From an uncultured Lachnospiraceae bacterium (GTDB lineage Bacteria > Bacillota > Clostridia > Lachnospirales > Lachnospiraceae), in contig CASUON010000003.1 in NCBI GenBank assembly GCA_949457475.1, positions 1 to 35,580 of the forward strand: DNA of 35,580 nt. The letters run 5' to 3'. Numbering within the stretch: position 1 is the stretch's first letter; each line of letters starts with the position of its first letter. The notes beneath the pieces were generated by a model, which worked only from the letters and a program-made list of their open reading frames with translations, had not been told where the DNA came from and did not search any database. Made by a program: the position numbers and the translations under genes. Of the stretch, positions 1-35,580 are shown piece by piece.

Positions 1-69
1 GGGAAGTTTGTGTGGAGTGCAGGTGGATGGAATTCTGTATGAAGTTTTGAGGGTGCAGGGAAGGAATAG

Positions 70-141
70 TCCTCGATAGCTCAATGGTAGAGCACGCGGC
101 TGTTAACCGCGGGGTTGTAGGTTCGAGCCCTACTCGGGGAG
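70..141 (+). tRNA. tRNA-Asn (anticodon GTT)
   Basis: The cloverleaf reads directly. The acceptor arms TCCTCGA and TCGGGGA pair with one G-T wobble. The anticodon stem CGCGG/CCGCG closes a loop CTGTTAA with anticodon GTT. The T arm GTAGG-TTCGAGC-CCTAC is perfect, with a single G discriminator. CCA is not encoded. A strong intrinsic terminator follows immediately, so this looks like the last gene of a transcript that enters the window from the left. Confidence 0.96.
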
Positions 142-146
142 TTTGG

Positions 147-178
147 AAAACCCGCAAACATTTATGTTTGCGGGTTTT
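147..178 (+). terminator. Intrinsic terminator after tRNA-Asn
   Basis: AAAACCCGCAAACA and TGTTTGCGGGTTTT form a 14-bp perfect stem around TTTA. The T tract lies inside the 3' arm. It ends the tRNA-Asn transcript. Confidence 0.9.
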
Positions 179-195
179 AGTAATATTAAAGCAAT

Positions 196-232
196 AAAAC
201 CTTGTATTAGATTTATACAAGGTTTTATTTTT
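196..232 (+). terminator. Second tandem hairpin with T tract
   Basis: AAAACCTTGTA and TACAAGGTTTT pair across a short AT loop and are followed by ATTTTTTAT. The hairpin is separate from the first and AT-rich. It could back up termination of the tRNA or act on reverse-strand transcription. Confidence 0.7.
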
Positions 233-352
233 TATAAGTCAATCGTTATACTTCCATCTTTTATTTGGTAATATTGTAGATTTATTTTTGACATGGTATA
301 CTAACGAATAAAATGGCAAAGTTAGTAATAATAATTAGGGGAGGAGAAGTAG

Positions 353-742
353 ATGTCTGCTGAAAAAAAAGCAAAACGAGATGAGATAGAAGAAGAACAG
401 TTATATTCTGAAATATATGAAGAAGAAATAATAGAACCATTTAACCCTAAAGATGTGGATATTATTTCTCAGACAATGGTAATTTCTAATATAGTTGACC
501 AATTAAGATATGAAGATATTTTGTTGGAGCCAGATTTTCAGCGACATCCTGATTTGTGGAATGCGAGACAACAGAGTCGGTTAATAGAATCACTGATTAT
601 TAAGATTCCATTGCCGACCTTTTATTTTGACAGCACAAAAGATGATAAATTAATAGTTGTAGATGGATTGCAACGGCTGTATGCTATTAAAAGATTTATG
701 GTTAGGGAAAAGGAAAAACAGGAAAAAATGCCCTCCAAATAA
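353..742 (+). pseudogene. Truncated DUF262 (GmrS/DndB-like) protein remnant
   Basis: This 129-residue ORF has a good start (ATG preceded by AGGGGAGGAG) and an acidic N-terminus. It then matches the beginning of the DUF262 fold: residues around 60-110 read PDFQRHPDLWNARQQSRLIE, IPLPTFYFD and VVDGLQRLYAIKRF. These correspond to the FQR...W, LIESI-PIP and DGQQRL motifs of the ParB/Srx-like nucleotide-binding domain used by GmrSD-type modification-dependent restriction proteins. Family members usually run to several hundred residues. Here the frame stops just after the DGxQRL motif and the rest of the domain is missing. The canonical DGQQR is DGLQR. A TTGACA lies at 288-293, but the best -10 (TAAAAT) is only 15 bp away. 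It sits alone between tRNA genes and is AT-rich. I infer a decayed defence gene, although a short expressed protein cannot be excluded. Confidence 0.7.
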
Positions 743-845
743 AGTTACACTATCTTTTTATAAATTTTGCTTGCCAAATCATATGAATTGTGATAACATA
801 TCTTTTGTCAAGTCGTCTGTTAGAATTTGGCAGGCAGACTCATCT
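743..845. other. AT-rich gap between DUF262 remnant and tRNA-Glu
   Basis: About 100 bases with no open frame I can support. No continuation of DUF262 motifs is visible in another frame, which favours deletion over a simple frameshift. A TAGAAT at 821-826 could be a -10 for the tRNA genes, but no -35 at proper spacing is seen. Confidence 0.4.
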
Positions 846-917
846 GGCCCCATGGTCAAGCGGTTAAGACATCGCCCTTTCACGGCGGTAACACGAGTTC
901 GATTCTCGTTGGGGTCA
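846..917 (+). tRNA. tRNA-Glu (anticodon TTC)
   Basis: The acceptor GGCCCCA pairs with TGGGGTC (one G-T), followed by an A discriminator. The anticodon stem TCGCC/GGCGG closes the loop CTTTCAC, anticodon TTC. The T arm ACGAG-TTCGATT-CTCGT is perfect. CCA is not encoded. Confidence 0.96.
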
Positions 918-954
918 TTTAGTAGCTGTTATAGTTTTCAATGCATACAAATAT

Positions 955-1026
955 GGCGCAGTAGCCAAGTGGTAAGGCGTGGGTCTGCAACACCCTGATT
1001 CACCGGTTCAAATCCGGTCTGCGCCT
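955..1026 (+). tRNA. tRNA-Cys (anticodon GCA)
   Basis: The acceptor GGCGCAG pairs perfectly with CTGCGCC, and the discriminator is T. The anticodon loop CTGCAAC carries GCA. The T arm ACCGG-TTCAAAT-CCGGT is perfect. It lies 37 bases after tRNA-Glu and is followed at once by a terminator, so the two tRNAs are probably co-transcribed. Confidence 0.96.
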
Positions 1027-1031
1027 CTTTT

Positions 1032-1055
1032 AAGCCCCGGTATCCGGGGTTTTTT
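1032..1055 (+). terminator. Intrinsic terminator after tRNA-Cys
   Basis: AAGCCCCGG-TAT-CCGGGGTTTTTT: a compact GC stem followed by six T residues closes the Glu-Cys tRNA unit. Confidence 0.92.
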
Positions 1056-1071
1056 GCTGTCCGAAACGCTC

Positions 1072-1100
1072 TTGACATTCTGAAAAAAATTCAATACAAT
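1072..1100 (+). promoter_or_regulatory. Sigma-A promoter for the DUF445 gene
   Basis: TTGACA (1072-1077), a 17-bp spacer and TACAAT (1095-1100) make a near-consensus vegetative promoter. It gives a leader of about 90 nt before the GTG start at 1197. Confidence 0.8.
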
Positions 1101-1196
1101 AATCGGGATTCTTATATTTACCAGATACTGACAAGCAGGATACAAAAAGAAATTCATCATATAAAATAATCAAAACATACGGAAGAAAGGGATATT

Positions 1197-2087
1197 GTGA
1201 ATATTGAATTTATTACCGCGCCGTTGATCGGGGGAATTATTGGATTTATTACAAACAGCCTGGCGATCAAAATGCTGTTTCGGCCTTATAAGGAAATTCG
1301 GATTTTTGGGATTCACCTTCCCTTTACGCCAGGGCTGATACCAAAAGAAAAGCCAAGGATAGCGCGTGCGATCGCACAGGTTATCTCCAACTATATTCTG
1401 GACCAAAATACAATACTTGAAGCGTTGGCCTCAGAATCGATAAAAAAACTGTACGAAAAAAAGTACGATGAAATATTGGCGCGTTGGCGTACCATACAGA
1501 CGACTTGCGGGGAATTGCTGGAAATACACCAGTATGCCGACGAGGCAAATATTATGGAGGCAAAACTGCGCGAATCGGTCTGTAATTATCTGGTGGAGCA
1601 GTGCCAAAAAGAAGAGGTTGCGCGCAAACTGGTCAATCATGCCTTTGAACAGCTGCGGGAAAATATGAATGCGTTGATGTATAAAATGGCAAAAGGCGCT
1701 TTGCATGCAGTTCGGGAATCTGTAATTGAACAGGCTAACCAGATGCTTGTCACAAAAGGCGCAGAGTATGTAGGTTCTTATATTGACCAGGTTTACCTGG
1801 AATGGATGGACAAACCGGTATGTGAAGTTGTGATGCTGATAGAAGAAAAAGTACCGGATGCAAAACAGATGTTATGGGAGCAGTATGAGCGTACTGTCCG
1901 GGACAAGGCCACGCAATTTGTATCCGCATTCAACGTGGCGGGCATTGTAGAAGAGCGGATCGAGGCGTATGATTTGGCTCAGCTAGAGCAGATGATTATG
2001 GAAATATCTAGCAAAGAGCTGCATGCGCTCGTCTGGCTGGGGGGCCTGCTGGGCGTCCTAATGGGCTTTGTGAACTTGCTGTTTTAA
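1197..2087 (+). CDS. DUF445 family membrane protein
   Basis: A 296-residue protein starting at GTG, six bases after an AGAAAGG ribosome binding site. The N-terminal hydrophobic segment (about residues 6-27) carries the DUF445 signature ITNSLAIKMLFRPY followed by LPFTPGLIPKEKPRIARAIAQVI. The middle is amphipathic and helical, likely coiled coil. The last roughly 20 residues (LVWLGGLLGVLMGFVNLLF) form a closing transmembrane helix. The length and two-ended membrane layout suit the short DUF445 (YheB-like) branch of Firmicutes. The biochemical function of the family is not known. It has its own promoter, and no terminator is obvious before the next promoter, so it is monocistronic or reads through. 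Confidence 0.85.
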   Translation: MNIEFITAPLIGGIIGFITNSLAIKMLFRPYKEIRIFGIHLPFTPGLIPKEKPRIARAIAQVISNYILDQNTILEALASESIKKLYEKKYDEILARWRTIQTTCGELLEIHQYADEANIMEAKLRESVCNYLVEQCQKEEVARKLVNHAFEQLRENMNALMYKMAKGALHAVRESVIEQANQMLVTKGAEYVGSYIDQVYLEWMDKPVCEVVMLIEEKVPDAKQMLWEQYERTVRDKATQFVSAFNVAGIVEERIEAYDLAQLEQMIMEISSKELHALVWLGGLLGVLMGFVNLLF

Positions 2088-2219
2088 CATAGCTGGCAGC
2101 TGCTTGGGGATTGATATTCACAAGTGGTAGCGTTTGCCGTCAATTTCGCAGCAATTTCCGCCTGTGGGCCGGGAAAATGCCAGACTTTAGTGATTGCGAG
2201 TATAAATTGATATAGGGGG

Positions 2220-2248
2220 TTGTTTTTTTTAAGAAATTGTAGTATACT
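2220..2248 (+). promoter_or_regulatory. Promoter of the surface-protein gene
   Basis: TTGTTT (2220-2225), a 17-bp spacer and TATACT (2243-2248), in an AT-rich stretch 74 bases before the ATG at 2322. A strong AAAGGAGGA ribosome binding site sits at 2308-2316, predicting high expression. Confidence 0.65.
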
Positions 2249-2321
2249 TAGATAGCTACGAAATTCAATTACCCTGTTTTATCAAAACAAAATCAACAGG
2301 AGTAAAAAAAGGAGGAGAAAG

Positions 2322-4211
2322 ATGAGAAAGAATTTCATGAAAAAAGCGGTTGCAGTCACTTTGTCTGCTGCTATGGCATTTTCATTGTCTGCAGTAACTA
2401 ATCCTACGACTGCATCCGCTGCAACAGTAGGATTGAATGCAAAGAAAAAGACAATAACTGTTGGTAAGAAATTTACTCTGAAGCTCAACAAAGCGGGTCA
2501 GAAAAATTGGAAAATTACCAAAGCAGTGTCTGCAAAACCTAAGGTTGTAAAGGTTAACAAAAAGACAAAGAAAAATGTAGTTGTAAAAGGATTGAAAAAA
2601 GGCAAATCCAAAGTTACAGTTACATTAAAGAGGAAGAATGGAAAAGCCGGCACAAAGAAGCTGACATGTACATTTACTGTAAAGAAGAAAACTCCAACAG
2701 ATCCAACGGCGCCTACAACACCTACGGCTCCAACAGATCCTACAACACCTACAACGCCGGTTCAGACAGAGGATAAGGCAACCACACAAGAAGAGTTGAT
2801 TGCAAAATTAGCGAATAAAGATCTTACAAAATTAACTCTGGAAACAGAAGCAGAAAAGATCGATATTCCAGCAGGAACATATTCAAACCTTACATTAGTA
2901 GTTAACGCTCCAAACGCTGAAGTTACAAACGAAGCAGTCTTCAAAGATATTGAGATCCAGGCAATCAAGGCTGATACATGGTTTGAAAAAGCAGCAAGCG
3001 CACTTGGCAGCAACAAGATTGTAATTAAAGCTCCAAAAGCACGCTTGGTAATTGACGCTATTGCAAAATTAGCGAAATTAAAATTAGACCAGAACGGCGC
3101 TGCAGCAGATAAGGTTATGAAATTGGAAGTTCAGGGTTCCTTAGATAACGTTGAAGTGAACGCTAGCACAAATCTTAACGTAGACGTACAGGGTACTGGC
3201 GAAGTATCCCAGATGGATGTACTTGCTGGTTCTGACATCAAGATCAACGGCGGGGCAACTGCAAAAGCAATTAAAGTAAACGTAGCAGCAACAGCAGCAG
3301 CTACAAACTTAACATCTGACGTTAAGACAGAACTTACATTAAGCGCAGTAGTAAACGTTACATTTACAGCAGGCGCTGCAGGAAGTAGTGTAAAAGCAAA
3401 CAAAGAAGTAGAAGGCAAAGAGCTGGTAATTAAGAACCAGACAGGGGCAAACATTGATTTAATTAGCTCAAATGGTTCCAAGACACCAATTGCTAATAAC
3501 AATGGCGATGGAAAAGTTACACCTCCAGTAATTCAGGATACAACAAATCCTACAACACCAAGCAAGCCGAACTTTGATCAGAATGGTAGTGACAATAACG
3601 ACAATACTACAAGCGAATCTGTTACAATTACGGTTGATGGTGTGAAGGCAAAAGGACATTTAACTGGTAGTGCAACTAAAGAAGCTGATGTACCAACAGG
3701 TTCAGCACTTGATGATACAAATAAAGATAGTTTTCCTTACACATATACTGTATCAGGAGGAGCTCTTGGTGAATTAACTTTAAGTGGTATTAAGCCAAAT
3801 GTAACAAGTGGTTGTGTAATGAAAATTGATGTTGCATATACAATAGCAAATAAAACATATCAGAAATCAGTTTTAACGAATGGTGGAAGTCCAACATGTA
3901 TTACAGGTACTTCTTCAGAGGATGTTGAAAAGCTAATCGATAAAATGGAATCTGGTACAATTGGCGATATTACTATAGCCTTAACTGATCCAATCAGTGG
4001 TTCTTTTGTTGGAAAAAGAAAAGAGGCTGATTTAAAAGTATCTGTCAGTGTTCAGTGTACAGTTGTTAAAGTTGGCAAGAAAGTTGTAAAATCTAGCAGC
4101 AGAAATGATGTATTTATTAAGGGTAATCAAACTATAACATTAGATTCAGGTGATGCAACTACAGGAACAACATCTATTGATACAAATTTAAGTATTGACT
4201 TAAAAAAATAA
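2322..4211 (+). CDS. Secreted Big2-like/repeat surface protein
   Basis: A 629-residue protein with a clear Sec signal peptide: a basic start, a hydrophobic run AVTLSAAMAFSLSAV and a likely cut after ASA at residue 33. Residues about 35-122 are a very lysine-rich, Big2-like beta domain (VGKKFTLKLN... VVVKGLKKGKSKVTVTLK). A Pro/Thr linker follows (about 124-148). A long Ala/Lys/Val/Asn region (about 150-395) with alternating short strands then suggests a beta-helix-like rod. A second Pro/Asn linker leads to a C-terminal beta-rich domain (about 435-629). There is no LPXTG motif, transmembrane anchor or SLH/choline repeat, so attachment is probably through the basic N-terminal domain, or the protein is released. 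Codon use in the last third is more AT-rich than in the first two thirds. It is monocistronic between its promoter and a 17-bp-stem terminator. The exact role is unknown; envelope or adhesion is an inference. Confidence 0.8.
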   Translation: MRKNFMKKAVAVTLSAAMAFSLSAVTNPTTASAATVGLNAKKKTITVGKKFTLKLNKAGQKNWKITKAVSAKPKVVKVNKKTKKNVVVKGLKKGKSKVTVTLKRKNGKAGTKKLTCTFTVKKKTPTDPTAPTTPTAPTDPTTPTTPVQTEDKATTQEELIAKLANKDLTKLTLETEAEKIDIPAGTYSNLTLVVNAPNAEVTNEAVFKDIEIQAIKADTWFEKAASALGSNKIVIKAPKARLVIDAIAKLAKLKLDQNGAAADKVMKLEVQGSLDNVEVNASTNLNVDVQGTGEVSQMDVLAGSDIKINGGATAKAIKVNVAATAAATNLTSDVKTELTLSAVVNVTFTAGAAGSSVKANKEVEGKELVIKNQTGANIDLISSNGSKTPIANNNGDGKVTPPVIQDTTNPTTPSKPNFDQNGSDNNDNTTSESVTITVDGVKAKGHLTGSATKEADVPTGSALDDTNKDSFPYTYTVSGGALGELTLSGIKPNVTSGCVMKIDVAYTIANKTYQKSVLTNGGSPTCITGTSSEDVEKLIDKMESGTIGDITIALTDPISGSFVGKRKEADLKVSVSVQCTVVKVGKKVVKSSSRNDVFIKGNQTITLDSGDATTGTTSIDTNLSIDLKK

Positions 4212-4237
4212 TTTTAATTGAGTTTACATTTTAAGAA

Positions 4238-4277
4238 CTAAAACAGCATAGGCATGATAGTGCCTATGCTGTTTTAG
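4238..4277. terminator. Strong (possibly bidirectional) terminator
   Basis: CTAAAACAGCATAGGCA, loop TGATAG, TGCCTATGCTGTTTTAG: a perfect 17-bp stem with its T tract inside the arm. It lies between the surface-protein gene and a convergent small reverse-strand gene, so it could serve both. Confidence 0.88.
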
Positions 4278-4349
4278 TATTAAACTGAAAATAAGTTCTT
4301 TTCATTATAAAATTATATCGTAAATGATAAATACCTTCCGTACACCCTT

Positions 4350-4547
4350 TTATTCTTTAATTCTATCAATATCAGTCAGATTGACACCCAAAGACTTCAA
4401 AACCGCTTTTAACGACAAATCATCCCTTTTCAAACTTTCATATGTTTCATTTGCATTTTCTTTTCTTGCGATCATCATATGTCCTTGAATTTTTTGAAAA
4501 TTATTTATATTTCTTTCAATAATTTCTCCATCATTTGGCATTTTCAT
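4350..4547 (-). CDS. Small hypothetical protein (65 aa)
   Basis: The reverse-strand ORF encodes a soluble, charged, apparently all-helical protein. It starts MKMPNDGEIIERNINNFQKIQGHMM and ends with SLKAVLKSLGVNLTDIDRIKE. The sequence looks protein-like: balanced charge, amphipathic spacing, no low complexity. The ribosome binding site (GTGAAG) is weak. I do not recognise a named domain. It may be a real small gene or the tail of a larger decayed one. It converges on the surface-protein gene across the shared terminator. Confidence 0.5.
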   Translation of the reverse strand: MKMPNDGEIIERNINNFQKIQGHMMIARKENANETYESLKRDDLSLKAVLKSLGVNLTDIDRIKE

Positions 4548-5085
4548 TCAACTTCACAAGCAAATAATCGTTGCACGATTTCAATATATCACAAATCGCA
4601 TACAAAGTATATGTTAATCTATTTTCAAAATTATCAAAAAAGAAAGTATCATAGACTGTCCCTGGATCATAGGAATAAAAATTTTAGTTGATGGAATTAT
4701 TTTTTGTAATAATATGTAAATTTACAAAAGATTTATAATATTTCTTTATAAAAATGGTTTTGAAATGAATAAAAATGTGATAGAATAAATCGTTATAATT
4801 AGGTAGCCGTTAAATTGCGATACAACGTAATTTATATTGATGTCTATGAGCGGTATTATTGACCAATAACGCCGACTGCAGATTTACGGGCGTTGTTGTT
4901 TCAAGCATAAGATAAATTTTTAAATATTATCGCTCGTGAGTACAAACAGAAAATAAACACGCGTCAACTGTGCGAGATAGAAATCATACTGTTAAAATGT
5001 AAATGAAAATAGTATATATATTATTGTCATTTTGGATATTTAGAACAATCACAGAAATTAAATTCAGAAAAGGAGTAAAATCAGT
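4548..5085. other. 538-bp AT-rich intergenic region with structured leader
   Basis: No supportable gene. The first ~200 bases are AT-rich without clear signals. A possible promoter (TTGAAA 4760-4765, TAGAAT 4781-4786, spacer 15) precedes the conserved RNA element at 4846-4942. About 120 AT-rich bases then lead to the ribosome binding site of the DUF362 gene. Confidence 0.6.
4846..4942 (+). ncRNA. Conserved structured leader element, copy A
   Basis: This 97-nt element recurs at 11185-11271. CAATAACGCC (4864-4873) can pair over 10 bp with GGCGTTGTTG (4889-4898). Alternatively, TTTACGGGC (4883-4891) can pair with GCTCGTGAG (4932-4940). The two helices share bases 4889-4891 and exclude each other. 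A third option pairs CGGTATTAT (4851-4859) with ATAACGCCG. Sequence shared with copy B: ATGRGCGG, ACCAATAACGCCGRCT, TTACGRGCGTTGTTGTYTCAAGC and GCTYGTRAGTA. It precedes the DUF362 gene by 143 nt. I cannot assign it to a known riboswitch class. Confidence 0.55.
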
Positions 5086-6210
5086 ATGGAAAAATCAAAA
5101 GTATATTACACCTCTTTTAAGACAAGCCTGAATGAAAACCTTCTTCAAAAATTACGCAGGCTGATCGTTACGGCTGGAATAAAGAATATTGATTTTCAGG
5201 ACAAATACGCGGCGATCAAGCTGCATTTTGGCGAATACGGCAACTTGGCGTTTTTAAGGCCGAATTATGCAAAAGTAGTAGCCGACCTTGTAAAAGAATG
5301 CGGCGGCAAGCCGTTTTTGACGGACTGTAATACGCTTTACGTGGGCAGCCGTAAAAACGCGCTTGACCATATTGAAACGGCGTACTTGAACGGATTTACG
5401 CCGTATGCGACCGGATGCCAGGTATTAATTGGCGACGGGCTGAAAGGTACGGACGAGACGCTTGTGCCTGTCAATGGGGAATATGTCAAGGAAGCAAAGA
5501 TTGGCTCCGCGGTAATGGACGCCGATATCTTTTTGAGCCTGACGCATTTTAAAGGGCATGAGATGGCAGGATTTGGCGGCGCCTTGAAAAATATCGGTAT
5601 GGGCTGCGGTTCACGGGCTGGGAAAATGGAAATGCATAATGACGGCAAGCCGCAAGTTGCAAATGTTGACGACTGTATTGGCTGCGGAAGCTGCTACCGC
5701 ATTTGCGCCCATGAAGCGCCGGTGATCGAAAACGGCAAGGCGCGTATCGATCATGAAAAATGCGTCGGCTGCGGCAGGTGCCTGGCTGTCTGTCCAAAAG
5801 ACGTAATCTGTTCGACGTTTGACAGTTCCGTACAGAGGCTTAACTGCAAAATGGCGGAATACAGCCTTGCCGTGTGCAAAGGCCGCCCGCATTTCCATAT
5901 CTCTTTAGTTTGCGATGTTTCGCCGAATTGCGACTGCCATGCGGAGAATGATATCCCGATTATACCGGATGTAGGTATGTTTGCTTCTTTTGACCCGGTT
6001 GCGCTCGATATGGCGTGCGTGGAAGCTGTGAACCGGATGCCTGTCATTGCCGGGAGCGTATTGGACGACCAGATAAAGGCGAAGGAAGAGCACGAACAAT
6101 GCCACGATCATTTCCATATGACGCACCCAGATACTGAATGGAAATCCTGTATTGAACACGCGGTGAAAATTGGGCTGGGCAGCGACCAGTATGAATTGAT
6201 CGAAATTTAA
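5086..6210 (+). CDS. DUF362 / double [4Fe-4S] ferredoxin-domain protein
   Basis: A 374-residue cytoplasmic protein. The N-terminal ~190 residues match DUF362: KLHFGEYGN near residue 47, LTDCNTLYVGSR, and LTHFKGHEMAGFGGALKNIGMGCGSR near residue 160. Two ferredoxin clusters follow, CIGCGSCYRICAHEAP and CVGCGRCLAVCPKD (about residues 202-250). Each has CxxCxxCxxxC/CP spacing and can bind a [4Fe-4S] centre. The C-terminal part resumes the DUF362 fold with VGMFASFDPVALDMACV. The one odd residue is Ala instead of Pro after the fourth cysteine of cluster 1. Such proteins are probably redox enzymes or electron carriers in strict anaerobes, but the substrate is not established. The ATG is preceded by AAAGGAG at 11 nt spacing. 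The gene lies downstream of the conserved leader element. Confidence 0.88.
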   Translation: MEKSKVYYTSFKTSLNENLLQKLRRLIVTAGIKNIDFQDKYAAIKLHFGEYGNLAFLRPNYAKVVADLVKECGGKPFLTDCNTLYVGSRKNALDHIETAYLNGFTPYATGCQVLIGDGLKGTDETLVPVNGEYVKEAKIGSAVMDADIFLSLTHFKGHEMAGFGGALKNIGMGCGSRAGKMEMHNDGKPQVANVDDCIGCGSCYRICAHEAPVIENGKARIDHEKCVGCGRCLAVCPKDVICSTFDSSVQRLNCKMAEYSLAVCKGRPHFHISLVCDVSPNCDCHAENDIPIIPDVGMFASFDPVALDMACVEAVNRMPVIAGSVLDDQIKAKEEHEQCHDHFHMTHPDTEWKSCIEHAVKIGLGSDQYELIEI

Positions 6211-6557
6211 AATGCTTGCCGCAAGATTGAAAAGACAACAGAGAAGAAGAAATGAAAAAGCAATAGAAAAGATTTAACCAAAAGCAACAAAAAGGACAAA
6301 GAATAAAAAGGCCACATGGAGACAAAATTGTATAGCTGCTGTGATGAACGGCTGCGCCTTTTACATATGCTATCGTATGGATTGCGTGTTCGATTTTGAA
6401 AGTTATGCATAAAATCGTATAGTAGATGCGTGCAATCCATTGATTGCACATAGGCTGCAGTATCGGACAGAAAATAAGAAATCACTCTGCCTGCGGTTAT
6501 CAATAAAATACAGGAGACCGTTTTAAAAATATTCTGAAGTAGATAGGAGCAGGGATT
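6211..6557. other. 347-bp intergenic region, no gene supported
   Basis: Only a short palindrome stands out: GTGCAATC-CATT-GATTGCAC at 6430-6448, without a T tract. A reverse-strand ORF here (6207-6503) is an ordinary low-complexity open frame without a ribosome binding site or recognisable motif. Confidence 0.5.
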
Positions 6558-7499
6558 TTGAGGGAAAAATTTGGGTTAAAAAAGTTACAGAATGAAATTT
6601 TACTGGATCGTTTTCGTACTATGACCCAGCCGGCGCTCGTGTCTAAGACCAATGGCGTCAGCGGCAAGTTGTATATCGCAGCGGAAATGGATAAGATGGA
6701 TAAAATAGGCTATGATTGCGTAGCCGCGTGTGTGAACGATATTGCGGCTATGGGTGCGGAACCACTGTTTTTTTACGCCAATATATCCTGCGTAAGGCCG
6801 AAAGCAGACAAAATCAGGATTATAGAAGAAGGGATTTCCGAAGGCTGTACGCAGGCCGGCATACAGTTTGCGGGAAGCGAGATCGCGGAGCTGCCGGATA
6901 AATATGCATTTGATCAATATGAGCTGGCCGGGTTTATCGTAGGGATTGTAGACTGTGGGAAACGGATCGGGAACGCACAGTTAAAGGATGGGGACGTCAT
7001 TATCGGGCTTGCGTCCAATGGGCTGCATAACAATGGGTATGTGAAGGCACGCAAACAGCTGTTTTTGTCAAAGGCAACGATGGAAATCTATTATGACAAC
7101 CTTGGGTCAACGCTTGGCGACCAGCTTTTGCGTCCGACCAGGATGTACCGCGCATCCATTGACCGTCTACAGGAGATGGACATTCCAATAAAATCTTGCG
7201 TGCAGGTTGCGCATGGCGGGATTGACCGTGCGCTACGCTTGCTCTTGCATGAAACGAACGGCGCCGTAGTCAAGCGGAAACAAGACACAATTCCGCCTTT
7301 GTACCAGATGCTGCATAAAGATGGAAACATCGATATCCGCCAGATGCGTCAGACGTTTAATATGGGAATTGGACTGCTTTTGATTGTGGCGGAAGAAAAC
7401 GCGGACAAAGCGGCGGAGTGCCTGGAAGAATCCGGCGAGGAACCGATCTTTTTGGGTCTGGTTGAAACCGACCAGGATATGGTTCGGTATATTGAGTAG
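6558..7499 (+). CDS. PurM-like AIR synthase-fold protein (divergent)
   Basis: A 313-residue protein starting at TTG, eight bases after AGGAGC. It aligns with aminoimidazole ribonucleotide synthase (PurM): DKIGYDCVAACVNDIAAMGAEPLFFYANI (about residues 51-78), YELAGFIVGIVD, DVIIGLASNGLHNNGYVKARK and FNMGIGLLLIV near the C-terminus. PurM converts FGAM to AIR in purine synthesis. However, this copy is shorter than typical PurM (~340-350) and lacks the N-terminal YxxAGVDIxAGN segment. It reads KTNGVSGKLYIA where PurM has DGVGTK, and AGSEIAELPD where PurM has GGETAEMPG. It also sits away from any other pur gene. I therefore call the fold with confidence but not the reaction. Confidence 0.78.
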   Translation: MREKFGLKKLQNEILLDRFRTMTQPALVSKTNGVSGKLYIAAEMDKMDKIGYDCVAACVNDIAAMGAEPLFFYANISCVRPKADKIRIIEEGISEGCTQAGIQFAGSEIAELPDKYAFDQYELAGFIVGIVDCGKRIGNAQLKDGDVIIGLASNGLHNNGYVKARKQLFLSKATMEIYYDNLGSTLGDQLLRPTRMYRASIDRLQEMDIPIKSCVQVAHGGIDRALRLLLHETNGAVVKRKQDTIPPLYQMLHKDGNIDIRQMRQTFNMGIGLLLIVAEENADKAAECLEESGEEPIFLGLVETDQDMVRYIE

Positions 7500-7587
7500 A
7501 AGGATAGCTTCGGTAGATAGAATAAGAAGACGGCTGCAAATTTGCGGCATGCGGGTAAGACAGGTTAAAATATAGAGGGGATTATGG

Positions 7588-8700
7588 ATGAGTTCACAGG
7601 ACAGACTCGAACATGTATTGAGAGATATACATATCATGATATCAAAAAGTGAGGCGTACGACACAGACCGGATCATTGTCAGTAAAAAGGATGTCTTCGA
7701 CCTGATCGACCGCCTGAACGCCAGTGTTTATGAAATCATGGATGAATATGAGCTGACGAAACAGAGCCGGGACCGGGCTTTACGTGAAAATAAAAAAGAA
7801 GGCGATAAGATTATCTGGGACGCAAGCCGGCAGGCGGAAGATATTTACGCGGCGTCGGTTATGTATACGGATGAAGCGCTCAATCATCTGCATGGCATTA
7901 TGGAATACGCAAATGATACAATTGGCCAGCTGTATAAGGATTTTGCACAAAGTATGCGCGAACAGCAGGAAATGATCCGCGACAACCAGCTGGAACTAAA
8001 GAGCCAGCTGCAGCTTCTGACCGATACGGAGAAATATCTGAAACTGATCGAAGAGCGCAACCGGGAAATTGAACGGGAACGCGCAAGGAAAAAAGGCAAA
8101 AAAATGCTTGGCAGCACGAGTACTCATAAGGCAATCAAACCTGAAATTAAGATCAACGAAGCGTATTTTCGAAAAGCAGGCATCCCGCTAGAACCGGAAC
8201 AGGCGTTGTCGGCCGATGAAATGGAACCGCTGGCAGATGAAGGCGTGATTGAATCTACTTTGAAAAAAGTGTCGGAAGATTTAAAGCAGGAAGTGTTGGA
8301 GGAAACCGGGCAGGAGACAGGGCAGCTACTGGCAGATAAAGACGGCGTCGAAGATATGGACGTTTTACAAGAGCTGGGCAGCCAGGCAGGAGACGATGTC
8401 CTTTTATCTGATCGGGCATATGATACGGATTCTGTTTCCAAATACGACGCGGCATACGATACGGACTTTGCAGTGGACAACGGGCCGTCCGGCCACAGGA
8501 CGGATGTAAGCGAACGGCAGGCAATGGCGGGCCAGATCAAAGTGAATTTGAACGCCGAATATTTTAAACGGGTAAACAGCGAGTTAAATAAAGTGAATTC
8601 TGAATACAGCGCTATGTACGAGGAACCGTCCGAGGAAGTCCATGAACCGCACCATGGGAAACCGTCTTTGTTAGATAAGATTATGGGAAAGAAAAAGTAA
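7588..8700 (+). CDS. Coiled-coil protein, DivIVA/V-ATPase-H-like
   Basis: A 370-residue cytoplasmic protein, ATG after GAGGGG. Residues 1-50 hold a compact N-terminal motif (IIVSKKDVFDLIDRLNASVYEI). Residues ~55-175 form a long charged coiled coil ending in a basic patch RERARKKGKKM. The rest is acidic and probably disordered. Two short motifs flank the acidic tract: IKPEIKINEAYFRKAG (about 185) and GQIKVNLNAEYFKRVN (about 313). Each reads I-K-[IV]-N..YF+, which suggests a duplicated docking peptide. Similar proteins are loosely annotated as ATPase or V-type ATPase subunit H in Clostridia because of the coiled coil; no nucleotide-binding motif is present. It lies 88 bp after the PurM-like gene and 63 bp before the hydratase, so an operon is plausible. 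Confidence 0.65.
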   Translation: MSSQDRLEHVLRDIHIMISKSEAYDTDRIIVSKKDVFDLIDRLNASVYEIMDEYELTKQSRDRALRENKKEGDKIIWDASRQAEDIYAASVMYTDEALNHLHGIMEYANDTIGQLYKDFAQSMREQQEMIRDNQLELKSQLQLLTDTEKYLKLIEERNREIERERARKKGKKMLGSTSTHKAIKPEIKINEAYFRKAGIPLEPEQALSADEMEPLADEGVIESTLKKVSEDLKQEVLEETGQETGQLLADKDGVEDMDVLQELGSQAGDDVLLSDRAYDTDSVSKYDAAYDTDFAVDNGPSGHRTDVSERQAMAGQIKVNLNAEYFKRVNSELNKVNSEYSAMYEEPSEEVHEPHHGKPSLLDKIMGKKK

Positions 8701-8763
8701 AATTAAAATTAAAACCAAACGGTGATAGAATACAATCATTACAGTGGAACAGGAGGCATACAA

Positions 8764-11049
8764 ATGAAGTTATATGAAAAAGGCGTATATCTGGTAAATG
8801 GAAAGGAATTGGTGGAAAATACCCCAGATGCAGCCGCAGTAATAAAAGATAAAACCGGAGAGGATATATCCCAGCAGCAGGCAAGGACGCAGACGATTGC
8901 TTATCATATTTTAGAATCACATAATACTTCCGGAAATATGGAAAAGCTTCAGATAAAATTTGATAAGCTGACTTCCCATGATATTACGTTTGTGGGAATT
9001 ATCCAGACGGCGCGTGCTTCCGGGCTTTCGAAATTTCCAATTCCTTATGTGCTGACCAATTGCCATAATAGCTTGTGCGCGGTGGGCGGGACGATTAACG
9101 AGGACGACCATATGTTTGGATTATCTTGTGCAAAACGCTACGGCGGCATTTATGTACCGCCGCATCAGGCCGTTATCCATCAGTTTGCAAGGGAGATGCT
9201 TGCAGGCGGCGGAGAAATGATCCTGGGTTCGGATTCCCATACGCGCTACGGCGCTTTGGGGACAATGGCGATGGGCGAAGGCGGCCCGGAATTGGTAAAG
9301 CAGCTGCTAAGCCAGACCTATGACATACAGATGCCGGGAATTATCGGCGTATATCTGACCGGAAAGCCGGAAAAAGGCGTAGGGCCTCAAGACGTTGCGC
9401 TTGCCATTATTAAAGAAGTGTTTGCGAACGGGTTTGTAAAAAATAAAGTGATGGAATTCGTAGGGCCGGGCGTAGAAAATTTAAGCGTTGATTTTAGGAT
9501 TGGCATAGACGTTATGACGACGGAGACAACCTGCCTTTCTTCCATCTGGAAAACGGACAGCCAGGTAAAAGAGTTTTATGAAATCCATGGCAGGAGCGAA
9601 AGCTATAAGGAATTGAACCCTGGAAAAACAGCTTATTATGACGGTATGATCGAGTTGGATTTAAGTACGGTAAAACCAATGATCGCGATGCCGTTCCATC
9701 CAAGCAACGCATACCCGATCGAAGAGCTGAATGCAAATCTTTTTGATATTTTGGAAGACTGCGAGAAAAAGGCGCAGGTAAGCTTCGACGGCGCCGTGGA
9801 ATTGAATTTGAAGGAAAAGGTGCGTGACGGCAGGCTGTACGTAGACCAGGGGATTATTGCGGGCTGCGCGGGCGGCGGCTTTGAAAATATCTGCGACGCA
9901 GCGGACATTTTAGACGGCGCAAGTATTGGCGCGGACGAATTTACCTTAAGCGTTTATCCGGCGAGCATGCCTGTTTATATGGAACTGGTACGCAATGGGG
10001 CGGCTGCGAAAATTATGGCGAGCGGCGGGGTTATGAAAACCGCATTCTGCGGCCCTTGCTTTGGCGCCGGCGATACGCCTGCTAACAACGGTTTTTCGAT
10101 CCGCCATTCAACGCGTAATTTCCCGAACCGGGAAGGCTCCAAAGTACAAAACGGGCAGATTGCGTCCGTTGCCTTAATGGATGCGCGTTCGATTGCGGCT
10201 ACCGCGGCAAATAAAGGGTATCTGACTGCGGCGACGGAGCTGGATACGGCGTTTACAAAGCCGAAGTACTTCTTTGACCAGACAATTTATCAAAACCGGG
10301 TATTTGACAGCCATGGCGTGGCGGACGAATCCGTGGAAGTCAAAATGGGGCCGAATATCAAAGACTGGCCTAAGATGTGCGCGTTGACCGAGCATTTGTT
10401 GTTAAAAGTCGTATCGGAAATCCATGATCCGGTTACGACGACCGACGAACTGATCCCGTCGGGCGAGACTTCTTCGTACCGGAGCAATCCGCTTGGGCTG
10501 GCGGAGTTTACATTGTCCAGGAAAGACCCGGAATATGTGCGCCGGGCAAAAGAAGTGCAGAAAGCGGAACTGGCCAGGGAACAGGGCGGCAGCCCATACG
10601 AAGCGCTGCCGGAATTGCAGGCTGTTGTAGATGCCATCCGCAAGCAGTTTGCGGACGCCAATGAGCAAAATACAGGGGTTGGAAGCACGATATTTGCGGT
10701 AAAGCCGGGCGACGGCTCCGCCAGGGAACAAGCAGCTTCCTGCCAGAAGGTCCTTGGAGGATGGGCAAATATCGCGCATGAGTACGCGACAAAACGGTAC
10801 CGTTCCAATTTAATTAACTGGGGTATGCTGCCATTTTTAATTCCGGAAGGGGAACTGCCGTTTGCGAACGGGGATTATTTATTCATCCCGAATATCCGAA
10901 ACGCTGTACAGCAAAAAGCGTCGGATATCGTAGCATATGCAATAAAAGATGGCGCGCTTGCCTCTTTCCACATGACGCTTGGAGATCTGACCGAGGATGA
11001 AAGGGAGATTATATTAAAAGGCTGTTTAATTAATTATAATAAAAAATAA
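8764..11049 (+). CDS. Aconitase-family hydratase
   Basis: I chose the ATG at 8764 because AGGAGG lies seven bases upstream. The longer ORF start at 8722 has no such site. The product is 761 residues. It carries the aconitase catalytic domain: [20 protein letters not shown] near residue 156, a first cluster cysteine in [10 protein letters not shown] near 367, and the CxxC pair in [17 protein letters not shown] near 428. The C-terminal swivel domain shows [48 protein letters not shown] labile [4Fe-4S] cluster and a dehydration/hydration reaction on a tricarboxylate-like substrate are expected. The usual SCTNS context of the first cysteine is replaced by GCAGGG. By length and this feature it resembles the YbhJ-type hydratase branch more than housekeeping AcnA, so citrate/isocitrate activity is an inference. 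A very strong terminator follows. Confidence 0.85.
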
Positions 11050-11055
11050 ACCGGG

Positions 11056-11105
11056 CAAACCGCTACAGCCCGGCCGCTTGGCCGGGCTGTAGCGGTTTGT
11101 TTTTT
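11056..11105 (+). terminator. Very strong intrinsic terminator
   Basis: CAAACCGCTACAGCCCGGCC, loop GCTT, GGCCGGGCTGTAGCGGTTTG and then TTTTTT: a perfect 20-bp stem. It closes the DUF362-to-hydratase region. Confidence 0.97.
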
Positions 11106-11122
11106 ATTATCTATAGTTGACA

Positions 11123-11151
11123 TTGAAAAATCCATACTTTTGTGTTAGAAT
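11123..11151 (+). promoter_or_regulatory. Promoter driving the structured leader and AI-2E gene
   Basis: TTGAAA (11123-11128), a 17-bp spacer and TAGAAT (11146-11151). A TTGACA at 11117 is too far from this -10. Transcription would start near 11158, just upstream of the conserved leader element. Confidence 0.7.
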
Positions 11152-11184
11152 TTTTATGAAAATCGTGGAACTTGAATGAATTAT

Positions 11185-11271
11185 ATGGGCGGGCAGTAAA
11201 ATTTACCAATAACGCCGGCTTACGAGCGTTGTTGTCTCAAGCTATCTGGCAAACTTTATTGCTTGTAAGTA
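11185..11271 (+). ncRNA. Conserved structured leader element, copy B
   Basis: An 87-nt relative of 4846-4942. CAATAACGC (11207-11215) pairs with GCGTTGTTG (11226-11234). The mutually exclusive helix CTTACGAGC (11219-11227) with GCTTGTAAG (11261-11269) is a perfect 9-bp pairing with one G-U. The second helix keeps pairing in both copies although individual bases differ (compensatory and wobble changes). The element ends only 22 nt before the ATG of the transporter gene, close enough to influence its ribosome binding site. The ligand or trigger is unknown. Confidence 0.55.
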
Positions 11272-11293
11272 TATCAGGAAACGGGAGTAAAAA

Positions 11294-12814
11294 ATGGAAA
11301 GTGCGAAAAAAGAAGAAAAAAATATACGGCTGCAGAAGAAGAAAAAATTGGATTCTGACTGGAATATCCGGCCTTATCTGGCAATGGGGCTGATTTTTTT
11401 TATTGTTTTTTGCTGTTGCATATTAGTAGTCTGTGTGTTGTTTCGGTTCAAAGAGATCAAAGAAGCGGTAGGTACTTTTGTCAGTATGGCGCAGCCGATT
11501 ATTGTCGGGTTGGCGCTCGGTTATCTGATGAATCCGATTATGACTTTTATCGAGCATTGGCTGTTAAAACTGGCGGACTGCTTAGGCAAGAAAAAGCAGC
11601 CGAAACGTCTAATCCGTACAGTATCTAGCATTTTGGCGGTATTGGCATTCATACTTGTAATTGTAATGCTGATATCTATGGTAATGCCACAGGTGGTCAG
11701 TAATATTTCCTACTTGGTAGACACGCTTCCGGGGCAGATCAATTCGTTTATCATACAGATGGGCGACTGGAAATTTGGAAACCAGGAAATTAAAGTCCTG
11801 TTGGAAAAATATCTTATGGAAATGTATGATTTCCTGGAAGACTGGATGAAAAATTTTCTGCTTCCGCAGACAAAAGACTATGTGGCGTCGATTACAAGCG
11901 GTGTAATTAATGTATTTGTAGCGTTGAAAAACGTACTGATCGGGCTGGTCGTATCAATTTATGTCATGTGCGAAAAGGAGAGCTTTGAGGGGCAGACGAA
12001 AAAAATTATTTTTGCGCTGCTGCCGTCCCGGGCCGCAAATGAGATGATACAGCTATTTCATACAAGCAATCAGATTTTTGGCGGTTTTATTAAAGGAAAA
12101 TTGTTGGATTCGTTAATAATCGGCATATTGTGCTACATTGTACTGTCAATTATTAAAATGCCATATACGCTGCTTGTTAGCGTAATTGTGGGCGTGACGA
12201 ATGTAATCCCTTTTTTCGGGCCGTTTATTGGGGCGATTCCAAGTACGTTTTTGATTTTGCTTGTAAATCCGCTGTATGCGTTGTATTTTGTCATTTTTGT
12301 AATTATACTGCAGCAGATTGACGGAAATATTATCGGGCCAAAGATTTTAGGGGATTCCACCGGATTGTCTTCTTTTTGGGTAATGTTTGCAATCCTAGTC
12401 GGAAGCGGACTCTGCGGCGTTATGGGGATGCTGCTCGGCTGCCCGGTATTCGCTATAATCTATTATCTGGTGCAAAAGACGATACATTTCTTTTTGCGCA
12501 GGAAATCTTTACCGACAGATACGGACGTATATATAGAAGCAACCGGCGTAGAAACCGGAAAAAACCAGCTGCGCTACGGGATGTACGCGGATGAAGCGCT
12601 TATGAAATCCGTACAGGAAGAAGAAAAAGAGCATGCAAATGGTACGGGCGTATTGGAGCAAAAAAAGGAGCATGCTCAAGATATAGACGGTCCGGAGCAA
12701 ATAAAGAGGCATGTAAAAAGTACGGGCGTACCGGAACAAAAAAAGAACATGCCAAACATACGGACGACCCGAAATAAAAAGAAGCACGCTCAAGGTACGG
12801 ACGACCCGGAGTAG
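11294..12814 (+). CDS. AI-2E family transporter with repeat tail
   Basis: A 506-residue polytopic membrane protein. After a basic N-terminus (~28 residues) come hydrophobic helices typical of the AI-2E/YdiK/YtvI permease family: MGLIFFIVFCCCILVVCVLF, AQPIIVGLALGYLMNP, LAFILVIVMLISMVMPQVV, then a soluble loop, then NVLIGLVVSIYVM, LIIGILCYIVLSIIKMPYTLLVSVIVGVTNVIPFFGPFIGAIPS, LYFVIFVIILQQIDGNIIGPKILG and the final helix pair. The GNIIGPKILG and NVIPFFGPFIGAIP motifs are diagnostic. The family includes exporters and Na+/H+ antiporters; the substrate here is not shown. The last ~65 residues are about five decayed copies of a 13-residue unit (EHAQDIDGPEQIK-like) ending at a stop inside the repeat tract. 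The RBS CGGGAG is moderate and lies right after leader copy B. Confidence 0.85.
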   Translation: MESAKKEEKNIRLQKKKKLDSDWNIRPYLAMGLIFFIVFCCCILVVCVLFRFKEIKEAVGTFVSMAQPIIVGLALGYLMNPIMTFIEHWLLKLADCLGKKKQPKRLIRTVSSILAVLAFILVIVMLISMVMPQVVSNISYLVDTLPGQINSFIIQMGDWKFGNQEIKVLLEKYLMEMYDFLEDWMKNFLLPQTKDYVASITSGVINVFVALKNVLIGLVVSIYVMCEKESFEGQTKKIIFALLPSRAANEMIQLFHTSNQIFGGFIKGKLLDSLIIGILCYIVLSIIKMPYTLLVSVIVGVTNVIPFFGPFIGAIPSTFLILLVNPLYALYFVIFVIILQQIDGNIIGPKILGDSTGLSSFWVMFAILVGSGLCGVMGMLLGCPVFAIIYYLVQKTIHFFLRRKSLPTDTDVYIEATGVETGKNQLRYGMYADEALMKSVQEEEKEHANGTGVLEQKKEHAQDIDGPEQIKRHVKSTGVPEQKKNMPNIRTTRNKKKHAQGTDDPE

Positions 12815-12930
12815 AAAGAAGCACGATTAAGATATGGACGAATCTGGAGTAGAAAGAAGCACGATTAAGATACGGACAAATCTGGAGTAGAAAGAAGCAC
12901 GCTCAAGGTACGGACGAATCTGGGCGGTAG
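12629..12930 (+). repeat. Degenerate 37-39 bp tandem repeat across the stop codon
   Basis: About eight imperfect units of the type GARCAYGCTCAAGRTACGGACGRYCCGGAGCARAAAAAG. The first units are 39 bp and in frame with the transporter. Later units are 35-38 bp, shift the frame and carry TAG (GGAGTAGAAA) where the early ones have GAGCAA. Units beginning at 12781, 12818, 12856 and 12894 are the most alike. About half of the tract lies beyond the stop. Confidence 0.85.
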
Positions 12931-13157
12931 GTGCCCTTCTGTCAAAGAAAAACGCCATTTGGCGTGTGTAAAAAATAGATTTACAAAAATTTCGTATATT
13001 CGTATCAGTTTTTTGACAGGAGCGGTTTCGTATGGTAAACTAAGATGAAATCAGATCGCAATGCTTCACAAGATAAAATACTGGAGATGGTTGGAAAGCA
13101 AATGTAAAGCGGTATAAAAGATAAGGGATGATTCCTTAATAGATAGATGGTGGCGGC
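12815..13157. other. Intergenic region: repeat tail plus promoter
   Basis: The first ~115 bases are the non-coding continuation of the tandem repeat. A short AACGCCATTTGGCGT hairpin at about 12951-12965 has no long T tract. The rest is AT-rich and contains the promoter at 13013-13041. Confidence 0.6.
13013..13041 (+). promoter_or_regulatory. Strong sigma-A promoter for TPR/P-loop gene
   Basis: Perfect TTGACA (13013-13018), 17-bp spacer, TAAACT (13036-13041). The transcript would carry a ~110-nt leader before GTG 13158. Confidence 0.82.
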
Positions 13158-16100
13158 GTGGATAAATATGAGTTTAAACTTAAAGTTGATGAGATGAAAG
13201 CGCTTGTAAACGCGCGTAATTATAAAGCGGCAGCAGAAATTGCAGAGACGATTAACTGGCGTAAAATCCGTAACTTGAATGCGCTGGTTTTGGCGGGCGA
13301 AGTTTTCGAACAGGTGGAACGCTATGAGGAAAGCAAGGAAATTCTGCTGATGGCATATGATAAATCTCCAATTGGCAGAAATATTATTTATCGTCTGGCA
13401 GAAATCGCTATTAAGACGAAAAACTTTTCTGATGCGAAAGACTATTATCATGAGTTTGTAGAAATTGCACCCAACGATAATTTAAAATATGTGTTGAAAT
13501 ATAAAATGACGGCCGCCCAGGGGCTCCCGTACCAGGAACAGATTAAGATTTTGGAGGAATTAAAAGAGCAGGAATATTCGGAAGAGTGGGCCTATGAGCT
13601 TGCGTATCTGTACCACCGGGACGGGCAGCCGGATAAATGCGTAGAAGCCTGCGATGAATTGATTTTGTGGTTTGGCGACGGCATTTATGTGGAAAAAGCG
13701 CTGGAATTGAAAATGCAGTACCAGCCGTTGACAAAACCACAGGAAGAAAAATACCGACTGTTCCGTCAAAAACGGACAGGTGTTATCGAAGTAAAGCCGG
13801 AAGATTTCCTGGAATCCGGCGAGATCGTCAATAAAGCGATGAAAATACCTTCGGTTGTGACGACTGCCGAAAAATACAATACGGCGAATCTGCAAAATGA
13901 AATAGCAAAAGGTTTAAAGCAGATTATTGACGCGTCGCAGCAGCCGGATGATTCTTCACCAATAGACGGCAGTATAAAAAAGCTGGCGGAAGAAAACCCA
14001 TACTTATCGGAGCAGTTGTATCAAGCAGGGCAGGGATACCAAGCAGATCAGGCAGCCAATGCAGGGCAGGGATACCAAGCAGGTCAGATAGCCGGTGCCG
14101 GCACATCGCATACAAGCGCGGGCTACGCCGAGCTGGAAAATCAGAGTAAATATCCGAAGAACAGTTTGGAACAGGCTTTAAAGCAAGGCTCCAAAAGCAA
14201 GAAAAAAAAAGGGCTGTCCCAGACGCCACAACAGGATGCTTTAGATTATGGGAACCAGCCCGGAATATCGAAAGAACCTGAAAAAGCAATCAGCATCCAG
14301 CAGATTCAAGACGACTGGGAAAAAATGAAACAGTCGATGGAGAATGTGGCGAACGAGACGGATGGGAAGAAGAAAGAAACCGCGAAGAGAAAAGCGCTCC
14401 AGCAGGCGCAGGATTTGGTGGAACGGTTGAATGAAATGATTCCGCAGCTAGTAGCGGGGATGCTGCCGGATGAATTTGTGGGTTTTGAAAATCAAAATTC
14501 GTTGGAAGTGCAGGATAACATTGACCAGGCAACAAGAATTGTAGCAAACATGAATATGCTGCTACAAGAGCAAATTGATTATTTGATGGCCGGAAACGAT
14601 ACGGCGCAGTTAATACATAAGATTTCTGACCCGACGCAAGAACTTCCGGAGCTGCCGGAAGAATTTTTAGAACATCCAATAGAAACGGAAAAGAACAGCC
14701 ATACAAAGCTGGATGAACAAATAAATAAGCTGGCAGGGCAAGTACAAAAACCTGCATTGCAGCGCGATCAAACGACTTTAAAAAAGGAATCAGAAATAGG
14801 GATTGAAAGGAAATTCAGTGGGATATCTGAAGAACAGGCAGATATCGAAGCTGAATGGAAATTCATGGAAGGACTGGAAGGGAAAACAGATATGGACACT
14901 GGACAGAAATTCATGGAAAAGCCGGAAAACAATATGAATACAGGCGCACGCCAAGAAAAACAGACCACAGAAAAGCCGGAACAGGCGGCTTTGGGTACTA
15001 CTTTGCGTGGAACAAGGGTGAGCGCAAAAAAAATACGTATTTCGCTATCGAACAAGCCGGAATTTAAAACGCAGGAACAACTTCGTGCAGATGCCTCGCA
15101 TTTAAAAGAACAGGCGGATATTGCGCATCCTGAAACGAAGCAGCAAATATCCACTGGGGATAGCCCAGTGACGCAGCAAACACCGTCAAACGGACAGGAG
15201 CGGTCAAAAGCAGGACAACGGCTAAAACCAGTACAACGGCGGGGGCAGGCAAATAAACCGGTACAAGACGACGCGCAGAGCCAGCAGTTGCAGGCAAAAC
15301 AGGATGCGCCTGCGGACGAGCCGGTTTCAACTGCGCAGGGCCAGACGGCTTCGCACATACCAGGGCAGGCAACCAAATTATCTCGGCAGGAAGGCACAGC
15401 CGGCGAAATGCAGCAGCAAACAGACGTAACCAGCCAACCAGCGCGGCAGGAAGGTACAGCCGGCGAAATGCAGCGGCAAACAGACGCAACCAGCCGACCA
15501 GCGCGGCAGGAAGGCACAGCCGACAAACCAGAGCAGCAAGCAGGCGCAACCAGCCAACCAGTGCGGCAGGAAGGCATAGCAAACAAGCCGGAGCGGCAGG
15601 CCGACGCAACTAGTCAGCCAGCGCGGCAGACATGCAAAAAGATACCTGTAGAGGAACCGGAAGAATTCTCCGAGGAAGATATGGCTGCTGCGGCTTATGA
15701 AGGCGGGTTTTATGAAGGTGCGCCTAGACAGGAGAAGCCGGTTGCGCAAAAACCGGTTGCGGAATCCCCGCTGGAAGAAGAAGATTATAAAAAACTGACC
15801 CCGGAACAACAGGAGGTGTTTTCTTATTTTGTGCCAATTTCCGGTATGGAGGCGCAAATATACGATTTATTGCAGGGTGTATCTAGGCATTTAAAGTGGG
15901 ATCAAAATTCCTTTTCGGGCAATATTATAATAGAAGGGATCGGCGGAAGCGGCAAAACTGTGCTGATTATGGATATTATAAAAGTATTGCAAAAAGAGTG
16001 CCAGCGTCCGAATGGGAAGATTGGAAAGATAGACGCGAATGCGCTCAACCAAAAAGATATTGATGTATTAATGGAAAAAATAAGCGGCGGATGCCTAATT

Positions 16101-16553
16101 ATTGAATCTGCTGGAAAGATTTCCAGGGAGACGGCAGTAAAACTGTCGGCTTATATGGAAAAAACGCATTCGGCGACGCTTTTTATATTAGAAGATACCG
16201 AAGAAGGCATTCAAAAAGCATTGGAAAGGGACAGCTCCTTTGCCTCGAAGTTTACGGAAAAAATTTCGATTCCAATATTTACGACCGACGATCTGGTGTC
16301 GTTTGGCAAAGCCTATGCGAACGACTTGGATTATGACATTGACGAAATGGGCATCCTTGCATTGTATAAACGCATTAATGGCATACAAAAACTGGACCAT
16401 GCTACCACGTTGACTGAAGTAAAAGAAATTGTGGATGAAGCGATTGACAGAGCGGAGAGCGGGCCGTTAAAAAAAGTATTTGGGATACTGACGGCGACAA
16501 GATACAATGATGATAATCTAGTGATATTGAGGGAGAAGGATTTTGAAGAATAA
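13158..16553 (+). CDS. TPR / low-complexity / P-loop ATPase protein
   Basis: A 1131-residue protein starting at GTG with only a weak GGTGG upstream. The N-terminal ~215 residues are helical TPR-like repeats (YKAAAEIAETINW, YEESKEILLMAYDKSP, FSDAKDYYHEFVEIAPND, PDKCVEACDELILWF). Residues ~260-900 are Gln/Glu/Lys-rich, probably disordered, with local tandem repeats (AGQGYQA twice, a 20-residue RQEGTAGEMQ unit four times). The C-terminal ~220 residues form a nucleotide-binding domain. A Walker A IIIEGIGGSGKTVLIMDII lies near 925-945, a Walker B-like strand GGCLIIESAG near 975, and an AAA-like lid follows. The last segment of the strand lacks the classic DE pair (ES), so hydrolysis may be weak. 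The layout suggests a scaffold with an N-terminal docking head, a long tether and a regulatory ATPase. The pathway is unknown. glgB follows 145 bp later on the same strand. Confidence 0.72.
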   Translation: MDKYEFKLKVDEMKALVNARNYKAAAEIAETINWRKIRNLNALVLAGEVFEQVERYEESKEILLMAYDKSPIGRNIIYRLAEIAIKTKNFSDAKDYYHEFVEIAPNDNLKYVLKYKMTAAQGLPYQEQIKILEELKEQEYSEEWAYELAYLYHRDGQPDKCVEACDELILWFGDGIYVEKALELKMQYQPLTKPQEEKYRLFRQKRTGVIEVKPEDFLESGEIVNKAMKIPSVVTTAEKYNTANLQNEIAKGLKQIIDASQQPDDSSPIDGSIKKLAEENPYLSEQLYQAGQGYQADQAANAGQGYQAGQIAGAGTSHTSAGYAELENQSKYPKNSLEQALKQGSKSKKKKGLSQTPQQDALDYGNQPGISKEPEKAISIQQIQDDWEKMKQSMENVANETDGKKKETAKRKALQQAQDLVERLNEMIPQLVAGMLPDEFVGFENQNSLEVQDNIDQATRIVANMNMLLQEQIDYLMAGNDTAQLIHKISDPTQELPELPEEFLEHPIETEKNSHTKLDEQINKLAGQVQKPALQRDQTTLKKESEIGIERKFSGISEEQADIEAEWKFMEGLEGKTDMDTGQKFMEKPENNMNTGARQEKQTTEKPEQAALGTTLRGTRVSAKKIRISLSNKPEFKTQEQLRADASHLKEQADIAHPETKQQISTGDSPVTQQTPSNGQERSKAGQRLKPVQRRGQANKPVQDDAQSQQLQAKQDAPADEPVSTAQGQTASHIPGQATKLSRQEGTAGEMQQQTDVTSQPARQEGTAGEMQRQTDATSRPARQEGTADKPEQQAGATSQPVRQEGIANKPERQADATSQPARQTCKKIPVEEPEEFSEEDMAAAAYEGGFYEGAPRQEKPVAQKPVAESPLEEEDYKKLTPEQQEVFSYFVPISGMEAQIYDLLQGVSRHLKWDQNSFSGNIIIEGIGGSGKTVLIMDIIKVLQKECQRPNGKIGKIDANALNQKDIDVLMEKISGGCLIIESAGKISRETAVKLSAYMEKTHSATLFILEDTEEGIQKALERDSSFASKFTEKISIPIFTTDDLVSFGKAYANDLDYDIDEMGILALYKRINGIQKLDHATTLTEVKEIVDEAIDRAESGPLKKVFGILTATRYNDDNLVILREKDFEE
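14025..14096 (+). repeat. 36-bp in-frame duplication
   Basis: GCAGGGCAGGGATACCAAGCA recurs at 14025 and 14061, encoding AGQGYQA(D/G)Q twice inside the disordered part of the TPR/P-loop protein. Confidence 0.8.
15384..15632 (+). repeat. 60-bp in-frame tandem repeat, four copies
   Basis: Units starting at 15384, 15444, 15504 and 15564, plus a partial at 15624, encode RQEGTAGEMQxQTDxTSxPA variants. The exact 60-nt period keeps the frame and the sequence stays polar and extended. Confidence 0.9.
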
Positions 16554-16593
16554 AAGTTATGGTTTTGTCTCAAACTGTAACGGGTGAGAAGCG

Positions 16594-16620
16594 TATGAAT
16601 GGCAGGATTGTGGCCGAATA
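16594..16620 (+). promoter_or_regulatory. Sigma-28-like site upstream of glgB
   Basis: TATG (16594-16597), exactly 15 bases, GCCGAATA (16613-16620). It resembles TAAA-N15-GCCGATAA and matches the spacing and -10 core of the sites at 18825 and 22204. It would give a ~75-nt leader to the glgB ATG at 16699. The -35 is poor, so function is uncertain. Confidence 0.35.
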
Positions 16621-16698
16621 AAGGTCATGGCCAGTCGTCTGCAAAATAAAGGTGTAACAGCAAAGTCTGTTAAGGAAAGCAACAGGAGGGCTATTTTT

Positions 16699-18705
16699 AT
16701 GAGAAACATTACAGAGCTGGATATGTATTTATTTGGCCAAAGTACACATTATGACATCTATAAAAAGATGGGCGCGCATCCAATGACGGTGCGCAAAAAA
16801 GAAGGGGTTATGTTTGACGTATGGGCTCCTCACGCCGCAAAAGTATGGGTTATTGGCAGTTTTAATGACTGGGATGAGACCAGCCACGAAATGAAACGTC
16901 TAGAACCGTTGGAAATGGGGATTTATGAGCTGTTTATCCCTGGCGTCAAATGTGGGGATTACTACAAGTTTTTAATTGAGACAAAAGATGGCAGGCATTT
17001 ATATAAAGCCGACCCGTTTGCAAATTATGCGGAATTAAGGCCGGGTACTGCTTCTGTCGTTACGGATATTTCCAATCCGAAATGGTCGGATAAGGCGTGG
17101 ATGGAAACACGCGCGCAGTCAGACCCGTTTGAAAAGCCGATGGCTATTTACGAAGTGCATCTAGGTTCTTGGAAACGGCATCCAGGCAGGGATGACGAGG
17201 GATTTTATACATACCGGGAGATTGCAAAGTCGCTGACTGAGTATGTAAAAGAAATGGGCTATACGCACGTAGAGCTGATGGGTATTTTGGAATATCCGTT
17301 CGACGGTTCGTGGGGGTACCAGGTTACTGGCTATTATGCGCCGACCTCGCGTTATGGTACGCCGGATGATTTTGTCTATCTGATAAATTATTTGCACCGT
17401 AATAAAATCGGCGTTATTTTAGATTGGGTGCCTGCGCATTTCCCAAGGGACGCGCACGGAATCGCTGATTTTGACGGCGCGCCGCTGTATGAATATCCAG
17501 ATCCAAAGATGGGTGAACATCCGGATTGGGGTACGAAAATTTTCAATTACGGAATGTCAGAAGTAAAGAACTTTTTAATCGGCAGCGCATTGATGTGGAT
17601 TGAGCATTATCATATCGACGGCCTGCGCTTTGACGCAGTGGCTTCCATGCTGTATTTGGACTACGGAAAACAGGATGGCCAGTGGATCGCAAATAAATAT
17701 GGCGGAAATGAAAATCTGGAAGCCGTAGAATTATTTAAACATATCAATACGGTAATTACAGGTAGAAATCCAGGCGCCGTTATGATTGCAGAAGAATCTA
17801 CCGCATGGCCGAAAGTTACGGATACCGTAGAAAACGACGGCCTGAACTTTACATTCAAGTGGAATATGGGCTGGATGCATGACTTTTTGGACTATATGAA
17901 ACAAGACCCGTTGTTCCGCAAAGGGTGCCATAACCGGATGACCTTTGCGATGAGTTACAACCATGCGGAAAAGTATATTCTGGTACTGTCGCATGATGAA
18001 GTCGTCCATTTGAAATGTTCGATGTTAAACAAAATGCCGGGACTTGGAAAAGACAAATTCCGCAATTTAATGGTAGGATATACGTTCTTTATGGGGCATC
18101 CGGGCAAAAAGCTATTGTTTATGGGACAGGATTTTGCACAGCTTCGCGAGTGGAGTGAAGAGCGTGAACTCGACTGGTATTTGCTGGCGGAAGACGACCA
18201 CAAGCAAATGCATGATTATTTCAAGGAATTGCTGCGTATTTATAATAAATATCCGTCAATGTACGAATTGGACCATTCGTGGGAAGGTTTTGAATGGATC
18301 AATCCAAACGACGGGGACCGCAGTATTTTTAGCTTTGTACGAAAGAGCAAAAACGGAAAGCGCAACCTGTTATTTATCTGCAACTTTACGCCGATGTACA
18401 GGGAAGACTATCGCGTAGGCGCGCCGACGAAAGGGACTTATAAGCTGATTTTAAGCAGCGATGAAGAACGTTTTGGCGGAAACGGGGATCCGCGTCCGGT
18501 AACTTATAAAGCAATCAAAGCTGAATGCGACAACCGGGAATATTCTTTTGCATATCCATTGCCGCCGTACGGGGCTGCCATTTTTGAATTTGATTATAAA
18601 GCAGAGACTGCACAGAGCAAGGAAAGCAAAGAAGAGAAAGAAGGAAAGCCTGCTGGGAAAGAGGAAACAGAAGGAAACAAAAGTGAGCCGGATGTAACGG
18701 ATTAA
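16699..18705 (+). CDS. glgB: 1,4-alpha-glucan branching enzyme
   Basis: The start at 16699 is chosen because AGGAGGG lies eight bases upstream; the open frame from 16627 has no such site. The 668-residue enzyme has an N-terminal CBM48 domain (GVMFDVWAPHAAKVWVIGSFNDWDE) and a GH13 catalytic barrel. The barrel shows YEVHLGSWKR, GVILDWVPAHFPRDAHGIADFDG, DGLRFDAVASMLYLDY with the nucleophile Asp, VMIAEESTAWP with the acid/base Glu, and LSHDEVVH with the stabilising Asp. A C-terminal beta domain follows. It forms alpha-1,6 branches in glycogen. The last ~35 residues are a Glu/Lys-rich tail that the usual enzyme lacks. No other glg gene lies in the window. A terminator follows. Confidence 0.95.
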   Translation: MRNITELDMYLFGQSTHYDIYKKMGAHPMTVRKKEGVMFDVWAPHAAKVWVIGSFNDWDETSHEMKRLEPLEMGIYELFIPGVKCGDYYKFLIETKDGRHLYKADPFANYAELRPGTASVVTDISNPKWSDKAWMETRAQSDPFEKPMAIYEVHLGSWKRHPGRDDEGFYTYREIAKSLTEYVKEMGYTHVELMGILEYPFDGSWGYQVTGYYAPTSRYGTPDDFVYLINYLHRNKIGVILDWVPAHFPRDAHGIADFDGAPLYEYPDPKMGEHPDWGTKIFNYGMSEVKNFLIGSALMWIEHYHIDGLRFDAVASMLYLDYGKQDGQWIANKYGGNENLEAVELFKHINTVITGRNPGAVMIAEESTAWPKVTDTVENDGLNFTFKWNMGWMHDFLDYMKQDPLFRKGCHNRMTFAMSYNHAEKYILVLSHDEVVHLKCSMLNKMPGLGKDKFRNLMVGYTFFMGHPGKKLLFMGQDFAQLREWSEERELDWYLLAEDDHKQMHDYFKELLRIYNKYPSMYELDHSWEGFEWINPNDGDRSIFSFVRKSKNGKRNLLFICNFTPMYREDYRVGAPTKGTYKLILSSDEERFGGNGDPRPVTYKAIKAECDNREYSFAYPLPPYGAAIFEFDYKAETAQSKESKEEKEGKPAGKEETEGNKSEPDVTD

Positions 18706-18739
18706 AGTAGGACGTAAATGAAATAATGAAATCGGGTAT

Positions 18740-18782
18740 AAAATCGGGTGCCGGGGATAAAACCCTGCATCCGATTTTGTTT
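18740..18782 (+). terminator. Intrinsic terminator after glgB
   Basis: AAAATCGGGTGC and GCATCCGATTTT pair with one wobble. An inner GGGG/CCC extends the stem, and TTTTGTTT follows. Confidence 0.85.
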
Positions 18783-18824
18783 GTGCAAAATCCATCATAA
18801 ATTTAGGAGGTTTGATACATAACT

Positions 18825-18851
18825 TAAGTTTTAGAAATTATTTGCCGACAT
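18825..18851 (+). promoter_or_regulatory. Sigma-28 (FliA/SigD) promoter
   Basis: TAAG (18825-18828), 15 bases, GCCGACAT (18844-18851), with the extended -35 TAAGTTTT. This differs from the TAAA-N15-GCCGATAT flagellar consensus at two positions only. It sits 39 bases before the FliK-like gene and right after the glgB terminator, as expected for a late flagellar transcription unit. Confidence 0.72.
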
Positions 18852-18889
18852 ATCATACAGGAATAGGATAAGGATAGGAAAGGCGGGAT

Positions 18890-21800
18890 ATGCGAATGAA
18901 AATAGATGGGGCTAATTTGCTGGATGGCATTCTTGGAAACGGTGTTCAAGATGAAATAAAACACGGGGTAGTTTCTATTGGAAATGGAAATGTAAATGGA
19001 ATTGGAAATTCTACCGGTGCGGATGGCAATGTAGCGCGCACAGAGAAATTGTCAAAAGGGGAGCAGGTTTCGCAAGCTATATACCAAAAACCGCAGCCAG
19101 AAAAAAAGAGCGGGACTACCCAGGACGTCATGCAGCAGGCGGAAAATATGAATACGGCGCAGATGAAAGACAAAATGGTCGTTGCTACTCATACGACGAC
19201 CGCCGCAGACTGCAAAAAAGTAGAAGAGGACGGTTTTTCCCTGGACCAAACGCAGATTGAAACAATTGTAACCGTAACAGACAAGATAAAAATGGAGCTG
19301 GCAAAAGCAGGCGTGGACGTCAGCTATTTTATTGACGGGTGCAGCGCGAAACAGATTGAGGAAATGACCGGCGGGAACGCTGCGCTGACGCAGGCGCTGG
19401 CGGCAAAATTACAGCAGGCAGACCTTCCCGTTACACCAGAAAATATGCAAGGCTGCAAAGAAGCGGTGTTTGAAGTGCAGCAGATTCATGCGCTTAGCGA
19501 CGGCGCTATCAAATACCTGCTGGACAACGGACTGGAGCCGACCATTGCAAATGTGTATAAAGCGCAGCACAGCGGCAGCGCGGTTTATGTAAATCAGAGT
19601 ACGCAAATGATTGATTTCCCAGAAATGCAGGGGCAGATATCCGATATAATCCGCCAGTCCGGACAGGAAGTAAATGAAAAATCAATTGCAGACAGCCGTT
19701 GGCTGATTCAAAACCAGATTCCTCTGACAGCGCAAAATTTGAATAAGCTGCAGCAGTTACAATCTATGGACTGGCCAATAGCTACGGAACCTGTATCAGA
19801 ATCCGTATCACAACCTATTACGGAATCTATGGAATCTGTATTGGACGCGATTGTAACCGCCCTGGTGGAAGGAAAACAGCCGCAAGACGCAATGCTGCTA
19901 GAAGGATATTCGCTTGCAGACCAGGCGCGCCATGCCGTAAACGTAATACAGGAAGCAACGCAAGAACAAATCGCCAGTGTGATAGGCAAAGGGCAGGAAG
20001 TTACGATTGAAAGCTTAGGGCAGGCACAAAAGGAACAACAAACTGCTAATGTGGCAGGCAAAGGGCAGGAAGTTACGATTGAAAGCCTAGGGCAGGCACA
20101 AAAGGAACAAGATGATTCTAATTCTGGTTCTAGCCAGCAGCTTCAGTTTTTAATGGCGCGCAGGCAGCTGGAAGAAGTACGTATGATGATGACGCAGGAT
20201 GCCGCCTATATGATGCTCAAGCAAGGAATTTCTGTCAATACAAGTTCTATGCAGGAATTGATTAGCCGTTTGAAAGAACTGGAAAACGGCTTTTACCGGG
20301 AATTGCTTACGCAGGGCGGGATCGAAGCGACAGAAGCAAATGTAAGCTTGTTTGCAGAGACGACGGAAAAGATCGAACAGTTAAAAGAAATGCCGGCGTA
20401 CGCCCTGGGCACTTGGAAAGTCGAAGTTGCAACGTTAGAAGAGCTGCACCAGTCCGGAAGCGAAATGCAGCAAAATTTCCAACAGGCAAATGAACGGTAT
20501 GAAAAAATGCAGACAGAAGTCCGAAAAGACCTGGGCGATTCGATACAAAAGGCATTTCAGAATGTAGATGATATTTTAGAAGGGCTTGACCTGGATACCA
20601 GCGCCGCAAATGAACGCGCAGTGCGTATTTTAGGCTATAACCGCATTGAGATTACCCATGAAAGCATTTTGCAGATGAAAGCCGCCGACCAGCAGGTGCA
20701 AACGGCGTTTTCCAATCTGACGCCTGCCGTTGTGCGTGAGTTTATTTCCAGGGGGATTGATCCGCTAGATATGCAAATACAGGAATTAAATAAACAGGCA
20801 GAGCAGATCAAGGCGGAATTAGGCATTGATACGCCGGAAGAAAAATACAGCGAATATTTATATAAACTGGAGCAAAACCAGAATATTACGCCGGAGGAAC
20901 GTAGCGCATACATAGGGATTTATCGGTTGATGAGCCAGATCGAACAGTCTGATGGAGCCGCGGTTGGCGCGCTGGTCAACCAGGGGGCGCAGATTACCAT
21001 GCGCAATCTGCTGTCTGCCGTCCGAAGCGAAAAACGTGGAGCTATCGATGTTTCTGTGGATCACTCATTTGGAGAACTGCAAAGCGGTGGATACCAGGAT
21101 TCCATTATCGGCCAGATTGAGGCAGGTTACCAGACCCAGTGCATTAGCCAGGCAATGGATGAATTAACGCCGGAACGTTTCCGTATGGTGGCAAATGAAA
21201 TGCAGTGGGAAGATTTAACGCCGGAGCAGTTTTTACAGCAGCTGCAAGAAACGCCGGACGACCTTGAAGCGGAACAGTCCTATTACGCGCAAAAGCTTCA
21301 GGATTTGGCGCAATGCGCGCAGGCTTCGCAGGACGTGTACCAGGCGCTAGAACAATACGAACTGCCGCATACAATGATGAATATCCTTGGGCTATCGGAA
21401 TTGATGTCCAATCGAAACGGCGCCTACCGCAAGTTTTTTGGCGCGGGGCAAAAGCGTACGCCGGATGCCAATATTTCTACAGAAAAATATATGACGAAAA
21501 AAGACGACGGCAGCGTGGACGTAGATTTTGACGCGATAAAAGAAGAACTTTTGCAGCGCTTCAGCGAAGACGCCAAAAGGCCTGAGGGGCTTGCCAAAGC
21601 AATGGCGGAGCTGGCAGAATGCGCAGAAAAATGCACGAGCACAATGATTCTGGAACCGGATGTGACGACATTGGATATCCGCGAATTAAGGCTAATGAAT
21701 GCGCAGATTTCAGTAGGTGCAAAAATGGCTTCGTCGGAATGCTTTTCAATGCCGATCGTAGTCGACGGCGAAGTGACTAACGTGACGTTAAAAATCGTGC

Positions 21801-22177
21801 GTGGAAAAGAACAAAAAGGGCTGGTCAACATTACCCTCGAAACGCGCAGGTTTGGAAAGATTGCGGCGGAATTAAAGGCAAAACAGAAAGGGATTTCCGG
21901 CTATATTGCGTCAGATTCCAAAAAGACGAGGGACTATTTGCAATCTATGGAAGAAGAGATCGCAAAAGCGCTGCAGCCGGAAGGCGCGGCTGAACTACAT
22001 TTTGTTATGAGCGACCGGCTGGACCTCAACCATTTTGCGGCGCAAAGCGGCAGAAATGAAAAGCCGTCTGAAGAAATGCCATTGCCGTCTGAAGAAATGC
22101 GTGAGGTACAGACAAAGACACTGTATGGGATGGCGGAAGGATTTATCCGTATCTTACATCAGATGGATGCCGGTTAA
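18890..22177 (+). CDS. DUF6240-type, FliK-like flagellar protein
   Basis: A 1095-residue Gln/Glu-rich, largely helical protein with no signal peptide or membrane segment. It has internally recurring modules of the form AIKYLLDNGLEPTIANVYKAQHSG and LTPAVVREFISRGIDPLD, which I associate with DUF6240 of Lachnospiraceae. The final ~170 residues read ELRLMNAQISVGAKM...VVDGEVTNVTLKIVRGKEQKGLVNITLETRRFGKIAAELKAKQKGISGYIASDSKKTRDYLQSMEEEIAKAL. This has the strand pattern and L-x-T-x-x-x-G-K-I-x-A-x-L core of the FliK hook-length-control C-terminal domain. A sigma-28 promoter precedes it and flagellin follows. I infer a flagellar hook-length or export-switch role. The start lacks a strong ribosome binding site (AAGGCGGGAT before ATG 18890). 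Confidence 0.7.
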   Translation: MRMKIDGANLLDGILGNGVQDEIKHGVVSIGNGNVNGIGNSTGADGNVARTEKLSKGEQVSQAIYQKPQPEKKSGTTQDVMQQAENMNTAQMKDKMVVATHTTTAADCKKVEEDGFSLDQTQIETIVTVTDKIKMELAKAGVDVSYFIDGCSAKQIEEMTGGNAALTQALAAKLQQADLPVTPENMQGCKEAVFEVQQIHALSDGAIKYLLDNGLEPTIANVYKAQHSGSAVYVNQSTQMIDFPEMQGQISDIIRQSGQEVNEKSIADSRWLIQNQIPLTAQNLNKLQQLQSMDWPIATEPVSESVSQPITESMESVLDAIVTALVEGKQPQDAMLLEGYSLADQARHAVNVIQEATQEQIASVIGKGQEVTIESLGQAQKEQQTANVAGKGQEVTIESLGQAQKEQDDSNSGSSQQLQFLMARRQLEEVRMMMTQDAAYMMLKQGISVNTSSMQELISRLKELENGFYRELLTQGGIEATEANVSLFAETTEKIEQLKEMPAYALGTWKVEVATLEELHQSGSEMQQNFQQANERYEKMQTEVRKDLGDSIQKAFQNVDDILEGLDLDTSAANERAVRILGYNRIEITHESILQMKAADQQVQTAFSNLTPAVVREFISRGIDPLDMQIQELNKQAEQIKAELGIDTPEEKYSEYLYKLEQNQNITPEERSAYIGIYRLMSQIEQSDGAAVGALVNQGAQITMRNLLSAVRSEKRGAIDVSVDHSFGELQSGGYQDSIIGQIEAGYQTQCISQAMDELTPERFRMVANEMQWEDLTPEQFLQQLQETPDDLEAEQSYYAQKLQDLAQCAQASQDVYQALEQYELPHTMMNILGLSELMSNRNGAYRKFFGAGQKRTPDANISTEKYMTKKDDGSVDVDFDAIKEELLQRFSEDAKRPEGLAKAMAELAECAEKCTSTMILEPDVTTLDIRELRLMNAQISVGAKMASSECFSMPIVVDGEVTNVTLKIVRGKEQKGLVNITLETRRFGKIAAELKAKQKGISGYIASDSKKTRDYLQSMEEEIAKALQPEGAAELHFVMSDRLDLNHFAAQSGRNEKPSEEMPLPSEEMREVQTKTLYGMAEGFIRILHQMDAG
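19985..20110 (+). repeat. 72-bp period duplication inside FliK-like gene
   Basis: A 54-bp segment beginning GGCAAAGGGCAGGAAGTTAC occurs at 19985 and 20057 with one mismatch. It encodes GKGQEVTIESLGQAQKEQ twice. The near identity implies a recent duplication. Confidence 0.92.
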
Positions 22178-22203
22178 ATATTGTGAAAATGTGCGTGCAA
22201 GGT

Positions 22204-22230
22204 TATGGATTTAGGGTTTATGGCCGAAAT
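22204..22230 (+). promoter_or_regulatory. Sigma-28-like site upstream of flagellin
   Basis: TATG (22204-22207), 15 bases, GCCGAAAT (22223-22230). It has the same layout as the site before glgB, and both are followed by AAGGTCATG. Transcription from here would give a long ~335-nt flagellin leader. Confidence 0.45.
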
Positions 22231-22400
22231 AAATGTAAGGTCATGTGAGAGCAGAACTAAAAGAGGCAGGAACACGGAAGTTATGTCTGGCACATTCATT
22301 GAATGAAATATTTTTAGAAGAGTGAAAGTGGAAAGTACGTAAAGTACTGCACGGAAGCAGGAGTTTGCAGCAGCCGTAACTGGCGATGCGAAAAAATGAA

Positions 22401-22471
22401 AAAGGTTCCTAAAGATCGGGAACGGGTCAAAGGATCAAGAAAAGGTTCTTAAAGATCGGGAACGGGTCAAA
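22401..22471 (+). repeat. Tandem 40-bp hairpin repeat in flagellin leader
   Basis: AAAGGTTCCTAAAGATCGGG begins at 22401 and recurs at 22441 with one C/T change; the identity extends over about 31 bases. Each copy can fold GTTCC(T)...GGGAAC. A third weaker unit begins at 22481 on the same 40-bp period. Confidence 0.85.
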
Positions 22472-22571
22472 AAGTTATTAAAAGACTCGAAGGGTCGAAA
22501 AAAAGAATGAAAGAATGGACGGGAATATAGGGAAGTATATTTCTGTCCATAAAAAGAATGAGGTGCACAGA

Positions 22572-24197
22572 ATGAGAATAAACCAGAATATATCAGCAGT
22601 AATTGTAAACGACCAGCTGCTTCGGAACGAAGACAGCTTGGCGGAATCGGTAAAGAGGCTGTCTACAGGATTTAAATATAACAGTGCGAAAGACAATCCA
22701 TCCGGCGTTGCGATTTCTTATAAAATGCAGGCGCAGATTAATGCGTTGACTAGGGCCTCGCAAAATACGACGGATGGGATCAGCATTGTGCAGACAATCG
22801 ACGGCGCAATGGGTGAAATCGGGGATATTATACAACGTATCAGCGAGCTGTGCGTGCAATCGGCAAATGGTACGAACTCGCTGCACGACAGGGAAGCCAT
22901 CCAGATGGAGATCGATTCTTTGAAGGAAGAAATTGACCGGATTTCAGCAGATACTGAATTTAATGGAAAAACACTGCTCGACGGTTCTTTGGACCGCAGG
23001 ACATATGTTACAACAACTGCTGTAATACCGCTGGACGCGATCACTTCTCAGACAAAAGTAGTGAGCGCATATGATAAAATTGACAATATCATTATATCCG
23101 ACAGCGTGCAGGCAGGCTATTATAAAATCACGGTTACACAAAACCAGACGCATGCGCTGTTGCAGGGGGCTGATCGCGAAGACAGCGCATACCCGCTGCA
23201 AAACGACGGATGGGTAGAGATTAACGGCGTGCTTGCGGAATTAAAGAAAGGGATGTCGGAGAAAGACGTATACAAAAAACTCCAGGAGACGGGCGAAATA
23301 GCCGGGGTTAACGTCTATATTTTAAATTCTGAGGAAATGCCTGATGACCCAAGCGAACTGGTCGTAGACGAAACCAACCTGGACTCCCAAGGCTTTCCGA
23401 CGATTTCCATTGAACATGAAGAATATGACGGTACGTATCCGTTTTTATTCGTATCGAAAGAATTTGGCGATAATACGCAGGTTGCGATTTCTTGTTCAGA
23501 TCAGGCGTTAAAGACCATTCTTGGGTTAAATGACGGCGAAATGCAAGATATTAACGGCGAACCTGTAGAAGTGGAATATGACGACGACGGAATAGCGGTA
23601 ACAAATTCCAGCGGTTCGGATATTAAATTGCGCATTGATACGTCGGACCCAAAATATACGGATCAAGTAGTTGTGAAAACCGATGGCGACCGGGTAAAGA
23701 TTACAGATAAGAGCGGGTTTGAAATGTCGTTTGACGTCAGCCCGGTATTAAATATACCGGAAGAAGGGGGCTTTTCCTTTGACATAGAAGCTACCGATAT
23801 CGGTACGTTGCAACTCCAAGTTGGTGCTAACGAAGACCAGGAATTAAATGTACGCGTGCCAACGATTAATACGAAGACGCTGTTTATGGACGATCTGAAT
23901 GTTACGGAAAAAGGCGGGTCGGAAAAAGGGATTGACAAGACCGATGAAGCGCTTGCAATCGTATCCGCGGCGCGTTCCAAAATGGGCGCCTATCAAAACA
24001 GCCTGGAATTTTCAAAGAGCAGCCTGGATGCGACAATCGAGGATATGACTACCGCGATTTCCCGCCTGGGCGATACGGATATGGCGGAAGAAATGACGAC
24101 TTATACGAATTCCAATGTATTGACACAGGCGTCGATTTCCGTGCTTTCGCAAGCCAACGACCTGCCGCAGCAGGTGCTGTCGCTCTTACAAGGTTAA
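22572..24197 (+). CDS. Flagellin
   Basis: I place the start at ATG 22572 (AGGTG six bases upstream; residue 20 of the listed ORF), giving 541 residues that begin MRINQNISAVIVNDQLLRNEDSLAESVKRLSTGFKYNSAKDNPSGVAIS. This is the conserved D0/D1 helix of flagellins. KDNPSG replaces the common GDDAAG, as in several Lachnospiraceae flagellins. IVQTIDGAMGEIGDIIQRISELCVQSANGT is the second D1 helix. Residues ~145-430 are a variable, acidic surface domain. The C-terminus, RLGDTDMAEEMTTYTNSNVLTQASISVLSQANDLPQQVLSLLQG, is the classic D0 tail that is exported unprocessed. It is the filament subunit, and the next gene encodes its likely chaperone. Confidence 0.92.
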   Translation: MRINQNISAVIVNDQLLRNEDSLAESVKRLSTGFKYNSAKDNPSGVAISYKMQAQINALTRASQNTTDGISIVQTIDGAMGEIGDIIQRISELCVQSANGTNSLHDREAIQMEIDSLKEEIDRISADTEFNGKTLLDGSLDRRTYVTTTAVIPLDAITSQTKVVSAYDKIDNIIISDSVQAGYYKITVTQNQTHALLQGADREDSAYPLQNDGWVEINGVLAELKKGMSEKDVYKKLQETGEIAGVNVYILNSEEMPDDPSELVVDETNLDSQGFPTISIEHEEYDGTYPFLFVSKEFGDNTQVAISCSDQALKTILGLNDGEMQDINGEPVEVEYDDDGIAVTNSSGSDIKLRIDTSDPKYTDQVVVKTDGDRVKITDKSGFEMSFDVSPVLNIPEEGGFSFDIEATDIGTLQLQVGANEDQELNVRVPTINTKTLFMDDLNVTEKGGSEKGIDKTDEALAIVSAARSKMGAYQNSLEFSKSSLDATIEDMTTAISRLGDTDMAEEMTTYTNSNVLTQASISVLSQANDLPQQVLSLLQG

Positions 24198-24206
24198 GGT
24201 AGCGCT

Positions 24207-24686
24207 ATGACGAACGAGCAGAAACAGGACTTTACACTGCGCATAACACAGGCAAACCGTAGCGGGCTTGTATTGATTAAATTTGAGATTTTATTTGTAT
24301 ATTTTGACGATATCCACGAAGCATTCCAGGAAGATAACAGGGAAAAACTGAAAGCGGCAATCCGGCATGCGGATGCTGTATTAAAGAGTTTTCAAGAAAC
24401 CCTGGATTTTAAATATGAATTATCCGCGCAGCTTTATGCTCTGTATGATTTTCATCGCAGGCAGCTTGCGAAAATAATGATTAAACGTTCCCTTGCGCCG
24501 TTGGAAGAAACAAGAAAAATGCTGCGGCAGACGTATGAAGCGTTCCAAAAAGCAGCCAGCCAGGACACGTCCCCGGTTTTGATGCAGAATGCGCAGCAGG
24601 TCTATGCCGGGTACACGTATGGAAAAAATAAACTAAACGAATGCTATGATTTAAAGTCATCAATATCAAGAGGCTTTCTGGTATAA
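24207..24686 (+). CDS. FliS-like flagellin chaperone
   Basis: A 159-residue helical protein whose start lies nine bases after the flagellin stop. It shows FTLRITQANRSGLVLIKFEILFVYFDDI, IRHADAVLKSFQETLDFKYELSAQLYALYDFHRRQLAKIMIKRS. These match the FliS four-helix pattern, including the LYDF/Y..R.L motif of helix 3. FliS binds the C-terminal D0 of flagellin in the cytoplasm and prevents premature assembly. This copy has an extra ~30-residue C-terminal segment (YAGYTYGKNKLNECYDLKSSISRGFLV) beyond the usual ~130. The stop codon is embedded in the terminator hairpin. Confidence 0.82.
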   Translation: MTNEQKQDFTLRITQANRSGLVLIKFEILFVYFDDIHEAFQEDNREKLKAAIRHADAVLKSFQETLDFKYELSAQLYALYDFHRRQLAKIMIKRSLAPLEETRKMLRQTYEAFQKAASQDTSPVLMQNAQQVYAGYTYGKNKLNECYDLKSSISRGFLV

Positions 24687-24703
24687 CGCCAGAAAGCCTT
24701 TTT
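24671..24703 (+). terminator. Terminator of flagellin-fliS unit
   Basis: AGGCTTTCTGG, loop containing the TAA stop, CCAGAAAGCCT, TTTTT. The 11-bp stem overlaps the last codons of the FliS-like gene and lies at the end of the convergent yaaL-like gene. Confidence 0.88.
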
Positions 24704-24926
24704 ATGAGTCCGCCATTTCATACGATTTTAATCGGGCAAGTAAAAATTTGTAGCGCATTTGAATTGCGTTTACTTCATAGATATAACAGTCGATCAATTC
24801 TGGGTCTGTAGCGTTTTCAAAATTCTGGTAAGCAAGTTCCAGTTCGTTTTTGGTCTGTGTCAGATGTTCCACCAGGTTTCGGTAGTTTGTGTCTGGTTCA
24901 GGGGATTGTTTATGAAAATGAAACAA
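24702..24926 (-). CDS. DUF2508 (YaaL-like) protein
   Basis: A 74-residue helical protein on the reverse strand. It starts at TTG, eight bases after AGAGAGGT. The core LTQTKNELELAYQNFENATDPELIDCYIYEVNAIQMRYKFLLARLK carries the DUF2508 pattern (F..xxDPeLID.yIYElxAxxxRYxxLL). YaaL-family genes usually sit between recR and bofA. Here the order is kept next to the bofA-like gene, but the strand is opposite and recR is absent from the window. Function unknown. Confidence 0.82.
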   Translation of the reverse strand: MFHFHKQSPEPDTNYRNLVEHLTQTKNELELAYQNFENATDPELIDCYIYEVNAIQMRYKFLLARLKSYEMADS

Positions 24927-25091
24927 AGGTGTACCTCTCTTTCTGCCTAAAACAAATAATGCAATCTATCACGCAATGTATTATAAGTATAAGCACCGTT
25001 TTGGAAAAATATTCTTAAATTGGAAACTTAATTGGACATAATTTCCAGATAGACGCATAAATTATAGAAAACAAGCAGTTTCGGGGTAACG

Positions 25092-25364
25092 ATGGATCAG
25101 GGAACGGTATTTTTCATTATGGTAGGCATTTGTGCGTTGGTGCTGTTAATTGGGCTGTTGAAACGTAAAGCAGAAATGTTGTTAAACATAATTGTACGTA
25201 TTATTGTCGGCTGCGTAGCTATGATCTTTTTCAATGATTTTTTGCAGCAGCAGGGGATACCAATTTCCGCAGGGCTGAACCCGCTCAATATTTTGACAAT
25301 CGGAAGCCTTGGTACAGGCGGCTTTGCGCTTATCTATGGAATTTTGTTTTATAGTTTATTGTAA
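25092..25364 (+). CDS. BofA-family membrane protein
   Basis: A 90-residue protein with hydrophobic helices at about residues 6-24, 30-49 and 66-88. The segment IIVRIIVGCVAMIFFNDFLQQQGIPISAGLNPLNILTIGSLGTGGFALIYG fits the BofA pattern (N...I...LG..G...LY). BofA inhibits the SpoIVFB protease in sporulating Bacillus; homologues also occur in clostridia. The ribosome binding site (GGGGT) is moderate. It is divergently arranged with the yaaL-like gene across about 165 bp. Confidence 0.82.
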   Translation: MDQGTVFFIMVGICALVLLIGLLKRKAEMLLNIIVRIIVGCVAMIFFNDFLQQQGIPISAGLNPLNILTIGSLGTGGFALIYGILFYSLL

Positions 25365-25400
25365 GAATGTAACAAAATTAAAAAAATCATTGAAAATGGG

Positions 25401-25429
25401 TAGACAAATAGAAAAAAAGCACGTATAAT
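25401..25429 (+). promoter_or_regulatory. Promoter of the Tad pilus operon
   Basis: TAGACA (25401-25406), 17-bp spacer, TATAAT (25424-25429). It is the only good promoter ahead of the co-directional block 25579-33776, implying one long transcript with a ~140-nt AT-rich leader. Confidence 0.75.
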
Positions 25430-25482
25430 TTGGTTTACAAAATCAATTTGATAAATCAATTTATGACTGAGCTTTATCAAAG

Positions 25483-25550
25483 AGTATTTATCAAAAAGTA
25501 TTTATTTAAAAGTATTACAAAAAGTATCAAAAAAAGAGTATCTAAATGGA
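25483..25550 (+). repeat. Five-copy ~14-bp tandem repeat in Tad leader
   Basis: AGTAT starts at 25483, 25497, 25511, 25523 and 25537 (spacing 14, 14, 12, 14), each followed by an A-rich run (AGTATTTATCAAAA and variants). It lies between the operon promoter and the first gene. Confidence 0.8.
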
Positions 25551-25578
25551 TTAAAAAAATCAGATAGGGGGGATTTAC

Positions 25579-26097
25579 ATTGAAGGATTAAACGCAGATA
25601 TTTACACAGTCAGCCTGTTATGCCTGTTGCTTACGGCAGCGTGGATGGATATACAGACTGGAAAGATCAGCAACCAGTTGATTGTTTTTGGATTATGGAT
25701 GGGGTATATTCGCAATCTTGCAGAATATGGCTGGAATGGGAGTTTTTATTTTCTAATCCGTATTTTTGTTCCAATTCTTTTCTTTTATCTATTGTTTCTT
25801 ATGCATGCGCTTGGCGCAGGCGATATCAAATTGTTTTCCGTTATAAGCAGTTGTATTGGGATTCACAGCTTGTTAAAAGTAATTACATTTTCTTTTTTGG
25901 CAGGGGCGGTACTTTCTCTTCTTATTCTACTGCACAATAAAAATCTTTTTACACGTCTGTCCTATTTTTTTCATTATTGTAAAATAATTCTTATTACAAA
26001 AACCATAGTAAAATATGATTATCAATCTGACGGAAAGCAGAACCTGATACATTTTTCAGTAGCAATATTAATTGGCTATTGTTTAGGAGGTGCATAA
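25579..26097 (+). CDS. A24 prepilin peptidase (TadV/CpaA type), ATT start
   Basis: The listed ORF begins at TTG 25627 inside the first membrane helix with no ribosome binding site. Extending upstream in frame gives ATT GAA GGA TTA AAC at 25579, six bases after AGGGGGGA (25566-25573). It restores a full first helix (DIYTVSLLCLLLTAAWMDIQTGKISN). The 172-residue protein then has the two aspartates of type IV prepilin peptidases: WMDIQTGKISN and GAGDIKLFS (the GxGD motif). Several further membrane helices follow. It cuts prepilin signal peptides at the membrane; Flp and the TadE-like proteins downstream are the expected substrates. It lacks the N-terminal methyltransferase domain, as usual for TadV. 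The TadZ gene starts directly at its stop codon. Confidence 0.85.
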   Translation: MEGLNADIYTVSLLCLLLTAAWMDIQTGKISNQLIVFGLWMGYIRNLAEYGWNGSFYFLIRIFVPILFFYLLFLMHALGAGDIKLFSVISSCIGIHSLLKVITFSFLAGAVLSLLILLHNKNLFTRLSYFFHYCKIILITKTIVKYDYQSDGKQNLIHFSVAILIGYCLGGA

Positions 26098-27102
26098 TTG
26101 CAAAAATTAAAACTGACAGTTGTAGGCGATTCTTCTTACGCCATCAGGCTGGCAGATTATATACGAAAACGTGGGCCAGATTACCTAGAACTATCTGTAT
26201 CCAGCAACTGTGAAGGACTGGCTAGATTGATAGACGATGTACACCCCGATATTTTATTATGTGAGTGCGAGGAAGGCCTACAGAAAAAAATACCGCAAGG
26301 AAGCGTCCAGATTTTGCTTGCCGATACGAAAAAACCAAAAACAAATGGCATACCGACTGTTTTTCGCTTTCAGGGCGGGGCTGAAATTATGCGGCAAATT
26401 TTTACTATTTATGCGCAGAATGCAAAAAAAGAGATTGCATGCTGGCATCCAACAGATTCGTATATGACTGCTGTTTACGCGCCGGGAGGCCATGAAATGC
26501 AGCTGCCGTTTTCCATTGCGTATGCGTCTATATGCGGCCAGGATAAAAACGTATTATATCTAAACCTTTCAGAATTTTCGGGTATGGCAGACCTTTTTAG
26601 AAATACCGAAGGGGAGACTATTAGCGACCTGGTTTATGGGATTCGACAGGATAAGGGGAAATTTCCGTTTTATTTACAAAGCGCTTTATACCATGCGGAA
26701 ACGTTTGATTATATAAATCCGCCGTTAAATCCAAAAGATTTGTATGAAATACAGGAAGAAGATATGATTGACTTGTTTGCACTTTTGGCAGAACAGAGTA
26801 AGTATGAACAGACTGTCTGGCATATAGGGAACTATAACCAGCTGGCAGGGGCTGTATTAAAACATTGCGAACAGGTATTTTGCATAGTTAAGGAATCCGC
26901 ATTTGGAAAATGCTGTAAAACAGAGTTCGAGCGGTTTTTGGAAAAAGAAGAAGGGGCGCAATTAAAGGGTAAAGTGCGGTATGTAAACCCGCAGCTATGG
27001 AATACGTCGTCCCTTCAGGGGGCTGATATTTGCCAGCAGCTGCAAAACGGGGAATTTGTCCAGCAGGTGAGGACGTTAATACAGGAACTATCATGTAGTT
27101 AA
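26098..27102 (+). CDS. TadZ/CpaE-like pilus localisation protein
   Basis: A 334-residue cytoplasmic protein starting at TTG immediately after the peptidase stop, with AGGAGGT seven bases upstream. Residues ~5-95 fold like an atypical receiver domain (LKLTVVGDSSYAIRLADYI, DVHPDILLCECEE). Residues ~120-330 resemble a ParA/MinD-like NTPase, but the Walker A position reads AVYAPGGHEMQLPFSIAYASI instead of KGGVGKT. The lysines needed for ATP binding are missing. TadZ proteins position the Tad secretion apparatus at cell sites, and degenerate P-loops occur in the family. The next gene is the TadA ATPase. Confidence 0.78.
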   Translation: MQKLKLTVVGDSSYAIRLADYIRKRGPDYLELSVSSNCEGLARLIDDVHPDILLCECEEGLQKKIPQGSVQILLADTKKPKTNGIPTVFRFQGGAEIMRQIFTIYAQNAKKEIACWHPTDSYMTAVYAPGGHEMQLPFSIAYASICGQDKNVLYLNLSEFSGMADLFRNTEGETISDLVYGIRQDKGKFPFYLQSALYHAETFDYINPPLNPKDLYEIQEEDMIDLFALLAEQSKYEQTVWHIGNYNQLAGAVLKHCEQVFCIVKESAFGKCCKTEFERFLEKEEGAQLKGKVRYVNPQLWNTSSLQGADICQQLQNGEFVQQVRTLIQELSCS

Positions 27103-27162
27103 GTACGTTTTGGCGTCCTATTATGTAGTGAAAACAACCGTAAAAAATAAGAGGGAAAATAG

Positions 27163-28374
27163 ATGACACAGGAAATGGAACGGCTGCGCCAGTTTATTCT
27201 GACACGGTTGGATTTGACAAGGGAAACGAGCGATGAAGAACTTGCGGAACTGATTTACCGCGAAGTAGGAAGTTACAGCAGGCAGCAGGGCATGTCTTTA
27301 AAGCGCAGGGAACAATTTGAGAAAGAGATTTTTCATTCCCTGCGCAAACTAGACGCGTTGCAGGAGTTAGTTGACGACCCGGAAGTTACGGAGATAATGG
27401 TCAATGGGGCCGCGCATATATTTTATGAAAAAAAGGGGCGCGTATGCCAGTGGGACAGGCAGTTTTATTCCAAAGAGAAGTTGGAAGACGTCATACAGCA
27501 AATTGTCGCAGCCGGAAATAAAATGGTAAATGAAGCAAACCCGATTGTAGATACCAGGCTAAAGGACGGCTCGCGTGTAAATATTGTACTTGCCCCGATT
27601 TCAATCGATGGGTCTGCGATTACAATCCGAAAATTTCCCAAAGACCCAATGACTATGGGGCAGCTTATTCAAATTGGGGCAATTTCTGCACAAGCTGCGG
27701 ACTTTTTAAAGCAGACGGTACGGGCAGGTTACAATATTTTTGTGTCCGGCGGGACGGGCGCTGGAAAGACCACATTTTTAAATGCTTTATCAGAGTTTAT
27801 CCCGTGCGATGAACGATTGATTACAATTGAAGACTCCGCCGAATTGCAGATTCGGTCGGTGCCGAATCTAATCCGCTTGGAAACACGTACTTCGCATATG
27901 GCAGGCGTGCGGGAAATTTCAATCCGCGACCTAATCCGCTCGTCATTGCGTATGCGCCCAGATCGAATTATTGTGGGCGAGTGCCGGGGCGCTGAAGCTC
28001 TAGATATGCTACAGGCTATGAACACCGGACATGACGGTAGCCTAAGTACCGGGCATGCAAATTCCAGCAGCGACATGTTAAAGCGTTTGGAGACGATGGT
28101 ACTGATGGGGATGGAACTGCCGGTTGCGGCAATCCGTGGCCAGATTGCTTCGGGAATTGATTTGCTGGTGCATTTGGGCAGAATGCGCGACCGTTCCAGG
28201 AAAGTACTAACGATCGATGAAATCGATGGAATGGAAGAAGAGGAAATACAAATACATTCTATTTACCGGTTTGTCGAACAGGGGCAGGGAAAACAGGAAG
28301 GAAGGATTAGCGGGTCATGGGAAAAAGTGGGAGAACTCCGAAATACCGCAAAACTCAAAAGGGCGGGAATTTAA
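27163..28374 (+). CDS. tadA: TadA/CpaF-type secretion ATPase
   Basis: A 403-residue type II/IV secretion ATPase, ATG after AGAGGGA. An N-terminal helical region leads to the core: DDPEVTEIMVNGAAHIFYEKKGR (~68-90), VDTRLKDGSRVNIVLAPIS and the Walker A VSGGTGAGKTTFLNAL (~193-208). The Asp box ITIEDSAELQI, the Walker B RPDRIIVGECRGAEALDML and the His box NTGHDGSLSTGHANSS follow. All catalytic motifs are intact. It should form the cytoplasmic hexamer powering Flp pilus assembly. The C-terminal ~30 residues are polar and end where tadB begins (TAATG overlap). Confidence 0.95.
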   Translation: MTQEMERLRQFILTRLDLTRETSDEELAELIYREVGSYSRQQGMSLKRREQFEKEIFHSLRKLDALQELVDDPEVTEIMVNGAAHIFYEKKGRVCQWDRQFYSKEKLEDVIQQIVAAGNKMVNEANPIVDTRLKDGSRVNIVLAPISIDGSAITIRKFPKDPMTMGQLIQIGAISAQAADFLKQTVRAGYNIFVSGGTGAGKTTFLNALSEFIPCDERLITIEDSAELQIRSVPNLIRLETRTSHMAGVREISIRDLIRSSLRMRPDRIIVGECRGAEALDMLQAMNTGHDGSLSTGHANSSSDMLKRLETMVLMGMELPVAAIRGQIASGIDLLVHLGRMRDRSRKVLTIDEIDGMEEEEIQIHSIYRFVEQGQGKQEGRISGSWEKVGELRNTAKLKRAGI

Positions 28375-29141
28375 TGCAAAGCCATGGGCAGGCGCAAAAC
28401 AAGACGGACTATCGGAATTATCAATTTACCAGGAATGAACGGATACGCATGTTTGCGGAATTTTTTATAATAAGCGGTGGATTTGCGTATTTGTTTTACC
28501 GTTCCTGGATGGTTATGGCGACGCTTTGGGTTTTCTATCCAATATACCGTAAACGGAAGAAAAAGCATATGATCCGTATCCGCCAGGATGAACTGTGCCG
28601 GGAATTTAAAGATAGTATCCAGTGTGTCGCTTCGTCTATGGCAGCGGGGTATTCCATTGAAAACGCGTTTCGGGAAGCATATGCTGAAATTAAGATACAG
28701 TACGGCGAACATGCCTGGATGGCTAAGGAACTGTATTATATAAAAAGCTGCCTGTCATTGAATATTCCGTTAGAACAGCTTTTATATGATTTTGCAAATC
28801 GTAGCGGGCTAGAAGACGTACGCAGCTTTTGTGAAGTATTTGTATTTGCAAAACGTAGCGGAGGGGATTTTATACAGATTATCCGTTTAACTGTTACAAG
28901 GATTGCAGAAAAAAATGAGCTTTTAGAAACCATCCAGACGGAGATTTCTGGAAAGAAAATGGAGCAGAAAATAATGAATGGCATGCCGCTTTTTATTCTG
29001 CTGTATGTAGACGTTTCTTTCGGCGGCTACTTGGATGGCATGTACCATAATGTATTTGGAATCCTTGTAATGACGGCCTGTTTGATGTTTTATCTGGCAG
29101 CCTTTCTGTTGTCAGAAAAGATTATGCATATACAAGTTTAG
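28374..29141 (+). CDS. TadB-like type II secretion F-domain protein
   Basis: The start at 28374 overlaps the tadA stop (TAATG) and follows GGGCGGGA. The listed start at 28317 lies inside tadA. The 255-residue membrane protein has an N-terminal hydrophobic pair (FAEFFIISGGFAYLFYRSWMVMATLWVFYPIY). A cytoplasmic T2SSF domain follows (EFKDSIQCVASSMAAGYSIENAFREAY, SGLEDVRSFCEVFVFAKRSGGDFIQIIR), then two C-terminal helices. TadB forms the inner-membrane platform with TadC and contacts the TadA ATPase. Confidence 0.86.
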   Translation: MQSHGQAQNKTDYRNYQFTRNERIRMFAEFFIISGGFAYLFYRSWMVMATLWVFYPIYRKRKKKHMIRIRQDELCREFKDSIQCVASSMAAGYSIENAFREAYAEIKIQYGEHAWMAKELYYIKSCLSLNIPLEQLLYDFANRSGLEDVRSFCEVFVFAKRSGGDFIQIIRLTVTRIAEKNELLETIQTEISGKKMEQKIMNGMPLFILLYVDVSFGGYLDGMYHNVFGILVMTACLMFYLAAFLLSEKIMHIQV

Positions 29142-29156
29142 AAAATGGAGGATGCG

Positions 29157-30458
29157 ATGACCGGGAAAATTACATGCCTGGCTTTTATGGCAGGCAGCCT
29201 GCTCGCTTGGATATGGTTAAAAGCCAAGAAAAAAGAAAAAAATAAACAGGATGCTTTTAAGGTTCTTGTATTAGCCGGATTTTTCGGACTTGCAATCTGT
29301 GTGTCAGAAGACAGCAGCAAACGGCTGACGGAAGATGGAAAGCTTATGAGAAATAAAGCTGGCGAAGGCTCCGACGTACAGCAGTTTGAATTAAGTGCCG
29401 ATGGCATGCTAAAAGATTATGATTATACGCTGGAAGTCGAAGAACAAAGGCTGGAAGGAAGAGCTTTATCACAAATGTTTTCAGATGCTGCCAAAGAGGC
29501 CGAACAGCAATTTATAGCAAAAAATCAGTCGTTAGACCGTATTGAAACAAATGTTGCGTTGCCCAAAAAGCTACAGAATGGGCAAATCCGCGCACAATGG
29601 CAATTCGAACCTGAATATGTGATTGACAGCGAAGGAGAGTTAAAATCCGAAGAGATAGATTCAAACGGGGAACTGGTTATGGTTTCGTTGACAATGGCTT
29701 ATTTCGATGAAGTGGAAACCCATATGTTTGGCTGCCAAGTATATCCGAAAAAAAAGGACGGCGCGGAACAATTATTAGCAGATTTGGCAGATTATTTTGA
29801 ACAAGAGCAAGAACAAAATAAACATAAGGCGTATATCAGAATGCCGCAGCAGTTAAACGGAATTATTTTACACTGGTCGCAAAAAAATGCATATACATAC
29901 CATTTTATTTTGTTCATTGGCCTTGCGGCAGCAGCTACGGTATATATTCAACAGGGGCTGCATGTACAGAAAATGGAACAGCAACGCAAAGAGAAATTAT
30001 TACGGCAATATCCGGATATGGTAAGCAAGCTGTCCCTGCTGCTTGGAGCCGGTATGACGCTGAGCGGAGCATGGGAAAGGATTGTTTTGAATTATCAAAG
30101 GCAAAAAGATATGCGCCAGACAGATACATTGGAGACTTATGAGGAAATGCTTGTATCTTACCGGGAAATGCAAGATGGTATCGGTGAATTGACCGTATAT
30201 GAGCGTTTTGGAGAACGATGTGGAACACCGCAGCACCGGAAACTTTCGATGCTTTTGGTTCAAAATCTAAGGAAAGGTTCGGACGGATTGACGCAGAGCT
30301 TGGAAAAAGAAGTGGCAGAAGCGTTTACACTTCGCAAAAACCATGCAAAAAGGGCAGGGGAAGAAGCTGGAACAAAGATATTGATCCCGATGCTGATTAT
30401 GCTTTGTATTGTTATGGTTATTATATTGGTTCCTGCGTTTTTAACGTTTCAGCTTTGA
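29157..30458 (+). CDS. TadC-like platform protein with N-terminal ectodomain
   Basis: I choose ATG 29157 because GGAGG ends five bases upstream; the ORF start at 29145 overlaps that site. The product is 433 residues. Two N-terminal hydrophobic helices (TCLAFMAGSLLAWIWL; FKVLVLAGFFGLAICV) are followed by a ~190-residue soluble, acidic, beta/alpha region with no recognised domain. A helix (HFILFIGLAAAATVYI) and then the T2SSF core come next (YPDMVSKLSLLLGAGMTLSGAWERI, FGERCGTPQHRKLSMLLVQNLRKGSDGL). The closing helix is ILIPMLIMLCIVMVIILVPAF. Usual TadC is ~300 residues, so the extra soluble region is unusual and probably extracytoplasmic. Confidence 0.82.
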   Translation: MTGKITCLAFMAGSLLAWIWLKAKKKEKNKQDAFKVLVLAGFFGLAICVSEDSSKRLTEDGKLMRNKAGEGSDVQQFELSADGMLKDYDYTLEVEEQRLEGRALSQMFSDAAKEAEQQFIAKNQSLDRIETNVALPKKLQNGQIRAQWQFEPEYVIDSEGELKSEEIDSNGELVMVSLTMAYFDEVETHMFGCQVYPKKKDGAEQLLADLADYFEQEQEQNKHKAYIRMPQQLNGIILHWSQKNAYTYHFILFIGLAAAATVYIQQGLHVQKMEQQRKEKLLRQYPDMVSKLSLLLGAGMTLSGAWERIVLNYQRQKDMRQTDTLETYEEMLVSYREMQDGIGELTVYERFGERCGTPQHRKLSMLLVQNLRKGSDGLTQSLEKEVAEAFTLRKNHAKRAGEEAGTKILIPMLIMLCIVMVIILVPAFLTFQL

Positions 30459-30526
30459 TAGTCTGCTATATTATTTTTCTATTAAAAATAATAAATTATA
30501 AATTTGAAAAGAAAGAGAGGATATTT

Positions 30527-30703
30527 ATGAATCAAATAAAAAATTTTTTAACAGAAGAAGATGGGATCGGCGTAGTGGAGCTTATATTGATACTGGTCGT
30601 ACTGATTGGGCTAGTTCTTATTTTTAAAGACAGCCTCCGTTCACTCGTAGAAACTATTTTTGAAACAATAACGCAAGGCGCAGCGGATGTATCGGCAGAT
30701 TAA
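30527..30703 (+). CDS. Flp-type major pilin (type IVb prepilin)
   Basis: A 58-residue protein, too short for the track (hidden in frame within 30218-30703). The ATG at 30527 follows AGAGAGG. The class III leader is MNQIKNFLTEEDG, with cleavage expected after Gly13. The mature protein starts IGVVELILILVVLIGLVLIF, with Glu at +5 as type IV pilins require. A short amphipathic tail follows (KDSLRSLVETIFETITQGAADVSAD). It fits the Flp1-like family and is the probable filament subunit, processed by one or both prepilin peptidases of the locus. Confidence 0.88.
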   Translation: MNQIKNFLTEEDGIGVVELILILVVLIGLVLIFKDSLRSLVETIFETITQGAADVSAD

Positions 30704-30709
30704 TAGGGT

Positions 30710-32317
30710 ATGAGAATAAGCAAAGGCAGTATTACGGTATTTATGAGCTTGCTGTTGATGATTATTGCGTCTTTGTTGTTTACACTACTGGAAGGATCGC
30801 GCTATATGATGCTTGGAATGGTGTCTGTGCTTAATAGCCAGGGTGTGACAGAATCCATGTTTGCAGAATACCATGCGCCGGCTTATGAAGATTATCATTT
30901 GTTTTTGATGGATGGAAGTTACGGGACGGGACAATTACTGTTGTCAAAGATACACGCCCGAATGCAGGAATTAGGGGAAGAAAACTTGAACCCAGTTGTA
31001 TCCGGATTCGGCACATTTACAAATTTTTTGCAGATGGATGTGATAGACAGCAGTATTGCCCGCTACGAACTTGCTACAGATAACCATGCTGCTCCATTAT
31101 TGGATCAAATGGTACAAGTGGTGAAGAAAGAAATAGCAGTTGATATATTGCAGCAGGCATATGACAAAATTTCTGGGGGCGGTGCTGGAAATGACCTTAA
31201 AAATAGCATTGAAATCGAAGAATCATGTGAAAAAGGAAAACAGGCGGATCGTTATTTGGACGGGGCGTTGGATTCGTTAGAACAGGCAAAAGAAGATATA
31301 CAAAGCCCAGATGGCAGCAGTGGACAAAAGAAGTCTATTTATAGACTGAAAAGGGGAGTAAATACGCGACAAACAATGCAAAATACCAAAGGTCATACAG
31401 ACGAGCCGCCTTGTGATAATCCCTTGGAAGATGTAAAACAGGCCAAAAGTTCACCGCTGTTATCTCAGATTCTACCCGAAGGGACGAAAATTTCTGTGAA
31501 GCAGATGTCTAAAGAAGATTCTGTAGAATATAGGGAACTAAACACTGGCAATTATGGAGCATTAGGCAAATCTCAGGTACTTGATAAAGTATTAATAACA
31601 CAATATCTAAAAAAATACACATCCAATTTTTTGAAAAAATCGGGTATACCGCATGCGCTTGCTTATGAGCAGGAATATCTTTTATTTGGAAAATATTCAG
31701 ATGAAGAAAATTTGAAGAAAATGGCAAAGCGTATGCTGCTGTTGCGGGAAGGCATTAACTTTGCCTATTTATTGGCAGACAGTGCAAAACGGGAAGAAGC
31801 GCTTGCTATGGCAACGTCGATTACCTTATTTGCAGGGATACCTGCAGCAGTTACGGCTGTGCAAATGGGGATCCTGGCTTCTTGGGCATATGCGGAAAGC
31901 ATTGCCGAGCTTAGGACTTTATTTTCGGGCGGAAAGATAGCGGTAATGAAGACAGCAGGGAGCTGGAGCATCCAGTTATCGGAAGTGGCAACCGTGTTAT
32001 TTCAAAATTCAATAAAAGCAAAAGAAGCAAATGGCGGGCAAACCTATATTGATTATCTGCAAGCTTTTCTAATTGCAGAAAGTGTAGAAAAGATAGGAGA
32101 TCGTTTTGCGAATCTACTAGAGAAAAATTTGCAGTTTCATATCGGATATGAAAATATAAAAATGGACTGCATGATTACATCGATGGAAACAAGCAATACT
32201 TACCATGCAAGACAAGTATTTTTAACATTTGTAACAATTGCGCAGTTATCGAAACAAGGATACCGTTTTGAAAAACGATATGATTTTTCCTATCGGAAAC
32301 AAAAAGATAATTCGTAA
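30710..32317 (+). CDS. DUF5702 family Tad-locus protein
   Basis: A 535-residue protein starting six bases after the pilin stop, so probably translationally coupled. The N-terminus SKGSITVFMSLLLMIIASLLFTLLEGSRYMML is a prepilin-like/TadG-like membrane helix. The remaining ~500 residues are soluble. They contain polar variable stretches (~160-260) and a hydrophobic segment near residues 365-400 (AMATSITLFAGIPAAVTAVQMGILASWAYAESIAEL). The overall pattern matches DUF5702, which I associate with Lachnospiraceae Tad loci. A minor pilin or tip/assembly role is inferred from context. Confidence 0.75.
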   Translation: MRISKGSITVFMSLLLMIIASLLFTLLEGSRYMMLGMVSVLNSQGVTESMFAEYHAPAYEDYHLFLMDGSYGTGQLLLSKIHARMQELGEENLNPVVSGFGTFTNFLQMDVIDSSIARYELATDNHAAPLLDQMVQVVKKEIAVDILQQAYDKISGGGAGNDLKNSIEIEESCEKGKQADRYLDGALDSLEQAKEDIQSPDGSSGQKKSIYRLKRGVNTRQTMQNTKGHTDEPPCDNPLEDVKQAKSSPLLSQILPEGTKISVKQMSKEDSVEYRELNTGNYGALGKSQVLDKVLITQYLKKYTSNFLKKSGIPHALAYEQEYLLFGKYSDEENLKKMAKRMLLLREGINFAYLLADSAKREEALAMATSITLFAGIPAAVTAVQMGILASWAYAESIAELRTLFSGGKIAVMKTAGSWSIQLSEVATVLFQNSIKAKEANGGQTYIDYLQAFLIAESVEKIGDRFANLLEKNLQFHIGYENIKMDCMITSMETSNTYHARQVFLTFVTIAQLSKQGYRFEKRYDFSYRKQKDNS

Positions 32318-32341
32318 GGGCAGAAAGGCAGGTGTATCGGG

Positions 32342-33334
32342 ATGTCCCTTTGGATTATATCTAATAAGTATCAAAAAGTGCATTATCATAATAAAATATC
32401 TCTCTCAATACAGGTCATTCGTTCCTATTCTATTAAGAACAAAATTAAGAATATATTCAAGAACAGAATTATGAATAAAATCAAGAATAAAATCAAGAAC
32501 AAAATTAAATTTATGATTAGAAACTTTATGGAACTTTTTCAGAAAAACGAAGGGGCATCCCGATACGCCTGCAAAAAAGCTTCATTTACGGTAGAAGCAG
32601 CTGTTGTATTGCCATTTTATGTATGCTTTATGGTGTTTGTACTTTATTTTTTTAGGATTTTACAAGTGCAAGCGGGCGTGGCGCAATCTTTGCAGTATGC
32701 AGGACGAAGGCTGGCAGCAGAATGCTGTATAGCAGGGGAAACAAAATCGCAGGAGAAGCAGGAACTTGGCAATTTATTAAAAGCGCGGCTGTTTTTTCAA
32801 CAGGAACTAAAGAAGCAAAATTGCCCGACGCAATATATTAAAGGGGGAGCTGTAGGAATTAGTTTTGCGCAGTCTGACTTATCCGGATATTATATAGAAC
32901 TAAAGGCTGTATACCGCATGAAACTTCCGGTCAACTTACTTGGGAAGATACAGTTTCAGATTGCACAGGAATCTAAATGCAGAAAATGGACTGGCTACCA
33001 GTTGGGACAGGATTCAAACGAGGATGATAGGTGGCTGTATTATACAGAATATGGTACGGTATATCATGCGAGCAGGTCTTGCACACATTTGGATTTATCC
33101 ATCCATGGCATGCCCTATAGCCAGGTTGGAAATATACGCAACCATAGCGGTGGGAAATATCATAAATGTGAAAAATGTGGCAACGGCGTTTCCAATTATG
33201 GAATGGTGTATATTACGGATTATGGAGACCGTTATCACAGCAGCCTTACATGCAGCGGATTAAAACGAAGTATTTATATGATCCGTAGGACAAAGGCAGT
33301 AGAAAAAAGAATGTGCAAAAAATGTGGAGGTTAG
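32342..33334 (+). CDS. TadE-like pseudopilin with duplicated Cys/His module
   Basis: A 330-residue ORF with AAAGGCAGG upstream of ATG 32342. The first ~75 residues are a Lys/Asn/Ile repeat (NKIKNKIKNKIK) and may be partly untranslated; ATG 32474 is an alternative start. The TadE motif ASFTVEAAVVLPFYVCFMVFVLYFFRILQVQ (~81-111) follows, with the Glu expected at +5 of a pseudopilin. The C-terminal ~100 residues hold two copies of a metal-site-like module. Copy one is VYHASRSCTHLDLS...KYHKCEKCG and copy two is RYHSSLTCSGLKRS...EKRMCKKCGG. Each has H-x-S-x2-C, then CxxC. Tad pseudopilins do not normally carry this module. Zn binding or disulfides are inferences. The next gene overlaps its stop. 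Confidence 0.78.
   Translation: MSLWIISNKYQKVHYHNKISLSIQVIRSYSIKNKIKNIFKNRIMNKIKNKIKNKIKFMIRNFMELFQKNEGASRYACKKASFTVEAAVVLPFYVCFMVFVLYFFRILQVQAGVAQSLQYAGRRLAAECCIAGETKSQEKQELGNLLKARLFFQQELKKQNCPTQYIKGGAVGISFAQSDLSGYYIELKAVYRMKLPVNLLGKIQFQIAQESKCRKWTGYQLGQDSNEDDRWLYYTEYGTVYHASRSCTHLDLSIHGMPYSQVGNIRNHSGGKYHKCEKCGNGVSNYGMVYITDYGDRYHSSLTCSGLKRSIYMIRRTKAVEKRMCKKCGG
32431..32508 (+). repeat. AT-rich 12-15 bp slippage-type repeat
   Basis: Variants of AATAAAATCAAG / AAGAACAAAATT recur across this tract and encode the KNKIKNKIK stretch. The tract lies at the very beginning of the TadE-like ORF. Confidence 0.65.
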
Positions 33335-33335
33335 T

Positions 33336-33776
33336 ATGCAAGAGGTCATTAGCAATGTATCTGTTTTTATAATGTTCAGTATTTGCACTATAGAAGATTT
33401 AAAAAACAAAAAAATTTGTACTTGGCAGCTGTTGTGTTTTTTTATAGAAGGGGTAATTTTACGATGTGCTATATGCCGGCAGCCATTGACCGACATTTTA
33501 TTAGGCATGATCCCGGGCGTCTTGTTGTTTTTGTTCTCATTTTTGTCACGTGGAAATATTGGGATTGGAGACGGCCTTTTATTACTAGTAACGGGGATAT
33601 TTCTGGGGGTGGCTGATACTGTTCGGGTTTTTATTTATGCCATAATTTTATGTTTTGGCTTTGCATTATATTTGTATTTAATAAAGAAAAAAAGCCGGCA
33701 TTATGAAATACCGTTTGTGCCATTTATGCTCGCAGCGTTTATATGTGTGAGTATGTTGGGAGGAACAAGCCAGTAG
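33336..33776 (+). CDS. Second A24 prepilin peptidase
   Basis: ATG 33336 has GGAGG five bases upstream (33326-33330), inside the end of the preceding gene. The ORF listed from GTG 33324 would start before that site. The 146-residue membrane protein carries CTIEDLKNKKICTWQL (first Asp) and GNIGIGDGLLLLVTGIFLG (the GxGD motif), with hydrophobic helices and a basic RHYEIPFVPFMLAAF end. This is the C-terminal consensus of prepilin peptidases (G.IPF.P.l..g). It is more AT-rich and clearly divergent from the first peptidase, so it is not a recent duplicate. Confidence 0.82.
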   Translation: MQEVISNVSVFIMFSICTIEDLKNKKICTWQLLCFFIEGVILRCAICRQPLTDILLGMIPGVLLFLFSFLSRGNIGIGDGLLLLVTGIFLGVADTVRVFIYAIILCFGFALYLYLIKKKSRHYEIPFVPFMLAAFICVSMLGGTSQ

Positions 33777-33989
33777 CAATATATGCGGGGAAAAATAAAT
33801 GAGCATTGTTCTATCATGGGAAACATAAGCCAGCATTGTTTTGTGTGTAAAGATATGGTAAAAAATAATCTTAGCTTGTTTATGTGTAAAAATAGCATAT
33901 AAAAATGTGGATAACATAAGCCATTCGTTTATATTTTTTTAGATATCATGTAAAAGTGTGGATAACATTGGAGGGGGGATACGTTCGGG
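33777..33989. other. 213-bp AT-rich gap with two DnaA boxes
   Basis: No gene. It holds two short ACATAAGCCA repeats (near 33824 and 33914) and two perfect TGTGGATAA 9-mers. It interrupts an otherwise tight operon and may contain an internal promoter, although I see no convincing -35/-10 pair. Confidence 0.55.
33906..33965 (-). promoter_or_regulatory. Pair of perfect DnaA-box sequences
   Basis: TGTGGATAA at 33906-33914 and 33957-33965 is the reverse complement of the DnaA box TTATCCACA. The two are in the same orientation, 51 bp apart, with an AT-rich spacer (TTTATATTTTTTTAGATATCAT). They lie directly before the short TadE-like gene. Confidence 0.5.
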
Positions 33990-34202
33990 ATGAAAGCAAG
34001 TTTTACAGTAGAGGCAGCAATTATAGTACCGATGATTTTATTTACAATTGCTGGGGGAATCCAAGTTGGATACGATATGTTTGAGGATGCAAAAAAGTGT
34101 ACAAAAATAGAAGAAGGGCTGGTTAAATTGGATGCGGTAAATATTGTGCGTAATAAGACCATTGTACAAGAAGCAAGCGATGTAATAAAAGGGGATAAAT
34201 AA
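33990..34202 (+). CDS. Short TadE-like pseudopilin
   Basis: A 70-residue protein: MKASFTVEAAIIVPMILFTIAGGIQVGYDMFEDAKK and a charged helical tail. It shares the KASFTVEAA(V/I)(V/I)(L/V)P start with the 330-residue protein two genes upstream, including the +5 Glu of type IVb prepilins. GGAGGGGGG lies about 11 bases upstream. A minor pilin is the best guess. Confidence 0.78.
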   Translation: MKASFTVEAAIIVPMILFTIAGGIQVGYDMFEDAKKCTKIEEGLVKLDAVNIVRNKTIVQEASDVIKGDK

Positions 34203-34222
34203 GCGGGAAGGGGGTCGCCAGA

Positions 34223-35473
34223 GTGAAACCATTAGCAGAATATAGCCGTGGATTGAATCATAGTAATTTAATATTAACGGCGCAGGCCGAAGAAGGGCGA
34301 GCGCAGAATGATTGCGTAGAAATGTTCCATTATAATGATTTACCTTCTTTTTTATCTATGTGGACGCAGCAAAAAGATGGCATCAGGCAATATTGTTATA
34401 ACATTACGAGCAAGAGGTCATTGCAGCAGCTGCTGGAATATAAAATATTAGATGATAAATTATTATTATATTTATTTAATTCATTTGACCAGGCATGCAC
34501 ACAAGCGGAAGATTATTTACTGACAGAAAATGATATCCTGCTCGACCCCGAAATGATTTTTTTAGAAAGCGAATCAGAGAAAGTATGGTATTGCTATTTG
34601 CCGGGGTATTATGCAGGAAATCATAAAGACAGCTGTCAACAATTTCAGGAATTTATGGAATATCTGCTTCAACATTTGGACCATAAAAATGAACAGGCTG
34701 TGCAGCTTGCCTATAGTGTTTACCAGGCTGTTACAGAAGAGCAGGTCGCGTTCCATGAAGTGCTCATCCGTATTCGGGAAGGAAGGTTCGAACATGTATT
34801 TGCACAAAAACATACCACTACTACAGGGTCTGGGCAAAAGCCGGATGAAATACAAATTTCAAAACCAGTTTCCAGCCAAAAGGAAGTTCTAAAAGATAAA
34901 CAGATAAGGGGCCAAATACATAATCCGTCCATTCAAAAATGTAAAAAAATAGAAACGGAACAGGAGCAAAGGGATGGCTCAACAGAATTGACTAGATTAA
35001 AGCAAAAAGAAACGTCCAAAAAACAAGCCGCAGAAAAATTAAAAAATCTGCTGCGCAAGAAAATATATACGAACAGCTACCTGAACCAGGAAGAAGAATC
35101 GATTTTTGAAGAACATACAAATACAGAAGAAATGGAAGAAATTCGTCCGACCGTTTGCATGGCAGCAGTTGATCAAGAAGTGCAAAACCAATTTATTTAC
35201 CAAGGAGTTGACCGTACCAGGGATTTCCATTGTATAGAAGGGAAAATGATTTTAGGCAGCAAGCAGGAAGAATGCGATATCTGTATCCCGTTTCCAATGG
35301 TCAGCAGGGTACATGCTAGGGTAGAAGTGAATGAACAGGGTGTTTTTTTAGAAGATATGAATTCTACAAACGGTACGCAGATTAATGGGGAATTATTAAA
35401 ATACCGTGAAAAATATAAGCTTAATAAGGGGGATATTGTTAGCCTGGCAGGAGAAAATTATTGTTTTCATTGA
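34223..35473 (+). CDS. DUF6382-FHA domain protein
   Basis: A 416-residue protein starting at GTG after GAAGGGGG. Residues ~1-190 match DUF6382 as I know it (YNITSKRSLQQLLEYKIL, LLYLFNSFDQACTQAEDYLLTENDILLDPEMIFLE). A charged, Lys/Gln-rich linker (~190-325) follows. The C-terminal FHA domain (~335-416) shows MILGSKQEECDICIPFPMVSRVHARVEV and LEDMNSTNGTQINGELL. The phosphothreonine-binding Ser-Arg-x-His and Asn-(G-T) residues are intact. It reads Ser/Thr phosphorylation, so an Hanks-type kinase elsewhere may control the pilus. No transmembrane segment is seen. Confidence 0.87.
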   Translation: MKPLAEYSRGLNHSNLILTAQAEEGRAQNDCVEMFHYNDLPSFLSMWTQQKDGIRQYCYNITSKRSLQQLLEYKILDDKLLLYLFNSFDQACTQAEDYLLTENDILLDPEMIFLESESEKVWYCYLPGYYAGNHKDSCQQFQEFMEYLLQHLDHKNEQAVQLAYSVYQAVTEEQVAFHEVLIRIREGRFEHVFAQKHTTTTGSGQKPDEIQISKPVSSQKEVLKDKQIRGQIHNPSIQKCKKIETEQEQRDGSTELTRLKQKETSKKQAAEKLKNLLRKKIYTNSYLNQEEESIFEEHTNTEEMEEIRPTVCMAAVDQEVQNQFIYQGVDRTRDFHCIEGKMILGSKQEECDICIPFPMVSRVHARVEVNEQGVFLEDMNSTNGTQINGELLKYREKYKLNKGDIVSLAGENYCFH

Positions 35474-35580
35474 CAGAAGCAGATGACCATGGTATGTTTT
35501 TTTCATCTGAGTGGAAGAGAAAGCAAGAGCGTGTTTGAAAAATCATTCCCGCCATCTGCACTCCCCATTTCGCGGAGAAT
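35474..35580. other. Terminal intergenic segment
   Basis: It holds a weak hairpin GCAGATGA...TCATCTGA (35479-35510) with T residues in its loop, not a standard terminator. The last ~55 bases (from GCGTGTTTGAAAAATCATTC) look like part of an interspersed non-coding repeat; see findings. No gene is supported. Confidence 0.4.

Follow-up and report, generated by a model that had tools for sequence, protein, structure and literature searches.

Tad pili have become known chiefly for their role in adhesion. Their minor pilins, TadEFG, have been proposed to form the pilus tip and to bear the domains that define pilus function (PMC12075869). In Micrococcus luteus, where transformation is Flp-dependent, the authors preferred to place TadE/F, proteins of about 150 aa, in an accessory structure at the base of the pilus (PMC4322843). 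According to a review, no receptor has been identified for competence (com) pili (PMC6370729). Here we describe the tad operon of an uncultured Lachnospiraceae bacterium, carried by a stretch of 35,580 nucleotides (the window). One of its TadE-type proteins ends in two copies of a small module with one His and three Cys each, which, as tandem Ada-like zinc modules, would make up the exposed head at the C-terminus of a minor pseudopilin.

The tad operon and its TadE-type protein

Genes for a DUF5702 protein and a prepilin peptidase flank the TadE-type gene, and the operon also encodes CpaF, TadB, TadC, Flp, a short TadE and an FHA protein. The features are the following:

27163-28374, plus strand: CpaF/TadA ATPase, the sole PF00437 match above the cut-off in the assembly
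28317-30458, plus strand: TadB and TadC (T2SSF) genes, with T2SSF scores below the cut-off, synteny being used as well
30524-30703, plus strand: Flp major pilin (Flp1_like; Pfam PF16982, 3.2e-21) within ORF 30218-30703, start approximate
30710-32317, plus strand: DUF5702 protein with a KGSITVF N-terminus (Pfam PF18960, 2.6e-79)
32342-33334, plus strand: TadE-type minor pseudopilin of 330 aa with a C-terminal duplicated H-C-C-C module (ORF, weak TadE Pfam match, synteny with tad genes)
32582-32722, plus strand: predicted start of the mature protein and its N-terminal helix (mature residues 2-47), from the motif with Glu at +5 and the AF2 helix 2-47
32723-33034, plus strand: second helix, beta-hairpin region and linker to the modules (AF2 helix 57-78, strands 104-114 and 124-134; conserved W-x-G)
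33035-33181 (about), plus strand: module copy 1, YH-x4-C-x2-L...RN-x2-GGKY-x2-C-x2-C, with invariant putative ligands H242, C247, C276 and C279
33203-33331 (about), plus strand: module copy 2, YH-x4-CSGLKR...C-x2-C, basic, with invariant putative ligands H299, C304, C325 and C328
33336-33776, plus strand: prepilin peptidase (A24; Pfam PF01478, 1.8e-8)
33990-34202, plus strand: second, short TadE-like pseudopilin of 70 aa (Pfam TadE 0.0018, subthreshold)

Among 80 named homologous loci, several of which end before the gene in question, the same-strand neighbours include DUF5702 (79), TadC (73), TadB (71), CpaF (69) and the peptidase (69). The DUF5702 protein is a candidate TadG-like large minor subunit. 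The peptidase more likely starts at ATG 33336 than at GTG 33324 of the listed ORF, and prepilin-peptidase-like genes stand on both sides of the operon (25627-26097 and 33336-33776). An Rfam scan of the window returned three tRNAs and nothing else. Two further observations concern genome context. In one relative the CpaF gene is split, with about 14 kb of the same contig between its two parts (G003:C16:40187-40543 and 54533-55414), as if an element had been inserted into the gene. A stretch of 21 bases at 35541-35561 of the window is identical to positions 130-150 of locus L199, near a comEA-like ORF, where it seems to belong to an inverted-repeat element some 165 bases long.

By sequence and synteny, the product of 32342-33334 is a TadE-type pseudopilin of the tad operon. 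Its own score for the TadE profile (PF07811) is 0.17, below the cut-off, and 24 of 44 homologues match this profile below E 0.05 (best 1.1e-6). The N-terminus is prepilin-like (...KKA/SFTVEAAVVLPF...), with Glu at +5 followed by a hydrophobic helix in the AF2 model, and the motif points to prepilin cleavage at A/SFTVEAAVV. The leader (32342-32581), with about 80 residues up to the cleavage site, is unusually long and Lys/Asn-rich (NKIKNKIKNKIK), and translation may start at a later codon. The first-pass annotation had placed two module copies after the TadE helix: both are at that place, but they do not follow the helix directly, because a region of about 100 residues with a helix and a beta-hairpin intervenes in the AF2 model.

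We predict with high confidence that this protein is exported as a minor pilin. The prepilin peptidase of the operon would mature it, and the mature protein might then form a complex with the DUF5702 protein and the short TadE at the end of the Tad pilus. A position at the tip is plausible because of the published TadEFG tip complexes (PMC12075869), and by this analogy we regard it as the somewhat more probable placement.

The duplicated module and its relatives

The tail that holds both copies has about 100 residues and the exact pattern H-x4-C-x28-C-x2-C, link, H-x4-C-x20-C-x2-C. The twofold H...C plus CxxC pattern read from the letters at the outset is real and, given its invariance in homologues (below), far beyond chance. 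In copy 1, the codons of H242, C247, C276 and C279 start at 33065, 33080, 33167 and 33176; in copy 2, those of H299, C304, C325 and C328 start at 33236, 33251, 33314 and 33323. The copies match each other in BLASTP with an E-value of 6e-8 (35% identity across 49 residues). Copy 1 is neutral, and copy 2 has a net charge of +7 here and of +3.6 on average, the mean for single modules being +3.7. One Arg of copy 2 is invariant and one Lys nearly so in an alignment of 59 sequences. The duplication is, judging by a rough tree of the module copies built on 47 columns, old within Lachnospiraceae, since all copy 1 sequences group in a single clade (97/87), outside which the copy 2 sequences fall.

All eight His/Cys are invariant in the 80 named loci, a set chosen by similarity and which thus stops short of the most divergent members, with the spacing H-x4-C-x28-C-x2-C and H-x4-C-x20(21)-C-x2-C. 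They are equally invariant in alignments of 24, 44 and 59 sequences, and the ligands are also retained by three divergent members of the family that were inspected individually (L046, L047 and L048). Loss of the cysteines in homologues, named beforehand as the observation that would speak against the module, was thus not seen. The duplicated tail is present in 196 of 200 sampled genomes of the family, nearly always once per genome; Roseburia, Dorea, Sellimonas, Merdimonas and Eubacterium plexicaudatum are among the named relatives. The four genomes lacking a match comprise two without a good CpaF match (G076 and G192), one in which the locus is cut by the contig end (G038) and one with a module-free TadE (G005). 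In this last genome, the TadE of the tad locus (L190, G005:C67:45000-55500, about 2317-3624, minus strand) has a different ectodomain, which looks like the result of a head swap or loss.

The same module, usually single, occurs in 120 of 399 sampled genomes of the phylum (about 30%; E 0.001), and the longer two-copy profile matches 61 of 293 genomes of the class, family members included. The single-module profile matches the tail of the window protein with an E-value of 2e-16. These frequencies contradict the initial view that such a module is rare and that extracellular Cys are avoided, the more so as the 78 module proteins collected appear to be mostly secreted or lipid-anchored, with the module mostly C-terminal. 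Partner domains include MBL (16), Cu_amine_oxidN1 (12), SNase (8) and nonspecific endonuclease (NS, 2), nuclease-type domains being present in a third of the proteins (26 of 78). Further carriers are wall-associated or surface proteins with ChW, choline-binding, SH3_3 or Ig-like domains. At least six TadE-like proteins of other families have one module (L175, L179, L186, L217, L223 and L229), and two have a divergent module pair that groups apart in the tree (L049 and L051).

The five MBL module proteins that were scanned all align with the C-terminal portion of ComEC/Rec2 (TIGR00361), at E-values from 1e-51 to 7e-34; these scores fall short of the whole-protein cut-off, as expected because only part of the protein is represented. 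Such stand-alone ComEC/Rec2-type MBL proteins, apparently exported and with a C-terminal module, recur across Bacillota (L058, L063, L065, L149, L227 and L230). The genome of the window itself encodes a second module protein (L201, contig C161, 511-1743, minus strand), in which the module directly follows an apparent signal peptide. We found no family name for the C-terminal modules of the secreted Bacillota enzymes, and no description of the module in the open-licence papers searched.

The closest described domain is the N-terminal domain of Ada. Pfam Ada_Zn_binding (PF02805) is matched below E 0.05 by 12 of 26 single modules, one of them above the curated cut-off, and has no match in the window protein or its tail. 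A profile search of the PDB put four Ada N-domain chains on top (E 0.035-0.07), with the alignment mainly over the CxxC half; the tail sequence, compared directly with the PDB, had chance matches only (repeat proteins, zinc fingers). The four putative metal ligands come in the order H, C, C, C at invariant positions; Ada_Zn_binding likewise has four ligands in order with the last pair as CxxC, the first being a Cys. Structure prediction, one of the checks first suggested, gave an AF2 model with pLDDT 84-89, but Foldseek matched neither the whole model nor the tail to a solved structure at E 0.001, so that the Ada fold of the modules is not confirmed. We therefore treat "Ada-like" as a supported lead from sequence comparison. 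The conserved Cys, the Ada_Zn_binding matches of the relatives and the odd number of Cys give good support to the proposal that a Gram-positive Tad pseudopilin carries a small metal-binding module, and each module is quite likely to be a zinc site (His-Cys3).

Candidate ligands and the nature of the modules

The relation of the module to secreted DNA-cutting enzymes suggests a role for Lachnospiraceae Tad pili in handling extracellular DNA. This DNA would be the likeliest ligand, chiefly of the basic copy 2, and once captured might serve adhesion and biofilm formation, or be taken up through ComEA/ComEC. Basic modules, nuclease partners and gene content make DNA a putative ligand, which we propose tentatively. 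The explanation as a whole, i.e., a duplicated Ada-like zinc module on an exported Tad minor, probably tip, pilin that would most likely bind DNA, stands somewhat below an even chance. It is rather unlikely, in our estimate, that the Lachnospiraceae Tad pilus is a DNA-capturing competence-type filament, with a receptor made of the duplicated module that it has in common with secreted nucleases and ComEC-type MBL proteins.

To our knowledge, natural transformation has not been reported in Lachnospiraceae. The assembly of the window (93% complete) carries ComEC, with an HHH_3 ORF, probably ComEA-like, about 5 kb upstream of comEC, and CpaF is its only T2SSE ATPase above the cut-off. Of 31 relatives, ten have a single T2SSE match and most have further T2SSE ATPases. 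Co-occurrence of ComEC was considered as support for DNA uptake and set aside: it does not discriminate, because all 31 relatives have ComEC, even two that lack a good match to CpaF. With this and the additional ATPases of most relatives, the role in DNA handling is put forward here as a hypothesis that is less likely than not to hold. Two further observations count against DNA, the neutral charge of copy 1 and the presence of the module in surface proteins that are not nucleases.

Both observations fit an ordinary adhesin, in which the modules would be structural zinc folds and the ligand another pilin or a polymer on the surface of the host or of bacteria (mucin, glycan, cell wall or teichoic acid). 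The carriers with ChW, choline-binding, SH3_3 and Cu_amine_oxidN1 domains, the near-universal occurrence in a gut family and the adhesive role by which Tad pili are mostly known all agree with this possibility, which has a substantial prospect of being correct, if not an even one. It accounts less well for the share of nuclease-type domains among the module partners and for the invariant Arg and near-invariant Lys of copy 2.

Disulfides instead of a metal site are improbable. The modules would be extracytoplasmic, and for the tips of the Myxococcus Kil pilus many disulfides are predicted (PMC12075869). Yet, each module has three Cys plus an invariant His, the module is related to a known zinc domain, and 28 of the 78 module proteins lack any further Cys after residue 60; the odd number of Cys and the lack of additional Cys in those proteins lead us to favour the metal site. 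The zinc sites would stabilise a small fold that has no disulfides and suits an anoxic environment. The thioether fold proposed in the first-pass annotation was set aside, as neither the sequence nor the operon lends support to cross-links of this kind and the spacing agrees with a metal site.

Zn-Cys sites are reactive when exposed, and the host bacteria are anaerobic. The modules might therefore act as redox or metal sensors, with zinc release or Cys oxidation on the pilus signalling oxygen or oxidants. This is very improbable: the operon encodes no signalling partner that we could find except the FHA-domain protein, and the nucleases and wall proteins with the same module have no obvious sensing role. 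A chance Cys/His pattern without function is ruled out by the occurrence in 196 genomes and the invariant residues.

A near-universal, unannotated surface module in a main family of the mammalian gut points to what the Tad pili of that family touch. If DNA is the ligand, it becomes directly testable whether gut Clostridia capture DNA and transfer genes by way of Tad, with a candidate receptor on offer; if the pilus is in addition a competence filament, the DNA receptor of a Tad/Flp pilus would have been identified, and in a dominant gut family. Whether or not DNA is bound, the analysis defines a domain family for which neither Pfam nor NCBIfam has a good model: an Ada-like metal module of extracytoplasmic proteins, present in about 30% of the sampled genomes of the phylum.

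Comparison with known systems

The window protein has in common with the TadE/TadF/TadG minor pseudopilins and with the KilL/M/N tip proteins of Myxococcus a prepilin-type N-terminus, a place in a tad operon and a variable C-terminal ectodomain head. Its own head, the predicted twin metal module, is absent from the descriptions of TadE/F/G and KilL/M/N in the papers found. The Flp/Tad-dependent transformation of M. luteus offers a parallel in gene content, since in both cases ComEC and ComEA-like genes are present and Tad is the sole type IV filament seen, whereas the TadE/F proteins of M. luteus have about 150 aa and the TadE-type protein of the window 330.

The modules of the secreted SNases, endonucleases and ComEC/Rec2-type MBL proteins of Bacillota (H-x3/4-C...C-x2-C, C-terminal) are clearly homologous to the copies in the window. 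They are single, mostly with x22 spacing, and sit on enzymes, whereas those of the window are duplicated and sit on a pilin. In the N-terminal domain of Ada (PF02805; PDB 1adn, 1zgw, 1u8b and 1wpk), the order of the ligands is alike, with C-x3-C...C-x2-C compared with H-x3/4-C...C-x2-C in the window-type module. The His of the latter stands in place of the first Cys of the Ada domain, which we take to be the methyl-accepting one. The modules described here further differ from Ada in being extracytoplasmic, usually C-terminal and, in the window protein, duplicated.
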